A stretch of 64,000 bases of DNA from Deltaproteobacteria bacterium. Lineage in GTDB: Bacteria > Bdellovibrionota > Bdellovibrionia > Bdellovibrionales > JAMPXM01. Below are positions 1-64,000 of this stretch, one piece after another. The number at the start of each line of letters is the position of its first letter. The first letter of the stretch is position 1. Location of the stretch: positions 338,650 through 402,649 of the forward strand of contig JAFLCB010000003.1 in assembly GCA_017302795.1 (NCBI GenBank). The letters run 5' to 3'. Position numbers and translations under genes: made by a program. Under the pieces are notes generated by a model. The model was not told the DNA's origin. It saw nothing but the letters and a program-made list of their open reading frames with translations, and searched no databases.

Positions 1-1162
1 ACTGATTGAGGACAAAGTCTTCGCCCTTGTGTTGCACAACCTGGTAAGGGAGCCCCTTGCCGCGGAAAATCAGAATCTCCAGATCCTTGTGAGTTGCGAG
101 GCCGATCGTTAGACCAAGCATCGAGCCTATGATGACCAGTAGATATACGGCGATCCGCGGTGACAGTTGAAACCCCGGCCCGAAACCGGCGCGGTCTTTC
201 AGATTTTGTCCGAGCTCGCGCAAGGTGGTGTAGCGGATGAGGCCGCTGGGTTTTCCTGTTTTTGCCATCACTTCGTCACAGGCATCGACGCATGCAGTAC
301 AAGCGATACACTCAAGCTGGACGCCGCGGCGGATGTCGATCCCGGTCGGACACACTTGAACACAGCGATAGCAGTTGACGCAGTCACCTTGAGTTTGTCC
401 TTGGGCCACGGCACCGCGCCTAGGTTCCCCGCGTTTTTCGTCATAGCCCACAATCATCGAGCGTGAATCCATCAGGACACTTTGGAATCTGCCGTAGGGA
501 CAAGCGATCATGCAGAACTGTTCGCGAAACCAGCCGAAATCAAAAAGGATAATTCCTGTCGAAAAGGCGATGAACAAAAAGCTTGTCCAGTTTTCAGACG
601 GAGAGTGTCGCATCATTTCAGAAAGCTTCTCGGTCCCAACGAAGTAGGCAAGAAAACTGTGCGTGAGGATCAATGAAACGACTGTGAAGACGAGCCACTT
701 GAAACTTTTCTTTGCCAGTTTGGAAGCCGACCAAGGTTTGGCCTGAAGGGCTCGCCTTTCGCCAGCAGGTCCTTCAATCCACTTTTCAATTCGTCGGAAT
801 ACCATTTCGATAAAAACAGTCTGCGGACATGCCCAGCCGCACCAAACTCTGCCCCAAATGGCCGTCACTAGAAAAAGGCCAAATCCCGCAATTGCAAGAA
901 TAAATACAAGAAGGGGAGCGTTGTGCGCCCTTAAGCTTAGTCCAAATATTTCGAATTGCCGGCTACCGACATCTAGAAGAAGGGCTTGGCGTCCGTTGAT
1001 TGTCAGCCAAGGTAGACCTAAGAATATAACCAGCAGGATCGAGTGCACGATTTGGCGACGATTGCGCCAAAGGCCCCGCACTTCTGCGGGGTGTATTTTT
1101 ACTCGCCATCCTTTTTCATCAAAGGAGGCGGGCCGTTCTTCGTGCAGATCCCACTGGCTCAT
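1..1162 (-). CDS. ccoG: CcoG (FixG/RdxA) cbb3 oxidase assembly ferredoxin, C-terminus cut by window edge
   Basis: Membrane iron-sulfur protein needed for assembly of cbb3 cytochrome oxidase; in the family it is linked to copper reduction for the CuB site. The visible 387 residues start with MSQWDLHEERP. They contain a membrane segment at about 40-58, a second at about 83-103 followed by the CcoG motif WCGWACPQ (Cys108, Cys112), further membrane segments, and a ferredoxin-like cluster at about 256-294 with CVNCYRCVQVC, then CIACTACVDAC. The C-terminal Ig-like domain lies outside the window. The start is an ATG at 1162, 13 bp after the ccoP stop, so this is the distal gene of the ccoI-S-NO-Q-P-G operon. 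I am confident of the family. Confidence 0.93.
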   Translation of the reverse strand, partial: MSQWDLHEERPASFDEKGWRVKIHPAEVRGLWRNRRQIVHSILLVIFLGLPWLTINGRQALLLDVGSRQFEIFGLSLRAHNAPLLVFILAIAGFGLFLVTAIWGRVWCGWACPQTVFIEMVFRRIEKWIEGPAGERRALQAKPWSASKLAKKSFKWLVFTVVSLILTHSFLAYFVGTEKLSEMMRHSPSENWTSFLFIAFSTGIILFDFGWFREQFCMIACPYGRFQSVLMDSRSMIVGYDEKRGEPRRGAVAQGQTQGDCVNCYRCVQVCPTGIDIRRGVQLECIACTACVDACDEVMAKTGKPSGLIRYTTLRELGQNLKDRAGFGPGFQLSPRIAVYLLVIIGSMLGLTIGLATHKDLEILIFRGKGLPYQVVQHKGEDFVLNQ

Positions 1163-1175
1163 TCCGATGACCTCG

Positions 1176-1775
1176 TTACTTTATCTCGACACCTTCCGGT
1201 GCTTTCGGATTCGGAGGACTTGTTCCTTTGAACGTAGCGATGAAGGCTGTCAGCTGCGCAATTTCGTCTGCGGGAAGAACTGCGCCCCAGGTGGGCATTC
1301 CCTTTTCAGCGACACCCTCGACAATTACTTTTACAACTCCAGCAGCTTGTCCATCTCCATGAATCCAAAAAGCGTCAGAAAGATTTGGCCCGATTCCGCC
1401 TTCACCGAGATTGCCGTGGCAAGCTGCGCACTTTCCAAGATAGGCGACCTTGCCGGCAGCTTTTGCTGCCTCATCGGTCATAAAGGCTATGGCTTTAGCT
1501 GTCAGATCGTCTGTCGAAGCCGGTGGAGGCGCCAGCTTTTGGATTGCGGCAATATCACTCTCAAGCTCGGCTTCTTGATTAAGGCCCGAGCCGAAATGAA
1601 AGTAGCCGACATAGATCGCTGCAAAAATCATCGTGCCGTAGAATGTAACCAGCCACCACTTTGGCAGTGGATGATCAAACTCTTGGATTCCATCATAGTT
1701 GTGGTTCAACAAAATCGCTTTTTCTGATTCAAAGATCAGATTTTTTCCAGATTCGTTTTCTGTTTCTTTGCTCAT
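1176..1775 (-). CDS. ccoP: CcoP-like c-type cytochrome subunit with a single haem motif
   Basis: Electron-entry subunit of cbb3 oxidase. The 199 residues show a cytoplasmic N-terminus with the CcoP signature region YDGIQEFDHPLPKWW at about 28-42, one membrane anchor at about 42-60, and one periplasmic cytochrome c domain with CAACH at residues 116-120 and a distal Met candidate in the KGMPTWG segment. Classical CcoP is about 300 residues and carries two CXXCH haem sites; here the second cytochrome domain is absent. The start codon overlaps the ccoQ stop (ATGA), indicating translational coupling. Family identity is firm. Whether the missing haem is ancestral or a loss cannot be told from this sequence. 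Confidence 0.9.
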   Translation of the reverse strand: MSKETENESGKNLIFESEKAILLNHNYDGIQEFDHPLPKWWLVTFYGTMIFAAIYVGYFHFGSGLNQEAELESDIAAIQKLAPPPASTDDLTAKAIAFMTDEAAKAAGKVAYLGKCAACHGNLGEGGIGPNLSDAFWIHGDGQAAGVVKVIVEGVAEKGMPTWGAVLPADEIAQLTAFIATFKGTSPPNPKAPEGVEIK

Positions 1776-1957
1776 TGATTTTGCTCCTGTTCTTCATGAG
1801 GGTGCGACAATGCTAACTGCGATAGCTCGTTGATTTTTTCTGTGCTCAATACTCGATAAGCCCAGAACGCGATCAAAAGAAACGCGAAGAAAAAAATCAT
1901 CAAGGCCGTGATCGTAAGAATCGGCATTGGAAATTGAGTTACTGCGAGTTGTTTCAT
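1772..1957 (-). CDS. ccoQ: CcoQ/FixQ-like small membrane subunit
   Basis: A 61-residue protein with one membrane segment at about residues 13-34 (ILTITALMIFFFAFLLIAFW) and a charged, Glu/Gln-rich cytoplasmic tail. Size, topology and position between ccoNO and ccoP match CcoQ, which stabilises the cbb3 complex. Its start codon touches the end of ccoNO and its stop overlaps the ccoP start. Sequence conservation in CcoQ is low, so the assignment depends largely on context. Confidence 0.8.
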   Translation of the reverse strand: MKQLAVTQFPMPILTITALMIFFFAFLLIAFWAYRVLSTEKINELSQLALSHPHEEQEQNQ

Positions 1958-4152
1958 TACTTAGCCTCCGAGCTAGCTGCTGGGACGTTGGCAGCAGGGT
2001 CCTTCGCTACCGGGCGACCAAGTTTCTGAAGGTAGGCAATAACCGCGATGATCTGGCGCTCTTCCAATTTCGGAAGACCTGAATCCTTATCAAGTCCTGC
2101 GGCGATTTGTTTCGCTTGGTTGCGAGCATCGGTCACTGCATTTTTGACGTCGTCGTCAGTGTACGGGACACCAAGCGCCTTCATGACAGAAAACTTCTTT
2201 TCGAGAATATCAAAGTCAGTCTTCTTATCAAAAAGCCATGGGTACGCAGGCATGATTGATTGCTCAACCACCGAGCGCGGGTCAAGCATATGTCGGTAGT
2301 GCCAGAGGTCAGGATACTTGTTGCTTAGTCGCGCAAGGTCCGGCCCCGTGCGTTTTGATCCCCATTGGAAAGGTCGATCAAACTGTGAATCTTCCAGTTT
2401 CGATGCGGCTCCATAACGAAGCACTTCCCATGAATTGTGTCGGATCATTTGCGAGTGGCAAACGTAGCATCCTTCCTTCACGTAGATATCGCGACCTGCA
2501 AGCTCGAGAGCTGTATATGGCGATACCGTGGCTTCTTCTTTCACGTAGCTATGCGCAGTCAACGTAGGAACGATTTCGATAACCGATCCAACCAAAATCG
2601 AAACCAATATGAGAACTGAAAATGGAGCGGCCAGTCCTTCTAGCCGACGGTGCCAAGGAGTTCCAGGAGCAGCCGCGACTGCCGCGGAAGCGGAAAGTGG
2701 TGGTGCAGCGTATTCGACTTCCGACTGCGACGCCGGTGCTGCTTTGATTGTTTTATAGAGATTGTAGAACATGATGAAGTAGCCGACGAGATACAGCGTT
2801 CCGCCAACTGCGCGGACCCAATAGAGTGGAACGATTCGGGTCACTGTTTCGACAAAGTCAGGATAAACGAGGCGACCTGATTCATCCAGGGCGCGCCACA
2901 TCAAGCCTTGGGTGACGCCCGCGGTCCACATCGAAATGATGTAAATTAAAATTCCAATTGTTGAAATCCAAAAGTGTTGGGTCGCAAGTTTGTTGCTATA
3001 AAGATTTGTATTCCACAATTTCGGTACAAGGTAATAGAGCATCCCGAACGTCATGAATCCGTTCCAGCCAAGTGTACCGCCATGAACGTGGGCAATGATC
3101 CAATCCGTGTAGTGCGCAAGCGAACTTACAGACTTGATCGAAAGCATTGGGCCTTCGAATGTCGACATACCGTAAAAGGTGATGGCGACGACGAAGAACT
3201 TTAAAATCGGTTCAGTTCGAACTCGATCCCAAGCACCGCGCAAAGTTAAAAGACCGTTGATCATGCCGCCCCAGCTTGGGGCCCAAAGCATTACCGAAAA
3301 CACAACGCCGAGGGTTTGCGCCCAGTTTGGTAGTGCTGTGTAGAGCAAATGGTGAGGACCGGCCCAGATATAAATAAAGACGAGCGACCAGAAATGGACA
3401 ATCGAAAGTCGGTAGCTGTAAATTGGGCGATTGATCGCCTTAGGGATGAAGAAGTACATCAGTCCTAAAAACGGTGTCGTTAGGAAAAACGCCACGGCAT
3501 TGTGGCCATACCACCACTGCACGAGAGCATCTTGCACGCCCGCGTAGACCGGATAGCTTTGCCACATCGAAACCGGAATTTCGATCGAGTTCACGATGTG
3601 AAGCACAGCCACCGTAATAATTGTCGCAATGTAAAACCAAAGTGCGACGTAAAGATGGCGCTCACGACGCCGCGCTAATGTGGCAAAGAAGTTCAAAGCG
3701 AAAACCACCCAAACTATCGCGATGGCCAAGTCAATCGGCCATTCAAGTTCGGCGTATTCTTTGCCTTGGGTCAGCCCAAGGGGAATCGTGACTGCAGCAG
3801 CGACGATGATCAACTGCCAGCCCCAGAAGTGAATCTTGCTTAGCAGATCATTTGCCATGCGGGTCTTTAGCAGCCTTTGAGTAGAGTAATAGACCCCAGC
3901 GAAAACCGCATTTCCAGCAAATGCAAAAATAGCAGCGTTGGTGTGAAGCGGACGGAGTTTAGAAAACGTCAACCAACTTAAGTTGAAGTTCAATCTCCAA
4001 TCAGCCATCTGCAAGGCTGCAATGACACCGACAAGAAAGGCAATTCCGCCCCAAAGAATCGTGGCCAGCACGAATTTCTTTACGATGTCATCGTCGTACT
4101 TAAATTTTTCGACCGCCGTGTTTTTCCCTACGGCAGAGTTGCTTGAGCTCAT
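1957..4152 (-). CDS. ccoNO: CcoN-CcoO fusion: cbb3 oxidase catalytic subunit joined to the monohaem cytochrome subunit
   Basis: Catalytic core of the high-affinity terminal oxidase in the inner membrane; reduces O2 to water and pumps protons. The 731 residues contain a CcoN part (about 1-475) with a dozen hydrophobic segments and the haem-copper motifs WWYGHNAVAFFLT, GPHHLLY and AHVHGGTLGWNG that hold the haem b, haem b3 and CuB histidines. An Ala/Pro-rich linker (about 480-500) leads to a CcoO part with a membrane anchor near 515-535 and the cytochrome c motif GCYVCHSQMIRH (Cys562, Cys565, His566). In most bacteria these are two genes. The start overlaps the ccoS stop by 4 bp (ATGA). Confidence 0.95.
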   Translation of the reverse strand: MSSSNSAVGKNTAVEKFKYDDDIVKKFVLATILWGGIAFLVGVIAALQMADWRLNFNLSWLTFSKLRPLHTNAAIFAFAGNAVFAGVYYSTQRLLKTRMANDLLSKIHFWGWQLIIVAAAVTIPLGLTQGKEYAELEWPIDLAIAIVWVVFALNFFATLARRRERHLYVALWFYIATIITVAVLHIVNSIEIPVSMWQSYPVYAGVQDALVQWWYGHNAVAFFLTTPFLGLMYFFIPKAINRPIYSYRLSIVHFWSLVFIYIWAGPHHLLYTALPNWAQTLGVVFSVMLWAPSWGGMINGLLTLRGAWDRVRTEPILKFFVVAITFYGMSTFEGPMLSIKSVSSLAHYTDWIIAHVHGGTLGWNGFMTFGMLYYLVPKLWNTNLYSNKLATQHFWISTIGILIYIISMWTAGVTQGLMWRALDESGRLVYPDFVETVTRIVPLYWVRAVGGTLYLVGYFIMFYNLYKTIKAAPASQSEVEYAAPPLSASAAVAAAPGTPWHRRLEGLAAPFSVLILVSILVGSVIEIVPTLTAHSYVKEEATVSPYTALELAGRDIYVKEGCYVCHSQMIRHNSWEVLRYGAASKLEDSQFDRPFQWGSKRTGPDLARLSNKYPDLWHYRHMLDPRSVVEQSIMPAYPWLFDKKTDFDILEKKFSVMKALGVPYTDDDVKNAVTDARNQAKQIAAGLDKDSGLPKLEERQIIAVIAYLQKLGRPVAKDPAANVPAASSEAK

Positions 4153-4328
4153 GATGGGTCTCCTGTGACTTCGCTTTCGTTTTGTGATTTTGGTGCATCA
4201 AATAATATTCGACGGGCAGGCGTTTCCACATCGTCGTACTGTCCTGATCTTACGGCCAAGATAAAGGCCAGGGCAAAGCTTCCGGCAAGCAGAATCGAAA
4301 TAGGCAGTAGAATTTCGATGATACTCAT
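4149..4328 (-). CDS. ccoS: CcoS-like small cbb3 maturation protein
   Basis: A 59-residue protein, MSIIEILLPISILLAGSFAL..., with one membrane segment at residues 5-27 followed by the motif SGQYDDVETPARRILFD, which is the CcoS signature (G-Q-[FY]-D-D-x-x-[TS]-P-x-x-R-[IM]-L). CcoS is required to insert cofactors into CcoN. The ATG at 4328 is preferred over an upstream in-frame codon because AGAGGA lies 6 nt before it and because it overlaps the ccoI stop as ATGA. The gene also overlaps the ccoNO start by 4 bp, so ccoI-S-NO are likely translationally coupled. Confidence 0.88.
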   Translation of the reverse strand: MSIIEILLPISILLAGSFALAFILAVRSGQYDDVETPARRILFDAPKSQNESEVTGDPS

Positions 4329-6736
4329 AGGATCCTCTTTTTCTGTTTGGTTTTTTTGCTTATAGATTTGTCGCGCAACATTTGCCACGTCGTCAACGTG
4401 ACGATCAGCCCCGAGGTCGGCATCAAGATGGCCGCAATCAACGGAGTAATTGTTCCAGAAACAGCCAAAACCGCTGCGAGTACGTTGATGGATGCCGAAA
4501 GCAGCAGAGTCGCAATCAAAGTCTGATGAAGTTTCCTAGCAAGAAGAAATGCAAAGCTGACCGGTGCGACGGAATCGACCACGAGTACAGCATCGGCAGA
4601 TTCGAGACATACCGAGAGATCACCTTTTACTGCGATGGAGGCGAAAGATCGCTTCAAGGCTTCGGCATCATTTGCCCCGTCACCAATCATCAAACTATCT
4701 GACTCCAAGGCATGCTTTCCGATGTAGTCGGCTTTCGCTTTTGGCGTAAGCTCGCTAACGCCCGTATCTGGCGCAAGCTTTAAGGTCTGGAGAAGGTTTG
4801 TAACGGCCCCTGCTTGGTCGCCGGAGAGGATCCGAACTTTTAGCTTTAATCGAGACTGAAGACTGCGAACGGTTTCCGCCACAGAGGGACGAAGCTCGTC
4901 CTGCAGCGAAAAAGTCGCAAGAAGTTGCTGATTGAAATCGATGTCGAGGTCAGCCCCCGGTCTGGGCTTTGAGACAAAAAGTGAAACGGTGTTGCTTTGA
5001 TTGTCAGAGGATATCTGCGGTTCCACTTGAGTGTTTGATTCGAGACTAAAGATATCGGTGGCTGTACGGACTTCCACGCCAATTTGGTGCCCGCCTCGAA
5101 ACAACGGTAATGTCGTAGACTGGAAACTGCGTTTTTCAATTCCCTGACTTTTTGCGAACGCACAAATGGCGCGCGCGATGGGGTGAAACTGCTCGGCTTC
5201 CATCCCCGAGGCAATGGCAAGAGCTTCGGAGTCACTTAAGTCTCCGTAGGTTCGCAGGGAAGTCACAGCCATTCTTCCGGTTGTGAGTGTTCCGGTCTTA
5301 TCAAAAAAAACGGTGGTGATCCGCTTTAGCTTTTGCAAAAAACTTGGCTCCCGGACAATCAGCCCCACTTCGGCAAGGCGGTTCATAACGATCGACTCGG
5401 CCAGTGGTATGCCTATCCCAAAAACACACGGGCATGCTGCAAGCAGCAAAGTCAGTGCGCGAATCCAGCCTGATGGTCCAGTGCTAAAACCCGTCGTAAG
5501 TTCGATGGCAATCAAAAGTCCCGCCAAGGTCAGGACGATGATAGTAAATATTTGGCCGACATGATCGGAAACTTCAGAAAGACCTTTTCGTTCACGTTTT
5601 CCCTCGCGCCAATCACGGAGTAGTGTTGCGACTCGAGAGTCTCTGACTCCACCCGCAGCGATTAGGTCGGCCGTTTCAGAAATGAGAAGCGATCCCGCTG
5701 CCAGAGCTTCGCCAAACGCGGGTCGATAAGGCCGACTTTCTCCGGTTAAAACGGAAATATCCCATTGCGAGCTAAGCGATTGGGACCTGGCATCTACCGG
5801 AAGGCGCTGACCCGCTGTAAGGGAAATAGCCATTCCGCTTTTTATGCGATCAGGCAAAATCTGTTCTTGTGTCGCTGTGTTCCTGACAGTTTGTAGAAGC
5901 CAATTCGGCACGATGTCGACAGATGCGAATTTACGTTTCAAAAAATCCAACGCTGACCGTGAGGATTGAAGTAAGAAAACGAGCATGGCGACGGAATCGA
6001 AGTAGAGAAGGTCGCGACCGGTGAATAGTCCTACCGCACCGGCCGTAAAGCCAGAGATCACGGCCAAAGAAATTGGGACGTCGAGGGAAACACGTTTGGT
6101 AAGAACTGCGCGCCAAGAATTTGTGTAAAGCGGCCAGGCGCCCCAAGTGACGATAGGGATCGCTAATGCGCCCATCAGCCAGCGAAACATCGTGCCAAGA
6201 TCGCCGTCTGCTCCGCCGTAAAGTGAGATCGAAAGCAGCATGATATTGCCAGTTAATGCACCGAGAACGCCAGTGCGAATCAGGCTCCGTCGCAGGTTTC
6301 TGCGCTCGAGGTTTTCATACTGAGATTGTGCAGCTACCGGCTCGGCTGTGAAGCCGAGCTTGTGAATAAGTCGGGCTATATCAGCGAACTTAGCGCCGTC
6401 ACGTCGAGCCACTGTCACGATCGACCGGTTAATGTTGACGCGTGACCATGCGACATCTTTTGAGACAGTTTCTAGTCGATCGAGAATCCAAACACAGGCT
6501 GTGCAGCTGAGGTCTACGACATAAAATTCGATCCGTTGCCCATCCGGCGAGACCGCGCCTAGGTTTTCGGCTAGGTCGAGGGACCGAAAGTCGCGGTCTT
6601 GTAATTTTACGTCGACGGGCTTAAGCGGCACGTCGTTCGAGATTTCATAAAATTCGCTCTGCCCATTTCTTAGAAGAAAATCATGAACCATTTCGCAGCC
6701 GTCGCAGCAAAAGTCGCCAGACCTGCGGGGCGGCAC
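4325..6736 (-). CDS. ccoI: CcoI/FixI copper-transporting P1B-ATPase for cbb3 assembly (true start upstream of 6736)
   Basis: Inner-membrane copper exporter that supplies Cu for CcoN. From the GTG at 6736 there are 803 residues: an N-terminal FCCDGCEMVHDFLL metal-binding stretch, a heavy-metal domain with CTAC (Cys78, Cys81), membrane helices from about 130, the ion-binding CPC at 435-437, the phosphorylated Asp479 in DKTGTLT, and the hinge GDGANDAEA. CcoI proteins begin with a CxxCG pair ahead of the FCC motif, and here that pair (Cys-Leu-His-Cys-Gly) is encoded in frame at about 6757-6743, upstream of the GTG. The frame stays open to a TAA at 6856 but offers no ATG, GTG or TTG upstream, only CTG, ATC or ATA. 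Family certain, start uncertain. Confidence 0.92.
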   Translation of the reverse strand: MPPRRSGDFCCDGCEMVHDFLLRNGQSEFYEISNDVPLKPVDVKLQDRDFRSLDLAENLGAVSPDGQRIEFYVVDLSCTACVWILDRLETVSKDVAWSRVNINRSIVTVARRDGAKFADIARLIHKLGFTAEPVAAQSQYENLERRNLRRSLIRTGVLGALTGNIMLLSISLYGGADGDLGTMFRWLMGALAIPIVTWGAWPLYTNSWRAVLTKRVSLDVPISLAVISGFTAGAVGLFTGRDLLYFDSVAMLVFLLQSSRSALDFLKRKFASVDIVPNWLLQTVRNTATQEQILPDRIKSGMAISLTAGQRLPVDARSQSLSSQWDISVLTGESRPYRPAFGEALAAGSLLISETADLIAAGGVRDSRVATLLRDWREGKRERKGLSEVSDHVGQIFTIIVLTLAGLLIAIELTTGFSTGPSGWIRALTLLLAACPCVFGIGIPLAESIVMNRLAEVGLIVREPSFLQKLKRITTVFFDKTGTLTTGRMAVTSLRTYGDLSDSEALAIASGMEAEQFHPIARAICAFAKSQGIEKRSFQSTTLPLFRGGHQIGVEVRTATDIFSLESNTQVEPQISSDNQSNTVSLFVSKPRPGADLDIDFNQQLLATFSLQDELRPSVAETVRSLQSRLKLKVRILSGDQAGAVTNLLQTLKLAPDTGVSELTPKAKADYIGKHALESDSLMIGDGANDAEALKRSFASIAVKGDLSVCLESADAVLVVDSVAPVSFAFLLARKLHQTLIATLLLSASINVLAAVLAVSGTITPLIAAILMPTSGLIVTLTTWQMLRDKSISKKTKQKKRIL

Positions 6737-6856
6737 CGCTGTGCCACAGTGTAAGCAGCGGAAAGCCAGAGGAGCTTGAGTTGTGGAAAATCCAGCTTGA
6801 GTCGTGATGCCCGTACCTGTTTCTTGTGCCGTACTAAAACGCTGTATCTTAACTTA

Positions 6857-7134
6857 GTCGTTTTGTTCACGCTACTATGTTTGTTCTGTTGGTTAGCAAC
6901 AGGTGTGCCCCGCTCTGCCGCTGGCTTTGGCCAGAGGATTCGATGTGCCGAAAATGCCGTGACGTTATGTCCCGTGGGGCGCGAGCGAGATCGAGACTTA
7001 TCGACTCATTAACGACGCTCTTGTGGGTCAATTAAGAGGTGGTTAGGTGGCACGTTCATTGATTGGCATTCATTAGGATCGTGTTAATACTAGGTTCGAA
7101 ATATCGATAAATCGTCCAAGGAAGTTTACCCGGC
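6857..7134. other. Divergent intergenic region between ccoI and the sigma-54 response regulator
   Basis: This region separates the minus-strand cbb3 operon from the plus-strand regulator and must hold both promoters. I see no credible gene. I looked for an FNR-like TTGAT-N4-ATCAA site for the oxidase and saw no good match. A possible sigma-54 element facing the regulator is listed separately. Confidence 0.5.
7048..7063 (+). promoter_or_regulatory. Candidate sigma-54 (-24/-12) promoter
   Basis: TGGCACG-N4-TTGAT, 72 bp before the start of the sigma-54-activator gene. The -24 half matches the consensus TGGCACG exactly and the spacing is right, but the -12 half has GA where the consensus has GC, which usually weakens binding. 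It could be an autoregulated promoter or a chance match. Confidence 0.35.
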
Positions 7135-8574
7135 ATGGATTCTCAAAAGCGAAAAGCTCTCGTCATCGATGACGACAACGAAATGCGTTCAATGGTTTCG
7201 GATTTTCTGGTCTCGCGTGGATTTGAAGTTGCTCAGTCTCCGAATGCTGTGGACGCAATTGATCGAATGACTCGCGGCGATTTCGCCGAAGCCGGCGTGG
7301 ATGACCCTTGTTACAATCTGGACGTCATTGTCAGCGATCTCAATATGCCAGATATGTCAGGCATCGAGTTCATCGAAAAAATTAAAAAAGTGCCCACGGA
7401 TGTTCCAATTATTTTGGTCACGGCTTTTGGCTCTATCGAAACAGCTATCGAAGCGATTCGAAAAGGAGCGTATGACTATACGACGAAGCCATTTAAGCTT
7501 TCTGAATTCGGAGTCACGGTTGACCGTGCAGCGACCTACCGGGCGCTTCGAAAAGAAAACGTAAGCCTCAGAAAAGTAGCAAACGAACAAACCTCATTTG
7601 GTCAGATTATAGGCAAATCTCCTGGCATGCGGGAAGTTTTTGATCTAATCACCCGAGTTGCTGATGCGTCGGCGTCGGTTCTGATTGTCGGGGAAAGCGG
7701 AACAGGGAAAGAGCGTGTTGCACGTGCGATCCACGACCAAGGCGTTCGCCGTGGTAAACGTTTTGTCGCAATTAATTGTACTGCGATTCCTGACACGCTT
7801 CTCGAAAGCGAGCTTTTCGGTCACGCAAAGGGGGCCTTTACCGGTGCAATTTCGAGAAAGCGCGGCTTATTCGAAGAAGCTGAAGGTGGCACTGTGTTTC
7901 TGGACGAAATCGGTGACATGGATCTTGGCCTGCAAGCCAAACTCCTTCGCGTGCTGCAAGAGCGAAAGATTCGCGCCGTAGGTGAAAACTTTGACCGCGA
8001 TATTGATGTGCGTATTATCGCCGCCAGCCACAAGGATCTGAAAAAGGCGATAAAAAATGGCAGTTTTCGTGAGGACCTTTATTATCGTCTAGCGGTCATC
8101 CCGATTGTTATTCCACCGCTTCGGCACCGCCGCGAAGATATCCCGCTTTTGGCTCATCACTTCCTGAAAAAGTACGCGCGATTGAATAGCTCTCAGGTGG
8201 GATCGATTTCGTCGGATGCAATGTCATCGTTGATGTCGATGCCTTGGGAAGGAAACGTGCGTGAACTTGAAAACCTCATCGAACGCACCGTCGTTCTTTG
8301 TCGAGGGAAAGAAATTACGATCAAAGACCTACCGCATGGTTCGAAAAGTGATGCCGAAAGCTTTTTTGAAGGTGAGCTAGCGGGCGGAACATTTCCTACC
8401 CTCGAGGACCTCGAGCGTCGCTATATGAAGTTGGTGTTAGATAAGACAGGCGGCCGAAAAGAAAAAGCGGCACAGATCTTAGGGATCAATCGTCGGACAC
8501 TTTATCGTAAAGAGAGAGACTATGGGTTCGTCACGGCAGATTCTGCAGAAGCCAATGACGACGATCTGAGCTGA
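7135..8574 (+). CDS. NtrC-family sigma-54-dependent response regulator
   Basis: A 479-residue transcription activator. The receiver domain (about 8-130) has the acidic pair in VIDDDNE and the phosphoacceptor Asp68 in IVSDLNMPDMSG. The AAA+ domain has Walker A GESGTGKE at 186-193, the sigma-54 contact loop GAFTGA at 233-238 and the sensor region DIDVRIIAASHKDL. A Fis-type helix-turn-helix ends the protein (AAQILGINRRTLYRKERDYG). The gene converges on a PAS histidine kinase and the two coding regions overlap by 55 bp, which suggests a cognate pair. The target genes are not evident; the cbb3 operon next door is one candidate. There is an unusual insertion of about 10 residues in the receiver before the phosphoacceptor strand (AEAGVDDPCYN). 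Confidence 0.93.
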   Translation: MDSQKRKALVIDDDNEMRSMVSDFLVSRGFEVAQSPNAVDAIDRMTRGDFAEAGVDDPCYNLDVIVSDLNMPDMSGIEFIEKIKKVPTDVPIILVTAFGSIETAIEAIRKGAYDYTTKPFKLSEFGVTVDRAATYRALRKENVSLRKVANEQTSFGQIIGKSPGMREVFDLITRVADASASVLIVGESGTGKERVARAIHDQGVRRGKRFVAINCTAIPDTLLESELFGHAKGAFTGAISRKRGLFEEAEGGTVFLDEIGDMDLGLQAKLLRVLQERKIRAVGENFDRDIDVRIIAASHKDLKKAIKNGSFREDLYYRLAVIPIVIPPLRHRREDIPLLAHHFLKKYARLNSSQVGSISSDAMSSLMSMPWEGNVRELENLIERTVVLCRGKEITIKDLPHGSKSDAESFFEGELAGGTFPTLEDLERRYMKLVLDKTGGRKEKAAQILGINRRTLYRKERDYGFVTADSAEANDDDLS

Positions 8575-9713
8575 ACTAAAACTTTTGAGCCGAGGCCTGG
8601 GCCAGCGCTTTCAGCCACGATTTTGCCGTGCATCTCTTCCACGAGCCGAGTGACAATCGCCAGACCGAGACCCGTTCCCTGACCGGGTGTTTTGGTCGTA
8701 AAAAATGGCTCGAACATCCGCCGTTTCACCTCAGGGCTTAAGCCGCAGCCAGTGTCTTCAACAATTAAAGTTGTATATCCGTCAGCGCTGTTGATGGCGT
8801 CGATTGTGAGCGTGTGGTCGACTCGTCCGCTTCGCTTTCGTTCTTCTTCGATTGCGTGAACGCCGTTTATCAAAAGGTTCAGCAGGATCTGTTGCAAATG
8901 TTGAGCATCTGCGAGCACGCCAAAAGTAAATTCAGTCGCTTTTCCCTCAATCGCTTTTTCTTTTTCCAGAAGCCGATTTTCGAGTTTGATGCCGTTACGT
9001 CGAATACTCTCGCCCATCAGCGTTTCTACTTCCTGGGCGATGGGCGCTAGGCGCACATGGGTGAGTCGAATTTCTTGGGGAACTCGGCTAATTTTTAGAA
9101 GCGATTCGATCAGTCGCGAGATCCGATCGATTTGGCTCACAATCGTGCCGAGGCCCAGTGTAGCCGCATCGATACTAGCGCGGCTTGTAATTCCGGTTTG
9201 CAGCGTGTTGAGTAAGATTTCAGCGCGACCGCGAATGACGCCGAGTGGATTTCCAATTTCGTGGGCGAGGCCCGAGGCCAACATCCCGATCGACGCGAGA
9301 CGGTCTTGTCGCAGAATTTGTCGCTCCATCGATCGTCTTTCGGTGAGATCCACGGCGATGGCCATATATCCAACATTTTCATGACCCTGCTTGTAGGGCG
9401 TAATCGTCAAAAACACTGGAACGAATCGTCCATCTTTGGCACGGTTGACGACTTCACCTTTCCAAACCCCGATCGTAGGGTCCAAAATCTGGCGCCACAT
9501 ATCGCGATAAAATTCGTCTGATTGATGCTTGGACCTCAGAAGGCGTGGCGTATCGCCAATCGCCTCCGCCTTGGTATATCCATAAGTGGCGCACCAAGCC
9601 GGGTTCACGTACTGCAAGCGACCGGTGGGGTCCGAGATCATGATTGGTTCCGAGCAATCCTCGACGCATCGAAAGAACACCGAGTCGGAATCAAGATTAA
9701 AAGCTAGCGGCAT
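8520..9713 (-). CDS. PAS-domain sensor histidine kinase
   Basis: A soluble 397-residue kinase. A PAS domain (about 10-130) has the typical segments DPTGRLQYVNPAWCATYGY and GYMAIAVDLTERR. The dimerisation/phosphoacceptor domain carries GLAHEIGNPLGVIRGR with His151, and the ATPase domain has the N box LLNLLINGVHA, DTGCGLSPE and GTGLGLAIV. No membrane segment is visible, so it probably senses a cytoplasmic signal through PAS. It starts 21 bp after the stop of the UDP-sugar fusion gene and may be read through from it. The 3' end overlaps the convergent response regulator by 55 bp, making that regulator the likely partner. Confidence 0.92.
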   Translation of the reverse strand: MPLAFNLDSDSVFFRCVEDCSEPIMISDPTGRLQYVNPAWCATYGYTKAEAIGDTPRLLRSKHQSDEFYRDMWRQILDPTIGVWKGEVVNRAKDGRFVPVFLTITPYKQGHENVGYMAIAVDLTERRSMERQILRQDRLASIGMLASGLAHEIGNPLGVIRGRAEILLNTLQTGITSRASIDAATLGLGTIVSQIDRISRLIESLLKISRVPQEIRLTHVRLAPIAQEVETLMGESIRRNGIKLENRLLEKEKAIEGKATEFTFGVLADAQHLQQILLNLLINGVHAIEEERKRSGRVDHTLTIDAINSADGYTTLIVEDTGCGLSPEVKRRMFEPFFTTKTPGQGTGLGLAIVTRLVEEMHGKIVAESAGPGLGSKVLVQLRSSSLASAESAVTNP

Positions 9714-9734
9714 TCTCGGTGGCCCCTTTGTAGT

Positions 9735-12104
9735 TTACGGCTGTGCTCCCACAGTCGGAGTGGCGATTTTGCCTCCGGCGGCTTTCAGTTGCTGCCGAAA
9801 GTATTCCATCGACGCTGAAAGTCCGTCTTCAAGAGTTACTTTGGGCGACCAGCCAAAACTTTTCGCACGATCAATATTTGGTCTTCGAACCTTAGGATCA
9901 TTTTCTGGAAGCGGCAGGTGCGTGACTCCAGATTTCGAGCCCGTCAGTTGGCAAATATTTTTGGCGATCTCAGACACTGATTTCTCGATGGGGTTTCCCA
10001 AATTCGTCGGTCGAGATTCACTGCTTCGCGCAAGTGCAATCAAGCCACTGACTAGGTCCGACACAAAACAGAAACTACGTGTTTGAGTTCCTTCGCCATA
10101 AACGGTCAGAGCGCGTCCTTGCATCGCCTGCATGAAGAAGTTCGGAATAATTCTGCCGTCGGTTGGTCGCATGCGTGGTCCGTATGTATTGAAGATGCGA
10201 GCCATTCGGACTTGGGTGCCAAATTCTTTTGCGTGCGCAACAGACAGCGCTTCGCCATAGCGCTTCGCCTCGTCGTAGCACGATCGGTGACCGACGGTGT
10301 TGACGTTCCCGAAATACGACTCGACCTGCGGATGAACCTCGGCGTCGCCGTAAACTTCGCTGGAGCTTGCAAAAAGGCAGACCGCCTTTACATCTCGGGC
10401 AAGATCGAGGAGGTAGCGGTGGCCTGCCGCAGCCGTCTCGAGGATTGCGAGGGGAATTTTATCGAAATCAACCGGCGAAGCGGGCGATGCGAGATTGTAA
10501 ACTTCGTTGAAAAGTCCCGGTTTTACTTCAAGACCCAATGTTTTCAATGCGCCGTGAATGGGCTGACGGATATCGTGCTTCACGAATTTGAATTTGGGAT
10601 GGCGAAGTGCCGAACTTAAGTTTTCTTCTCGACCTGTGACAAACGAATCAACCCCAATCACCGAATAACCTTGTTCTAGAAGGGAATCGACCAAGTGGCT
10701 TCCAACAAAACCAGCAGCACCGGCGACCAACGCAGACTTTTCGTTCTGAGAAGATCCAAGTTTAAGCTCGGCAGCAGATTTCAGTTTCGCCAAGCTTCGC
10801 GATTGGCGCCCAATACAGAAATAATCGAAGCCGGCCGCAGAGACTTTACCCGGATCCAGAACGTTGCGACCGTCGAAAATTGCTGGGCGCTTGAGAAGCG
10901 ACTTTAGTAGCTGAAGGTCAGGCGTTCGGAACTCATTCCACTCCGTAACAATCGCAAGTGCATCGGCCCCTTTTGCCGCTTCCATCGCACTGCCAGCGCG
11001 AATAAAGGGTCGTGTGAATGAGGCTGACGCTGTGTCCATCGCTACGGGATCGAAACCGACAACTGTGGCTCCGGCATCGACGAGTTTTTCGATAATGTAC
11101 ATCGCCGGCGCTTCGCGCACATCGTCAGTTCGAGGTTTGAAGGCCAGACCCCACATCGCAATTCGCTTACCTTTCAGCGATTCGCCGCGCGATTCAAAAT
11201 AATTTTTCAATCGATCAAAAAGGATAAGCTTTTGGCGGTCGTTCACTGCGTCCGCTGATTCCACGACCTGCATCGCAACACCGACGTCGCGGCCACTGTG
11301 TATCAGCGCTTTTACATCTTTCGGGAAGCAACTTCCGCCGAAGCCGACGCCGGGATAAAAGAAAGCTGGATTGATTCTGCTGTCGGACGTGAAACCACGA
11401 CGAACATCATTGATGTCCGCACCGAGTTCATCCGCTAAAAGCGCGAGCTCGTTGATGAAGCTGATTTTGACCGAAAGGAATGCATTCGCCGCATACTTGG
11501 TCATTTCAGCCGACACGTTATCCATAAACAAAATTGGATTTCCATTTTTTACGAAGGGCTCGTAAAGCTCGCGCATCACGGCTTCTGCTTTTGCAGATTG
11601 GCAGCCGATGACGACGCGATCTGGTTTCAAAAAGTCTTCGACCGCGGCCCCTTCTTTTAAAAACTCGGGGTTGCTGATGACTTCAATTTCAACTTTGGTG
11701 GTTTCGTTGATTTTTGCGCGAACTTTTTTAGCCGTGCCAACTGGCACCGTGCTTTTCAAAACAAGAAACTTTGGGGTTTTCGCGGCTCGCGCGACGGCCT
11801 CGACGACGTCCATCGTTGGGCGCATATCGGCGCTTCCGTCTTCAGTTTCCGGAGTTCCAACTGCGACAAAAATGACATCGCATTTTTCAACCGCCAGTGC
11901 GACATCTGTGGTGAAGGTAAGGCGTGAAGCCGATCTTTCAAAAACATCGCTGAGGCCTGGCTCGTAAATGGGAACTTCCAGCTGTTTGAGGGACGCGATT
12001 TTCTTTTCGTCTCGGTCGACGCCCCAGACGTTATGCCCCGCGTCAGCAAAGCAAACTCCCGCGACCAATCCCACATACCCAGTACCGACGATAGCGACGT
12101 TCAT
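9735..12104 (-). CDS. Bifunctional UDP-glucose 6-dehydrogenase / UDP-glucuronate decarboxylase (UDP-xylose synthase) fusion
   Basis: A 789-residue fusion that would convert UDP-glucose to UDP-glucuronate with NAD+ and then decarboxylate it to UDP-xylose. The N-terminal part (about 1-440) begins with the Rossmann motif VAIVGTGYVGLVAG and has the catalytic Cys259 in GGSCFPKD. The C-terminal part (about 455-789) is an extended SDR with a second Rossmann motif VAGAAGFVGSHL and the YxxxK pair Tyr610/Lys614 in YDEAKRYGEA. The ATG at 12104 is chosen because GGAGG lies 6 nt upstream and the Rossmann fold begins at once. The two enzymes are normally separate genes. The context suggests supply of xylose or a related pentose for a surface polysaccharide. 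Confidence 0.92.
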   Translation of the reverse strand: MNVAIVGTGYVGLVAGVCFADAGHNVWGVDRDEKKIASLKQLEVPIYEPGLSDVFERSASRLTFTTDVALAVEKCDVIFVAVGTPETEDGSADMRPTMDVVEAVARAAKTPKFLVLKSTVPVGTAKKVRAKINETTKVEIEVISNPEFLKEGAAVEDFLKPDRVVIGCQSAKAEAVMRELYEPFVKNGNPILFMDNVSAEMTKYAANAFLSVKISFINELALLADELGADINDVRRGFTSDSRINPAFFYPGVGFGGSCFPKDVKALIHSGRDVGVAMQVVESADAVNDRQKLILFDRLKNYFESRGESLKGKRIAMWGLAFKPRTDDVREAPAMYIIEKLVDAGATVVGFDPVAMDTASASFTRPFIRAGSAMEAAKGADALAIVTEWNEFRTPDLQLLKSLLKRPAIFDGRNVLDPGKVSAAGFDYFCIGRQSRSLAKLKSAAELKLGSSQNEKSALVAGAAGFVGSHLVDSLLEQGYSVIGVDSFVTGREENLSSALRHPKFKFVKHDIRQPIHGALKTLGLEVKPGLFNEVYNLASPASPVDFDKIPLAILETAAAGHRYLLDLARDVKAVCLFASSSEVYGDAEVHPQVESYFGNVNTVGHRSCYDEAKRYGEALSVAHAKEFGTQVRMARIFNTYGPRMRPTDGRIIPNFFMQAMQGRALTVYGEGTQTRSFCFVSDLVSGLIALARSSESRPTNLGNPIEKSVSEIAKNICQLTGSKSGVTHLPLPENDPKVRRPNIDRAKSFGWSPKVTLEDGLSASMEYFRQQLKAAGGKIATPTVGAQP

Positions 12105-12166
12105 AATTCCTCCGAAAACTCTCGTTTCGCCCCTTCCCGAGAGAAGGTCAAGAGGCGTAGAACAGT

Positions 12167-13249
12167 GTGGTGGGAAATTCTGAAAATGGCATCCCTGGTG
12201 ATGCAAATGCTCAAAGTAAATCCGGCGAAACTTCGAATTCGAAGTCCCGCTCTGGAGCGCTCAAAGTTTTGTTGAAGATTTTAGTGGCCGTTGGGTTGAT
12301 CGTCTGGATCATTCGCCGCGGCGGACTTGACGTTGAGGCGCTCAAAATCGTGCTCGAGCCAAAAGCGTTTTTGATCCTGGGCTCGCTCGCGTTTGCGCAA
12401 ATCCTCGTCAACAATGCACGCTGGCTTTTTCTGTTGCGTGGCCAAGGCTTCAACACCACCACAGCGAAGACCTTACCGCTGACGTTGATGGGTTTGTTTT
12501 TCAACTACGCGATGCCGGGAAGTGTCGGCGGCGATATTATCAAAGGCTATTACTTGGCCCAAGACCACCCAGAGCAAAAGCTCGCCGCGGGTGTCAGCGT
12601 CTTCATGGATCGCCTGATCGGATTTTTCGTCATGGTTCTTTCTGGATCACTTGCGATTTTGATGTTTCGTGACCGCCTCGATCACGATGCTCGACTGGTG
12701 GCGATCGGATCGGGCACTTTGCTCGTGACGCTAGCATTTATTTTGATCCTTGCGTTTTCGCTTTCGCGCAGGCTCCAAAGGCCACTTCGCTGGATAGCGA
12801 AGTGGCTTGAGAGACTTCCAGGACACGGAATCTTGGAGGATATTTATCGCGCCATGCACTCCTACCGTTACCGCACGCGAGAGCTGATGTTCGCCCTTTT
12901 ATTTTCTGTCGCAAACCAGTTGTTTCTGATCGCCTTCTTTTTTTTCGCTGCCGGTCTTTTGGGTGAAGGTCACATCCCATTTTCTATTTTCTGGTTCTGT
13001 ATTCCCATTGGATTAGTAGCACAGGCAGTTCCAGTGTCTCCGGCAGGCGTCGGGGTTGGCCAAGCAGTTTTCTATTTCCTTTTCGAAGCAGCACTTGGGC
13101 AGCCGACACAGGTCGGGACAGTCGGAATAACGCTGATACAGATGTTCCAGTTCTTGTTTGGAATTGTCGGGGCGTTTTTCTATCTGCAACGTGGGCGTTT
13201 GAAAGCCGCAGAGTTATCTTCGGAAGTATCAGATGCTCGCGCAAACTAA
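12167..13249 (+). CDS. Lysylphosphatidylglycerol synthase transmembrane (UPF0104/YbhN-like) flippase-like protein
   Basis: A polytopic membrane protein of about 360 residues. After a polar N-terminus (about 1-32) there are roughly eight hydrophobic segments. Family-like signatures are NNARWLFLLRGQGF near 85, the glycine-rich FFNYAMPGSVGGDIIKGYYL near 113-132, and PVSPAGVGVGQAVFYFLF in the C-terminal third. This is the membrane module of MprF-type lipid flippases without a synthase domain. It is divergent from the UDP-sugar fusion gene with only 62 bp between the two starts. The GTG at 12167 (AGAGG 11 nt before) or the GTG at 12170 could be the start. A role in moving a lipid or lipid-linked sugar is inferred only from family and neighbours. 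Confidence 0.82.
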   Translation: MVGNSENGIPGDANAQSKSGETSNSKSRSGALKVLLKILVAVGLIVWIIRRGGLDVEALKIVLEPKAFLILGSLAFAQILVNNARWLFLLRGQGFNTTTAKTLPLTLMGLFFNYAMPGSVGGDIIKGYYLAQDHPEQKLAAGVSVFMDRLIGFFVMVLSGSLAILMFRDRLDHDARLVAIGSGTLLVTLAFILILAFSLSRRLQRPLRWIAKWLERLPGHGILEDIYRAMHSYRYRTRELMFALLFSVANQLFLIAFFFFAAGLLGEGHIPFSIFWFCIPIGLVAQAVPVSPAGVGVGQAVFYFLFEAALGQPTQVGTVGITLIQMFQFLFGIVGAFFYLQRGRLKAAELSSEVSDARAN

Positions 13250-13844
13250 AGGTATTGTCCTCAAGACTCAGCGCTACAGTGAAGCAGATCTAATTGTCAC
13301 AGTCCTCACAAATTCCGGAAACCGCCTCCAGTTGTTTGGACGATCAGCGCTTAAAAGTAGGAAGCGTTTCGGCGGTGGAATCCTCGAGCCCACACGCTAC
13401 ATTCAAGTCAGCTATGAGGATCGCAGGTCTCGCTTGGGTGGCGAGTCCGACTTGCACAGCCTGAGAGAGGCTTCGATGATTGAGGACTTTGAGTGCCTGA
13501 GATCCGACTACGCTCGTTTGGACGTGGCGCTCTCGTTGCTTCATACAGTCCATCAGATTGTGAGAAACGGTGACTTCGGATCCGCGGAAATATTTAATCT
13601 CTTAGGAAACGCTCTCAGGGCAGCGGAAGTTTCAACTGACCTAGCGAAGCTTCGAACCCACTTCGAGGTGCGTCTGTTGGCCTCGCAGGGTGTTTTGGAA
13701 CTTGATGGCGATGCAAGTCGACTGATGCACTTGCCCATTGATCATCACGCTTCCGAAGACCTTGCTACTCTTGATTGGCGTCAGGTCGGACGACTCTCGG
13801 GTCTTCAGTTGAAGCAATACATCGAAGTCGGAGCTGTCGACTAG
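13233..13844 (+). CDS. recO: RecO recombination mediator
   Basis: A 203-residue protein beginning LAQTKGIVLKTQRYSEADLIVTVLT, the RecO OB-fold opening, followed by the strand GNRLQLFGRSALKSRKRFGGG and an all-helical C-terminal half. RecO loads RecA onto SSB-coated single-stranded DNA with RecR. It is shorter than the usual 230-250 residues and lacks the Cys4 zinc site seen in many RecO proteins. The start overlaps the end of the flippase-like gene by 17 bp. The 3' end overlaps the convergent AMP-ligase gene by 4 bp. Confidence 0.85.
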   Translation: MLAQTKGIVLKTQRYSEADLIVTVLTNSGNRLQLFGRSALKSRKRFGGGILEPTRYIQVSYEDRRSRLGGESDLHSLREASMIEDFECLRSDYARLDVALSLLHTVHQIVRNGDFGSAEIFNLLGNALRAAEVSTDLAKLRTHFEVRLLASQGVLELDGDASRLMHLPIDHHASEDLATLDWRQVGRLSGLQLKQYIEVGAVD

Positions 13845-15295
13845 GACAAGCGCGCTCGGATCTTTTTTCCAATCGAACTTCTTGGGATTGAATCTACAAA
13901 ATCAACTTCTCTAGGTATTTCATGTTCTGCGAGTCCGGTCCCGCTTGCGCGAAGGCGCTTCAAGAGCTCTCTTTTGCTTATGGGCTCTTTGCTGGGATCA
14001 CGTTCGACGGTAGCGACAAGAATTTCGCCGTAGATTCGATGCTGCCGACAGTTAACGACACAGGCGGCTATATCCGGAAGCTGTTCGATAGCATTTTCGA
14101 TCCGCTCACCGTGAACCTTCATTCCGCCGATATTAAATGTAAAACTTCGCCGTCCAAGGAACTTTAAAACTCCATGATCCTGCGAGACAAGATCACGCGT
14201 ATTGAACCAACCATCGGCCGTCAGAGACGGTGTCACGACGTGCTCTTCCTCGTAGCTCGGGCGAACTGCAGGACCACGAACCCACAGTTCGGAGGTTTGC
14301 GGGTCGATTCGCCATTCGATAGTTGGCGCAACTTTCCCGATCGGTGGATCGTTTTCCCGATCAAAGCATGCTGAGTCTATCATTTGTGTCGCCAAGACAG
14401 GCCCCGCTTCTGTAAGCCCGTAAATATTCAAGAATTTAGCGCCGGCGTTGATGAATGGGGAAAGGGCATCGGATGTCACAGGCGCAGATCCAATGCCGAT
14501 GAATCGCGCCAAAGAAAGCGTCGAAAGCTCAGCGTTGTTACTTCTAAGCAATTGCCTTAGGTAGGCCGGTACGATCAGTGTCGTTGTCGGGAAAGAAGAC
14601 GACGCGTCGTTATTCTGCCGAAAAGAAGCCAGGAAGTCAGGAATTTGAAATGCTGGATGCATGATGAGCAGCGCTCCCGAAAAAAGCCCGGGCAAGGCTT
14701 GAATGCACAGACCGCCGCTGTGACAAAGGCTTAAGACAAGAAGTATGCGATCTGCTTCTTGAAGTCCTTGTGCGCGAATAGCCTCGTCGATGTTCGACAG
14801 AATGTGTGACTCAGGAAGCAGCACCCGTTTTGGCCGATCCGTTGTTCCCGATGTTTGAAAAGCGATAAGTGGACGAACTGTCGTGGAGTCGACCTTGTCG
14901 ATCTTGTTGGCCTTGTCATAGGTAAACCCGTTAGAGCGGACTTTAGACCACTGAAGAAATAGAGAGTCCCATCGGCTATCATGAAGTGGATTAACGAGAA
15001 ATGTATCGTGCGCTTTGCAAAGGTCGGCGACCGTCGAAGAAGAGAATAGTGGGGAAAATGGAAAATATGTTTTCCCTAAAGCCGAGCAAGCAAGCGGAAG
15101 TAGAAGCCCTAGAGGATGATTTTCTCCCCAGTAGCCGACCGATTTATGCGGGCTTTCGCTAATTTCATCAATCAGATTCGCAAGAGCGTTCTCGAGATCC
15201 TGTCGTCGGAACACATGAGATTGCCATTGTAGCGCCGGAACATGGGGGGCGATTGCGACGAGATTCAGAAAGCGTAGATAAAGTGAATCGCCCAT
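13841..15295 (-). CDS. AMP-forming acyl/aryl ligase (ANL superfamily)
   Basis: A 484-residue adenylate-forming ligase. Motifs in order are the P-loop-like TSGTTDRPKRVLLP (near 167), IYGLTEAGPVL, DGWFNTRDL with the ribose-binding Asp, GRRSFTFNIGGMKVHGERIE at the domain hinge, and the C-terminal catalytic lysine region SIPRSSIGKKIRARLS. It activates a carboxylate as acyl-AMP and passes it to CoA or a carrier. In the hinge motif an Arg-Ser pair replaces the usual Asp-rich GRxDD, a mild oddity. It is the last gene of a minus-strand set MBOAT-SGNH-ligase with gaps of 14 and 36 bp, an order that resembles DltB/DltD/DltA. The substrate is unknown. Confidence 0.85.
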   Translation of the reverse strand: MGDSLYLRFLNLVAIAPHVPALQWQSHVFRRQDLENALANLIDEISESPHKSVGYWGENHPLGLLLPLACSALGKTYFPFSPLFSSSTVADLCKAHDTFLVNPLHDSRWDSLFLQWSKVRSNGFTYDKANKIDKVDSTTVRPLIAFQTSGTTDRPKRVLLPESHILSNIDEAIRAQGLQEADRILLVLSLCHSGGLCIQALPGLFSGALLIMHPAFQIPDFLASFRQNNDASSSFPTTTLIVPAYLRQLLRSNNAELSTLSLARFIGIGSAPVTSDALSPFINAGAKFLNIYGLTEAGPVLATQMIDSACFDRENDPPIGKVAPTIEWRIDPQTSELWVRGPAVRPSYEEEHVVTPSLTADGWFNTRDLVSQDHGVLKFLGRRSFTFNIGGMKVHGERIENAIEQLPDIAACVVNCRQHRIYGEILVATVERDPSKEPISKRELLKRLRASGTGLAEHEIPREVDFVDSIPRSSIGKKIRARLS

Positions 15296-15331
15296 TTTTC
15301 CATTTTATTGGGGGTCCAGGCAGTAAGTCTA

Positions 15332-16588
15332 TCAGTGTTTCTCCGCTTTTGAGTTTTCGAACAAATAGTCCCCGTAGAGAAGATGCCCTTTGGAGGAGAG
15401 GTGGGCGTAATCAATAAATAACTCTTCAGAATTGGTTTCCAAATTGTCGATGTATTCCTGAAAGTCTAAATATTTGACCTTATTTATGTCGGCAAATTCT
15501 TTAGCAACAGTGCGAATTTCGTCGTTAACCAAATACGCAAGTTTATGCGAGGATTCGGATGTAAGAACGCGAAACTTTCCGGGTCGCACAAAGGTAATTT
15601 TCGATGAGGTGAGAAGGTTTTTAGCAAGAATCCGGTAAACATCAGGATCTCGAAAAATGCTATGGCTAACCAGGTAAATTTCGTCAGCAATTGGCTTTGC
15701 CAAATCAATCAGGGTGCCTATTTGAATGCGGTATTCGGTGTGATTATTGAGTTCAAGTTTTGGAACCACAGTCGAGCGTTTGGGGTATTTGCAAATGCGA
15801 TCTACTTCGCGCTGACATGTGAGATAGACAGCTTCAAAGGCTTCCTTGGCGGAAAGTTTCTTTGTTAGTAAAGCTATTTGAAACTTCTCAGCACATTCGT
15901 TTTTCTTCATGTTCACCGTGAAACAATCCTCTATGGCTTGAGGAGAGCGCAAGTCGGTAGGGTTACTGTATTCAGAGTCTTGACCAGTGGCTATACTGGA
16001 ACTTGCTGTTGCGATATCGAAAGAAAAAAACTTTTTTAGAATATTGATGATGTTTGAATCAGGTAGACCTTCGAAGGATTTTTTCAATAAGTCCCAACTC
16101 ACAAATAGCGAGTTCGATCGATAGTTATTTGAATAGGGGTAGTTGGGGTAGCCTGTTTCATTGCTATATACCTTCTTTTCTAGCACCAGCGAGATAAACA
16201 CTTTTTCAAATCTTTCACCTCGATCGGCTGCCAGTTTGAGCGCGCCACTGAGCATGGAAAATCTGCCAATACTTGAGTAGTTCACGATCTGAATGTTTTC
16301 CTTTTGAACTTTTCGCTGTAGGTGCGTTGACCAGATATCATCGTGCTCAAGGCCGACACCAAGGGTAAAACTTCGGCCGAAGGCGGCCCACTTGCGAGTT
16401 CGGCCTCGATTAATTTCTCCACGAAATCCGTTCTCGTCAGTGTGAAATCCTGGATTGTTTGCATATGAACTTAGGATCGCATACGGAGACAACGGACGAA
16501 GTTTGGTTGCGAGAATCGCGGTTTGTTCAAAAACAAGGGTTCCAACCACCGCGCAGATCAGGAATTGTTTCCAGGCAATTGTGGACAC
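15332..16588 (-). CDS. SGNH-hydrolase-like envelope protein, partner of the MBOAT acyltransferase
   Basis: A 418-residue protein with an N-terminal membrane anchor (about 8-28) and a predicted periplasmic domain. The SGNH block I appears as AAFGRSFTLGVG with the candidate nucleophile Ser73, where the Asp of the usual GDSFTxG is replaced by Arg72. Block V is IDYAHLSSKGH with Asp393 and His396 in the expected DxxH spacing. The full Ser-Asp-His triad is therefore visible despite the changed block I. GTG start with AGGAGG 6 nt upstream. It lies 14 bp after the MBOAT gene, as AlgJ/AlgX- or DltD-like proteins do. It probably transfers or hydrolyses an acyl group in the periplasm. Confidence 0.75.
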   Translation of the reverse strand: MSTIAWKQFLICAVVGTLVFEQTAILATKLRPLSPYAILSSYANNPGFHTDENGFRGEINRGRTRKWAAFGRSFTLGVGLEHDDIWSTHLQRKVQKENIQIVNYSSIGRFSMLSGALKLAADRGERFEKVFISLVLEKKVYSNETGYPNYPYSNNYRSNSLFVSWDLLKKSFEGLPDSNIINILKKFFSFDIATASSSIATGQDSEYSNPTDLRSPQAIEDCFTVNMKKNECAEKFQIALLTKKLSAKEAFEAVYLTCQREVDRICKYPKRSTVVPKLELNNHTEYRIQIGTLIDLAKPIADEIYLVSHSIFRDPDVYRILAKNLLTSSKITFVRPGKFRVLTSESSHKLAYLVNDEIRTVAKEFADINKVKYLDFQEYIDNLETNSEELFIDYAHLSSKGHLLYGDYLFENSKAEKH

Positions 16589-16602
16589 GCTGATCCTCCT
16601 TT

Positions 16603-18003
16603 TTAGAAGCCGAAGTAAATAAAGGCCTGATTGGAAATCCCCTTCGACAAGAACGCGGAAAATCCAAGTAGCAGCGAAATCAGAAAAACCAGCTGGTGCC
16701 AGGGAAGCTCATGATTTTTTGTTTTTTCCTGAAATACATCAAACAAGATTCCCGGGAGGATAAACGCTGCGAGATGCGGAACAAAAACTGTTAGGCCTGA
16801 AAAATCGAGCCAGCTAAATCTGTTTCCTGATAGTGCTTCCAGCATCCGTTTCATGATGGATTGACTGTCGGCAAAGTGCAGAAGTCCGCTGATTGGCAGC
16901 ATGAATACTTGCAGAAATAGCAACCCCACCCAAGCTGGCGTTTTTGAGACGGCGTTCGAGTACTTTTTCAAATCGCGGTAAAAGGCGACGATTAATCCTT
17001 GAAACAGGCCCCATACGATCCAGTTCCAAGAAGCTCCGTGCCAAAGGCCGATGGCCATGAACATGATAATTATATTTCGAGCTGCCTGGATCCTGTTGTC
17101 TCCATTGCCACCCATCGGAACCAGCAAATAGTCGCGAAACCATTTACCCGTCGTAACATTCCATCGTTCCCAAAATGCCAAAGGATTGGTCGCAAACCAA
17201 ATTGGGCGAAAGTTGGCCGTCAGCTGGACGCCGAACAATGCGGCTAATCCAAGCGCAAAATCAGAATAAGCCGAGAAATCAAAGTAGACCTGCATGGCCA
17301 TCGTCCATCCGGCAAGGACCATTTCAAGTGGGCGAGTTTCCGACGATTGAAAAATTAGTAACGCCGTTGGGCCAATGGAATTCGCAACGAAAATCTTTTT
17401 AAAAAATGCCATTGCGATGAGAAGAAGCGGAGTCTTCATTTGCTGAATTGAGCAAAGCTTTAAATTTTGAATCTGAGGAAACAGGTGGTTGAAACGTTCG
17501 ATTGGGCCGGCGATGATTTGCGGAAAAAATGTAACGTAGAGCAAAAAGTCAGAATAGTTTCGGCAGACTTTCGCCCGTCCGCGATAAACGTCAAACGTGT
17601 AACTAAGACTTTGGAAAGTGAAAAAACTTATTCCAAGCGGAAGCGAAATTTCCCTTAAAAGACCCTCGGTCTGCTGGGGGGAAAGTAAAAACGGGAAAAC
17701 ATCCTCTAAAAGAAAGCGAAGATATTTAAAATAGGCCAGTGTCAAAAGGCCGCCGCCGATAGACAACCAGACGCTAATTTTTCTTATGGCGTTGCTACGT
17801 TCAGGAGACGCGTACATCCCGCCAAAGAAAGCGAGCGAGGCAATACCGATCAGTACGAGAATACCTGATTGGTCGCCTGCTGCGTAGAACACCAGACTTG
17901 CTACCAATGTAATCGCTTTGAGCGCGCGAGGTCGCTTGGCAGCGATCGATGCGGCAAAGGTAACGGCAAAAAGCAGCCAAAAGTCGATAGAGGTGAAAAG
18001 CAT
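16603..18003 (-). CDS. MBOAT family O-acyltransferase (AlgI/DltB type)
   Basis: A polytopic inner-membrane protein of 466 residues with about ten or more hydrophobic segments. The family motifs are clear: SLSYTFDVYRG, FFPQIIAGPIERF, FWERWNVTTGKWFRDYLLVPMGG and IGLWHGASWNWIVWG with the invariant catalytic His322. Such proteins move acyl groups across the membrane to a polysaccharide or teichoic-acid-like acceptor. It is first in the set with the SGNH-like protein and the AMP ligase. No strong Shine-Dalgarno sequence is seen before the ATG. Confidence 0.93.
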   Translation of the reverse strand: MLFTSIDFWLLFAVTFAASIAAKRPRALKAITLVASLVFYAAGDQSGILVLIGIASLAFFGGMYASPERSNAIRKISVWLSIGGGLLTLAYFKYLRFLLEDVFPFLLSPQQTEGLLREISLPLGISFFTFQSLSYTFDVYRGRAKVCRNYSDFLLYVTFFPQIIAGPIERFNHLFPQIQNLKLCSIQQMKTPLLLIAMAFFKKIFVANSIGPTALLIFQSSETRPLEMVLAGWTMAMQVYFDFSAYSDFALGLAALFGVQLTANFRPIWFATNPLAFWERWNVTTGKWFRDYLLVPMGGNGDNRIQAARNIIIMFMAIGLWHGASWNWIVWGLFQGLIVAFYRDLKKYSNAVSKTPAWVGLLFLQVFMLPISGLLHFADSQSIMKRMLEALSGNRFSWLDFSGLTVFVPHLAAFILPGILFDVFQEKTKNHELPWHQLVFLISLLLGFSAFLSKGISNQAFIYFGF

Positions 18004-18100
18004 TGCAGTCGTTATTTTAAGAGGCGTTTCTCAGTATGAGTAGTAAGAATGCCTGGGTCTAGACTTGCTGGAATATTCGCAGGGGGGCTACCATCTAGAT

Positions 18101-18895
18101 ATGGCTGCGGTCAGTGTTAAAAAGGCATTTAGGCCCTTGGACGAACAGGTCATTGCTCGAAGCGCCCTCCGAGTTTCGACTGGTATGACAATCAACGGCG
18201 TGTGGCGAAATGCGGGCGCCGTGTACACATTCTCGGGTCATCCTGGCGGAAGCGAAATACTTTGTGATGGCAAAGAGGCAGACTGGGCACTCAGTTGGAC
18301 AACACTGCCAGATGGAAAAGATCTTGAGCCACATTATCATCCGTTTGAAAGCCATGTCGCAATTGTACAGGGCCGCGCGGTTTTAACGGGTGAGCGCCAC
18401 GCGACATTTCGTACCATAGAAGCCGGTGGCTTGGTGCGCATTCCGCCCTGGTGTTTGCATGGATTTCGATGCGAAAATTCCAAGCCATTTTGGGCGCTCT
18501 CTTGGCAGCGTGCGAATCGATCACTTTTTTTTGCCGGCGATCGGGGCGAGGCGGCTGACGTCGTTTTTCCTGGAGACCCAAGCGCTCCCGCCGTGCCCGA
18601 CTTCACGCTCGAGGCATTTGTTCAAAACGGGCGAACACCTGCGAGCGAGCCTGTATCGTCGCTAGACCAACGACCAAAGTTTCAATTCTTTGACTTTACG
18701 AATAAAAATGACGTTGTCGTTGAGATTGAGGGGCCCGCCTTTATTTTTGCAACTAGCGGCGGAGTTCATCTTGAGCTTCCCGAGGGAATGGTAGAGCTTC
18801 GCGAGGGCGATGCTTTGCCCGTTGAAGCGAGTCGAACCGTCAAAGTTGTTCGCAAGAGTCCGCTGTCGGCAATTGCCACTCTTCAGTTCTGTTAG
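18101..18895 (+). CDS. Cupin-fold protein
   Basis: A protein of about 264 residues. The clearest feature is a cupin motif at about 82-102, HYHPFESHVAIVQGRAVLTG, followed by IPPWCLHGFRCE, giving the usual His/Glu and late His metal ligands of a beta-barrel cupin. A second, degenerate cupin-like half may lie at 200-264 (ELREGDALPVEASRTVKVV). The ATG at 18101 is chosen; AGGGGGG lies 14 nt before it, a long spacing, and a TTG at 18065 is an alternative. The gene stands alone, divergent from the MBOAT gene and convergent with the TPR/beta-barrel gene. The substrate cannot be inferred. Confidence 0.7.
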   Translation: MAAVSVKKAFRPLDEQVIARSALRVSTGMTINGVWRNAGAVYTFSGHPGGSEILCDGKEADWALSWTTLPDGKDLEPHYHPFESHVAIVQGRAVLTGERHATFRTIEAGGLVRIPPWCLHGFRCENSKPFWALSWQRANRSLFFAGDRGEAADVVFPGDPSAPAVPDFTLEAFVQNGRTPASEPVSSLDQRPKFQFFDFTNKNDVVVEIEGPAFIFATSGGVHLELPEGMVELREGDALPVEASRTVKVVRKSPLSAIATLQFC

Positions 18896-18936
18896 CTCGG
18901 AGCTCGATACGACTGAGACACCGGCCTCCTGAAAAT

Positions 18937-21315
18937 TTAAAATGCTTCAGTCGCAGTGAGCGTGACCATCGCGGTTAGTTTTTTGTACTGATTGGCCGTC
19001 ACATTAGAACTGTTGATCTGATAGTTCGTCGTGAATCCAGACGTCAGATTTTCTCCAACTTTTCGGCTAAGACCCAGGGTCAGACCGATGTTGTTATCGA
19101 TTCGGCCTGTTGCGTTTTCCGGGTAAGTTAGAAGGTAATAGCTTAATTTCGAATTGAAGGTCGTGTCCCATTTCCAGGGGCGAATATAGCCAACACCTAT
19201 ATCGAGTCGATTGAAAACGCTGTTTTTTCCAAGCGAACTATTCACCGTGTAGCCAAAGTCGCTGAGGACAAGTTGTTTTTTGTCTTCAAACGGGATGTTG
19301 ATATTCGACCAAGAAATTTTTGATTTAAATGCAGTGGAGTCGTCGTCTCCTGTGGAAGAGGCCAGCCCAGAAACGTCCTGCCGAAGATCAACGTTCACGT
19401 TTGTGAACCAGGTTTCGCTAACCACAAAGAGATTTTGGAAATTGAGGATGTACGAGTTGTAGATCGATTTCCATTCATTGTTCTCGACACTCATGTAGGT
19501 GGTTTCCACACCGGGAACGAGGTCGAACTTGTGTCCCTTCCCCATGAAGACTCCTTTGTGTGTCCACGGCGCAGTGAGGCCGGCGATCGTCGCGTCGGAA
19601 TTCGAAATTGACTGTACTGTTTGAAAGTCCTTGTCGACCGAATACATCGTCATCGCATCCAGCTGAATAGCCCACTCGTTTGTGTCTTCATAAACGGCGC
19701 GGTACTTGGCCGTACCCTGAAGAAGGGTTCGCCATGCGGCGGCGTTAGTAGCCGTACCGCGATCGCGGTCTGAATCCGAGGACAGAAGTACGTTGTCATC
19801 ATACATTGCACCAAAGGTTCCCGCGAGTGCCCAACGTTTTGCGCGTTCCGCTTCAATTTGTTGCATTCGAAGAGCCTGCTCAATATAGCCCTCCGCTCGC
19901 TGATCGAGAACGGGGTCGTTTGATTCATCAAGGACCAACTGAAACTCTGCGCGAGCTTCTGTCCAGCGCCGTTTTTCGAAATGAATAAGACCTTGATAGA
20001 AGCGGGCCGATGGAGAAATCTCTGGGTCTTTCGCATTCACGACTTTTTCAAAAGCGGTGAGCGCAGAATTGGAATCGCGCAGACGATAGAAGTTGAGGCC
20101 GCGATAGAAATCGCGTTCCGCCGCCTTTACAGCCTTCGATTCGGCAAGATCGAGGTAAACAAGCGATCGATTGAAATCTTCAATTTTGTAAAGTGTCACG
20201 CCATACTGGAAATAGTAGCCTCGGTTGGAAGGATCGAGATCCACGGCGGCCTCGAAAGACTTCTTTGCCTGCGGAAATTGATTGGCACGATATTCCACCA
20301 TTGCCTGATCGGCGAGCTTCTGAGCATCTGCTTTTCGTTTTGCTCGGTCTTCGGGGCTGGCCAGTGAAAAGCTCTGGAGGAGAGCTGCGAGACGCTGAGT
20401 TTCGACTTGGCTTAGGCGCACACGCTCGGCGAGGTTTCGACTGATCTCCTCGAATTCAGCTTTCTCTAGGGCGAGCATCGCCGTATCGAGAGTTTGATTG
20501 CGTTGATCGAGACGGTTTTTTAGAGCTACTAAAAGTTCTTGCTCTGCCTGAAAGGCGCGATAAGCGTTGCGGGCCTGATCCGCGTTATCGAAAAGTTCGA
20601 CGTTTTGTACGCCGGTCACAGGGTCTTTTCTTAGAACAAACGGTAAGCGCCGAAGTTCTTTTGCATCGATCATTTGCGATATTTTTTTGCGCCCGGTGAG
20701 ATCCGACAGTAGATTTTGCGGTGGGGCGAAGAATTCAACTTTTAGGCCAGTAAGGTCGCGAAAATTAATTGAATACGTTCCGGAGAATACTGCCGAATCA
20801 GGGGCTGACTCTTCAACTTCAATTTGCACGATTCGACCTGAGGTCCCTTCGCGAAGAAAAACAGCAGCGGTGTCTACTTTCGTGGAGCTTTGGTTCCAAT
20901 CATTTCTGCCATAGTTCAGGCGAATGGCATTTTTCGACGTGAGGCTTACGCCGCTACGTCGGCCAACAGTTTCGATGACATCTGTTCCGCCGACGCTTTC
21001 TGATTCGCCACTTGCAGAAACCGGCGAAACGGGTGGGGTATCAGGAGTTTTGGCCGCTTGCGTATCTACAGGTGCCATCGGTGAAAGCTCACTGGGGTTA
21101 TCAAGTTCGGCGTTGCGATTAATGGCGGGGGCTTTTTTCGTCGCTTGTCTTTTTTTTCTTGTCTGCTTCTTGCCGTTTTGCGATTTCGGTGCCTTGGCGG
21201 AAGCGGACTGTGTTGTCTGTTTTGGATTGCTTTGCGCTTTTGCTGTGGTCACTGAGATTGACGTCACGGCGAAAAGGGAAATGGCGAGTGTGGGCGTCAA
21301 TAACGATTTAATCAC
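18937..21315 (-). CDS. Outer-membrane protein with TPR repeats and C-terminal beta-barrel
   Basis: A 792-residue exported protein. Signal peptide at 1-27 (KSLLTPTLAISLFAVTSISV, then TTAKA), a Lys/Pro-rich low-complexity linker to about 110, a beta-rich domain, a coiled-coil stretch at about 250-330 (LKNRLDQRNQTLDTAMLALE), then several TPR units at about 335-480 (PQAKKSFEAAVDLDPSNRGY, SALTAFEKVV, WTEARAEFQLVL). A barrel-like region opens with FGAMYDDNVLL and ends in a terminal Phe, as outer-membrane strands do. The layout recalls TPR/barrel proteins of the surface-lipoprotein assembly modifier kind. The start is GTG at 21315 with GAGG 8 nt upstream. It lies 124 bp after the FecR-domain gene and is probably co-transcribed with it. 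Confidence 0.8.
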   Translation of the reverse strand: MIKSLLTPTLAISLFAVTSISVTTAKAQSNPKQTTQSASAKAPKSQNGKKQTRKKRQATKKAPAINRNAELDNPSELSPMAPVDTQAAKTPDTPPVSPVSASGESESVGGTDVIETVGRRSGVSLTSKNAIRLNYGRNDWNQSSTKVDTAAVFLREGTSGRIVQIEVEESAPDSAVFSGTYSINFRDLTGLKVEFFAPPQNLLSDLTGRKKISQMIDAKELRRLPFVLRKDPVTGVQNVELFDNADQARNAYRAFQAEQELLVALKNRLDQRNQTLDTAMLALEKAEFEEISRNLAERVRLSQVETQRLAALLQSFSLASPEDRAKRKADAQKLADQAMVEYRANQFPQAKKSFEAAVDLDPSNRGYYFQYGVTLYKIEDFNRSLVYLDLAESKAVKAAERDFYRGLNFYRLRDSNSALTAFEKVVNAKDPEISPSARFYQGLIHFEKRRWTEARAEFQLVLDESNDPVLDQRAEGYIEQALRMQQIEAERAKRWALAGTFGAMYDDNVLLSSDSDRDRGTATNAAAWRTLLQGTAKYRAVYEDTNEWAIQLDAMTMYSVDKDFQTVQSISNSDATIAGLTAPWTHKGVFMGKGHKFDLVPGVETTYMSVENNEWKSIYNSYILNFQNLFVVSETWFTNVNVDLRQDVSGLASSTGDDDSTAFKSKISWSNINIPFEDKKQLVLSDFGYTVNSSLGKNSVFNRLDIGVGYIRPWKWDTTFNSKLSYYLLTYPENATGRIDNNIGLTLGLSRKVGENLTSGFTTNYQINSSNVTANQYKKLTAMVTLTATEAF

Positions 21316-21439
21316 GATGTAACCTCTAGCTGTCTTGCGGATTCTTTGGACGAAATGAATCTGCTTAAGTGTAGCTAGGCCGGTCGTTGGTAAGCAATTG
21401 TTAGAACGTGGGAGTGGACCCACGTCGCGAGATTTAAGT

Positions 21440-22831
21440 TTAGTTAGGTATAGTGATCGTGATTTTAACTTGGCCCGGTCCGCTCTCTATCGCGCGGTTG
21501 CAGAGATCGCAAACAGGCGCGACCGTTGGAATCGTGCCCATCACGGGTGGGGCATAAATCGGAACCACCGGCATTGATGGGAGAGCAGGACTTAGGCCTG
21601 GTGCCTTTCCCAAATCACCAGCGTCGATCATCGAGCCACCGGGAATGCTGCTTGGAGACCGCGGTGGTGGTGCGGCCGGCGGCCCGGACGGTGGACCAGC
21701 GACCGGCCCCTTTTTGCCATCACCGGCCCCGCCAGACCCCGAACCAGTCGTTCCGCCGGAGCCAGATGTGCCACCGGCATTTCCGCCTGTCGCCCCAGAA
21801 CCACTACCTGAGCCGCTATTGGACTTCCCGTCCTTGTTATCTTTGGCGCCATCTCGCGGTTGGCCATCGCCGCGATTGCCAGCGCGGTCCTTTGCGCCGT
21901 CTTTGTTCTCTTTTGTACCATCTTGCTGTTGACCATCGCCGCGATTGCCAGCGCGGTCCTTTGCGCCGTCTTTGTTCTCTTTTGTACCATCTTGCTGTTG
22001 ACCATCGCCGCGATTGCCAGCGCGGTCCTTTGCGCCGTCTTTGGAGCCATCTTTTTTATCATCTTTATTGTCGCCGGTTGCTGCTTCTTGATTTTGAGCT
22101 GGCGAATTAGACCCGTTATCTTTCGAGCCAGTTGCGACGTCGACTTTTGTGTCGACGTTCATTTTTTCCATCTCACTCGTCGGGACTGATTTTGGGGGAG
22201 CGGGCGGCGCGCCAGGCAGAGCCTCTGTTTTTTGATTGGGCCCAACCGAAACCGGATTTAAAATAGTGCCGTTCGCTCCAAGGGTTCCGACATCTACGCG
22301 CCCCTTAAACGTTACGATTTCGGATTTGCTGTTCATGCGGTTGAAGCTGGTCAGGAAGTCTGTTCCCCGTACACCTGCGACCGCACTTTTTGTTTTCACT
22401 TGAAACGCGTTCGCTTGTCCGTCTGCGGCCTTGTCGCCGTACATGTTCTCTTCTTTTGTCGCAGCTCGTACTTTTCCGTAGAGCACGTTCAACATGACCT
22501 TTTTCTTATTGTCGGCCGGTTTGTACTCATACTGCTCAAGTACAATTCTAGATTCAGGCGAAACGTTTAGCTCGTTGCCGTCTTCCATCACGATTTTTGC
22601 TCGCGATTGTGGACCCGCGACGATCGCATCGCCTTGGCAAACTTTTGTGCCTTTTGCCGCGACCGTTGAGGCCTTTGTCTTAACGTTCTCAATTTTCACA
22701 TCACCCTTGGCGACAGAAACTTCGCCGCAGGCTGCATGTGCATGGTTGGAGCCTATCGCGCTTGTTGCGCCGAAGGCGAACACTGCAAGCACTGCTGCTG
22801 TCCAAGGCTTCACCGTTAGTAACATCGCCAT
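21440..22831 (-). CDS. Exported FecR-domain protein with variable-type repeat region
   Basis: A 463-residue protein with a signal peptide (about 1-33, ending NHAHA) and a FecR-like domain at about 35-200 (GDVKIENVKTKAS, VCQGDAIVAGPQSRAKIVM, SAVAGVRGTDF). A low-complexity half follows: near-perfect 23-residue repeats of the DGAKDRAGNRGDGQQQDG type at residues 264-323, a Gly/Ser-rich stretch, and a Pro-rich stretch. The C-terminal VCDLCNRAI contains a CxxC. This is not the TonB-linked anti-sigma FecR: no membrane anchor or sigma gene is present. It resembles periplasmic or surface FecR proteins of deltaproteobacteria. It lies upstream of, and is likely co-transcribed with, the TPR/beta-barrel gene. 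Confidence 0.82.
   Translation of the reverse strand: MAMLLTVKPWTAAVLAVFAFGATSAIGSNHAHAACGEVSVAKGDVKIENVKTKASTVAAKGTKVCQGDAIVAGPQSRAKIVMEDGNELNVSPESRIVLEQYEYKPADNKKKVMLNVLYGKVRAATKEENMYGDKAADGQANAFQVKTKSAVAGVRGTDFLTSFNRMNSKSEIVTFKGRVDVGTLGANGTILNPVSVGPNQKTEALPGAPPAPPKSVPTSEMEKMNVDTKVDVATGSKDNGSNSPAQNQEAATGDNKDDKKDGSKDGAKDRAGNRGDGQQQDGTKENKDGAKDRAGNRGDGQQQDGTKENKDGAKDRAGNRGDGQPRDGAKDNKDGKSNSGSGSGSGATGGNAGGTSGSGGTTGSGSGGAGDGKKGPVAGPPSGPPAAPPPRSPSSIPGGSMIDAGDLGKAPGLSPALPSMPVVPIYAPPVMGTIPTVAPVCDLCNRAIESGPGQVKITITIPN
21864..22042 (-). repeat. 69-bp in-frame tandem repeat inside the FecR-domain gene
   Basis: Units begin at 21864, 21933 and 22002, giving an exact 69-bp period with about 2.6 copies and almost no divergence between copies. 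Because 69 is divisible by 3, gain or loss of a unit would lengthen or shorten the protein by 23 residues without a frameshift. The units encode a hydrophilic Asp/Lys/Gly/Asn-rich linker. Confidence 0.92.
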
Positions 22832-22939
22832 GCTCGCTCCTTGAAATTGGAATACACTAGCTATGTCATCGGAATGAATCAGTTTAAACTTGATTGAAAC
22901 TCGCTACATGTATCAGAAAGCAACATGTTTCGCCCTGAC

Positions 22940-23509
22940 CTACGGTTCTGACTTTAATATCTGGTCTGCGGCCGCTAAAAGTGAATCGACGATCCTAGTA
23001 GGTTGGGCTTCTTGGGGTGCTGTCGGGTCTGGAAGCTCGACTCCGGAAAGCAAGATCGTTCGACATCCTGCCCGTGACCCGGCGATAACATCGCTCAAGC
23101 GATCGCCAATCATCCAGCTTTTGGGCAGGTATACATCAAAATCTTTTGCGCCCTGAAGTAACATTCCGGGGTGCGGCTTTCGCATGGGATGATCAGATTC
23201 TACGGAGTAGGGGGCGTAGTAGAACTCTTTGAATTCAACACCATGCTCGGCAAAAGCAGCTCGAATTCTTCGGTGCGTTTCGTTTAAGTTTTCAACCGAA
23301 ACAATTCCCCTTGCGATACCAGACTGGTTGGTAACCACGATGAACTGATATCCTCCATCGCGCAGGCGACAGAGGGCCTCAAAGACTCCAGGAAGATATT
23401 CGATTTGGTCTGGATCGTTGAGGTAAATCTTGTCGATTATCAGTGTGCCGTCGCGATCAAGAAAAACAGTTTTTCTGCTGGTTTTTGCGTAGTTTTCATA
23501 GGAAGTCAT
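22940..23509 (-). CDS. HAD-superfamily sugar/histidinol phosphatase (GmhB-like)
   Basis: A 189-residue HAD phosphatase of the class III D,D-heptose 1,7-bisphosphate phosphatase / histidinol-phosphatase group. Motif I is VFLDRDGTLIID with the nucleophile and acid/base Asp pair, motif II is VVTNQSGIARG, and motif III/IV covers RKPHPGMLLQGAKDF and MIGDRLSDVIAG. GmhB enzymes usually bind Zn through a Cys-x-His-x7-Cys-x-Cys loop just before RKPxPGM; here the region reads YYAPYSVESDHPMRKPHPGM with no cysteine. It could act in ADP-heptose (LPS core) synthesis, but no other heptose gene is nearby. Single gene, minus strand. Confidence 0.8.
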   Translation of the reverse strand: MTSYENYAKTSRKTVFLDRDGTLIIDKIYLNDPDQIEYLPGVFEALCRLRDGGYQFIVVTNQSGIARGIVSVENLNETHRRIRAAFAEHGVEFKEFYYAPYSVESDHPMRKPHPGMLLQGAKDFDVYLPKSWMIGDRLSDVIAGSRAGCRTILLSGVELPDPTAPQEAQPTRIVDSLLAAADQILKSEP

Positions 23510-23580
23510 CGTTCTTAGTCCGTAACGTCAGTCGCTTGTTCGGTCAAGGGAACCCGTAAAATCAACCTGGAATTGCGCGT

Positions 23581-24588
23581 TCAAATGGTACGTTTTTTTT
23601 TACTGGCGTCGCCCAGAGGGTGATGGCTTTCAAGCGTTCTCGCTAGCTGATCTAACCCAACGTGTGTGTAGCGGCTAGTGGCTTGAAGTGAGGCATGACC
23701 CAGAAGTGTTTGTAAAACTCGCAAGTTTGCTCCTGATCGCAAGAGGTGAGTCGCGTAGCTGTGGCGAAGCGCGTGCGGGTGTAGCGGTTTAAGCAGTTTG
23801 GCTCGTTTGCCGGCGTCCTTAATGAGATCGTAGGCTTTTCGCGCGGAAAGCGGCTCTTCGCCAAACACAAATTCTCGTGATGTGGCTTCCGGTTCGGTTT
23901 GAAGCCAGCTTCGAATGGCATTTGCGGCGATAGGCGGAAGCGCGATGACACGCTCTTTAGCGCCTTTTCCTAAAACCCGGCATGTGCCATCTCGAAGTTG
24001 AAGGTTTCGAATTCGCAGTTCGCAGGCCTCGGAAATTCGCAGCCCTCCTCCGTACAGGAGGGAAATCAGCGCCAAGGTCAGGCGCGCTTTTCGAGCGTCT
24101 TGTGGCTCTGCGCTCCGAGTATCGATTTCAATCGATCTAATAAGTGCTGTCGTTTCATCCACGCTAAGATGCCTTGGTAGGCGAGATGGAACTTTCGGTC
24201 CATGCAGAAGTGGAGCGAGATCTCGATTGCAGAGGTCCTCACGGTGTAGCCAGCCGAGGAAGCTCTTTAGCGTGGCGGTTTTTCGGTTTCTCGAAGCTGG
24301 ACTTAGGGTGGCCCAGTTTCTGAGCGCCTGTTTCGCATGCTGGAGGAGCGAGTTGACGTCGGACTCTTTGAGTGGCTCAAGAACCGTGGTCATTGCTACA
24401 AAGCCGCCGTCCGGCGCTCCAAACGCCTGGCCGAGGTCACCTTGATACGATCTTAATGTGTGACTAGACGCCGACTCTTTAAAAGTCATAAAATATAAGT
24501 AATTACAGATATATAAATGAAGTATCTCGGTCTCGCGCGAGGGACCTAAAGCCTTGTTTTCAGGTAGATTTGGCCGCAGTTTTTTCAT
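23581..24588 (-). CDS. xerC: XerC/XerD-type tyrosine recombinase
   Basis: A recombinase of about 335 residues. The N-terminal SAM-like core-binding domain starts near ICNYLYFMTFKESASSHTLRSYQ, and the catalytic domain has the Arg in GGGLRISEACEL, the Lys in GKGAKERVI, the HALRHSYATHLL box, LLGHASLQATSRYTHV with its His, and the nucleophile Tyr. Length and compact form match chromosome-dimer resolvases rather than phage integrases. The start is uncertain. ATG at 24588 includes the full core-binding domain; ATG at 24489 would cut into it. It is divergent from the sigma-54 activator gene with about 145 bp between them. No mobile-element ends are seen around it. Confidence 0.85.
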   Translation of the reverse strand: MKKLRPNLPENKALGPSRETEILHLYICNYLYFMTFKESASSHTLRSYQGDLGQAFGAPDGGFVAMTTVLEPLKESDVNSLLQHAKQALRNWATLSPASRNRKTATLKSFLGWLHREDLCNRDLAPLLHGPKVPSRLPRHLSVDETTALIRSIEIDTRSAEPQDARKARLTLALISLLYGGGLRISEACELRIRNLQLRDGTCRVLGKGAKERVIALPPIAANAIRSWLQTEPEATSREFVFGEEPLSARKAYDLIKDAGKRAKLLKPLHPHALRHSYATHLLRSGANLRVLQTLLGHASLQATSRYTHVGLDQLARTLESHHPLGDASKKKRTI

Positions 24589-24732
24589 TTCGTAGCAAAA
24601 ACTTCCTTGCAGTTTTTTCCGCAATGCGTTACAACCTGTTTCGACGCGACGTCCCAAAATGATACGGGGTGTTGAGTAGTAGTGAAAACAAACGAACCCG
24701 TTTTTCGAGTTCTTAAAAGTGAGGCTGAACGT

Positions 24733-25830
24733 ATGTCGCAGTATGAAAACACCCCGATTCTCCCCGGTGCTGCTCTTCCTGTAGGTGGAAACACTGGAGT
24801 CGCTAATACAGCTGCTCCAACTCGTCCATCCCTCGATAATACGATGGGATCGATCTCTTCGGGTGACAAAACTATCGTCTACAAGTCCGAAGTCATGCGT
24901 CAGCTGATGAAAATGATCGATCGCGTGTCGCCATCGACCGCCACGGTCCTGGTTCTCGGCGAATCCGGAACTGGTAAAGAGCTTATTGCTCGCGCCATTC
25001 ACGAGCGTTCGAACCGTCGTAACAAGCCCTTCGTCGCAATCAACTGCGGCGCACTTCGCGAAACACTTCTTGAGTCCGAACTTTTCGGCCACGAGAAAGG
25101 TTCTTTCACTGGTGCCTATACTCGTAAGATAGGTCTTGCTGAAGCAGCAAACGGCGGAACATTGTTCCTCGACGAAATCGGTGAACTTTCGCCAGGAATC
25201 CAAGCGAAGCTTCTTCGCTTCGTTCAAGAGGGCGAAATCTTCCGCGTTGGCGGAAAAGATCCCATCAAAGTTGATATCCGTCTGATCTCGGCAACTAACC
25301 GTGAGTTAGATGCAGAAGTATCGCGTGGAAATTTCCGTGAAGATCTTTACTACCGTATCAACACAATCACTGTTCACTCGCCACCACTTCGCCGTCGTAA
25401 AGAAGATATTCCACTTCTTGTTGAGTACTTCTTGGCTCGCGGTCAAAACCGAATCCTCAATCGTGGTCGCGCGATGAGCGAAGAGGCGATGAAAATCATC
25501 ACCCGTTACGATTGGCCAGGAAACATTCGTGAACTTCAAAACGTTTGCGAACGTCTTCAGATCTTGGCGGATGGTCACACGATCATGCCAGGTGATTTGC
25601 CAGAAAATATTTTGAATCCAGAGCAGAAAGTCACAACAGATGATTACGACGCAACGATCACTCTGTATGAACTTGAAAAGCGTTACATCTTGAAGGCGCT
25701 TAACTACTTCGATGGCAACAAGACACAAGCCGCGAATGCGTTAGGGATCACCATTAAGACTCTTTATAACAAACTCCACGAGTACGGCGAGTTTGAAAAG
25801 TACGCTGTTCACTCGAAACCAAAACCATAG
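24733..25830 (+). CDS. Sigma-54-dependent activator without a receiver domain
   Basis: A 365-residue regulator: a short Pro/Gly/Thr-rich N-terminus (about 1-45) without a recognisable sensory domain, an AAA+ module with Walker A GESGTGKE at 76-83, GSFTGA at 123-128 (Ser in place of the usual Ala of GAFTGA), Walker B GGTLFLDEIG, and a Fis-type helix-turn-helix ALGITIKTLYNKLHEYG. The ATG at 24733 has GAGG 8 nt before it and is preferred over GTG at 24682. Codon choice is noticeably more uniform than in neighbours (many CGT, CTT, ATC), suggesting high expression. Lacking a receiver, it may be constitutively active or controlled by abundance or a partner. A terminator follows. Confidence 0.9.
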   Translation: MSQYENTPILPGAALPVGGNTGVANTAAPTRPSLDNTMGSISSGDKTIVYKSEVMRQLMKMIDRVSPSTATVLVLGESGTGKELIARAIHERSNRRNKPFVAINCGALRETLLESELFGHEKGSFTGAYTRKIGLAEAANGGTLFLDEIGELSPGIQAKLLRFVQEGEIFRVGGKDPIKVDIRLISATNRELDAEVSRGNFREDLYYRINTITVHSPPLRRRKEDIPLLVEYFLARGQNRILNRGRAMSEEAMKIITRYDWPGNIRELQNVCERLQILADGHTIMPGDLPENILNPEQKVTTDDYDATITLYELEKRYILKALNYFDGNKTQAANALGITIKTLYNKLHEYGEFEKYAVHSKPKP

Positions 25831-25847
25831 AACTGGATTGGTTGCCG

Positions 25848-25876
25848 AAAAAGCCCGAAGTGATTCGGGCTTTTTT
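25848..25876 (+). terminator. Rho-independent terminator after the sigma-54 activator gene
   Basis: Stem AAAGCCCGAA / TTCGGGCTTT with a GTGA loop, running into a T-run, 18 bp after the stop codon. Confidence 0.9.
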
Positions 25877-25918
25877 ATTTGTTTAGCCTCTCGTTGAAAT
25901 TCTAAAAAGGAAATTGAA

Positions 25919-26620
25919 GTGAACTTCGTCTTTAGGGCACTTACCAAAGCTACTTTACTCGTCGTTACGTTTTTCTCGCTTACCGGTTCTGCGAGCGCGC
26001 AGGAGTACGTCGAATTTCTTATTGGTGACCGAACCGAAGAAACTCGAAAATGGGGCCATGTTTCTTTGCGAGTTGTAACGGGCAGCCAAGACCATATTTT
26101 TGATTTCGGCCGGTATGGTCGGATGTGGGGAAAACGCGATGCCTCAGAAGGCGAACCTATTCTGCGAGTTTGGAAAAAGGGGAAATACTCGACCTACAGG
26201 AATCTCCATCTTAAAGATGGCGGGACGACAAAGCGTTACCAATTTGTTTCTAATCCTCAACGAAGCGCTAAAATTTTGGACTACTTCGCGTCGATGACCA
26301 AGGGCGCGCCACTTCAGCTTTCGAATTCAAGCTTTGATGCCTATGTTGCCAACTACAAAACTTTTCATGCGGTCGACGTGAACTGCACGACGGTTTCTAT
26401 CGACGCTTTTGAAAAGGGATTTCCTGAATATCGGCTTCACCAGCCTAACTACTCTATCGGGCGCGATCTCGGATTTATTCTGAAGGGTGCGGCACAAGCG
26501 AACGGTCAATATGACTCTCAAGAAATGAACTGGCCGCGAGTGTGGTGGCCGCTTGATTTAATGGCGTTGCTCGAAGAGCAGTATGTCAGATCCGGACAAG
26601 CGCGGGTTCTTGGACTTTAG
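25919..26620 (+). CDS. Exported protein, possible permuted papain-like (NlpC/LRAT-fold) enzyme
   Basis: A 233-residue protein with a clear signal peptide (about 1-28, ending GSASA). The mature part has a strand-His motif KWGHVSLRVV with His47 and a downstream VDVNCTTVSIDAF with Cys156. The His-before-Cys order is that of circularly permuted papain-like folds. The conserved-looking FDFGRYGRMWGK and WPRVWWPLDLM add to an enzyme-like appearance. The family link is inference; a hydrolase of peptidoglycan, lipid or amide bonds is possible. GTG start at 25919 with AAGGAAA upstream. It stands alone between a terminator and a repeat array. Confidence 0.7.
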   Translation: MNFVFRALTKATLLVVTFFSLTGSASAQEYVEFLIGDRTEETRKWGHVSLRVVTGSQDHIFDFGRYGRMWGKRDASEGEPILRVWKKGKYSTYRNLHLKDGGTTKRYQFVSNPQRSAKILDYFASMTKGAPLQLSNSSFDAYVANYKTFHAVDVNCTTVSIDAFEKGFPEYRLHQPNYSIGRDLGFILKGAAQANGQYDSQEMNWPRVWWPLDLMALLEEQYVRSGQARVLGL

Positions 26621-26625
26621 GAAAT

Positions 26626-26655
26626 AAAAAAGGCCGAGAGCCATAACTCCCGACC
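26626..26655 (-). terminator. Terminator for the minus-strand histone-like gene, beyond the repeat array
   Basis: On the minus strand the arms GGTCGGGAG and CTCTCGGCC pair over 9 bp (two G-T wobbles) around a 6-nt loop and run into TTTTTT. It lies past the 63-bp repeat array, so transcripts of the histone-like gene would carry the four repeats in their 3' untranslated region. Confidence 0.65.
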
Positions 26656-26662
26656 TCTGTTA

Positions 26663-26914
26663 GTAACGCTTCTTCGCGCAAGCGCTTCAGAAGCTGTCGA
26701 GCGTGCAGTGGCGCGCTCGAATTTAGTAACGCTTCTTCGCGCAAGCGCTTCAGAAGCTGTCGAGCGTGCAGTGGCGCGCTCGAATTTAGTAACGCTTCTT
26801 CGCGCAAGCGCTTCAGAAGCTGTCGAGCGTGCAGTGGCGCGCTCGAATTTGGTAACGCTTCTTCGCGCAAGCTCTTCAGAAGCTGTCGAGCGTGCAGTGG
26901 CGCGCTCGAATTTA
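26663..26914 (-). repeat. Four tandem 63-bp hairpin repeats behind the histone-like gene
   Basis: Units start at 26663, 26726, 26789 and 26852 (period exactly 63 bp, total 252 bp). The first three appear identical and the fourth has minor changes (GGTAACG, AAGCTCTTC). Each unit contains arms TCGAGCGTGC and GCGCGCTCGA around an AGTG loop (for example 26697-26720), plus a second self-complementary stretch around AAGCGCTT. The array fills the space between two genes and ends 1 bp before the stop codon of the histone-like gene at 26916. The same hairpin recurs at 30127-30389 and, with altered stems, at 46047-46068 and 46040-46157. Confidence 0.95.
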
Positions 26915-26915
26915 T

Positions 26916-27431
26916 CTAGACGTAACCTTCGTCATCGTCTTCTTCGTCGTCGTCTGTACCGAATCCGCCGGCGACTGTGTCGTCGTCTTCGTCGTCGAAA
27001 TCGTCGGCTTCTTCATCAGTTACAGCTTTTACTGGACCGTCATTCTCGTCCATCTCGTCTTCGCCCAAGCCGGCGTCTTCAAGATCGAGAGCAGAATCCA
27101 TGTCGAGTTCATCTGACTCGCTGTAAGAAGCGGCTGGTGCTCCCGGTGGCAGCTTCTTGACTGCTGGTACTGGTTTCTTCGTCGCTTTTTTAGCTGCAGG
27201 CTTCACTGCGGCTTTCGCCGTCGCTTTTTTAGCTGCAGGCTTCACTGCGGCTTTCGCCGTCGCTTTTTTGGCCGGAGCTTTTTTAGCCGTTTTTTTAGCG
27301 GGTTTCGCTGCTTTCTTAGTCGCTTTTTTCGCTGGCTTTTTCGCGGCCTTTTTAGCCGTTTTTTTAGCGGGTTTCGCTGCTTTCTTAGTCGCTTTTTTCG
27401 CTGCTTTTTTTGCTGGTTTTTTCTTCGCCAT
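26916..27431 (-). CDS. Histone H1-like lysine/alanine-rich protein with acidic tail
   Basis: A 171-residue protein. Residues 1-105 are built from AAKKxAKK and KPAKKTAKK repeats, as in bacterial H1-like DNA-binding proteins. After a Pro-rich joint, residues 115-171 are strongly acidic (DDFDDEDDD, DDDEEDDDEG). The basic half should bind DNA or RNA; the acidic half could mask it or bind partners. The coding DNA itself contains direct repeats (two 39-bp copies near 27180-27258 and two longer copies near 27284-27410). The ATG at 27431 is chosen because GGGGGAG lies 8 nt before it. The stop codon abuts a hairpin repeat array. Confidence 0.82.
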   Translation of the reverse strand: MAKKKPAKKAAKKATKKAAKPAKKTAKKAAKKPAKKATKKAAKPAKKTAKKAPAKKATAKAAVKPAAKKATAKAAVKPAAKKATKKPVPAVKKLPPGAPAASYSESDELDMDSALDLEDAGLGEDEMDENDGPVKAVTDEEADDFDDEDDDTVAGGFGTDDDEEDDDEGYV

Positions 27432-27593
27432 TTTCAATCTCCCCCGAGTCGATGCAACCAAGTTTGAATGAAGGAGGGGCTAAATGGCAACCATCTGTGT
27501 GCAACATCATTCGAGTTTTTAACGAATTTCATCATCCGACGCGGTTTGGTGTCGTTTTTTGAAGTCAACTGAGTGGGAAATTCATGATTTTGA

Positions 27594-27622
27594 CCACAAA
27601 AGACTAGCGGGCCCGCTGGTCT
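27594..27622 (-). terminator. Candidate terminator of the lipoprotein gene
   Basis: GC-rich inverted repeat on the minus strand, arms AGACCAGCGGG and CCCGCTAGTCT (one mismatch), followed by TTTTG, about 50 bp after the stop of the lipoprotein gene. Confidence 0.5.
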
Positions 27623-27669
27623 GGGGCCCGGACGTATCCAGTATTAAGTATCTATACGTGCTTTTGTCC

Positions 27670-28431
27670 CTACAAAAGGTCATCAATGGCGCGGGCAAGA
27701 TCGTCCGGTAGGGCGAACGAAAGGAAGAATCCTCCGTCGAAACCCGGTTTTGCAGGAATCGACGTGAAGTAACCAAACGTGCGCGTTCTCGCCTGATCTC
27801 GAATTGGAAGTGTGAGCCGTATGAATGGGTCAAACTTCGTGTTGATGAAAAGTCCTACCACAGTGGGGCTCAGGTAAAGAGCGCCCTTAACATCCCGCTG
27901 GTTGTTGAACGAGAGCCCGAGGGTAGGCAGTTCGCCTTCTGGGATTGCCGGCAGTGCATCGCCATTTGGCAGGCGGCCCTTAGGGAGGAAGTCGACTCCG
28001 CGCAAAACTTTCTCTAAGGGTATTCGCAAGACCAGAGAGCTCGAGCCATCCGTACTTGGTTCAATACCAATTGTCGCCCCAGGTAATTCCGGAATTGGCG
28101 TCGGTATTTGGACCCCAATTTGAATTCCAGCTATAAATGGCATACGAAGCACGAGCATCTTTGCAGCCTTGTCTATTTCGACGACTTTGGTTCGATCGAA
28201 GCGGCCGCCATTGATCGAGCCGTCGACGTTGACCGATTCCCACCCCGGTTCGTTTCCGCCACCATTTCCGCCGCCGCCTAAGGAGCTGTTGCATGAGGAG
28301 GAAGAGCCAGTACAAGACGACTTCGTGGTTTCGAAGCCGGGTGAGCAGGCTGCGAGACCTAAAGTTAATGAGCCGGCAATCAAACTTGAAAACAAGTTTC
28401 TGGTTTTCATTTTCTGGTCGAAGTTTTTCAT
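27670..28431 (-). CDS. Predicted lipoprotein of unknown function
   Basis: A 253-residue protein with a lipoprotein signal: positive N-terminus, hydrophobic core, and lipobox LAAC with Cys29. A Ser/Cys/Gly/Asn-rich flexible stretch (about 37-60) follows and then a beta-rich domain with repeated patterns such as IQIGVQIPTPIPELPGATIG and VVGLFINTKFDPFIRLTLPI. I do not recognise the family. AGAGGAG lies 7 nt before the ATG. It follows, on the same strand, a region with a perfect palindrome (28635-28658) that may regulate it. Confidence 0.75.
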   Translation of the reverse strand: MKNFDQKMKTRNLFSSLIAGSLTLGLAACSPGFETTKSSCTGSSSSCNSSLGGGGNGGGNEPGWESVNVDGSINGGRFDRTKVVEIDKAAKMLVLRMPFIAGIQIGVQIPTPIPELPGATIGIEPSTDGSSSLVLRIPLEKVLRGVDFLPKGRLPNGDALPAIPEGELPTLGLSFNNQRDVKGALYLSPTVVGLFINTKFDPFIRLTLPIRDQARTRTFGYFTSIPAKPGFDGGFFLSFALPDDLARAIDDLL

Positions 28432-28711
28432 TCAATCTCCTCTACCTACGATGCGTGGTACGTTGAACAGATCGGACTGCTGGCTGCAATCCTAAAGTCT
28501 AAATCTTTGGAATCATTGAGAATAAATTAGACAGTTTTCGATGAAATTTTTCGGACGCGGTCGCCGGGCATCTGCATTGCGGAAAGCGGCCCGCGTTTGT
28601 TCACTCTCTCTACAGGACCCACGGTCACACTAACAATCGTCACAAGATTGTGACGATTTACTATCAGTATAAAACCTCGCGTGGTTCGAGCGCGCAACTG
28701 CACGCAAGCGC
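28432..28711. other. Intergenic region upstream of the lipoprotein gene
   Basis: No gene is seen. It holds the promoter side of the lipoprotein gene, a perfect inverted repeat at 28635-28658, and at 28684-28711 a degenerate, opposite-orientation copy of the hairpin repeat (TTCGAGCGCGCAACTGCACG). Confidence 0.5.
28635..28658. promoter_or_regulatory. Perfect 11-bp inverted repeat, probable operator
   Basis: Arms AATCGTCACAA and TTGTGACGATT with a 2-bp centre (GA). The tiny centre argues against an RNA hairpin and for a binding site of a dimeric regulator. The half-site TCACA/TGTGA resembles CRP/FNR-family half-sites, but the arms point inward rather than in the usual TGTGA-N6-TCACA order. Confidence 0.55.
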
Positions 28712-28747
28712 AAAAAAAACCGCGATCTCGTTTTAAGAGATCGCGGT
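28712..28747 (-). terminator. Terminator of the flagellin gene
   Basis: On the minus strand: AACCGCGATCTC, short loop, GAGATCGCGGTT followed by a run of eight T, 30 bp after the flagellin stop codon. Confidence 0.92.
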
Positions 28748-28776
28748 TGAGACATTACTAGAACTTTAAACAGATC

Positions 28777-29610
28777 TTAGCCGATCAGCTTAAGTGCTAA
28801 TTGGTCCTTTTGGTTAGCTTGAGCAAGAGTCGAGGTCGCGCTCTGAAGAAGAATCGAGTTACGTGTCATTTCTGCTGTCGCATGCGCTACGTCCGTGTCG
28901 CGAATACGAGAGTTAGCAGCTGAGAGGTTCTCTTCTGCGACACCCAAGTTCGTAATCGTTGACGTTAATCGGTTCTGAAGGGCACCGAGATTTGCACGCA
29001 TTCCGTTGACAGAAGTTTGTGCTGCATCAAGTTGCCCTAGGGCACCTTGCGCGCCGGTTTTCGAAGTGTAATCTACTTCCGAAAGACCAAGCGAGTCGAT
29101 GGTCGCTGTGTTCTCATTACCATTGTAAGCGATACGATCAGAGAAATCGTCGTTGTTGATACCAACTTGGAAATCAAATGTTGGCGTCGAACCATCGAGA
29201 AGACCAGTCGATCCCCACTTCGTAACCTGCGCAATACGCTGCATCTCTGACTTCAGCTGCTGAACCTCTTTATCCAGGAAACCGCGTTCAGTATCACCAA
29301 CGGTGTCTGAAGCAGCCTGAATTCCAAGTTCTCTTAGACGAGTGATGATGCTTGAAAGTTCGTTCAAGCCACCTTCCGCCGTTTGAACCATCGACACACC
29401 GTCTTGAGCATTGCGCGAAGCCATGCGAGTCGAGCGAACTTGAGATTTCAAGTTTTCGCTGATCGCGAGGCCGGCAGCATCGTCAGACGCTTTGTTGATC
29501 CGGCTGCCCGAAGCGAGTTTCGCCATCGAGTCGCCCATGTTCATTTGTGAAGTACCCAAGTTACGTTGCGCGTTTACAGACGCGATATTTGTTGAAATAC
29601 GAAAACCCAT
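28777..29610 (-). CDS. fliC: Flagellin
   Basis: A 277-residue flagellin with the conserved N-terminal D0/D1 region (MGFRISTNIASVNAQRNL, GSRINKASDDAAGLAISENL, GVSMVQTAEGGLNELSSIITRLRELGIQAASDT) and C-terminal D1/D0 (ANSRIRDTDVAHATAEMTRN, LAQANQKDQLALKLIG). The central variable domain is nearly absent, so this is a short filament subunit. It would polymerise into the external filament after flagellar type III export. It has its own terminator, and no other flagellar genes are in the window. A GCCGATTT element resembling a sigma-28 -10 box lies upstream. Confidence 0.96.
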   Translation of the reverse strand: MGFRISTNIASVNAQRNLGTSQMNMGDSMAKLASGSRINKASDDAAGLAISENLKSQVRSTRMASRNAQDGVSMVQTAEGGLNELSSIITRLRELGIQAASDTVGDTERGFLDKEVQQLKSEMQRIAQVTKWGSTGLLDGSTPTFDFQVGINNDDFSDRIAYNGNENTATIDSLGLSEVDYTSKTGAQGALGQLDAAQTSVNGMRANLGALQNRLTSTITNLGVAEENLSAANSRIRDTDVAHATAEMTRNSILLQSATSTLAQANQKDQLALKLIG

Positions 29611-30126
29611 TTAAACTATCCTCCGTTTAAGTTCATTTTTTTTACCTTCCTTGTCTCTCATTCCCACTGAGGCCCTCTTGCGAGGCTTTTTGTTTAGTCG
29701 TGGGAAATCGGCATCCGAGCCTTTGTTTTGTACTTTTGCAAAACGCCTTAGAGTGGCGAAATGCTAAAATCCTTGTACAACTTCATTTCTCTTCCTTGAT
29801 GGCCCCCTTTCAAAAACTTTTTTTGCGAGAGAACTTTGACCGTAAGTTCTCTGGCACTCCTGCGCCCTATGGAACTGTCGCGAATGCGTATCACTCCCGA
29901 CGTACAACTCTTCGGGACCGGGGGTGGTTTCTTGACAGGACGAGAGGCTGGTTCAGGTAAGATTGACGAATGCTTGACGCAGTTTTGTGCTTTGGTCGCG
30001 TCTAGCTAGAGTGCTTCCCTAGACAGAAGCCCCGAAAACGCAGACTGTTGGCGTGTTTTGCTAGGCCCGAAGGCCTGTTGGATTTATTGAAACTGGACAG
30101 AGTGCCTGTCGGATTTCGATACGCTC
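29611..30126. other. Long gene-poor region upstream of flagellin
   Basis: About 515 bp without a convincing gene. The only sizeable frame, at 29700-29960 on the plus strand, lacks a ribosome-binding site, has no recognisable domain and reads as random sequence. The left part presumably carries the flagellin promoter and leader. The right part runs into a hairpin repeat array. Confidence 0.5.
29705..29712 (-). promoter_or_regulatory. Candidate sigma-28 (FliA) -10 box for flagellin
   Basis: GCCGATTT on the minus strand, about 95 bp before the flagellin start, close to the flagellar consensus GCCGATAA. The -35 side is poor (an A-rich ACAAAACA stretch about 11 bp upstream), so the call is weak. 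Confidence 0.35.
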
Positions 30127-30389
30127 GCGCGCTTTGCGCGCTACTATTTGTACCGGTTTTTCGCGCAAGCGCTTCAAAACCTGTCGAGCGTGCAGTGGCG
30201 CGCTCGAATTTCGCGCGCCACAGGCGCATCCGAGCTGTTGCTTGTACCGATTTCTCGCGCAAGCGCTTGGAAACCTGTCGAGCGTGCAGTGGCGCGCTCG
30301 AAACGCGCGCTTTGCGCGCTACTGTTTGTATCGGTTCCTCGCGCAAGCGCTTCAAAACCTGTCGAGCGTGCAGTGGCGCGCTCGAATTT
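30127..30389 (-). repeat. Three tandem 85-91-bp copies of the hairpin repeat behind the hydrolase gene
   Basis: Copies span about 30127-30211, 30212-30302 and 30304-30389. Each ends with the same block: CGCGCAAGCGCTT, a short variable part, CTGTCGAGCGTGCAGTGG, then CGCGCTCGAA. The arms TCGAGCGTGC and GCGCGCTCGA with an AGTG loop are invariant. Each copy begins with another GC-rich palindrome of the GCGCGCTTTGCGCGC type. The array ends 11 bp before the hydrolase stop at 30401, in the same orientation relative to that gene as the array at 26663 has to the histone-like gene. Confidence 0.93.
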
Positions 30390-30400
30390 TTACTCCTTAA

Positions 30401-31420
30401 TTATAGGCGGGCGGAGAATTTGCGTAGTTCTTCTGCGATGAATTCAGGCTCGTCTTCCATGCTGTGGTGGCCGGCTGTGGGGTGCGTGATGAGCGCGGAG
30501 TCGGGGACGATGCGGTGCAAATCCTCGCAGGATGATTGCTTGACTAGCCGATCACGCAATCCGCGAATAATTAATAACGGCGTTTTCAATTCGCGGAATA
30601 AAGTGGGAAGACGCTTGTCTGCTAGCAGGCGAAACGCTTTTAAAAATGCGGCACTTGCAAGTTCGCTGACTCGAAAAGGTTCGAAGTAAAGCGCAACAAG
30701 GCCGGGAGTAATCAACTCCCGTCTAGCAATAACCTGCGCGACGACTGCTTTCACAATCGCATACCGAGTTTTCTCGGGGTTAAGTCGATGCAGTGCCTCG
30801 CCGAATTTCGCCATCGGAAGAAGCGACGTGGGAATTCTCGTCGGGTCAGTCGCAGGCGCAAGAGCAACAATTCCTCGAAATATCTCAGGGGACTTCATCG
30901 CGGCCGCCATCGAGATGGCTCCGCCCATTGAGCTCGCAATTACTACTGGGTTTTTTAGTTCCAGAGCTTCCACGGCAGAGAGCAAGTGCTGCGCTTGCTC
31001 GTCCAGACCATAGGTCAATTCGCGTGGCTTTTCGCTTTTTCCGAAACCTGGAAAGTCGAGGCAAGTGACGCGGAACTCACTGGATACAAGCGGCGTGAAT
31101 CGACGATAGATGATCATCGACGCTCCGATGCCGTGAAGGCAAAGCAGGTCCGGGCCGTGTCCAGTCTGCCGATATGCAACTGCAAGCGCGTTCGCTACTT
31201 TGTCAGAAGATATTTGCACGAGTTTGAGTTCGCCAAGTCTTGCGTCGAGATCAAGGTCGTGGCTATCGATCGCATGCTCGGCTTGCAACCGTGCCTCCGC
31301 GCGAGCGCGACTGCGTTTCCAACCGCGAAGGACAAACACAGCAAAGAGAAATGCGAGTGCGCCGAAAACAAAAGTCGCAATCATCCAAGACAGTGGAAGA
31401 GGCGCATCAAGAAAAAGCAC
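30401..31420 (-). CDS. Alpha/beta-hydrolase, membrane-anchored
   Basis: About 340 residues: an N-terminal membrane segment (LSWMIATFVFGALAFLFAVF), a basic linker, and an alpha/beta-hydrolase domain with the oxyanion strand LLCLHGIGASMIIY, the motif DFPGFGKSEKP, a nucleophile elbow IASSMGGAIS, and the late Asp/His pair in IIRGLRDRLV and PTAGHHSMED. It is probably an esterase/lipase-like enzyme facing one side of the inner membrane; the substrate is unknown. The start is uncertain. GTG at 31420 overlaps the upstream stop as TAGTG and is preferred; TTG at 31444 is an alternative. A hairpin repeat array follows the stop. Confidence 0.8.
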   Translation of the reverse strand: MLFLDAPLPLSWMIATFVFGALAFLFAVFVLRGWKRSRARAEARLQAEHAIDSHDLDLDARLGELKLVQISSDKVANALAVAYRQTGHGPDLLCLHGIGASMIIYRRFTPLVSSEFRVTCLDFPGFGKSEKPRELTYGLDEQAQHLLSAVEALELKNPVVIASSMGGAISMAAAMKSPEIFRGIVALAPATDPTRIPTSLLPMAKFGEALHRLNPEKTRYAIVKAVVAQVIARRELITPGLVALYFEPFRVSELASAAFLKAFRLLADKRLPTLFRELKTPLLIIRGLRDRLVKQSSCEDLHRIVPDSALITHPTAGHHSMEDEPEFIAEELRKFSARL

Positions 31421-31656
31421 TAGTCGATCTCGCAAAAGCGACAAAAGGCCATGGCACCCGTCAAATCATAAAGCGCTTTTTGTTCGGCCTTGGTGTGAAC
31501 GGGCGAATAGCCCATGGTACAAGCATGACGCTTTCGATCGTAGTGGCCGCAGTCATCGCAGAAAAATGCAGGATTGAATTTTTTAAGATCCTCAGGCCGA
31601 ATTCGGTCGACACGCAGCCCGCGGCGCACCCGCTTATTTTGATATGTTGTCGACAT
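31420..31656 (-). CDS. Small cysteine-rich, probably zinc-binding protein
   Basis: A 78-residue protein with a basic N-terminus (NKRVRRGLRVDRIRPEDLKK) and five cysteines: Cys33 and Cys36 in FFCDDCGHYD, Cys46 in HACTMGYSP, and Cys72 and Cys75 in FCRFCEID at the very end. This is a zinc-ribbon-like pattern. Start ATG at 31656 with AGGAG about 10 nt upstream. The stop TAG overlaps the GTG start of the hydrolase, pointing to translational coupling. It is divergent from clpB. I do not recognise a named family; nucleic-acid or protein binding is possible. Confidence 0.65.
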   Translation of the reverse strand: MSTTYQNKRVRRGLRVDRIRPEDLKKFNPAFFCDDCGHYDRKRHACTMGYSPVHTKAEQKALYDLTGAMAFCRFCEID

Positions 31657-31748
31657 CTTAATCAGTCTCCTTGACGATGAAGAAACCGGACTCATGTTAG
31701 ACCTGTTAGGCCGGCAGAACAATCAAAGTTGTAGTCAAAGAGAGCGTT

Positions 31749-34361
31749 ATGAGCGACGTAGAAAAGATGACAGTTAAGGCCCAGGAAGCAATGCAGGCAG
31801 CCGCGAAAATGGCTGAGAGTCGTTCTCACTCGGCCGTCGAGCCCGAGCATTTGCTATTTCAACTTGTCACGCAAACTGACGGATTCGTGCCCAATTTGAT
31901 TGTGGCCTCTGGCGGCCAATTGCCGACCGTTAAATCCGGGTTGGAAACAGCGATGGCGAGAATGCCACAGGTGACAGGGAGCGCCAAACGAGTCGTCGCC
32001 AGCCCTCGATTGATCACGATTTTCAATCGCGCTGAAGTCGAAATGAAAGCGCTAGGCGACGAATATATATCGACGGAACATTTCGCTCTCGCCGTCCTGC
32101 ACGATTCGGCGCCTTCGGATGTTCGAAAGATTTTTTCAGCTGCCGGAATAACTCGTAATAAATTTGAAGAAGCTGTCGCAAAAATGCGCGGGGGGCGGAA
32201 AGTGACGGATGACTCTCCAGAGGGAACGATGGAAGCGTTGAAAAAATACGCGCGAGATCTTACACAGGCGGCAAACGAAGGAAAATTGGACCCCGTTATC
32301 GGGCGCGATGAAGAGATTCGTCGTGTTATTCAGGTGCTATCTCGCAGAACGAAGAATAATCCGGTCTTGATCGGCGAACCCGGCGTCGGTAAAACCGCCA
32401 TAGCTGAAGGTCTTGCGTTGAGGATCGTCAAGGGCGACGTGCCTGAAGCACTTAAAAATAAAAAGCTGATGTCACTCGACATGGGGGCTTTGATCGCTGG
32501 CGCAAAGTATCGCGGTGAGTTTGAAGACCGTTTAAAGGCAGTCATTCGGGAAGTGACCGAAGCGCAGGGAAATATCGTACTCTTTATCGATGAAATGCAC
32601 ACGCTGGTTGGCGCCGGTAAGTCAGAGGGCTCGATGGACGCTGGTCAACTACTTAAGCCTGCGCTGGCGCGCGGGGAACTTCGTTGCATTGGCGCAACAA
32701 CCCTTGATGAGTATCAAAAATATATCGAAAAAGATGCGGCTCTTGAACGGCGATTTCAACAAGTCATGGTCAACGAACCATCGATTGAAGACGCGGTGAC
32801 GATTTTGCGAGGGTTAAAGGAAAAGTACGAAGTTCACCACGGGGTTCGCATTCGCGATTCCGCACTTATTGCGGCCGTTAAACTTTCGCACCGGTATATC
32901 ACATCGCGATTTTTGCCAGACAAAGCGATTGATCTGATGGATGAGGCAGCTAGCCGTCTAGCGATAGAAATTGGTAGTGTTCCCGCTGAAGTAGACACGC
33001 TTGAACGTGAACGCATGCAACTTCAGGTCGAGCGAGAAGCGCTTCGACGAGAAAAAGATGAAGCGAGCACTGATCGTCTGGAGCTGATCGAAGAAGAGCT
33101 TAGTATACTTGATGAAAAGGTTTCTAAGCTGCGTTCGCAGTGGGAGGCCGAGAAAAAGGGCATCAATGAACTAAAGGAAACGAAAGAAAAAACTGACGCA
33201 GTTCGTATGGAAATTGAACGCGCCGAACGCTCTGGCCAGTTAGAAAAAGCGGCCGAGTTGAAGTACGGAAAACTTCCTGAGCTTGAGCGGAAATTGAAGC
33301 TTTTGAATGAACAAGCCGAAGCGAAACAGCCCAATGGCGAACGCATGCTGCGCGAAGAAGTCGGTCCAGAGGAAATCGCAGAAGTCGTCGCCAAGTGGAC
33401 GGGAATCCCTGTTTCTCGAATGCTGCTTGCCGAACAAGAGCGCCTACTGAAAATGGAAGAGAGCCTCCGTAAGCGCGTCGTCGGACAAGATCATGCGTTG
33501 GTGGTTGTTGCGGACGCCATTCGAAGGGCACGTGCGGAAATTTCAGATCCCAATCGCCCTGTGGGTACGTTTTTATTCCTAGGACCAACGGGCGTTGGAA
33601 AAACTGAAACTGTGAAGGCCGTTGCCGAATTTTTATTCGACACCGATCAGGCTGTGATCCGCATCGACATGAGTGAATACATGGAAAAGCATTCCGTTTC
33701 ACGTCTTGTTGGCGCCCCCCCAGGATACGTCGGCTATGAAGAGGGTGGACAGCTGACAGAGCAAGTTCGCAGAAAACCATATTCGGTGATTTTGCTAGAC
33801 GAAGTAGAAAAAGCACACCCGGATGTTTTCAATATCCTCTTGCAAGTTCTTGATGAGGGACGTTTGACCGACGGGCAAGGTCGCACGGTCGATTTCAAAA
33901 ACTCGGTTTTGGTCATGACGTCAAATATCGGCTCACATGCGATCATGGATCCTGATCTCACCAAAGAAAAGCGAGAAGCGATCGTTCAAGAGGCGCTGCA
34001 CGCTCACTTTCGGCCCGAGTTTTTAAATCGAATTGATGAGACCGTTATGTTCAATCAGTTGAAAGCGGATCAATTGGACGGCATCGTTAGCATTCAGCTC
34101 GAGGCCGTGGTAAAGCGCTTGGCGGACAAAAAAGTTGATCTCGCGTTTACCCCAGAGGCGAAGCGATGGTTGGCGGCTAAAGGTTACGATCCTGTCTTTG
34201 GAGCGCGGCCATTGAAGCGAGTGATTCAAGGATTTGTTCTGAATCCCTTGGCGAAAGATTTGATCGCTGGCAAAATCAAGGCGGGCGAAAAAATCACGGT
34301 TGGCGTAGGCAAGGGTGTCGGTGTCGATGGGTTGACCTTTGATATAGACCCAGTTCATTAA
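31749..34361 (+). CDS. clpB: ClpB disaggregase (Hsp100)
   Basis: An 870-residue AAA+ chaperone that, with DnaK, threads proteins out of aggregates. In order: the N-terminal Clp_N double repeat (about 1-145), NBD1 with Walker A GEPGVGKT and [15 protein letters not shown], a long coiled-coil middle domain (about 405-525), NBD2 with [17 protein letters not shown] and [15 protein letters not shown], and the C-terminal [10 protein letters not shown] box. The full family length is present and there is no IGF/L ClpP-binding loop, so this is ClpB rather than ClpA/C. Divergent from the small zinc protein. I saw no CIRCE-type or clear sigma-32 element upstream. Confidence 0.97.
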
Positions 34362-34565
34362 AGCGACACCGGTCTCTCTACCTTCACTGATCCAAGACAG
34401 GCGTCGGTGTGACAATTAGTGCGCTTACCAGTTAGGTTGGCGCATCCTTATTCGAATTCATATGGATATTCCCGGGCAGGGCGATGGCGTCGTCATTGCA
34501 CCCAATTGCGGCCATGTTGTCTTCTGAAATTTGACGGGGGCTTTCGGCCCCTTGGGAGCAAACAC

Positions 34566-35450
34566 ATGGCCTATCGCTATTTTATGCGAATGACCTACCG
34601 ATTGGCGTCCGTTGCTTTGCTTGTCGCGTTTACGGCAATGAGTCCAGTTCGGTCAGCCGACGGTTTTCAGAGCGATGCGAGTGCTGCAATTCCAGGTTCG
34701 CAGGGCGCGCTCGGTATAAATGGTAAAGACTCTGTGATCTACGCCAACCTTGGAAAGGTAGCGGCGCTCGCATTGAGGCAGAATAGGGAGCCGATTGTAG
34801 ACCCGGTTGTAGGCGGCGCGCCCCTCTCGGGAGAGGGCATTTCCGAAGAATTTGCGAATTACTGTCTCGACGCCGACTTTAGCGACAAGGTCGCTTGGCG
34901 GCGTGCCGAAGGTGGTGAGATTTGGCTTCAGTTTTCGTGCTTAAAAGACGGCGAATATCCAGCGATCCGGGAGCGACTTTTCGTTATTACGACCGCACCG
35001 GTTTCTGGCCGTGCAGGAACCTGGAAACTCGTCGATCTTCAACTTTTGTCGGCGGACATCGAGCCCGGTTCAAAATTGGAATTTAAGTCTGCGGCTGGCT
35101 CAGGATTTAAATCACCCATCGCAAGGGCTACAGTGGCGATTACCGGGGCCGTGCTTCTTTCGGCATTGGCGGCGAAACGGACCTATCCCGGCCAGGACGA
35201 CAAAGTACATCACTCGGTTGCCGCAGGTGTATTGGCGGCTGGCGCCGCGTCCTATCTTCATTTTATAATAGGGATGTCGCCCGAAAAATCGGCCATGGCC
35301 GGCGGTGCGATTTCTTTGCTAGTCGGTGGCGGTAAAGAGGTGCTCGATCCGCTTTTTACCGGAGTAAGATCAAAACACGATATGAAGGCGAACACCTTTG
35401 GGGCGGTACTGGGCACAGTAACCGTATATTTGTCGTTCAAATTTAACTAG
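34566..35450 (+). CDS. Exported or membrane protein with C-terminal YfiM/DUF2279-like domain
   Basis: About 294 residues. An N-terminal signal (LASVALLVAFTAMSPVRSA) leads to a middle domain of unknown type (about 40-205), then a C-terminal part with hydrophobic segments and the pattern DDKVHHSVAAGVLAAGAASY ... GGGKEVLDPLF ... SKHDMKANTFGAVLG. The DKxxH, KExxDP and D-x3-N-x3-G arrangement is that of the YfiM-like putative lipoprotein family. The ATG at 34566 has GGAG 8 nt upstream. It lies 204 bp after clpB. Function unknown. Confidence 0.68.
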   Translation: MAYRYFMRMTYRLASVALLVAFTAMSPVRSADGFQSDASAAIPGSQGALGINGKDSVIYANLGKVAALALRQNREPIVDPVVGGAPLSGEGISEEFANYCLDADFSDKVAWRRAEGGEIWLQFSCLKDGEYPAIRERLFVITTAPVSGRAGTWKLVDLQLLSADIEPGSKLEFKSAAGSGFKSPIARATVAITGAVLLSALAAKRTYPGQDDKVHHSVAAGVLAAGAASYLHFIIGMSPEKSAMAGGAISLLVGGGKEVLDPLFTGVRSKHDMKANTFGAVLGTVTVYLSFKFN

Positions 35451-35531
35451 TTCCGCACCTCAACTCGTTTTATTGATGTTTGGACGAAGCCAGCGTTGAC
35501 CGCCAGACTTTGCAGTACGATAGTGCGGTCT

Positions 35532-36179
35532 ATGTTTTCGGGAATAGTAGAAGCGACCGCGTTAGTCCTCTGGGTTAATGAAGTCGAAAAGGGAAAGCTT
35601 GTTCGAATTGGTCTTTCGCGTCCGCGCGAATTCAACGACCTAAAACCAGGTGATTCGGTTGCAGCAGACGGCGTCTGTTTAACGGTGGAAAGTCACGATG
35701 ACGAGACGATTGTCTTCGCGTTGGCCGCTGAAACTTTGGCTGTGACTAATTGGCAATCGGCCTCAGGACCGTCAGCCCTCGTCGGCCGTCGCATTAATTT
35801 AGAGCGAAGTCTAAAGATGGGCGATCGAATTCATGGTCACTGGGTGACCGGACACGTCGATGCCGCTGTCAAAGTCGCGCGGGTCGAAGAACTTCCAGGA
35901 ATGCGCGTGATTGATGTTGAGATTCCCGCAGCACTTCGACCAATGGTTTGGAAAAAAGGCAGCTGGGCGATAAACGGGGTTAGTCTCACAGTCAATTCGG
36001 TCGACGGCGGAGTTGCGTCACACTGTTTGATCCCCGAAACCTTGGCTCGGACAAATTTAAACGATTTATGCCAGGGCGATCTCGTGAATGTAGAGGTCGA
36101 CGTGTTTGCACGTGCACTTGCCCAGTCCGTGGAAAGCTATCTGAAAGAAAATTTGCAACAAAAAGAGAGTGGCAAGTGA
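35532..36179 (+). CDS. ribE: Riboflavin synthase alpha chain
   Basis: A 215-residue enzyme that dismutates two 6,7-dimethyl-8-ribityllumazine molecules to riboflavin. Two lumazine-binding barrels are visible: the first opens MFSGIVEA and contains GDSVAADGVCLTV, the second contains GHVDAAVKV and KGSWAINGVSLTVNSV. The start is ATG at 35532, which gives the invariant MF(S/T)GI N-terminus. The stop overlaps the ribBA start (GTGA). No FMN riboswitch was found in the short upstream region. Confidence 0.95.
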   Translation: MFSGIVEATALVLWVNEVEKGKLVRIGLSRPREFNDLKPGDSVAADGVCLTVESHDDETIVFALAAETLAVTNWQSASGPSALVGRRINLERSLKMGDRIHGHWVTGHVDAAVKVARVEELPGMRVIDVEIPAALRPMVWKKGSWAINGVSLTVNSVDGGVASHCLIPETLARTNLNDLCQGDLVNVEVDVFARALAQSVESYLKENLQQKESGK

Positions 36180-37411
36180 GCGACGACCGACTTGAGATGA
36201 ATACGACTGAGCAATTGATTGAAGATATCCGCAGCGGCAAAATGGTCGTGCTGATCGACGATGAGGATCGTGAAAACGAAGGCGACTTGGTATTGTCCGC
36301 TGACTTTGTCACGCCCCAAACAATCAACTTCATGGCAAAAGAGGCACGTGGTCTGATTTGCCTTTCGCTGACGCACGAACAGATTGAACGATTACAACTG
36401 CCATTGATGGTTCGCGAAGAAACAAATTTTTCGCCCAACAAAACGGCTTTCACTGTTAGCATCGAGGCAGCCAAAGGCGTGAGCACCGGAATTAGTGCCG
36501 CCGATCGCGCGCACACTATTCGCATCGCCAGCCGCGTCGACGCAAAGCCAAGTGATGTAATTACCCCGGGACATATTTTTCCTATTCGCGCAAAAGATGG
36601 CGGTGTTTTAAAGCGCGCTGGTCACACCGAGGGCAGCATTGACCTCTGTCGATTGGCAGGGCTTTCGCCAGCAGCCGTCATCTGCGAAGTGATGAACGAT
36701 GACGGTACCATGGCGCGGGTCGGAGATCTGAAGACGTTTGCAAAAAAACACGGCCTAAAAATAGGCACCATCGTCGATTTGATTAAATACCGATTGGAAA
36801 ATGAATCACTTGTCGAGGAAGTCGCTCACGCGAAACTTCCCAATCGCTTCGGTGAGGATTTTGAAGTTCGAGCTTTTCGCAGTGTTTTAGATGGCACTGA
36901 ACACTTGGTGATGCAGCTGGGGGACATTTCCAAAGGCGACCAGGCTTGTTTGGTGCGGGTACACTCCGAGTGCATGACAGGCGATGTGTTCGGCAGCACG
37001 CGCTGCGACTGTGGTCCCCAACTTCACAAGGCTATGGAGATGATCTCCCGCGAAGGGCGGGGAGTTATACTTTATTTGCGTCAAGAAGGACGAGGAATTG
37101 GTCTTGTGAACAAGATTCGAGCCTACTCACTTCAGGACAAGGGTCTAGATACCGTTGAAGCCAACGTTCACCTCGGTTTCCCGCCCGATGCGCGGGACTA
37201 CGGGATTGGCGCACAAATTCTTCGAGCGATCGGTCTGAAGAAGATCCGTCTTCTTACAAATAATCCGTCGAAGCGCGTTGGCTTAAAAGGGTACGGGATC
37301 GAGGTTGTTGGTCGAGTACCGCTCGTTGTTGAGTCTCACAAAAACAATGCGGCTTACCTCGATGTAAAGCGCGACAAGATGGGCCACGTTTTTGACTCGG
37401 TCGAAGACTGA
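36176..37411 (+). CDS. ribBA: RibBA: 3,4-dihydroxy-2-butanone-4-phosphate synthase / GTP cyclohydrolase II
   Basis: A 411-residue bifunctional enzyme for both entry branches of riboflavin synthesis. The RibB domain (about 10-205) has DDEDRENEGDLV and RAGHTEGSIDL. The RibA domain (about 215-411) has RVHSECMTGDVFGSTRCDCG with the zinc cysteines, LRQEGRGIGL and TNNPSKRVGLKGYGIEV. The GTG at 36176 overlaps the ribE stop by 4 bp; ATG at 36197 is an alternative. Together with ribE and ribH it covers the pathway except ribD, which is not in the window. Confidence 0.95.
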   Translation: MSDDRLEMNTTEQLIEDIRSGKMVVLIDDEDRENEGDLVLSADFVTPQTINFMAKEARGLICLSLTHEQIERLQLPLMVREETNFSPNKTAFTVSIEAAKGVSTGISAADRAHTIRIASRVDAKPSDVITPGHIFPIRAKDGGVLKRAGHTEGSIDLCRLAGLSPAAVICEVMNDDGTMARVGDLKTFAKKHGLKIGTIVDLIKYRLENESLVEEVAHAKLPNRFGEDFEVRAFRSVLDGTEHLVMQLGDISKGDQACLVRVHSECMTGDVFGSTRCDCGPQLHKAMEMISREGRGVILYLRQEGRGIGLVNKIRAYSLQDKGLDTVEANVHLGFPPDARDYGIGAQILRAIGLKKIRLLTNNPSKRVGLKGYGIEVVGRVPLVVESHKNNAAYLDVKRDKMGHVFDSVED

Positions 37412-37441
37412 ACGATCGAAGATTGAAGGGAACAAGTTGTT

Positions 37442-37981
37442 ATGAAGCGTTCAGCAGCAAGAAAAAAGCAAGACTCTGTAGTGCCGAAAAAAACACTCAC
37501 TGCTTCCCACGAGGTACTCTTTGGCTCGCTGGTAGGCGCAAAGATCACGGTCGGGGTCGTGACCGCCCGTTTTAATAGTGACGTCACTTCGCGGCTCGAA
37601 GAGGGAGCCCTCAGAAAACTTTCAGAGCTTGGTGTTCCATCAAAAAATATTCGCGTTGCCAGTGTCCCTGGGGCTGTAGAAATCACGACGGCCGCCAAAG
37701 CGCTTTTCAATTCTGGTGTGGACGTCGTGATCACGCTTGGCTGCATAATACGCGGCGAAACCACTCATTACGAAATGGTGTGTGCGGCCGTCGAAAGAGG
37801 CTGCACGCAGTTGCAGTTAGAAACGGGGAAACCTGTCGTATTCGGCGTCCTCACAACTGAAAATGAAGAGCAGGCGTTTGCTCGTTTAGGCGGTCAGCAC
37901 GGCCACAAGGGCGAAGAAGCGGCGGAAGTCGCGGTTGAAATGGTAAATCTCCTGAAAGCGATAAAAAAATCGAAAAGATGA
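37442..37981 (+). CDS. ribH: 6,7-dimethyl-8-ribityllumazine synthase
   Basis: A 179-residue lumazine synthase that condenses 5-amino-6-ribitylaminouracil with dihydroxybutanone phosphate. Signature stretches are GVVTARFNSDVTSRLEEGA, VPGAVEITTAAKAL, LGCIIRGETTHYEMVC and FGVLTTENEEQAFARLGG. A basic N-terminal extension of about 28 residues precedes the core. The stop overlaps the ntrY-like start (ATGA), so the kinase is translated from the same transcript. Confidence 0.95.
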   Translation: MKRSAARKKQDSVVPKKTLTASHEVLFGSLVGAKITVGVVTARFNSDVTSRLEEGALRKLSELGVPSKNIRVASVPGAVEITTAAKALFNSGVDVVITLGCIIRGETTHYEMVCAAVERGCTQLQLETGKPVVFGVLTTENEEQAFARLGGQHGHKGEEAAEVAVEMVNLLKAIKKSKR

Positions 37982-40215
37982 TTTATCAGATTGCACCGAA
38001 AGAATTTAAGAAGAGAAAACGTGAGATTGCTCTCATCGTTGGTCTTTCGGTGCTGTTTGTTGTTTTGACTCTGGTTGAAATCAAACTGGTTGGGATCAGT
38101 CAGCAGCTGCCTTTCGTTCACTCGATTTTCTTTTTTGGACTCGTCAATTTTAACATCATTCTACTGCTGCTTCTTTTCTTTTTAATTTTTCGGAATGTCG
38201 TCAAAGTGTTTGTCGAAAGCAGCGGCAGAGTTGTCGGTAGTTCCCTTAAAGGGAAACTGATCGCCGCGTTTGTCGCATTCGCTTCTGTACCAACAGCGTT
38301 GATGTTTTTGGTTTCTGTTTTTTATATTAACTCGAGTTTTGATAAATGGTTTTCCGTCCGAATGGCTTCCGTCCTGAAGAACTCTCTTGAGGTTAACCAG
38401 GAGTATGTCTTTTCGGCGAAAAAAAAGAATTTCCATTTCGCAAAGCTCATTGCGACGGAACTTGAAAAACAAAGTGGCCAACCGGCTGCTCGGCTTGTTG
38501 AAAGCGCGAGATCGAAATACAATCTGGATTCGGTCGACTATTATCCAGGGCTGCTTGCCGCCCGCGTTGCCGCCTTGTCGCCGGATGAATCCATTCCGCG
38601 CGTGCCGCCAGTTTCATTAGAGTTTTTGCGAAACGGTGTTTCGGCCCGGTCTGAATCGAGCATCATTCACCATTTCGGAGAAGGAAACCTGGTAAGGGTT
38701 ATTGTTCCAGTCGATCGACGAAGTGAACGAGGAGCTGTGGTCGTTTCAACGTTCATTCCGATTTCCTTGATCTCGAAAATCGATGACATTTCCGCCGCCC
38801 ATGAAGAGTTTCGCAACGTGAACCCACTCGAGTATCCAATTAAGTCGATCTACTTGATTATTTTGTCACTGATGACGTTGGTAATTTTGCTTTGTGCAAC
38901 TTGGTTTGGTTTTCATCTTGCCCGGGAACTTTCCATCCCGCTGGAACTTTTGGGTTCAGCCACCAAACGCATCGCGAAAGGCGACTATCAGCCGGTCGGA
39001 ATTCGGTCGGGTTCAAAAGAGGTCAACCATCTTGTAGCAAGTTTCAATCAAATGGTTGGGCATTTAGATCGGTCGAAAAGAGAAGTTCTGGAAGCCAACC
39101 GAAATCTCACTGACACCCTTGAACGACTAGATGACCACAGTCGCTATATTCAGGTCGTCTTGTCAAACGTGACAACTGGGGTAGTTTCTGTCGATCAGGA
39201 AGAACAAATCACGACGATCAATCATCACGCGGCAGAGCTTTTACAGATCGACCCGGACAAATACGTCGGGCGTTCGGTTAAAGATGTTTTATCCAAAGAG
39301 TACTTTGTAATTTACCAAGAGCTTCTAAGCCAGATGCGTTCGCACGGCTTCGTCAATTTTCAACGCGAGTTGAGAATCGAGCTGAACGGGCGGACGATTC
39401 CACTACAAATGAATTTGGCTTTATTGCAGGATGATCGCGGTGAGGACATGGGAAAGGTTCTTGTGTTCGATGATTTGACCATGTTGTTGAATGCCCAGCG
39501 TGCGGCGGCATGGACGGAAGTTGCCCGGCGAATCGCTCACGAGATAAAAAATCCCCTGACCCCCATCAAGCTTTCTGCCCAGCGCTTAGAAAAAAAGTTT
39601 GGCGCACAAATTCAGGATCCGGTGTTTTCGTCCTGCATCGGCATGATTATCAGGCAAACCGACGATCTGAAACGCCTGGTAAATGAATTCTCGAACTTTG
39701 CTCGCCTGCCACAAACTCGACCCGTGATGGGATCGATGGCAAAAACGATCGAGGAAGCCGTAACGGTGTTTCAGGTTGCCCACAAGGACCTTCATATTGC
39801 TGTCGATCTAGACGCATCTTTGCCCGAGTTTCGGTTTGATCCAGATCAGATGAAACGGGTCCTTATCAATCTGCTCGATAACGCAGTGGCAGCTGTTTCG
39901 GATGTATCGGAACCTCGAGTTTCAGTTAGAACGCAATATGACGGTCTATTGAAGCTGGTTCGGCTCAGCGTAAATGACAATGGTGTTGGGATTCCGCAGC
40001 AGGACCGAGACCGCGTTTTCGAGCCGTACTTTTCGACAAAGGAAAGCGGCACGGGCTTGGGCCTCGCGATCGTTCGGCGGATTGTTGAGGACCACAATGG
40101 CTTTATCCGGGCGTTGCAAAACGAACCTCAGGGGACTCGCATTCTCGTCGAGCTGCCAGTTGCCGAGGCGGATGCGACCACTTCTAGTCGATCAAACTTA
40201 GCTCAAAGGTCCTGA
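37978..40215 (+). CDS. NtrY-like membrane sensor histidine kinase
   Basis: A 745-residue kinase. Membrane helices lie at about 17-37, 46-72 and 88-112. A periplasmic sensing region at about 113-285 is followed by another helix (about 287-310), a HAMP linker (about 311-365), a PAS domain (about 385-500) and the kinase core: ARRIAHEIKNPLTPIKLSAQRL with His521, LINLLDNAVAAV, DNGVGIP and GTGLGLAIV. The NPLTPIKLSAQR phosphoacceptor sequence is typical of NtrY. It overlaps ribH by 4 bp and precedes an NtrX-like regulator, the usual partner. The placement between riboflavin genes and proS is unusual. Confidence 0.92.
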   Translation: MIYQIAPKEFKKRKREIALIVGLSVLFVVLTLVEIKLVGISQQLPFVHSIFFFGLVNFNIILLLLLFFLIFRNVVKVFVESSGRVVGSSLKGKLIAAFVAFASVPTALMFLVSVFYINSSFDKWFSVRMASVLKNSLEVNQEYVFSAKKKNFHFAKLIATELEKQSGQPAARLVESARSKYNLDSVDYYPGLLAARVAALSPDESIPRVPPVSLEFLRNGVSARSESSIIHHFGEGNLVRVIVPVDRRSERGAVVVSTFIPISLISKIDDISAAHEEFRNVNPLEYPIKSIYLIILSLMTLVILLCATWFGFHLARELSIPLELLGSATKRIAKGDYQPVGIRSGSKEVNHLVASFNQMVGHLDRSKREVLEANRNLTDTLERLDDHSRYIQVVLSNVTTGVVSVDQEEQITTINHHAAELLQIDPDKYVGRSVKDVLSKEYFVIYQELLSQMRSHGFVNFQRELRIELNGRTIPLQMNLALLQDDRGEDMGKVLVFDDLTMLLNAQRAAAWTEVARRIAHEIKNPLTPIKLSAQRLEKKFGAQIQDPVFSSCIGMIIRQTDDLKRLVNEFSNFARLPQTRPVMGSMAKTIEEAVTVFQVAHKDLHIAVDLDASLPEFRFDPDQMKRVLINLLDNAVAAVSDVSEPRVSVRTQYDGLLKLVRLSVNDNGVGIPQQDRDRVFEPYFSTKESGTGLGLAIVRRIVEDHNGFIRALQNEPQGTRILVELPVAEADATTSSRSNLAQRS

Positions 40216-40306
40216 TTCCGCTGCTTGAGCCGCATGTCACTGCGTGCTAGGGTGTTACGTCAAAGGCGATTCTACTCAGTTGGAGTTTTTTAGTGGGAGT
40301 AATTTA

Positions 40307-41821
40307 GTGAGCACTCTTTTTCCACGCGATGCCAGCTTCGGTTCGGGAAATACCAAAATTCTTGTCATCGATGATGAGGCGCCAATCCGTGAGGTCTTGT
40401 CAGCAAGTCTTGTGGATGAGGGGTATGAAGTAAGAACGGCACGCTCGGGTGATGAAGGGCTTCGTGTTCTCGAAGAGTTTCGGCCGGCTGTCGTGTTCCT
40501 CGATATATGGATGCCTGGTTCGATGGACGGTCTCGATGTCCTAAAAGAGGCGCGGCCGAAATCGTCTTTTTGTGAGTTTGTCATGATGTCTGGTCACGGC
40601 ACAATTGAAACAGCCGTGAAGGCCGTAAAGCTTGGCGCATGGGATTTTGTCGAAAAGCCACTTTCGATCGATCGGATTCTCATTTTGGCAAAGAACATTT
40701 TGAGCGTTCAAAGTGAACGCGGCGAAAAAAATGCGCTTTTAAACAAGCTTCGTAAAAATATCGCCATCGTCGGCGAAGCCCCGGCGATGATGTCGTTGAA
40801 ACAGCTAATTGCACGGGTCGCAGCTTCGAACTCGTGGGTCCTTATCACGGGCGAGAACGGGACCGGGAAAGAGCTTGTTGCGCAGAATGTTCATTACCTG
40901 AGTTCACGTGCCTCAAAGCCGTTTATTGACGTGAATTGCGCAGCAATTCCGGAAGATCTTATCGAGAGCGAGCTTTTCGGACACGAAAAAGGTGCATTCA
41001 CTGGAGCCGAAAAAGCGCGAAAGGGAAAATTTGATCACGCCAACGGTGGCACGATATTCCTCGATGAGATTGGGGACATGAGTTTGAAAACGCAGGCAAA
41101 AATTCTGCGTATACTTCAAGAAAAGCGATTTAATCGCGTCGGCAGCGAAGTGGCAATTGAAGTCGACGTCCGCGTCGTTGCTGCGACTAATAAAAATCTT
41201 GAAGTGGAAATAAAAGAAGGTCGATTTCGCGAAGATCTTTATTATCGCCTCAACGTTATTCCCTGCCATGTGCCAGCGCTTCGCGATCGAACGCCTGATT
41301 TACCAGCGCTTGTTCAGCATTTTAGCGAGCTATTCGCGCGAGAGGGTGGCTTTCGCCTGAAATCTTTTTCTGAGGCTGCGATGAACAGGTTAGTAGCGCA
41401 CCCATGGCCAGGAAATGTTCGCGAACTTCGGAACTTCATTGAGCGCATTTATATTCTTACTCCTTCGGAATTCGTCGATGTTCATGACTTGAGATTTGCT
41501 GGACTTACCTCACGTTCTGGTGGTGGAGCTTCTATGGGCGCCGACTTTGCCTATGGAATTGAAGGTGGCATTGAAGGTAGTGTTGAGGCTGGGGCTGATT
41601 CCGGACTTGATTCGGCGACCGGAGATGGTGGCACCGGTAGCGGCGACGGGATCGACAATTTCCGAGAAGCCAGAGCAAAGTTCGAAAAAGAATATCTCTT
41701 ACGAAAAATATCCGAGAATAAAGGCAATATTTCGAAAACCGCTGAAGCGATCGGGCTTGAGCGAAGCTATTTGCATCGCAAGATCAAAGGCTATGGCATC
41801 GATGTCGAGGAGATCGTATAA
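40307..41821 (+). CDS. NtrX-like sigma-54 response regulator
   Basis: A 504-residue activator. Receiver with ILVIDDEAPIREVL and Asp66 in FLDIWMPGSMDG; AAA+ domain with GENGTGKE (Asn replaces the usual Ser of Walker A), GAFTGA and GGTIFLDEIGDM; then a Gly/Ala/Ser-rich linker of about 50 residues (GGASMGADFAYGIEGGIEG and beyond) before the Fis-type helix-turn-helix TAEAIGLERSYLHRKIKGYG. The last block matches NtrX. The GTG at 40307 is chosen because GGGAG lies 7 nt upstream. Its stop codon is immediately followed by the proS start, with no gap. Confidence 0.92.
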   Translation: MSTLFPRDASFGSGNTKILVIDDEAPIREVLSASLVDEGYEVRTARSGDEGLRVLEEFRPAVVFLDIWMPGSMDGLDVLKEARPKSSFCEFVMMSGHGTIETAVKAVKLGAWDFVEKPLSIDRILILAKNILSVQSERGEKNALLNKLRKNIAIVGEAPAMMSLKQLIARVAASNSWVLITGENGTGKELVAQNVHYLSSRASKPFIDVNCAAIPEDLIESELFGHEKGAFTGAEKARKGKFDHANGGTIFLDEIGDMSLKTQAKILRILQEKRFNRVGSEVAIEVDVRVVAATNKNLEVEIKEGRFREDLYYRLNVIPCHVPALRDRTPDLPALVQHFSELFAREGGFRLKSFSEAAMNRLVAHPWPGNVRELRNFIERIYILTPSEFVDVHDLRFAGLTSRSGGGASMGADFAYGIEGGIEGSVEAGADSGLDSATGDGGTGSGDGIDNFREARAKFEKEYLLRKISENKGNISKTAEAIGLERSYLHRKIKGYGIDVEEIV

Positions 41822-43615
41822 ATGCGTTGGTCCAAAGCTCACTTATTTACTATGAAAGATGCTCCGAACGACGCGGAAATTCCAAGCCACAAGCTGATGG
41901 CTCGTGCGGGGATGATCAAGAAGGTCGCCCCTGGCATTTACACCTATGGCAATCTTGCCCTTCGTGCCCTTCGCAAGTTTGAAGCGATCATTCGCCAGGA
42001 ATTGGACAGTCGCGGCTGCCAAGAGGTCTTGATGCCGATGGTTCAACCAGCGGAATTGTGGCAGGAAACCAATCGTTGGAAAGAAATGGGCGATGGCCTG
42101 TTGAAATTCAAAAACCGCAATGGTCAGGATTTTTGTCTCGGCGCAACCCACGAGGAAGTGATTACAGATTACGTTCGAAAAGACGTGAAATCGTATCGCG
42201 ATCTTCCGGCAAATCTCTATCAGATTCAGACGAAGTACCGCGACGAAATTCGTCCGCGTTTTGGACTGATGCGCGGCCGCGAGTTTATTATGAAAGACGC
42301 GTACAGCTTCGATACCGACGAGGCTTCAGCGTTAAAAAACTACGATCTCATGTATGACGCGTACAAAGCGATTTTCGATCGCTTGGGGCTTCAGTACAGA
42401 ATTGTTGAAGCGGATGCAGGCAATATTGGCGGAAGTAAAACGCATGAGTTTCAAGTTCTTGCAGAAGCCGGAGAAGATCACCTGATGGTATGTGACACTT
42501 GTGATTTCGCGGCCAACATTGAGGTGGCACCGGCCGTTACCAAGCCGGCAAAATCTGCGGTAACCGCTCTGCCAATGGAAAGCTTTCCCACGCCCGGCCT
42601 GAAGTCGATCGGAACACTTTCGAAGTCGCTTGGAATTCCGGAAAATCAGTTGGTAAAGACGATGTTCTTTTCGACCAACGATGGCTCTGATCCATTGAAA
42701 AAGGATCTGATGGCCATAGCGGTTTGCCTTGCCGGCGACGATGAAGTGAATCCAATTAAGTTAAAAAATGCGTTGGGATTGTCTAACCCGCCCTTGCTTT
42801 TGACTGACGAAGAGGTCAAGCAAACGACTGGCGCTTGGCCGGGAAGCTGCGGGCCGGTGGGATTGAAGATCCCGGTCTACTTTGACACAGCAATTGAAGG
42901 TTTTGCGAACTTCGTCGTAGGCGCGAACAAAGATGCCGAACATCTAAAAAATGTAAACTTCGGTCGTGACGTACAGGTGAAAAAGTTTGCGGACGTTCGA
43001 ATGGCAAAACCTGGACATTTCTGCCCACGCTGCCAGGAAAATGGCAAAGCTGGCGTGTACAAATCTTTCCGAGGGATCGAAGTCGGACACGTGTTTTATC
43101 TGGGTTCGAAGTATTCCAAAGCGATGCAGGCTACTTACCTTACGCCAGAGGGAACGGCGAAGCCGATCGAAATGGGTTGCTATGGAATCGGCGTTTCGCG
43201 CACGATTCAAGCCGCCATCGAGCAATCGCACGACGCGGATGGAATTGTTTGGCCACACGGAATTGCTCCGTTTGATGTGCATCTCGTTGTTCTGGATCCA
43301 GAGCAAGAGGAAGTTCGTCAGTCCGCGGAAGTTCTGTACCGAGATCTTCAAGCTCACGGTCTTGACGTATTGATGGATGATCGAATTGAACGGCCCGGTG
43401 TGAAATTTAAAGATGCAGATCTCATTGGCCTTCCTGTTCGCCTCAATGTGGGCGGTCGGGGGCTGAAAGAAGGCATCATCGAAGTGATGGCGCGAAAAAA
43501 TAAAGCTCTTGAAAAAGTGAAAGCCGAAGAGGCGACAGAAAAAGTGTTGGAACTGCTCGCGACTATTCGAGCTGGTCAATTGCCTCCTAAGCTAGCTGAT
43601 AGGGCGGGTACTTAA
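41822..43615 (+). CDS. proS: Prolyl-tRNA synthetase, bacterial type
   Basis: A 597-residue class II synthetase of the prokaryotic form. Motif 2 region TKYRDEIRPRFGLMRGREFIMKDAYSFD and motif 3 GCYGIGVSRTIQAAIEQ are clear. The editing (YbaK-like INS) domain sits between them at about 235-385, and the anticodon-binding domain is at about 475-575. It charges tRNA-Pro. It starts directly after the ntrX-like stop codon, and its own stop overlaps the pyrF start (TAATG). Confidence 0.97.
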   Translation: MRWSKAHLFTMKDAPNDAEIPSHKLMARAGMIKKVAPGIYTYGNLALRALRKFEAIIRQELDSRGCQEVLMPMVQPAELWQETNRWKEMGDGLLKFKNRNGQDFCLGATHEEVITDYVRKDVKSYRDLPANLYQIQTKYRDEIRPRFGLMRGREFIMKDAYSFDTDEASALKNYDLMYDAYKAIFDRLGLQYRIVEADAGNIGGSKTHEFQVLAEAGEDHLMVCDTCDFAANIEVAPAVTKPAKSAVTALPMESFPTPGLKSIGTLSKSLGIPENQLVKTMFFSTNDGSDPLKKDLMAIAVCLAGDDEVNPIKLKNALGLSNPPLLLTDEEVKQTTGAWPGSCGPVGLKIPVYFDTAIEGFANFVVGANKDAEHLKNVNFGRDVQVKKFADVRMAKPGHFCPRCQENGKAGVYKSFRGIEVGHVFYLGSKYSKAMQATYLTPEGTAKPIEMGCYGIGVSRTIQAAIEQSHDADGIVWPHGIAPFDVHLVVLDPEQEEVRQSAEVLYRDLQAHGLDVLMDDRIERPGVKFKDADLIGLPVRLNVGGRGLKEGIIEVMARKNKALEKVKAEEATEKVLELLATIRAGQLPPKLADRAGT

Positions 43616-44334
43616 TGTCGAACTCTGCTACCAAGCCTGAACCGAAAGTGTTCGTCGCGTTGGATCTTGATAGTCCGGCTGACGCCGTAGCCATTGCGGA
43701 ATCATTGTCAGGAATGGGGCTTGGATTTAAATTAGGCCCCCGGTTGATGTTGCGGGAAGGCGCGAGCCTAGTTAAAAAAGTGGCCCAACATGGTTCGGTC
43801 TTCGTCGACTGCAAGCACTTTGATATTCCTTCGACCATGGACGCGGCCATTCGAACTGCGTTCGAAGCAGGTGCTGATTATTCGACGATTCACGCCCTCG
43901 CAGGTCCGAAAGCACTTCAACAGATGGCGAAAGTCGAAGCAGATCTTAATCGCCATCGTCCCTTTCGCATTTTAACGGTGACCATTTTAACTAGCTTTGA
44001 CAAAGACACATTGCCGGTGCACTTGCGAGGGCAGGAAATTGGCGGTCTCGTTGAAGATCTTGCTCAAGAGGCACGAAAAGAAGGTTTAAAGAGTTTTGTC
44101 TGTTCTCCGCTAGAGGCGGCTCGCTTAAAAAAAGCGATTCCTGATAGCTATCTCGTCACACCTGGTATCCGCCCGAGCGGATCCGGCGCCGGCGATCAAA
44201 TTCGAATAGAAACTCCTGCATCAGCCGCTGAAGCGGGCGCGAGTGCCCTTGTCGTGGGTCGACCAATACTAGAAGCGCGCGACCGTCGCGAGATGGCGCT
44301 TCGAATTCTGAATGAATTCAGTGAAAGAGTTTGA
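43615..44334 (+). CDS. pyrF: Orotidine-5'-phosphate decarboxylase
   Basis: A 239-residue TIM-barrel enzyme making UMP. Visible motifs are VFVALDLDSPADAV, the catalytic DCKHFDIPSTM (Asp-x-Lys-x2-Asp), TVLTS-type TVTILTSFD, and the phosphate-binding VTPGIRPSGSGAGDQ and ALVVGRPI. Translationally coupled to proS (TAATG) and followed after 2 bp by the rlmB-like gene. Confidence 0.95.
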   Translation: MSNSATKPEPKVFVALDLDSPADAVAIAESLSGMGLGFKLGPRLMLREGASLVKKVAQHGSVFVDCKHFDIPSTMDAAIRTAFEAGADYSTIHALAGPKALQQMAKVEADLNRHRPFRILTVTILTSFDKDTLPVHLRGQEIGGLVEDLAQEARKEGLKSFVCSPLEAARLKKAIPDSYLVTPGIRPSGSGAGDQIRIETPASAAEAGASALVVGRPILEARDRREMALRILNEFSERV

Positions 44335-44336
44335 TT

Positions 44337-45371
44337 ATGTCTAAAGGCCGACGTCCCGAAAAACGTACTGAACGCACCAGCCGACCTGACTCGAAGCCAG
44401 GCGCGCGTCCAGCAGGTCGAGGCGGTCCAGGCCGTCCGACTGGTAAGTCAGGTGACCGCGGTACACTCGCGCCATCGTCTCGTCCGATGTCGCGTCCGCC
44501 GGCACACATCGCCGCTCGCGCTGCTGCAAACCGGACGGCGGATTCCGAGGAATCTCCGGTGGTCATACGCAGCGAAGGTCGAGCTCCCGGCTCGACAAAC
44601 CCAACGGCGAAACCAAACTCTGCTTTTATGATTTCGGGTCGGGAGCGATTGTCGCTCGGTCTTCATTCCGTTCGGGAGGCCATTAAGGTTCGACCGCATG
44701 CGATTAAACGCCTGGGACTTCGCGAAGACTATTTACGCGCACCGCAGATCAAAGAAATCGCGGATCTCGCCACAGAAAACAATGTCGAGATTCGACCGCT
44801 TTCAGCAAAAGAGCTCGATAACATCGGCTCAGGTCACCAGGGTGCGGCTGCCGTCATTACGGAATCGCCGAAGTTCAATCTCAACGCCTTGAAGAAGCTC
44901 GATAAGTGTATTGTGGTTGCCTGCGATGGCTTGGAAGATCCCATGAACCTTGGGGCAATTCTTCGTTCTGCTTGGTTGTTAGGGGCGGCGGGCATTCTGC
45001 TGCCGCAAGACCGCAGCGTGACCGTCACAACTGCCACAACAAAAGTTGCTAGTGGCGGAGCGGAACATGTACCGGTAGAGGTTGTATCCAATCTTCCCCG
45101 CGAGCTCGAGCTCATGCGCGAAGCGGGATTCTGGATCTTTGGCCTCGCCGAGAAAGGAACGGGGCTTCCTTGGAACTTTAAGCTTCCGGAAAAAATCGTG
45201 TGGGTTATCGGGTCCGAGTCCTCGGGCCTCAGAATCACCGTCGAGCGCGCTTGTGATGAACTCGTGAAGCTTCCGCAAGTTCCGGGTGGATCGAGCTATA
45301 ATGCAGCTGTCGCCGCGACTATGGCCCTCTATGAGTCTGTCCGTCAGCACGGTCTACCGCCTAAGTCTTAG
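44337..45371 (+). CDS. rlmB: SpoU/TrmH-family 23S rRNA 2'-O-methyltransferase (RlmB-like) with long basic N-terminus
   Basis: 344 residues. Residues 1-95 are low-complexity and rich in Arg, Pro, Gly and Ser (GARPAGRGGPGRPTGKSG). A substrate-binding domain follows (GLHSVREAIKVRPHAIKRL) and then the knotted SPOUT domain: motif 1 DPMNLGAILRSAWLLGA, motif 2 VWVIGSESSGLRITV, motif 3 LPQVPGGSSYNAAVAA. RlmB methylates G2251 in the 23S peptidyl-transferase loop; a different SpoU target cannot be excluded. The tail could add RNA affinity. It is the last gene of the rib-ntr-pro-pyr run and immediately precedes the tRNA cluster. Confidence 0.85.
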   Translation: MSKGRRPEKRTERTSRPDSKPGARPAGRGGPGRPTGKSGDRGTLAPSSRPMSRPPAHIAARAAANRTADSEESPVVIRSEGRAPGSTNPTAKPNSAFMISGRERLSLGLHSVREAIKVRPHAIKRLGLREDYLRAPQIKEIADLATENNVEIRPLSAKELDNIGSGHQGAAAVITESPKFNLNALKKLDKCIVVACDGLEDPMNLGAILRSAWLLGAAGILLPQDRSVTVTTATTKVASGGAEHVPVEVVSNLPRELELMREAGFWIFGLAEKGTGLPWNFKLPEKIVWVIGSESSGLRITVERACDELVKLPQVPGGSSYNAAVAATMALYESVRQHGLPPKS

Positions 45372-45420
45372 GCTTTTTGGGCAGAAAAACGAGTCAATCG
45401 CGGTTGTCGGCGGAAAGTCT

Positions 45421-45449
45421 TTGACTCGGTTCTTCTGGCTCCCGTAAAT
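45421..45449 (+). promoter_or_regulatory. Candidate sigma-70 promoter of the tRNA cluster
   Basis: TTGACT, 17-bp spacer, GTAAAT, ending 27 bp before the first tRNA gene. The -35 box is good; the -10 box is weak. Confidence 0.4.
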
Positions 45450-45476
45450 GGACAGTCGTTCTTTTGGTTAACTTAG

Positions 45477-45552
45477 GCTGGTTTAGCTCAATTGGTAGAG
45501 CAGCTGATTTGTAATCAGCAGGTTGCGGGTTCGAGTCCCATAACCAGCTCCA
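45477..45552 (+). tRNA. tRNA-Thr (anticodon TGT)
   Basis: A 76-nt gene. Acceptor arms GCTGGTT / AACCAGC, D-arm TAGCTCAATTGGTAGAGCA, anticodon stem CTGAT/ATCAG with loop TTTGTAA (anticodon TGT), T-loop GGTTCGAGTCC, and an encoded CCA. Confidence 0.97.
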
Positions 45553-45643
45553 TTTTAATCAAAGGTTCGCGACAGGTTTTTTTGACAATTCGTTCGGTGA
45601 TAGTTCCGCTGTTTTCCTAGTGTATTTGTAGAGCGTTTTGAGC

Positions 45644-45728
45644 GGAGAGGTACCCAAGTGGCCAACGGGGGCAGACTGTAAATCTGCTGGCTCCGCCTTC
45701 GCAGGTTCGAATCCTGCCCTCTCCACCA
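45644..45728 (+). tRNA. tRNA-Tyr (anticodon GTA)
   Basis: An 85-nt gene with a long variable arm (class II). Acceptor GGAGAGG / CCTCTCC, anticodon stem CAGA/TCTG with anticodon GTA, T-loop GGTTCGAATCC, and an encoded CCA. Confidence 0.97.
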
Positions 45729-45816
45729 CTTTTCTCACAGGCGCGTTTAGGTAGAAGCGATCTTTGATTGTACGAAGCTGTTGAAAAGACAGTCGAATTG
45801 ACGAGGTTTGGAACGG

Positions 45817-45893
45817 GCGGGAGTAGCTCAATTGGCTAGAGTATCAGCCTTCCAAGCTGAGGGTTGCGGGTTCGAGACCCGTCTCCCGCTCCA
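45817..45893 (+). tRNA. tRNA-Gly (anticodon TCC)
   Basis: A 77-nt gene. Acceptor GCGGGAG / CTCCCGC, anticodon stem CAGCC/GCTG with anticodon TCC, T-loop GGTTCGAGACC, and an encoded CCA. Confidence 0.97.
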
Positions 45894-45940
45894 ATTTTCC
45901 TCGTCGTGTTTAGTCTCTTCACCGATCTCTTAGTTTTCCT

Positions 45941-46015
45941 GCCCATGTGGCTCAGTGGTAGAGCACGCCCTTGGTAAGGGCGAGATCGGGGGTTCGATTC
46001 TCCCCATGGGCTCCA
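45941..46015 (+). tRNA. tRNA-Thr (anticodon GGT)
   Basis: A 75-nt gene. Acceptor GCCCATG / CATGGGC, anticodon stem GCCCT/AGGGC with anticodon GGT, T-loop GGTTCGATTCT, and an encoded CCA. The order Thr-Tyr-Gly-Thr is that of the thrU-tyrU-glyT-thrT cluster that precedes tufB in E. coli; here tuf is 16 kb away. Confidence 0.97.
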
Positions 46016-46039
46016 TTACGTCGTTACGTCCTCCGGCCT

Positions 46040-46157
46040 TCACTGCTTTTCGTGCAGTGGCGCGAAAAGATTTTGGAGCTGCCGCTCCTGGTTTTTACGG
46101 CTCGGGTGAGCCTCGTTCGTTCGACGCTCTCACCCTCGTTTCGCGCAGTGGCGCGAA
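46040..46157 (+). repeat. Two single AGTG-loop hairpins between the tRNA cluster and zwf
   Basis: The second hairpin is at 46140-46157 (arms TTCGCGC and GCGCGAA, loop AGTG). The first is at 46047-46068: arms TTTTCGTGC and GCGCGAAAA around AGTG, 9 bp with one T-G pair at the same position as in the big arrays. Loop and inner bases match the arrays at 26663 and 30127; the outer stem bases differ but stay complementary. Confidence 0.75.
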
Positions 46158-46255
46158 TTGAATTGGGCAGGTCGTTGACCGATCAAAGTGGTAGAGATAC
46201 TTCATCAGAATACAAAATTTTTGCAGAGCGCTTCATGAAAGATTCGGTGAGTAAG

Positions 46256-47731
46256 ATGTCTACGCTTTTCGCTCTTCCTCCAGCTGATATGGTGATTTTT
46301 GGCGGCATGGGTGACTTGTCGCTTAGAAAAATTCTGCCTGCCCTTTATTACCGCTTCACGGAGAAACAATTTAATCACGAAGGACGAATTTTCGTTCTGG
46401 CTAAGACGGAACTCGCTCAAGATGCGTTTCTCGCGCAGGTTCACGAGCATCTCCAGCTGCACGTGAAGAAAGATGATTTTAGCGAGAACAAATGGAGAGA
46501 TTTTTCCAAAACTCTTCGGCACGTTCGCGTAGATGCGAATGATCAAGCTACTTACGCGTCGTTTTCGAAACTTCTTTCAGATCAAGCGAGGCCCGTTCGA
46601 GTATTCTATTTAGCAACGCCGTCCTCCGCGTTCGGAGAGATCTGTCATCAGCTAAAAGTTAACGGCTTAATAACTTCGGAATCTCGTGTGGTCGTGGAAA
46701 AACCGCTGGGTTCCAACATGGCGACATTTCAAAGTCTTGACGAGTCTATCTTGGATTGTTTCCATGAAAATCAAATCTATCGAATTGACCACTACTTGGG
46801 AAAAGAAACTGTCCAAAACCTCATCGTCTTGCGATTTGCCAATAATATATTTGAACGTCTTTGGAACAGCGACAATATCGAACACGTTCAAATCACCGTC
46901 GCTGAAGAAATTGGTGTTGGAAATCGAGGCCGCTATTACGACGATTCGGGTGCACTGCGAGACATGGTTCAAAACCACTTGTTGCAGCTTCTCTGCTTGG
47001 TTGCCATGGAGGCTCCAAGTCACATTACGCCTGACCAAGTCCGAGATGAAAAACTCAAAGTCCTGAAGTCGTTGCGGCCGATCCTCGCGAATGACTGCCA
47101 ACAGCTGACGGTCAAGGGTCAGTATCGAAGCGGCATGGCCGGTCACACACGCATGAACAGCTACGTCGAAGACGTCGGAGTAGCACAAAGTCAGACCGAG
47201 ACTTACGTGGCGATAAAGGCTTTTGTCGATAACTGGCGTTGGTCGGGAGTTCCGTTTTATTTGCGCACTGGCAAGCGGATGCAAAAACGTTTTTCCGAAA
47301 TCGTTATCCAATTTCGAGCAGTACCGCTGAACATATTCCCTGGCACAACTAGCCCGCCAGAAACCAACAAGCTTATTATCCGCTTACAGCCGGATGAAAG
47401 TGTGAAGTTGCAAGTTGCGACGAAGACGCCTGGTCCGGGCGGCTACCGAATCCAGCCGGTTTTTTTAAATTTGAGTTTTTCCGAAGCATTTACCCACCGT
47501 TCACCAGACGCTTACGAACGTCTTTTGATGGACGTGGTGCGAGGCAATCCGACTTTGTTTATGCGCTCGGATGAAGTGAAGGCTTCATGGAGTTGGACAG
47601 AAAATATTTTAGAAGCTTGGAAGTCCACCAACCAACCCGTTTTGCCTTATGGCGCGGGCACTGTTGGACCAGCGGATGCGGCCGTTTTGCTAGGGAAAGA
47701 CGGCGCGAAATGGCATGAGGAATACTTGTGA
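46256..47731 (+). CDS. zwf: Glucose-6-phosphate 1-dehydrogenase
   Basis: A 491-residue enzyme oxidising glucose-6-phosphate to 6-phosphogluconolactone, the first step of the Entner-Doudoroff and pentose phosphate routes. The coenzyme motif reads FGGMGDLSLRKILPALY (Gly-Met where most have Ala-Ser) and the substrate-binding signature is YRIDHYLGKETVQNL. Late motifs WSGVPFYLRTGKRM and PDAYERLLMDVVRGN fit the family. ATG at 46256 has GGTGAG 6 nt upstream; ATG at 46235 is also possible. It is the first gene of the carbohydrate cluster; its stop overlaps the pgl start. Confidence 0.96.
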   Translation: MSTLFALPPADMVIFGGMGDLSLRKILPALYYRFTEKQFNHEGRIFVLAKTELAQDAFLAQVHEHLQLHVKKDDFSENKWRDFSKTLRHVRVDANDQATYASFSKLLSDQARPVRVFYLATPSSAFGEICHQLKVNGLITSESRVVVEKPLGSNMATFQSLDESILDCFHENQIYRIDHYLGKETVQNLIVLRFANNIFERLWNSDNIEHVQITVAEEIGVGNRGRYYDDSGALRDMVQNHLLQLLCLVAMEAPSHITPDQVRDEKLKVLKSLRPILANDCQQLTVKGQYRSGMAGHTRMNSYVEDVGVAQSQTETYVAIKAFVDNWRWSGVPFYLRTGKRMQKRFSEIVIQFRAVPLNIFPGTTSPPETNKLIIRLQPDESVKLQVATKTPGPGGYRIQPVFLNLSFSEAFTHRSPDAYERLLMDVVRGNPTLFMRSDEVKASWSWTENILEAWKSTNQPVLPYGAGTVGPADAAVLLGKDGAKWHEEYL

Positions 47732-48429
47732 AGGCTTCGACATTTAAGACTTTCGACAGTAAAGAGAGTTTGTTTAAGTGTCTCACAAACGATGTGACGG
47801 AAATCTTGACGGAGGCAATAAAGCAGCGCGATCGAGCGTCGTTTGCTGTGTCTGGAGGAAAGACGCCACAACCATTTTTTCAAGCATTAAGCGCTGCGAA
47901 GTTAAATTGGTCCAAGGTGTCTGTCACCTTGGCTGATGAAAGGTGGGTACCTACCGACCATGCAGACAGCAATGAAAAACTAGTTCGAGATAGTTTACGT
48001 GTTGAAGGTCTGCGACTCATTTCTTTGAAGAGCTCTGCCGCGGACCCCTATCTGGGATCCGTCGATGTGAGTCGGAGTTTAGCGACAATGTCTAAACCAT
48101 TTGATGTTGTTGTTTTAGGAATGGGTGACGATGGGCATACCGCTTCACTATTTCCTACTTCAAAGGATCTGAAGCTTGCGCTTTATCCTGAAAATGCGGA
48201 AACGTTGTGCGTTGGGCTTACGCCGCCGGCCTATGCTCCGCACCCAAGAATCACGCTCACTCTACCGGCCCTTTTGGATTCTAAAAAAATAATTGTCCTG
48301 ATCAACGGAGATAAGAAAAAAAGCGTTTATTTTAAAGCTTGTGAAGAAGGACCGGTGGAGGAAATGCCAATCCGGGCCATCCTACAACAGCAAAAGACTC
48401 CCGTGGAAGTCTATTGGACGGCGGAATGA
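47728..48429 (+). CDS. pgl: 6-phosphogluconolactonase (DevB type)
   Basis: A 233-residue lactonase related to glucosamine-6-phosphate isomerases. Motifs: [41 protein letters not shown], and [16 protein letters not shown] with the catalytic His. GTG start at 47728 overlaps the zwf stop and has GAGGA upstream. It hydrolyses the lactone made by Zwf. The stop overlaps the edd start (ATGA). Confidence 0.95.
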
Positions 48430-50243
48430 CGAACCAGAAGTTACTGACGATTACAAATCGAATTAAAGAACGAAGCCTGAAGACCCGCGCATTTTATCAA
48501 CAGCGCATGACTCTTCAAGAGAGCAAGAAGCCTCGTAGAATGCAGCTTTCTTGCGGCAACTTGGCTCATGGATTTGCGGCATGCGCGCCGATCGAAAAGA
48601 GCAAACTACGAACGACAGAAAAGCCCAATGTCGCCATTGTTTCTGCGTACAATGAGATGCTTTCAGCCCACAAACCCTACGAGAGTTTCCCTAAAATTAT
48701 TAAAGAAGAAGCTCTTTCCGTCGGCGCGATCGCGCAGTTTGCCGGCGGGGTACCGGCAATGTGTGACGGAGTCACGCAAGGCCAAGACGGAATGGATTTG
48801 TCGCTTTTCAGTCGCGACGTCATTGCGCAATCAACAGCGATCGCGCTTTCCCACAATATGTTTGATGCCGCACTTTTGCTTGGCATCTGCGATAAAATTG
48901 TTCCAGGAATGCTGATGGGGGCTTTATCGTTCGGACATTTGCCCGTGATTTTCGTGCCCGGTGGTCCGATGCCGTCAGGTCTTGCCAATAAAGAGAAGGC
49001 GAGAATTAGGCAGCTCTATGCAGAAGGTAAAGCGACGCGCGAACAATTGTTAGAGGCTGAAGCTCAATCCTACCACGGCGAAGGCACCTGCACATTTTAT
49101 GGAACTGCAAATACAAATCAAATGCTGGTCGAAATCATGGGGTTGCAACTGCCGGGGAGCTCATTCGTGCAGCCCCACTCTCCGCTGCGAGAAGCGCTGA
49201 CGCGAGAAGCGACGCGAAAAGCAATTCAATTGAGCAGTTTGGGAAATGAGTATCTGCCGCTTTGGAAAATCGTAGATGAACGGTCGATTGTGAATGCGAT
49301 TGTTGGGCTTTGCGCTTCGGGCGGTTCGACAAATCACACGATTCATCTTATCGCCATAGCGAAAGCAGCAGGCATACAAATTAATTGGAATGACTTTCAC
49401 GAAATCTCTGCGATGACGCCAATGTTGTGTCGCGTTTATCCGAACGGGGAAGCCGACATCAATCACTTCCACGCCGCTGGAGGAACAGGGTTTTTGATTC
49501 AGGAGTTGTTGCGATCTGGAATGCTTCACGATGAGGTGCACACAATCGCTGGCTTAGGATTGAAAAACTATACCCAGGAAGCCTTTTTGAATCTCAACAA
49601 AGTTCAGTGGAAGCCCGCGGCAGCGGAAAGTCATGACCTCAACGTATTGAGGCCAGTGGCCAGTCCATTTCAAGATCAAGGCGGACTACAATTGCTCGAG
49701 GGCAACATTGGACGCGCGATTATGAAAACCTCCGCGCTCAAAGATCAACATTTGGCTGTTGAAGCAGAGGCCCGAGTTTTTTCGGATCAAGATCAGTTTT
49801 TAGAGGCCTTTAAAAAAGGCAGTTTGAATTGCGACTTTGTCGCTGTCATTACGCATGAAGGACCGGGCGCATGCGGTATGCCCGAACTTCACAAGCTAAC
49901 GCCGGCCCTTGGCGTCCTACAGGACAAGGGATTTAAAGTGGCACTGGTGACCGATGGAAGAATGTCGGGTGCGTCCGGAAAAGTACCCGCGGCTATCCAT
50001 CTAACTCCGGAAGCGATAAAAGGTGGACTGATCGGCAAAATTAAAGATGGCGACGTCATCAGGATCGACGCTCGAGCTGGAACTTTGCAGGTCAAGTTAA
50101 GCGCTGCAGAGCTGGCGGAGCGTAAAGTGGTAAATCCAGATTTAAGTTATAAACATTTTGGTTCAGGACGTGAGCTTTTCTCGCAGCTACGGCATTGTGT
50201 TACCGCGGCCGAAGATGGGGCTTCTACCTTAGGCTTACAATAA
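48426..50243 (+). CDS. edd: Phosphogluconate dehydratase
   Basis: A 605-residue iron-sulfur dehydratase of the IlvD/Edd family producing 2-keto-3-deoxy-6-phosphogluconate. Motifs are [56 protein letters not shown] and [18 protein letters not shown]; the cysteines that hold the 4Fe-4S cluster are present. The ATG at 48426 overlaps the pgl stop and is chosen over an upstream in-frame codon. It is specific to the Entner-Doudoroff pathway. Confidence 0.96.
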
Positions 50244-50256
50244 AGGAATTTAGTGC

Positions 50257-50880
50257 ATGTTGGAAAAATTGTTGAAAATCAGCCCGGTTATTCCAGTTGT
50301 AACCATTAAGAAATTGGAAGATGCAGTTCCAATTGCCGAAGCCCTCTTAGAGGGGGGGATAAAAATTATCGAAATCACTTTAAGAACAGATGCGGGCCTC
50401 CCATCCATCGAGGAGGTGTCAAAACGCCTTTCCGATATGACAGTGGGGGCGGGAACAGTTAGCAATCCCGAGCAATTTAAACAGGCAAGTAACGCCGGAT
50501 CGAAATTCATTGTGAGCCCGGGGTTGACAGACCGCTTGGCCCAGTTCGCTCTTTCAGAAAAGACACCTTATCTGCCGGGAGTTGCAACGATTAGCGAAAT
50601 CATGAAAGCCCGCGACTATGGCTTTCACCATCTCAAGCTTTTTCCGGCATCTGTGGTTGGTGGTCCGGTCGCCATTAAGCAGTTTTCGTCACTGTTTTCG
50701 GACATTTATTTTTGCCCGACTGGAGGGATCAGTTTGGCAAACATGAAGGACTACCTCACGATTTCCAATGTCGTTTGCATCGGTGGATCATGGTTAACGC
50801 CTGAATCAGCCATTGAATCGAAAAATTGGAACGAAATTACGCGTTTGTCGCGACAGGCAGTGGCAGCGGCTTTCGCCTGA
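50257..50880 (+). CDS. eda: KDPG aldolase
   Basis: A 207-residue class I aldolase splitting KDPG into pyruvate and glyceraldehyde-3-phosphate. The catalytic Glu is in IIEITLRTDAGL and the Schiff-base Lys in HHLKLFPASVVGG; VGAGTVSNPEQ, VSPGL and FCPTGGIS complete the (beta/alpha)8 signature. AAAGGAA lies 8 nt before the ATG. It is 13 bp after edd, completing the pathway zwf-pgl-edd-eda. Confidence 0.97.
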   Translation: MLEKLLKISPVIPVVTIKKLEDAVPIAEALLEGGIKIIEITLRTDAGLPSIEEVSKRLSDMTVGAGTVSNPEQFKQASNAGSKFIVSPGLTDRLAQFALSEKTPYLPGVATISEIMKARDYGFHHLKLFPASVVGGPVAIKQFSSLFSDIYFCPTGGISLANMKDYLTISNVVCIGGSWLTPESAIESKNWNEITRLSRQAVAAAFA

Positions 50881-50970
50881 ACCATCGCTACGCAGTGCAA
50901 GACGAGTACACCTTGGTCTCTTCTGCCTCTAGAACATTAGCTCCTAAAAACGGAGAGGGGAATTCTGCTT

Positions 50971-53214
50971 TTGAAGCCATTCGATCGCCTATCATTTTGG
51001 CTACGGAGAAATCTGTTTCCCGCATGGGTTGCATTTGCCGTCCTATCCGTCATCTTTACTTTTTCGCACTCTGCATTCGCCGAAGTTAGAATTCAGCTTT
51101 GGCACAGTCAGATGTATGCGCATCGTAAGGTGCTGGCCGATCTGGGGCGCGAGTTTGAAGCGGCCAATCCCGGGGTCAAAGTCGACATTCTCTATCGAGA
51201 GACAGAAGAGCTTCGGTCGGCCTATCAAAGTGCCGTTATGGGCGGAAGTGGACCAGATCTCATTTACGGTCCCAGTGATCAAGTCGGTCCAATGTCGACG
51301 ATGGGAATCATTGCACCACTTGAAAAAATATTCTCGCCCGAAGAACTTGCTGAGTTTCATCAGCTCGCTTTGATCAATTACCGCGACCATCTCTATATGA
51401 TTGGCGATCGCATCGGAAATTTCTTGATGCTGATTTACAACAAAAAGTTGATGAAGGAGCCGCCGAAAACCGTTGAAGAGCTTACTGCAATCGCCAAAAA
51501 ACTGACGATTGATACCGATGGTGACGGTCGCACGGACCAATTCGGGCTCGCATTTAATTTCACTGAGCCTTATTTTTTCGTTCCTTGGATCAGCGGATTT
51601 GGCGAATCTTTCCTGAGCGCAGATGGACAGCCGAATCTGGCGACCAAAGCAACCGTCGATGCGTTCACGCTGATTCGCGATTGGAAAACAAAAGATCGTA
51701 TCATTCCTAGTGAGTGTGATTACGAGATGGCAAATTCGCTCTTTAAGCAGGGGCGCTCGGCGATGGTCATCAATGGCGATTGGTCGTGGGGCGACTATTT
51801 AGAGGCGAAAATTGATTTTGGCATTGCGCCTCTGCCGCAGGTCAAAGCCACTGGACGTTGGCCAACGCCGCTTGTGGGAACGACCGGCTATTCCTTAAAT
51901 CCGAATCTTGCCGATGACCGCAGGGAAACAGCGATTCGTTTTTTAAGATTCATGCTGTCTTCGCACGCCCAAGAGAAATTTACCCAGCAGGTTTCAACGT
52001 TTCCGTCGCTTCTTCGCCTTCAGGCTTCTGATGCAGTTAAAAGTAATCCGATTTTGCGCGATGCCGTCCCGATTATGGCGCGTGGTAAGCAGATGTCAGT
52101 CGCGCCCGAACTTCGGGCCGTTTGGGATAGTCTTCGGCGCGAGTACCAAAGCGTCCTCGGCGGCGTCTCAGAACCAGAAGCGGCCTCTCGTCGTGCGCAG
52201 TCCGATTCACTCGCGCAAATTCAGCGAATGAACGAGACTCTTCTACCAGATGGAACGCGCTGGATTGTTTTGGCGTTACTCATAGGCGTCCTTGGCTATC
52301 TTATTGTTCAATCGTTGAAAGGCATAAAGGCGATTCGTTCGGCGCGAGCGGGAAGCTTGAAGTTTGCCTACCTTATGACCTTGCCAGCCGTAATCGCTCT
52401 TTTCTTGGTTGTCGTCTATCCATTCGTTTTTAATATCCTACTTTCGTTTTCGAACTTTTCACTTATGACATTCCGCGATTGGAAGATCGTCGGGATGCAA
52501 CACTACATCAGCGCGGTATCGGATTGGTCGTTCTATGGCCTCTTACTGAAGACTCTGATTTGGACCTTTACCAATGTGTTCATGCACATGGTGCTTGGCG
52601 TGGGTTTGGCATTGCTGATTGATCAAACGTTGCCCGCAAAGCCACTTTGGCGAACGCTGCTGATTATTCCCTGGGCCGTGCCTCAATATATTACCGCACT
52701 CACTTGGCGAGGTCTGTTCAATCGAGAATATGGTCCGATCAATCAATTCTTAGCGGATTTTTTAAGTTTACCGCCTTTGGATTGGTTGTCGGATCCTTTG
52801 CTGGCTTTCACGGCCTGCTTTATAACGAATGTTTGGCTCGGGTTTCCGTTTATGATGGTGGTGGCGCTAGGTGGTCTGCAGACGATCCCGCACGACCTCC
52901 ATGAGGCCGCTCGCGTTGATGGCGTTTCGGCCTATCGACGATTCTGGTTGATCACATGGCCGCTGCTGCTTCCGGTCCTGAAACCAGCGGCTGTCCTTGG
53001 CTGTATTTGGACCTTCAATTCTCTGGGAGTCATTTGGCTTGTCAGCAACGGCGGCGAGCCAGCTGATCAAACTCACATTTTGGTGACCTACATTTACCGC
53101 GCTGCCTTCAATCTCTACCGCTATGGCCACGCAGCTGCTCTTTCAGTTCTGACATTCTTGCTGCTATTTCTTCTTGCGCGAGTGATGACAAAAAAGGAAG
53201 AGGCGATCAAATGA
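50971..53214 (+). CDS. Maltose/oligosaccharide ABC transporter: solute-binding protein fused to MalF-type permease
   Basis: A 747-residue fusion. Residues 1-38 form a signal/membrane segment. Residues 39-420 are a MalE-like binding domain (VRIQLWHSQMYAHRKVLADL, SGPDLIYGPSDQVGPM, SAMVINGDWSWGDY, LNPNLADDRRETAIRFLRFM). A helix follows at about 428-446, then a MalF-like permease (about 460-747) with ABC permease segments and the EAA loop HEAARVDGVSAYRRFWLITW (Glu near 644). Binding protein and permease are normally separate; here the binding domain would be tethered outside the membrane, one per permease subunit. TTG start with GGAGAGGGG about 10 nt upstream. The stop overlaps malG (ATGA). The substrate is inferred from neighbours to be maltodextrin. 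Confidence 0.9.
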   Translation: MKPFDRLSFWLRRNLFPAWVAFAVLSVIFTFSHSAFAEVRIQLWHSQMYAHRKVLADLGREFEAANPGVKVDILYRETEELRSAYQSAVMGGSGPDLIYGPSDQVGPMSTMGIIAPLEKIFSPEELAEFHQLALINYRDHLYMIGDRIGNFLMLIYNKKLMKEPPKTVEELTAIAKKLTIDTDGDGRTDQFGLAFNFTEPYFFVPWISGFGESFLSADGQPNLATKATVDAFTLIRDWKTKDRIIPSECDYEMANSLFKQGRSAMVINGDWSWGDYLEAKIDFGIAPLPQVKATGRWPTPLVGTTGYSLNPNLADDRRETAIRFLRFMLSSHAQEKFTQQVSTFPSLLRLQASDAVKSNPILRDAVPIMARGKQMSVAPELRAVWDSLRREYQSVLGGVSEPEAASRRAQSDSLAQIQRMNETLLPDGTRWIVLALLIGVLGYLIVQSLKGIKAIRSARAGSLKFAYLMTLPAVIALFLVVVYPFVFNILLSFSNFSLMTFRDWKIVGMQHYISAVSDWSFYGLLLKTLIWTFTNVFMHMVLGVGLALLIDQTLPAKPLWRTLLIIPWAVPQYITALTWRGLFNREYGPINQFLADFLSLPPLDWLSDPLLAFTACFITNVWLGFPFMMVVALGGLQTIPHDLHEAARVDGVSAYRRFWLITWPLLLPVLKPAAVLGCIWTFNSLGVIWLVSNGGEPADQTHILVTYIYRAAFNLYRYGHAAALSVLTFLLLFLLARVMTKKEEAIK

Positions 53215-54029
53215 TTCGAAAGACTTCATCGTTGCTTGTCCTTCTTTTGTTTAGCTTTATTGCGGTCTTTCCGATTCTTTATGTGGTCGCGATGGCCACG
53301 CACGATAACTCTGCGTTCGCACAACGGCTTACGGAGCTCGATTGGATGCAGGCGGATCTTAAAAATTTTAGGAAGCTCATTCTGGAAACTGAGTTTCTCA
53401 TCTGGCTTCGGAATTCGGTCCTGATCAGTGTCACAGTCTCAATGGTGGGTGTCAGTCTGTCATCGATGGCGGGCTATGCTATCGCCAGGTACCGTTTTCC
53501 CGGCCACCACTGGATACTGAGGTCGCTTCTGACAACACAGATGTTTCCCGCTAGCATGTTGATGTTGCCAATGTTCGTCGTGCTGACCCAGCTGAAGCTA
53601 ATAAATAGTTTTGTTGGACTCCTTGTTGTTTACAGTTCCTCGGCGCTGCCATTTTGTATCTGGCAGATGAAAGGTTTTTTCGAAACCGTTCCGAGGGAAC
53701 TAGAAGAGGCCGCGCGATTGGACGGCCTTTCGGCCTTCCAAACTTTTTATCGAGTTATTCTCCCGGTCGCGTCTCCCGCACTAGTTGTGACAGGCCTCTT
53801 TACCTTCATGACGTCATGGAGCGAGTACATGATCGCGGCGATTGTGCTCCAAGATCCTGCGCTTTATACGCTTCCGCTGGGACTTAAAAGCTTTCAAGCA
53901 AGCATTGCAACTGACTGGGGCCTTTACGCCGCCGCAAGTTTGATTATCAGCACGCCGATCGTGGTGCTGTTTTTGGCACTCAGTCGGTTTCTGGTCTCTG
54001 GTTTAACTGTTGGAAGTGTGAAGGGTTAA
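53211..54029 (+). CDS. MalG-type ABC transporter permease
   Basis: A 272-residue inner-membrane permease with six hydrophobic segments and the EAA motif LEEAARLDGLSAFQTFYRVI that docks on the ATPase. It resembles MalG and pairs with the MalE-MalF fusion. Start overlaps the fusion gene stop; the ATPase gene begins 4 bp after its end. Confidence 0.93.
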   Translation: MIRKTSSLLVLLLFSFIAVFPILYVVAMATHDNSAFAQRLTELDWMQADLKNFRKLILETEFLIWLRNSVLISVTVSMVGVSLSSMAGYAIARYRFPGHHWILRSLLTTQMFPASMLMLPMFVVLTQLKLINSFVGLLVVYSSSALPFCIWQMKGFFETVPRELEEAARLDGLSAFQTFYRVILPVASPALVVTGLFTFMTSWSEYMIAAIVLQDPALYTLPLGLKSFQASIATDWGLYAAASLIISTPIVVLFLALSRFLVSGLTVGSVKG

Positions 54030-54033
54030 TTCT

Positions 54034-55041
54034 ATGTCAAGTATTCGCCTCGAGAACGTAAGTAAATCCTTTGGCGCGACCACGGTCCTAAGGCCGCTCA
54101 ATTTGGAAATTCAATCAGGTGAATTTCTTGTTTTGCTGGGACCATCTGGCTGCGGAAAGTCGACTTTGTTGCGTTTGATTGCCGGCCTCGAGGCTCCTGA
54201 TTCCGGTCGCGTTTTCATCAACGATCGCGACGTGACGGATAAAGATCCGTCGGCGCGCGATCTTGCCATGGTTTTTCAAAGCTATGCTCTTTACCCACAC
54301 CTGACGGTCGGTGAAAACCTAGGGTTCGCGCTAAAGAACCGAGGCGATTCGCCTGCGAAGATTCAGGCTAAAGTAAAAGAGGTCGGCGACCTTTTGGATC
54401 TTTCAAATCTCCTGGATCGAAAGCCAAAAGCGCTTTCTGGTGGACAACGTCAGCGAGTCGCTTTGGGTCGTGCTCTGACTCGAGAAACGCCAGTGATTCT
54501 TTTTGACGAACCTCTATCCAATTTAGACGCCCATTTGCGAACCCAGATGCGCGTAAAAATTAAAGCGCTCCACGAGCGATTGAAGAACACGATGGTTTAC
54601 GTTACTCACGATCAGGTTGAAGCGACGACGATGGGTGATCGCATTGCTGTATTGAACCGTGGGCTGATTGAGCAACTGGACACACCTAAAAATATCTATC
54701 AAAGCCCTGCCAGTGAATTCATCGCACGGTTCATCGGCACACCCGAGACCTGTTTTTTTCTCTCGAAGATCAATTCACGGCTTGGTTACTCGGAAAAAGA
54801 CCAGCTCGCAATTCGGCCGGAGCATATCACTGTCGGCAATGGCGAGTTCCAAGGAAAAGTTCTTCTTCTTGAGAATCTAGGAGCGCAAACCTTGATTCAC
54901 ATTGAGAGTGCATTCGGTGATGTTCGGGCGTTGAAGCAGGAGACGGGAAGTCTTAAGGTTGGCGAACCTATTCAATTTGAAATCAACCGCAGCAAACTGA
55001 TGCGGTTTGACGAGCTCCACAGGGAGGTATCGAATGTTTAA
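54034..55041 (+). CDS. MalK/MsmK/UgpC-type ABC transporter ATPase
   Basis: A 335-residue ATPase: Walker A GPSGCGKST, Q-loop VFQSYALYPHLTVGENL, signature LSGGQRQRVALGRAL, Walker B VILFDEPLSNLD, and the H-loop His in VTHDQVEATTMGD. A C-terminal TOBE-like regulatory domain (about 240-335) is shorter than in E. coli MalK. It energises import by the fusion protein and MalG. The amylase start lies within its last codons. Confidence 0.94.
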   Translation: MSSIRLENVSKSFGATTVLRPLNLEIQSGEFLVLLGPSGCGKSTLLRLIAGLEAPDSGRVFINDRDVTDKDPSARDLAMVFQSYALYPHLTVGENLGFALKNRGDSPAKIQAKVKEVGDLLDLSNLLDRKPKALSGGQRQRVALGRALTRETPVILFDEPLSNLDAHLRTQMRVKIKALHERLKNTMVYVTHDQVEATTMGDRIAVLNRGLIEQLDTPKNIYQSPASEFIARFIGTPETCFFLSKINSRLGYSEKDQLAIRPEHITVGNGEFQGKVLLLENLGAQTLIHIESAFGDVRALKQETGSLKVGEPIQFEINRSKLMRFDELHREVSNV

Positions 55042-56506
55042 AGTCCCAATGCTATTTTTTTTGAGCGCCCTTTTGCCGCATCCAGCGTCGGCTGATGAAG
55101 GCGCAACACATTTGTCGGCGACGATCGGTCCGCGCACTGCTTTCGTACAACTTTTTGAATGGCCGTGGGACGATGTTGCCCGTGAGTGCGAAACTGTTTT
55201 AGGTCCCGGTGGATTTTCGGCGGTTCAAGTTTCGCCACCGCAAGAACACCTCGATTGGCCCGGCTCCCCATGGTGGGCGCGTTACCAGCCCATCAGTTAT
55301 AAGTTGGAGTCGCGCTCGGGCGATGCGAAGCAATTCGCAGATATGGTCAATCGCTGCAAAAAAGTGGGGGTCGACGTCTATGCAGATGCCGTGATCAATC
55401 ACATGGCGGGAATGTCGTCGGGATCTGGTAGCGCAGGTTCCGCCTTTCATCATAAATCGTATCCGGGACTTTATAGCGCCAACGACTTTCACAGCTGTGG
55501 CCGAAACGGGAACGATGACATCTTGAACTTTCAAGATCCCTGGGAAGTGCAAAATTGTGAGCTCTTGAATCTTGCCGATTTAAAAACTGGTACTTTGGAG
55601 GTGCAAGATCGCATCAGCGAGTACCTCAATCGACTTCTGAGACTTGGCGTTTCGGGCCTTCGCATAGATGCTGCGAAGCACATTCCTGCGAATGATTTGA
55701 AGGCCGTATACCAGCGCCTAAAAAAACCGGCCTATATTTATCATGAACTGATCTTGGGTTATCAAGAGCCGATTCCCTACTCGGACTATCTAGCGCTTGG
55801 CGATGTATCGGACTATCCCTATCCTTTCATCGTTTCCGAAGCGTTCTATCGGCAAGACTTTACTCGCTTGCTTGGTCTGGGGCACGGGACAATCCCGACA
55901 ACCGAAGCTGTGGTCTTTCTGACCAATCATGATATTGAACGAGAAAAGCGGCCCTACCTTTTGTCGCGCCATCAGAACAGTGAACTTTACCGTCTTGCTA
56001 ATACATTTATGCTCGCGTGGCCTTACGGATATCCGCAGCTCTATTCGGGTTACAAATTTCAAAGCTTTGATGATGGACCACCGTTGGATGCGAACAAGCG
56101 CACATTGCCAATCCTAAAACCAAATGGTGATTGTGCGGCACCGTGGACATGTGAGCATCGCGAGCCAGCGGTTTTACGAATGGTGGATTTTCGCAATCGA
56201 ACGAGTCATCGTTTTTTTGCAAGCCACCTTTGGACCAACGGTAAGGATCAAATCGCATTCGGGCGCGGCGATGCTGGATTTGTTGTGATTAATGCGTCGC
56301 CTGATCAAACCTTAAATCGAAAATTATACCACGGACTTCGCGACGGTTCATATTGCAACATTTTGGCTGCAGATTACGATGCACAAGCAGGAACTTGTGC
56401 GGTGCCGACGGTTGTTTCTCAAGGGCAAGTTCAACTGCAGATTCCGCCGCTCTCGGCCTTTGTGCTCCTTTCGAGAGATCTTGGTGAGAAAGGGAAAAAC
56501 CGGTGA
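55034..56506 (+). CDS. Exported alpha-amylase of the animal type (GH13)
   Basis: A 490-residue glycoside hydrolase with a signal peptide (VPMLFFLSALLPHPASA). The sequence follows animal/Pseudoalteromonas alpha-amylases closely in recognisable stretches: GGFSAVQVSPPQEH, WWARYQPISYKLESRSGD, FADMVNRCKKVGVDVYADAV and INHMAG. Catalytic residues are Asp212 in GLRIDAAKH, Glu238 in YHELI and Asp300 in LTNHDIER. It would cleave starch or glycogen outside the cytoplasm and feed the adjacent importer. GGGAGG lies 6 nt before the ATG. It overlaps malK by 8 bp and the ROK kinase start by 4 bp. The origin may be horizontal, since this type is rare in bacteria. Confidence 0.92.
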   Translation: MFKVPMLFFLSALLPHPASADEGATHLSATIGPRTAFVQLFEWPWDDVARECETVLGPGGFSAVQVSPPQEHLDWPGSPWWARYQPISYKLESRSGDAKQFADMVNRCKKVGVDVYADAVINHMAGMSSGSGSAGSAFHHKSYPGLYSANDFHSCGRNGNDDILNFQDPWEVQNCELLNLADLKTGTLEVQDRISEYLNRLLRLGVSGLRIDAAKHIPANDLKAVYQRLKKPAYIYHELILGYQEPIPYSDYLALGDVSDYPYPFIVSEAFYRQDFTRLLGLGHGTIPTTEAVVFLTNHDIEREKRPYLLSRHQNSELYRLANTFMLAWPYGYPQLYSGYKFQSFDDGPPLDANKRTLPILKPNGDCAAPWTCEHREPAVLRMVDFRNRTSHRFFASHLWTNGKDQIAFGRGDAGFVVINASPDQTLNRKLYHGLRDGSYCNILAADYDAQAGTCAVPTVVSQGQVQLQIPPLSAFVLLSRDLGEKGKNR

Positions 56507-57489
56507 GTAAGCGGGCCACTAGGTACACGATTGGACTTGATCTCGGCGGAACAAAGTTGGCCGCAGCATTGGTCAACCACCGTGGAGAGATCGTGGATAG
56601 CACGAAGGTACCGGTGGGCTTTCGTGACTCCGAGACGTCAGCCATTGCTCAGAGACGGCTTGTTAGTCTTATGGCCGAAATCTGCGTTGATTTTCGTCGA
56701 CGATATCCCTCGGAAGCAAAACGCCTCAAAGGCATAGGACTCGCCAGCGCCGGGCCGCTAAATGTTGATGACGGTGAGCTAATTAACCCCGTCAACTTTC
56801 CGAAGTGGAAGACGGTGCCGATCCGAAAGATGCTGGAGGCAGAGCTCCGCCGAAATGATATGCCATTCAAGGTCGCCTTTCAGAATGATGCGATCGCTTC
56901 TGCGCTAGCCGAGGGCTGGGTTGGCGGCGCCAAAAATATGTCGTCCTACGCTGTGGTCACAGTCGGTACGGGCATTGGCACCGGAGTTATTTTTAATGGT
57001 CGCCCCTGTCAAAGTAGGGGAATGGGTTCAGAATTCGGGCACCTGATTTTTGACGGGACAAAGCTTGGCGCTGAGTCTAGGAAACATCTAAGTATCGAAG
57101 GGATTGCGTCCGGTACGGCGCTTTTGCGCCGGGCCCGCGCCGATGGCTTTTCGGGCTATTCAGTTGAGGAGCTAGTTGAGCGGATTCAATCCGGCGAGAC
57201 AAAGTGGCTTCCTCTGTTTGATGACATGGCCCGAGCTTTGTCTGTTCTCTGTTATTCACTTTCGATCGGTTTTAACCTGGAGGGAATTTTATTTTCAGGT
57301 GGGTTATTGAAGGTGCGAGAACTGTATCTAGCTAAGACCAAAGATTACTATCGTCAGCTTATCACGGAGTTTAATCCTCGGTTCGAGTGTCGCTTGCAGC
57401 CTGCAAAAACAAGGCAGGCGGCCGGTGTGATTGGCGCCGCCTATTTGCCGTTACTCGCGACAACTCAGCCGAAACAGAAGAAGAGATAA
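56503..57489 (+). CDS. ROK-family kinase, probable glucokinase
   Basis: A 328-residue sugar kinase. ATP-binding DLGGTKLAAALV, catalytic FQNDAIASALAEGWVGGA, VTVGTGIGTGVIFNG and GSEFGHLIF identify ROK. The ROK zinc motif (CxCGxxGCxE) is lost: the region reads GAESRKHLSIEGIASG. GTG start at 56503 overlaps the amylase stop. In this cluster it most likely phosphorylates glucose released by MalQ and GlgX to feed Zwf. Another hexose substrate is possible. Confidence 0.88.
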   Translation: MSKRATRYTIGLDLGGTKLAAALVNHRGEIVDSTKVPVGFRDSETSAIAQRRLVSLMAEICVDFRRRYPSEAKRLKGIGLASAGPLNVDDGELINPVNFPKWKTVPIRKMLEAELRRNDMPFKVAFQNDAIASALAEGWVGGAKNMSSYAVVTVGTGIGTGVIFNGRPCQSRGMGSEFGHLIFDGTKLGAESRKHLSIEGIASGTALLRRARADGFSGYSVEELVERIQSGETKWLPLFDDMARALSVLCYSLSIGFNLEGILFSGGLLKVRELYLAKTKDYYRQLITEFNPRFECRLQPAKTRQAAGVIGAAYLPLLATTQPKQKKR

Positions 57490-57490
57490 A

Positions 57491-59488
57491 ATGAATTTCA
57501 ATCCAACAAAGCTTCGCGCAACCGCTCGATTTTTAGGACTTCAGGCGTCTTATCTCAACCCTGTCTTTGGCGACACCAAAGCAGATTGCTCGGTTTTGCA
57601 TCAGATGATCGAACAGCTAGCCGAGCGCACGATTTCGACGGATCAAGATCTCGATCGGCTGCGAGAAGATTTAAAGGACGATCGCTGGGCGCATGGTCTG
57701 CCTCCCTCAATCGTTGCATGGGGAGGCGAATCGCAGCTTGTTCCGGTGTTTTCCTCAAACTCGGATCTCGCAAAACCAGGCGTTACTTTGGAACTCATTG
57801 ACGACGAGTCGGGAGATCCGGTTTCTGCAGAAAATATAAAATGGAAATGTACGATGGTGCGCTCGCTGCCAAAAGGAAAAGTTTGGCAGCTAAAGTTCAA
57901 ATTAGATCTCTCAAAATTGAACAAGAGTCTTGGAGCATATTTTCAGTTGAAACTGAAAGCGGGTGAGCGTGAATTTCGTTCGCTCGTTATTTGCCCTCCT
58001 TCCTGTTTAAAGTCGCCTGAAGAACTTAAAAACTCCGAGGGGCCGTTTTTACCTCTGCATGCGGTTCGCACGGGGGACGAAATCGGCATGGGATCTTTAC
58101 GAGAGTTGCGCAAAATCGCAACCGAGCTTCGCGAAAACGGCGCTAAGTGGGTTTCGTTGTTTCCACTTTTGCCAGGAAACTTTGATCACCCGGATTGCGA
58201 TCCCAGCCCTTACTCGGCGCTCAGCCGACTTTTTTGGAACGAGATTTACATCGATATTGAGTCTGCGATGAAGCGCCACAATTCTTCGAAGGCGCACTCC
58301 ATATTTAATTCCGATCAGTTTCAAACCGAAGCGAAACGTCTGCGCGAGGACGATTTCGCTGATTACCACGCCGTCTATCAATTGAAGAATCAAGTCCTGG
58401 ATGTTCTCGCTGAAGAGTTCTTTGCGACAAAACAAGATGCGTCAAACGACTACCAAGACTTTTTGCGCTCAACCCCCGAGATAACTGGTTACGCGGCTTT
58501 TCGCGCCGGTCGTGAATCCGCCTATGAGACCGCCGATCGATATCATCGCTTCGTTCAATTCGAAATGCAGCGACAGCTTCGCGATCTCGCTACGAGTTTG
58601 CCGCTTAAGCTCTACATGGATTTTCCGATTGGAGTGAATGACGGTGGTTTCGATCAAAGTGCCTTTCCAGAAATTTTCTTCCGGAAAGTTTCTGTAGGGG
58701 CTCCACCCGAGCTCGTCTTCAGAAATGGACAGGATTGGGGTTTCTCACCGTTTCATCCCAAACGGCTTCGGCAAACGGGCTATCAGTATTTTCGAAAAAC
58801 GCTTCGGCATCATTTGCAATTCGCAAAAATTTTGCGGCTTGATCACGTGATGGGGCTTTACCGAGTGTTCGCGATTCCAAAAGGGCAGGGCGCGAAGAGT
58901 GGCGTTTATTTGCGTTACCAACCAGAGGACATGCTAGCCATTGCCGTGCTCGAAGCCTCGCGAAGTGGAGCTGACTTCATCGGCGAGAACCTCGGTACTG
59001 TTCCAGACCAGGTGAATCGCATCATGAAGGAACGAGGGATCAAAGGAATGTGGGTGCTTGAAATGGAAACTCACAAATCGCCCACGTCTGCCTTTAGCAG
59101 TGTGACTCAGGATCAGCTTTTCTGTTTGAATACCCACGACATGCCGATGCTGACCGCCTACTTGAATTGCGAGGACTTACCGGAAGTCTCGAGATTGGGC
59201 ATAGTAGATCCAGCGACAGCATCCAGTCTTGCCGAAAGTCGAAAAGCCGACCTCCGGCCTTGGATTGAAAAATATGGCAGTCCCGAGCGCGGAGAGTTTG
59301 CAAATGCTGTGATCGACGATCTTCGGGCGGTGAAACCATTATACTTTGTCATCAACCCTGAGGACTTGGTTGGCGAAACGCGCCCTATGAATATTCCAGG
59401 TACTTACAAAGAGGTACCGAACTGGCGAAGGAAGTTTTCGTTTCAAGGGGTTAAATTTAAGAGTTCGGGCGGAAAGACAATTCGCTAG
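57491..59488 (+). CDS. malQ: 4-alpha-glucanotransferase (amylomaltase, GH77)
   Basis: A 665-residue enzyme that transfers glucans between maltodextrins and releases glucose. An N-terminal beta domain (about 60-190) precedes the GH77 barrel. Conserved stretches are SPYSALSRLFWNEIYIDIE, YMDFPIGVNDGGFDQSA, GAPPELVFRNGQDWGFSPF, the nucleophile region ILRLDHVMGLYRVF, the acid/base GENLGTVPDQV, and LNTHDMPML. ATG at 57491 is chosen, directly after the ROK kinase stop. The length and N-terminal domain match E. coli-type MalQ. Confidence 0.93.
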   Translation: MNFNPTKLRATARFLGLQASYLNPVFGDTKADCSVLHQMIEQLAERTISTDQDLDRLREDLKDDRWAHGLPPSIVAWGGESQLVPVFSSNSDLAKPGVTLELIDDESGDPVSAENIKWKCTMVRSLPKGKVWQLKFKLDLSKLNKSLGAYFQLKLKAGEREFRSLVICPPSCLKSPEELKNSEGPFLPLHAVRTGDEIGMGSLRELRKIATELRENGAKWVSLFPLLPGNFDHPDCDPSPYSALSRLFWNEIYIDIESAMKRHNSSKAHSIFNSDQFQTEAKRLREDDFADYHAVYQLKNQVLDVLAEEFFATKQDASNDYQDFLRSTPEITGYAAFRAGRESAYETADRYHRFVQFEMQRQLRDLATSLPLKLYMDFPIGVNDGGFDQSAFPEIFFRKVSVGAPPELVFRNGQDWGFSPFHPKRLRQTGYQYFRKTLRHHLQFAKILRLDHVMGLYRVFAIPKGQGAKSGVYLRYQPEDMLAIAVLEASRSGADFIGENLGTVPDQVNRIMKERGIKGMWVLEMETHKSPTSAFSSVTQDQLFCLNTHDMPMLTAYLNCEDLPEVSRLGIVDPATASSLAESRKADLRPWIEKYGSPERGEFANAVIDDLRAVKPLYFVINPEDLVGETRPMNIPGTYKEVPNWRRKFSFQGVKFKSSGGKTIR

Positions 59489-59533
59489 AGTTCGTATTCT
59501 TTTGAGGCTTCAAGAGGGAGCTGGGGGGGCTTT

Positions 59534-61792
59534 ATGTTTTCTTCTTTGATTGCGGGCGGTTGTTTGGCGCTGGGAGCGTGTCTGACGAACACCCACATCG
59601 AGTTTACTGTTGCGAGCGAAAATGCGACTCAAATGGAAGTTTGTCTTTTTTCGCGACCAATGGGTGCGCAGCCGGAAGTTTGTCACCCATTAACCCGCAA
59701 CCAGACTTTGTATTGGTTTGCGAAAGTGCCGAAACCGAGTTTCGCCCCTGTTTATTACGCCTATCGCGCATGGGGGCCTAACTGGCCGTATAGCAAAAGC
59801 TGGAAGCCAGGAGACACAGCTGGCTTTTTAGCTGATGTCGATCGGAATGGTAATCGTTTTAATCCGAACAAGCTCTTGCTCGATCCCTACGCGCTAGAAG
59901 TCAGTCACGGCTTCGACCGCGTGCACGAAATAGATCATTTCAATTCAGGTCCACTTTATCGCTCGATCGATACAGGTCCCTTGGTGCCCAAAGGAATTGT
60001 TTCTGAAGCGCTTCCTCATCGCCGGAACGATATTATTCCGGACGGGACAAAGCCGTCGCATTCAATTCGCACGGACGTGGTCTATGAAGTGCATGTGCGC
60101 GGCTTCACGCACGACGACCACAGCGTACCAGCGCAGTACCGAGCAACCTATAAAGGGGCAGCGCTCAAGGCAAAGTATCTTAAGTCTTTAGGGGTAACAG
60201 CCGTCGAGTTTCTGCCAGTTCATGCCAAGTCCTCGCCTCAAGGGTTGCCTAATTATTGGGGTTACATGACGCTCAGTTATTTTGCCCCTGAACCAACTTA
60301 TGCGTTTGATCGTTCTCCTGGTGGACCAACCCGCGAATTCCGTGAAATGGTGCAGGCTTTCCACGCTGAAGGAATCAAGGTTTTCATCGATGTCGTTTAC
60401 AATCACACAGCAGAAGGCGGTGTAGATGTGCGCGATGCGAACGTGAGTTCGATTTGGTCTTTTCGGGGCCTCGATAACCGCATGTACTACGAAACGGCGC
60501 CGGACCCACGTTACTTTATGGACAACACTGGAATCGGTCACAATTTTGCGACCTTTCGCGAGGTACCTCGAGAACTGATTTTAGAATCTCTCAAATATTG
60601 GAAAGAGGTACTAGGGGTCGACGGGTTTAGGTTCGACTTAGCTGCCGTTCTTGGGAACAATCCTCGATCCACTTATTTCTATTTTGATGCTGATGACCCG
60701 GGTGGGCTTTTGCAAAGAATCGAGCGCGAGCTTCCTGCGAGGCCGGCACAGGGCGGATTTGGAGCTGACCTTCTCGCAGAGCCATGGGCTATCGGCCAGG
60801 GAACCTATCAGCAGGGACGATTTCCTAAAGGCTGGGCCGAATGGAATGGCGGAGCGTTTCGAGATCCAGTTCGCGCGTTTTTCAATCAGCGCGGTGTTGA
60901 ATCCGTGCCCATCGGCCGGGTGGCCAACGCGGTTTCCGGATCGGAAACCTTGTTCCGCGGAAATGGAAGGAAGCCCTTTCATTCAGTCAACTTCATTACG
61001 GCCCACGATGGTTTCACTTTGCGTGATCTGTTCACCTATAATTCGAAGCGCAATGGTCAACCCTATCCTTGGGGTCCCTCAGACGGTGGTTCGGATTCTA
61101 ATCGCTCTTGGGATCAGGGCGGGGATCCAGTAGCGCAAAAACAGATGGCTAGAACTGCAATGCTATTGCTATTCACTTCCGCGGGCACTCCGATGCTCCT
61201 CGGTGGTGACGAGCTTTATCGTACTGCGAAAGGCAATAACAACCCCTGGAATCTGGATACTGAAGTTAACCACCTTCCGTGGCCAAACCTTCAATCTCAC
61301 GCGCCCTATTTCGATTACGTTCAACACTTGATCAACTTCCGCCACCGCCACCCAGAGTTTGCGCCGGCTGAATTTTTCTTGGGAGTCGATCAAGACGGAA
61401 ATGGACTAAAAGACATTACCTGGTTTGATCGCGACGGTCGAGAAATGGCAAATTCAGTCTTTGCGGAAGACGGCCCCTTTCTCTCTTGGCGAATCGATTC
61501 GGTCGAGGGTCGGAAAAGATTAAAAAAAGCGCGCCCACGAGCGACCGTCAAATCTGTACAAGGCGCTTCGCGATCGGTCCTCGTTGCCATCAATGCCGGC
61601 TTTCATTCGATTGATTTTAAACTTCCAGCAACCGCCCCTGGGTATTCTTGGTTTCGTGTGGCGGATTCGGCTAGCTGGATGGAGCCGCTAGCTAACCATC
61701 ATCCGGCGGGGCAAGAAGTGCAGTTAGCAACCAATTACGTGGTGAATCCGCGCAGTGGGATTTTGCTAATTGAACGCCAAATTTCCAAGTAA
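59534..61792 (+). CDS. glgX: Glycogen debranching enzyme / isoamylase (GlgX-TreX type, GH13)
   Basis: A 752-residue enzyme hydrolysing alpha-1,6 branches. An N-terminal CBM48-like domain (about 10-120: FTVASENATQMEVCLFSRP) precedes the GH13 barrel with VYEVHVRGFTHDDHS, VFIDVVYNHTAEGG, GVDGFRFDLAAVLG (nucleophile Asp), LLAEPWAIGQGTY (acid/base Glu), NFITAHDGFTLRDLFTYNSK and MLLGGDELYRTAKGNNN. The opening GGCLALGACL looks like a lipobox, but it aligns with the PLGA start of cytoplasmic isoamylases and no basic residues precede it, so secretion is doubtful. It is the last gene of the carbohydrate cluster. Confidence 0.93.
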   Translation: MFSSLIAGGCLALGACLTNTHIEFTVASENATQMEVCLFSRPMGAQPEVCHPLTRNQTLYWFAKVPKPSFAPVYYAYRAWGPNWPYSKSWKPGDTAGFLADVDRNGNRFNPNKLLLDPYALEVSHGFDRVHEIDHFNSGPLYRSIDTGPLVPKGIVSEALPHRRNDIIPDGTKPSHSIRTDVVYEVHVRGFTHDDHSVPAQYRATYKGAALKAKYLKSLGVTAVEFLPVHAKSSPQGLPNYWGYMTLSYFAPEPTYAFDRSPGGPTREFREMVQAFHAEGIKVFIDVVYNHTAEGGVDVRDANVSSIWSFRGLDNRMYYETAPDPRYFMDNTGIGHNFATFREVPRELILESLKYWKEVLGVDGFRFDLAAVLGNNPRSTYFYFDADDPGGLLQRIERELPARPAQGGFGADLLAEPWAIGQGTYQQGRFPKGWAEWNGGAFRDPVRAFFNQRGVESVPIGRVANAVSGSETLFRGNGRKPFHSVNFITAHDGFTLRDLFTYNSKRNGQPYPWGPSDGGSDSNRSWDQGGDPVAQKQMARTAMLLLFTSAGTPMLLGGDELYRTAKGNNNPWNLDTEVNHLPWPNLQSHAPYFDYVQHLINFRHRHPEFAPAEFFLGVDQDGNGLKDITWFDRDGREMANSVFAEDGPFLSWRIDSVEGRKRLKKARPRATVKSVQGASRSVLVAINAGFHSIDFKLPATAPGYSWFRVADSASWMEPLANHHPAGQEVQLATNYVVNPRSGILLIERQISK

Positions 61793-62152
61793 AGGGTTTG
61801 ACTAAACTTAGGTCCGACCGGCTCGATGTGCTGCATTATTGGGCTTCTTTGCGGCACACTCCGTCGCTACAGTCGGTCGTATGGGCCTACATCACTTCCC
61901 AGTCGGATAAGATTTGCGTTTTTCCTTACTCTATGGGAACTCTCACCCTCTCACGGCGAAATTCCGTTCGGCCTTCGTCCGTCTTTTTTGTAAAGGCGAT
62001 TTTAAACGACGATTTGTCTGACTAGTTTTGTAAGCGTGATTTTGAATTGGATTTAGTAAGTTAATTATAGCTCGAATCTTAAGTATAAGGCGCCTGCTTT
62101 AGAACAGAATTTAGCTAGTGTTTTTTTGGGCGAAGATCCCAGGAGGAAGTAA
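61793..62152. other. Intergenic region between the carbohydrate cluster and tuf
   Basis: A frame at 61798-62025 (75 codons) lacks a ribosome-binding site and a recognisable domain and is probably not a gene. The right half is AT-rich and holds the tuf promoter. No terminator with a clear T-run is visible after glgX, and no copy of the tRNA-Thr 3' end was found here. Confidence 0.45.
62042..62071 (+). promoter_or_regulatory. Candidate sigma-70 promoter of tuf
   Basis: TTGAAT, 18-bp spacer, TATAGC, about 80 bp before the tuf start in an AT-rich segment. A second possible -10 (TAAGTATAAG) lies about 20 bp further on. Confidence 0.45.
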
Positions 62153-63343
62153 ATGTCTAAGGAGAAGTTTGACCGGAGCAAACCCCACGTCAACATCGGC
62201 ACCATCGGTCACGTCGACCACGGTAAAACATCGCTGACAGCGGCTATCACAAAAGTACTAGCTGAAACAGGCGGAGCAACCTTCCTCGCTTACGATCAAA
62301 TCGACAAAGCTCCGGAAGAAAAAGCACGCGGTATCACGATCTCGACTTCGCACGTTGAATACCAAACTGCGAATCGTCACTACGCACACGTCGACTGCCC
62401 AGGTCACGCGGATTACGTAAAGAACATGATCACTGGCGCAGCTCAAATGGACGGCGCGATTCTCGTTGTTTCTGCAGCTGACGGTCCGATGCCACAAACT
62501 CGTGAGCACATCCTCCTTGCACGTCAGGTTGGCGTTCCTGCGATGGTTGTCTTCATGAACAAAGTTGACATGGTTGACGATAAAGATCTTCTCGAGCTCG
62601 TCGAAGTCGAAATTCGCGAACTTCTTTCGAAGTACGAATTCCCTGGCGACGAAATTCCAATCGTACAAGGTTCGGCACTTTGCGCTCTCGAAAACAAGAG
62701 CCCAGAAATCGGACGTGAAGCGATCTTGAAACTGATGGCTGAAGTCGATCGTTACATCCCACAACCAGAGCGCGCGATCGATAAGCCGTTCTTGATGCCT
62801 GTGGAAGACGTTTTCTCGATCTCTGGTCGCGGTACTGTCGTTACAGGTCGTGTTGAGCGCGGTATCGTAAAGGTTAACGACGAAATCGAAATCGTTGGTC
62901 TCGCACCGACGCAAAAGACTGTCGTTACAGGTATCGAAATGTTCCGCAAACTTCTTGATGAAGGTCGCGCTGGAGACAACTGCGGTTGCCTCCTCCGCGG
63001 TACGAAGAAAGAAGAAGTTGAGCGCGGACAAGTGCTCGCTAAACCAGGCTCGATCAAGCCACACAAGAAATTCAAAGCTGAAGCCTACATCCTCACAAAA
63101 GAGGAAGGCGGACGTCACACTCCTTTCTTCAACGGCTACCGTCCACAGTTCTACTTCCGTACAACTGACGTGACTGGTGTCGTTACTTTGAAAGAAGGAA
63201 CTGAGATGGTCATGCCAGGCGATCGCGTTGAAATGCAAGTAGAGCTCATCGCGCCAATCGCGATGGAAAAAGAGCTCCGCTTCGCTATTCGCGAAGGTGG
63301 CCGTACAGTTGGTGCCGGCGTTGTTGTCGACATCAGCGAGTAG
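62153..63343 (+). CDS. tuf: Elongation factor Tu
   Basis: A 396-residue translation GTPase delivering aminoacyl-tRNA to the ribosome. G1 GHVDHGKT, switch region [14 protein letters not shown]3 [14 protein letters not shown]4 MNKVDM, and domains 2 and 3 complete to VDISE. AGGAGG precedes the ATG. Strong codon bias fits high expression. It is followed by tRNA-Trp and secE, a classic order; the upstream tRNA genes usually next to tuf lie 16 kb to the left. Confidence 0.98.
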
Positions 63344-63358
63344 TATTCAAATTCGCTG

Positions 63359-63385
63359 ATCGCCTCGAGGCGATTGGCGTTTTGT
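63359..63385 (+). terminator. Possible terminator or attenuating hairpin after tuf
   Basis: ATCGCCT-CG-AGGCGAT followed by TGGCGTTTTG, 16 bp after the tuf stop codon. The palindrome is perfect but the loop is short and the T-run brief, so readthrough into tRNA-Trp and secE is possible. Confidence 0.45.
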
Positions 63386-63501
63386 ACTAAGAAGGTCGAG
63401 TCGAAATGGGTGGGAGCCCATCTCATATAGACTCGGCCTTTCTTGATTGAGATTGATTTAGTCAGACGCAAAAAATTTATCGTTCGATCGACAGTTTAGG
63501 T

Positions 63502-63577
63502 AGGGCAGTAGCTCAATTGGTAGAGTTACGGACTCCAAATCCGTCGGTTGGGGGTTCGAGTCCCTCCTGCCCTGCCA
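63502..63577 (+). tRNA. tRNA-Trp (anticodon CCA)
   Basis: A 76-nt gene. Acceptor AGGGCAG / CTGCCCT, anticodon stem CGGAC/ATCCG with loop TCCAA (anticodon CCA), T-loop GGTTCGAGTCC, and an encoded CCA. Confidence 0.97.
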
Positions 63578-63622
63578 CTTTTTATCGGACGTCTAGGTTA
63601 AGTTTAGGAAAGGCACGAAGTT

Positions 63623-64000
63623 ATGGATAGCGCAGTTGCCACAAATCGAAAGGCCGCAACAGTCGGCTTTATGTCAGCCGGAGTGCTGATCGGAATCACT
63701 GTAAAGGTACTTGTTGATTCAGGTGCAGCGGTTTCAACAGGGGCTCTGGGTCGTTTCTTCGCCTATGACTTCGTACGCCATGGATTGCCGGTCGTATTTG
63801 GTGTGGCGACGTTTGCATTGCTTCAGGCGAACGCAGCTGTTCGTGTTTGGGGCGACGAAGTTGTGACGGAACTCCGTAAGGTCGTATGGCCGAGCCGTGA
63901 GGACACGACGCGTATGACGATCGTGACTTGCATCATGTTGATCATCTCAGGTATCGCGCTTGGTGCGTTAGATATGGTCTCTGGAAAATTAATTGAGTGG
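63623..64000 (+). CDS. secE: SecE preprotein translocase subunit, cut at the window edge
   Basis: 126 residues are visible in frame and the stop codon lies just beyond the window. The conserved SecE core is at the C-terminal end: WGDEVVTELRKVVWPSREDT followed by the essential membrane helix MTIVTCIMLIISGIALGALD. Two further hydrophobic segments at about 15-33 and 56-75 give the three-helix E. coli-like form. SecE holds the SecYEG channel together. Its position after tuf and tRNA-Trp is the usual one, and nusG would be expected next. Confidence 0.95.
   Translation, partial: MDSAVATNRKAATVGFMSAGVLIGITVKVLVDSGAAVSTGALGRFFAYDFVRHGLPVVFGVATFALLQANAAVRVWGDEVVTELRKVVWPSREDTTRMTIVTCIMLIISGIALGALDMVSGKLIEW

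Follow-up and report, generated by a model that had tools for sequence, protein, structure and literature searches.

A tandem hairpin array beside a histone H1-like gene belongs to a genus-specific family of REP-like repeats that tend to follow stop codons

The tandem array lying directly behind a histone H1-like gene in the 64,000-nt stretch of Bdellovibrionales DNA analysed here (the window) is best read, with moderate confidence, as a recent local amplification of a dispersed, genus-specific and composite REP-like repeat of about 60 nt. The 5′ end of this repeat tends to fall 0–3 nt past native stop codons or 3–4 nt past the CCA ends of tRNAs, and it would be transcribed as a 3′-UTR hairpin that tunes the upstream gene and would spread in trans. 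The array looks recent, REP-like and gene-independent because the family is scattered in the genus and its copies often lie directly after stops or tRNA ends. It is the stop-anchored polarity of this wider family that is the result worth keeping; the histone-centred reading of the initial annotation fails beyond simple position. A one-gene curiosity thus turns out to be part of a repeat family that spans the genus and follows a sharp rule of position.

The array at the histone-like locus and its relatives in the window

The array consists of four 63-bp units (252 bp, 26660–26911), extended by ATT to 26914, and TRF gave it a score of 496 (4.0 copies, 98% matches); identity to the unit is 100% in three of the four copies and 97% in one. 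The features of the region are collected in Table 1. The initial annotation had placed the array 1 bp past the histone-like stop codon, with a same-strand terminator beyond it, and both statements hold, a single base intervening before the TAG and a minus-strand hairpin with a U-tract being found on the far side. Its description of four near-identical hairpins is right as to the units but not as to the hairpins, since each unit folds into two (A, then B), so that the array holds eight. Folding the minus strand of the array region gives −140.7 kcal/mol (shuffled sequences, −106; z −6.9), and in the whole-array fold neighbouring units also pair with one another. Open reading frames within the 63-nt units are presumed to be composition effects.

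Table 1. Coordinates of the array, its neighbours and related elements in the window
Feature	Coordinates	Strand	Remarks
Convergent 233-aa gene, no assigned function	25919..26620	+	Stop 43 nt before the 5′ end of the array on the family sense strand
Terminator-like hairpin of histone-like gene	26629..26658	-	13 pairs, 4-nt loop, U-tract; also in the array-region fold
Array unit 1	26660..26722	+	Hairpin A CGCTTCTTCGCGCAAGCGCTTCAGAAGC, then hairpin B TCGAGCGTGCAGTGGCGCGCTCGA
Array unit 2	26723..26785	+	Identical to unit 1
Array unit 3	26786..26848	+	Identical to unit 1
Array unit 4	26849..26911	+	97% identical; 3′ end (ATT to 26914) 1 nt from histone-like stop codon
Stop codon TAG of histone-like gene	26916-26918	-	Base 26915 alone separates it from the array
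Histone H1-like gene, Lys/Ala-rich, acid tail	26916..27431	-	ATG at 27431
Degenerate element or hairpin-B fragment	28682..28762 (hairpin fragment 28690-28705)	-	Downstream of flagellin stop; weak, 14.8 bits
Second array, three related units	30143..30390	+	30143-30212, 30243-30302, 30321-30390; adjoins alpha/beta-hydrolase stop
Diverged element	46011..46074	+	Conserved part from 46019, 3 nt past CCA end of tRNA-Thr (45941-46015)
Second diverged element, longer	46092..46165	+	Downstream of the element at 46011

A minus-strand transcript should contain the array, because it lies between the stop codon and the likely terminator. The view of the array as the 3′ UTR of the histone-like gene is therefore sound as regards the order of stop, array and terminator; what does not survive is the notion that this is special to that gene, given the second array and the tRNA-adjacent members. 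Judged by the polarity of the family, the sense strand of the array is the + strand, antisense to the histone-like gene. On that strand its 5′ end lies behind a terminator remnant and more than 3 nt from a same-strand stop (Table 1). The histone-like gene itself has no Pfam match, and the NCBIfam model hist_H1_lk_Burk scores far under its cut-off; the gene carries internal tandem repeats of 39 and 69 bp (27170–27428), the make-up of which varies among the homologues in three congeners. Another in-frame repeat of the window, a 69-bp unit present 3.1 times at 21828–22043, gives 23-residue repeats (KDGAKDRAGNRGDGQQQDGTKEN) inside a 463-aa minus-strand gene.

The second array lies 3.2 kb from the first and its units are 86–90% identical to the first-array unit in a DNA search of the own genome, which also returned partial copies elsewhere. 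Its middle unit is found whole with the covariance model R1 and only as a fragment (30283–30296) with the model R2 (both described below). The 3′ end of the flagellin gene bears a clear element in the congener G003 and a weak remnant in the window. An Rfam search of the window returned five tRNAs only, the arrays matching no Rfam family above its gathering score.

A two-hairpin family with species-specific cores

The comparison covered the own genome (G000), four congeners (G001–G004) and eight further family genomes, 13 in total. In a wider set of 59 genomes, the own included, DNA matches to the unit at E≤0.001 were confined to the own genome and the congener G002. R1, which represents the window subfamily (11 sequences), gave 24 matches at E≤1 in G000, 33 in G002 and 0–1 in each of the 11 other family genomes. 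R2 was built from 16 elements that comprise no unit of either array, one row being the tRNA-adjacent element of the window; it recovers both window arrays on the + strand (E about 1e-11 to 1e-7, whole units at 40.5 to 28.5 bits) as well as the two elements downstream of the tRNA. At E≤0.1, R2 matches number 62 in G000, 65 in G002, 25 in G004, 15 in G003 and 8 in G001, with 0–4 in each of the eight other family genomes.

Exact copies of CGTGCAGTNGCGCG, the apical core of hairpin B, number 26 in G000 and 10 in G002, the reversed control giving 0 and 1; five of the 57 other genomes have one or two. Five of these six outside matches (L106, L107, L110, L111 and L112) have 0–1 arm pairs and the sixth (L109, in G012) is clipped. 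The outer parts of the element (TGTCGC...GCTGCT...AGATT) are common to the family, while G004 and G003 have a different core in hairpin B; taken together with the R2 counts, this indicates that the family is genus-wide and its cores species-specific. A phage origin of the repeat was considered and rejected, the two patterns tried having no exact match in viral_contigs.

The paired structure is underlined by both-sided changes, found in 7 of 19 pairs in the R1 subfamily (11 sequences) and in 10 of 19 pairs in the general family (39 cells, 16 elements); sliding the partners leaves far fewer such cells in both cases, at most 8 in the general family. The arms that flank the core in G000 and G002 differ in sequence yet still pair (TTTC/GAAA, TTTT/AAAA, TCGC/GCGA, TCGAG/CTCGA), and ahead of the core there is mostly a second hairpin, itself with exchanged arms. 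At one core pair G.U is found in 29 rows and A.C in no row, the remaining pairs being G.U 22 times and A.C 15 times. This ratio of 29 to 0, together with the orientation of the elements with respect to genes, favours action as RNA rather than as DNA; the elements may yet act as single-stranded DNA hairpins because the bias of G.U over A.C is clear at that one core pair only and slight elsewhere.

Two variants in G000 are recorded here for their structure. L195, L210, L219 and L220 represent a longer form, in which the two family hairpins are separated by a further one (CTCGGGTGAGCCTCGCTCCTTCGAAGCTCTCACCC or similar). In the other, a 146-aa ORF has two hairpin-A-like copies at its 3′ end that partly overlap it, possibly in frame (L008:1490-1620, G000:C7).

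Polarised placement after gene ends and turnover between congeners

Placement was scored on 89 clusters from G000, G002 and G004, which are most of the R2 matches listed (G001 and G003 stand outside the tally, and at least G002:C6, G002:C88:12061, G002:C106:52405, G004:C4:152514 and G004:C19:1-117 were left out). Four clusters (L034, L040, L044 and L046) had been added in the knowledge that they abut stops, and the figures to use are those of the 85-cluster set from which they are removed. Genes were taken to be non-overlapping long ORFs of 80 aa or more, called without a gene finder, so some stops will have been missed and some ORFs will be spurious. In the 85 clusters, the 5′ end lies at −3 to 3 nt from a same-strand stop in 33 cases (32 at 0–3 nt, one overlapping the stop by 3 nt), at 4–15 nt in 7 and farther away in 15, while 23 follow a gene start and 7 have no gene in view. 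When both neighbours are known (43 clusters), 26 are at 0–3 nt past the stop, whereas elements placed uniformly over these intergenic spaces would give 2.46, and none of 100,000 simulations exceeded 11; with the four preselected clusters included the count is 30 of 47. No such preference is seen between the 3′ end of the element and a convergent stop (2 of 38 observed, 2.5 expected), and gene starts give 1 of 19 against 0.5 expected. The copies are thus polarised and tightly placed after gene ends, on the evidence of these counts. Anchoring varies between species, reaching 26 of 45 clusters in G002 (the four preselected ones included), 10 of 31 in G000 and 1 of 13 in G004, and the 37 stop-adjacent clusters among the 89 follow 18 TAG, 13 TAA and 6 TGA codons. 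Three elements begin 3–4 nt past the CCA end of a tRNA (window 46011, L205 and L267), and in G004 the same tRNA cluster bears elements at a different place (L261).

Comparison of congeners shows rapid turnover and lineage-specific positions. In G002, DNA polymerase I (...WQDAH) and PurH (...RHFRH) end directly before an element, and their orthologues in G000, G001, G003 and G004 have ends that are alike or nearly alike and lack the element in eight out of eight cases. The possibility that insertion creates the stop codon was therefore rejected, these C-termini being native with or without the element. Orthology between genomes was seen for only one pair of the 44 upstream proteins whose stop lies ≤15 nt from an element. 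At the histone-like locus the array is absent from all three syntenic regions examined (G002, G003 and G004), although the gene there ends in the same residues (TACGTCTAG or TACGTTTAG, minus strand) and is followed by a terminator-like hairpin. G002 and G004 also have a bidirectional terminator and the convergent 233-aa gene, which was not found in the G003 stretch examined. The + strand U-tract and spacer of G002 and G004 are missing in the window, where the array occupies their position.

Possible action, known systems and rival explanations

The family probably acts as a transcribed 3′-end hairpin, many copies presumably coming first among the structures of a 3′ UTR. By analogy with E. coli REPs, a hairpin beginning about 4–7 nt past the stop would lie under the terminating ribosome and could slow its release and, once exposed, would block 3′ exonucleases; through these two effects the element would tune the upstream gene without carrying gene-specific information. 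For the minus-strand histone-like gene, the array would be a passenger in antisense orientation, adding about 250 nt to the 3′ UTR. Spread would depend on some enzyme acting in trans, and tandem growth could occur through slippage or unequal recombination. A more far-reaching version, speculative and rather unlikely in our judgement, would make these elements a class of stop-anchored two-hairpin RNAs, in which a trans-acting system of the genus places or keeps them behind stops and tRNA CCA ends in one orientation, a species-specific partner recognises the fast-evolving apical core, and terminating ribosomes and RNA 3′-end processing come under genome-wide control.

The family is filed as REP-like in the broad sense, each genome carrying many intergenic copies of a short imperfect palindrome, and as a new composite variant that is neither a CGTC nor a GTAG REP. 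In the literature returned by a search on palindromic repeats in Bdellovibrio and Bdellovibrionota, only a Sinorhizobium sRNA survey turned up. The CGTC-tagged superfamily has an unpaired CGTC/TGTC tag at one end, an 8–9 bp stem starting with two A-T pairs, a short CCA tail, a predominance of head-to-head dimers, a location near ORF 3′ ends and no dedicated transposase, and the predator Micavibrio carries one of its families (Di Nocera, De Gregorio and Rocco 2013, PMC3733652). The new family resembles it in being made of short palindromes in many copies near ORF 3′ ends with no dedicated transposase found. The tag gives a mixed picture: an unpaired CGTC/TGTC precedes the stem in most diverged copies, most of the 89 clusters having YGTC at columns 9–12 (C at column 12 in 87), but the window units lack it and read TAAC or TACC. 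However, the first pair of the stem is G-C in 15 of 16 elements and the second C-G in 9 of 16, hairpin A is followed by TGC rather than by a CCA tail, and multi-copy clusters are mostly head-to-tail (the window arrays of four and three units, L205, L206, L208 and L261, with an opposed pair in L263). It further differs in joining two covalently constant hairpins and in starting 0–3 nt past the stop with one polarity.

For mechanism, the closest counterpart known is found in E. coli REPs near stop codons, which the RepRanger paper, reporting earlier work, describes as stalling ribosomes when within 15 nt of the stop (PMC12306157). REP/BIME elements are, in that account, likewise palindromes just past stops with a proposed action on the terminating ribosome, but the spacing in the new family is tighter, no RAYT link was found and no sequence relation was seen. 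With the RAYT-mobilised GTAG REPs and REPINs, the family shares dispersed imperfect palindromes and the presence of Y1_Tnp genes in the same genomes; it differs in having no GTAG in its consensus and in that the Y1 genes are not clearly repeat-flanked in nine of ten loci. If the placement at 0–3 nt after native stops arises by targeting, it points to a novel insertion mechanism, and if it is kept by selection it offers a clean natural test of REP-like hairpins on terminating ribosomes, outside enterobacteria and among relatives of predatory bacteria.

Several other explanations have to be weighed against a dispersed, stop-anchored 3′-end hairpin. The position of the array, 1 nt from the stop and ahead of the terminator, would suit a 3′-UTR device dedicated to the histone-like gene, and the roles offered by the initial annotation included stabilisation of the mRNA and binding of the gene's own basic product. 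Neither finds support as a gene-specific role: the same gene is array-free in three of three congeners, on which ground a histone-specific device was rejected, the family also follows unrelated genes and tRNAs, and the array is antisense to the polarity of the family, in which the end tied to stops is the opposite one, on the opposite strand. We regard a dedicated device as very improbable. That the elements are intrinsic terminators or parts of them might be suggested by their strong GC-rich hairpins at gene ends, by the last array unit, which scores as a terminator-like site on the + strand, and by the replacement of the + strand U-tract of the bidirectional terminator by the array. However, at least five T within 8 nt past hairpin B were found in 14 of the 89 clusters only, the histone-like gene retains its own terminator past the array, and some copies lie inside a tRNA cluster (L261). 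Termination was accordingly rejected as a general role, and this explanation is, on the whole, quite unlikely. As for integron attC sites, no GTTRRRY end was seen in the elements.

The remaining alternative sees selfish REP-like DNA without host function. A Y1 (RAYT-type) HUH transposase would move it by recognising the hairpins in single-stranded DNA, and gene ends would just be where insertions survive. Many copies, species-specific cores and non-orthologous positions would all be expected of such DNA, genes with a Y1_Tnp domain are present in 12 of the 13 family genomes, and one of them, a RAYT-like gene of 225 aa in G002 (C45:7705-7935; L067:677-1354), lies between two family elements within L067:333-1536. 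Nevertheless, clear elements occur in the examined flanks of just one of the ten Y1_Tnp loci checked (G000 and G002), which led to the rejection of RAYT flanking, and copy numbers do not track, G001 having 13 Y1 matches for 8 elements and G000 3 for 62. There is moreover no GTAG tag, and tolerance alone leaves the one-polarity pile-up at 0–3 nt unexplained. Purely selfish mobility is therefore a possible but doubtful account of the family. Separately from the family elements, a run of GGGGATCGGGGATCC-like repeats was noted upstream of a Y1_Tnp gene in G000 (L030:730-840, C6).

Follow-up and report, generated by a model that had tools for sequence, protein, structure and literature searches.

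The MalE of Escherichia coli is a free protein, separate from MalF, whose P2 loop is large. A system in which the two are joined has reportedly been studied in Bdellovibrio bacteriovorus, where its activities are said to be comparable to those of the E. coli system. Licht et al. (2019, Res Microbiol 170:1-12) describe such a maltose/maltodextrin ABC transporter, in which MalF carries one fused MalE domain, and a review states that MalF-fused MalE is transport-competent. PDB entry 6FFL, titled in Foldseek "Maltose/maltodextrin-binding domain MalE from Bdellovibrio bacteriovorus bound to maltotriose", belongs to this type, its chain occurring letter for letter within the 733-aa fused MalEF of one of the relatives considered here (L006). 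A literature search on MalEF in Bdellovibrio returned nothing beyond papers citing Licht et al. 2019 or unrelated work. Outside the maltose family, two papers (PMC8025302, PMC11065425) describe the GlnPQ/OpuA type of type I importer, in which one or more receptor domains are covalently joined to the transmembrane subunit. MalEF shares with it the SBD-TMD fusion, but GlnPQ and OpuA serve other substrates and use other receptor families, and each of their transporters has at least two receptor domains, as against the single one expected of a MalEF/MalG heterodimer.

Here we describe a locus of this kind in a relative of the predatory Bdellovibrio, in which the receptor of a maltose importer and one half of its channel form a single protein. 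The window, by which we mean the whole 64,000-nucleotide stretch of DNA that was analysed, encodes what is very probably the ortholog of B. bacteriovorus MalEF, acting as the receptor-permease subunit of a type I (CUT1) MalEF-MalG-MalK2 importer for maltose and linear maltodextrins. The fusion is real and the protein is a further example of the known B. bacteriovorus type; the proposal in the initial annotation that the maltose family holds no well-described case is wrong, given Licht et al. 2019 and the 6FFL structure from B. bacteriovorus. The features of the locus are collected in the table.

Table. Features of the malEF locus and its surroundings in window coordinates, with the evidence for each.
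Feature	Coordinates	Strand	Evidence
Entner-Doudoroff genes upstream of malEF	47728..50880	+	edd/eda NCBIfam; lactonase read from sequence
edd	48414..50243	+	NCBIfam
eda	50257..50880	+	NCBIfam
malEF, fused maltodextrin-binding domain and MalF-type permease	50971..53214	+	open frame, Pfam, phmmer, homologs, model
malEF N-terminal signal sequence, residues 1-38	50971..51084	+	hydrophobic 15-33; putative cleavage
MalE-type solute-binding domain, residues 39-422	51085..52236	+	53% identical to PDB 6FFL
malEF linker, residues 423-463: extra transmembrane helix and short basic cytoplasmic loop	52237..52359	+	hydropathy, homologs, model
MalF-type six-helix permease with EAA loop, residues 464-747	52360..53211	+	Pfam, NCBIfam, phmmer, hydropathy, model
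malG, second permease, 272 aa	53211..54029	+	Pfam, NCBIfam; 4-base overlap with malEF stop
malK, ABC ATPase with TOBE_2 domain	54034..55041	+	Pfam, NCBIfam; Walker A GPSGCGKST, signature LSGGQRQR (read from sequence)
alpha-amylase family protein	55007..56506	+	Pfam
ROK-family protein, probable glucokinase	56503..57489	+	Pfam
4-alpha-glucanotransferase, GH77/MalQ	57431..59488	+	Pfam
isoamylase/GlgX-like debranching enzyme	59534..61792	+	Pfam

The malEF gene is one open frame of 747 aa that begins with a TTG codon, just behind a purine-rich stretch resembling a ribosome site (ggagagggg), and its translation contains no stop or frameshift between the MalE and MalF parts. Both SBP_bac_8 (residues 60-362, E 3e-37) and BPD_transp_1 (residues 554-736, E 6e-13) were found by Pfam in this uninterrupted frame, so that the fusion called in the initial annotation is borne out. 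The sequence also supports the interpretation offered there, a MalE-MalF fusion whose receptor is tethered 1:1, and the domain borders given (39-420 and 460-747) were right, although the extra transmembrane helix between them (approximately 429-458) went unmentioned. In phmmer comparisons against the PDB, residues 38-422 match the complete MalE domain 6FFL (E 2.6e-140) and residues 521-741 match residues 277-507 of E. coli MalF, with 6FFL being the best match of MalEF by structure (target TM-score 0.96, 53% identity) as well as by sequence. The hallmarks of a CUT1 system are present, namely EAA loops in both permeases (that of MalEF, read from the sequence at about 645-665, is HEAARVDGVSAYRRFWLITWPLL) and a MalK-type ATPase with a regulatory TOBE_2 domain. 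The NCBIfam MalE and MalF equivalogs match the two halves below their curated cut-offs (NF007011, 141.6 versus 291 bits; NF008232, 161.3 versus 392 bits), and the halves thus appear to be relatives of E. coli MalE and MalF rather than equivalogs as these models define them. The predicted signal sequence ends in SAFA/E, a signal-peptidase-I-like site at which it would be cleaved, and it has no lipobox.

Compared with B. bacteriovorus and other Bdellovibrio-type MalEF proteins, the window protein is approximately 55-56% identical over its whole length in the same continuous frame, with the same domain order, the same linker with a transmembrane helix and the same gene order malEF-malG-malK. It differs in having more residues ahead of the hydrophobic stretch of its signal sequence, and a Bdellovibrio-type locus has a glycosidase upstream where the window has Entner-Doudoroff genes. 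The E. coli maltose transporter (MalFGK2-E, PDB 2R6G) is homologous in its binding protein, its permease core, the EAA loop and the ATPase, but the receptor of the window protein is attached and the loop equivalent to P2 is, in the predicted structure, only about 27 residues long.

This structure, an AlphaFold model for which 45 fused homologs were used, is confident (mean pLDDT 88.3, pTM 0.83) and places in order an N-terminal helix (3-32), the receptor, the linker helix (429-458) and the permease core, with helices at 464-492, 519-552, 557-582 (broken), 609-637, 654-683 and 718-746, most of the modelled helices agreeing with a hydropathy scan. It is between the first two of these permease helices that the short loop lies, leaving no periplasmic loop of P2 size. 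With the C-terminus and the EAA loop in the cytoplasm, helix 429-458 must cross the membrane from outside to inside, which would put the receptor between the signal helix and the linker helix, where E. coli MalF has its first periplasmic loop.

From this arrangement a transport cycle may be proposed. The signal sequence would deliver the MalE domain to the periplasm, where it would stay tethered through its C-terminus to the outside-to-inside helix, which a short cytoplasmic loop connects to the six helices of the MalF core. The single receptor of each complex would then capture sugar, close and dock on MalEF/MalG, and ATP binding by MalK2 would open it to release the sugar; this follows the E. 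coli cycle, except that no pool of free receptors would take part. That a fixed receptor alters the mechanism, as the initial annotation holds, is a hypothesis. The imported maltodextrin would probably be processed by MalQ, related enzymes and glucokinase, and enter the route encoded by the neighbouring Entner-Doudoroff genes.

The closest relative (63-65% identity) also has the two domains in one continuous frame. Among 40 relatives searched, one same-genus genome and five from a single other genus were found to have the intact fusion, and no malEF match was found in three further same-genus genomes (G002-G004), making the system patchy within the genus. A scan of named genomes with binding-domain patterns, from which the best 80 of 122 confirmed loci were kept, found both domains in one frame in 64, two neighbouring frames in 15 and a binding protein alone in one; since the scan was pattern-based and limited to these best 80, the 64:15 ratio of fused to split loci is not a census. 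Many family members share this architecture, an outcome that the initial annotation had itself named as refuting its claim. The fused loci carry the labels Bdellovibrionota, Planctomycetota, Cloacimonadota, Fidelibacterota (Marinimicrobia), Calditrichota and Ignavibacteriota/Bacteroidota/Chlorobiota, and the fusion thus appears to occur in at least six bacterial phyla, with single phylum labels not to be over-read as most of these genomes are metagenome-assembled. The split loci (L065, L067, L069, L075, L085, L094, L099 and L107-L114) are nested in or beside fused lineages, and their malE and malF genes often abut or overlap.

Between the last receptor helix (QIxxMNE) and the permease, the fused members have a collinear stretch that includes a hydrophobic segment; this stretch is mostly 39-43 residues long, and about 53 in Cloacimonadota. 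In the split relatives, by contrast, the binding protein stops at or near MNE, the permease starts at the first core helix and the hydrophobic segment is absent. Split homologs of the Ignavibacteriota/Bacteroidota type (L065, L107-L114) and from Cetobacterium (L117) belong to the same protein families and lie in adjacent genes, but they are two genes with no linker transmembrane helix, and many of their binding proteins are lipoprotein-like. The extra linker helix is common to all fused members and absent from split relatives. Of the fused loci, 63 had an N-terminus that could be read; a simple motif rule found a lipobox-like cysteine after the signal in 42 of these, and in none of the 12 loci from Bdellovibrionota. 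A receptor with both a lipobox and a linker transmembrane helix would be anchored at both ends. Most of the fused loci outside Bdellovibrionota (within L043-L106) have a lipobox-like N-terminus together with the linker transmembrane helix.

An origin of the fusion in the assembly or sequencing, joining separate malE and malF genes, is next to inconceivable. The 15 loci with adjacent separate genes, some overlapping by a few bases, could be cited in its favour, yet they are a minority of the best 80 of 122, while the continuous frame with a near-constant linker recurs in the fused majority, across many independent assemblies and in Bdellovibrio-type genomes; no frameshift would create the transmembrane helix in the linker, and this independent recurrence rules the artefact out. 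It is also very improbable that MalEF is made as a fusion and cut after translation, freeing MalE as a periplasmic receptor. A proteolytic site in the linker would be compatible with the sequence, but the linker transmembrane helix and linker length are conserved across phyla, the model has a confident helix after the receptor-linker junction, and most members outside Bdellovibrionota add a lipobox that is predicted to hold the receptor at the membrane as well.

As regards the substrate, ligands differ among CUT1 binding proteins and the equivalog matches fall below their cut-offs, both of which would suit another oligosaccharide; set against this are the 53% identity of the MalE domain to the maltotriose-bound 6FFL and the amylase, MalQ, GlgX-like and ROK kinase genes that adjoin malEF-malG-malK, and such a substrate seems very improbable. 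Maltose and linear maltodextrins are the most likely substrates. The genome has one LamB-type maltoporin homolog, on another contig, and no other strong SBP_bac_8 match, and together with the gene neighbourhood this supports the prediction that maltodextrin uptake feeds the Entner-Doudoroff route. A second, free maltodextrin-binding protein was considered and dropped, the SBP_bac_8 search of the genome having given only two weak matches in 359-aa frames (43 and 38 bits versus 132).

In an unrooted tree the fused or split label needs two changes. With Cetobacterium (split, 37-39% identical) and Pantoea plasmid systems as outgroups it needs three, and the other fused lineages branch before a mixed Ignavibacteriota-type clade. 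Rooting with the permeases of three relatives (L008-L010) was dropped, since hardly any corresponding binding protein was found next to these. One fusion with later splitting may be the simplest reading of the tree, a history that the long outgroup branches and a quick tree search with some weak deep branches leave as a lead. On balance we lean slightly towards an old MalEF, found in at least six phyla, with a single origin that included the linker helix; its receptor would be doubly anchored in most lineages outside Bdellovibrionota, and the fusion would have been split again in some Ignavibacteriota-type lineages. If so, the family would offer a natural series for asking what benefit a tethered receptor brings, its fused, doubly anchored and re-split members allowing free, lipid-anchored and fused receptors to be compared within one family. 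What is added to the known MalEF type is modest: its breadth of distribution, the linker helix held in common and the prediction of double anchoring. The single protein of the window is ordinary, and it is the spread of a one-to-one receptor-permease fusion outside model organisms that may be noteworthy.

Promoter and terminator scans of the malEF region gave results at chance level. In the Entner-Doudoroff stretch upstream, edd is preceded by a probable 6-phosphogluconolactonase gene, read from the sequence, and a zwf-like frame from 45971 lies upstream alongside these genes. Just upstream of the latter are four tRNA genes (Thr, Tyr, Gly, Thr) at 45477-46015; the 586-aa zwf-like frame begins inside the last of them, so its true start must be later. 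An EF-Tu gene followed by tRNA-Trp lies at 62153-63577.
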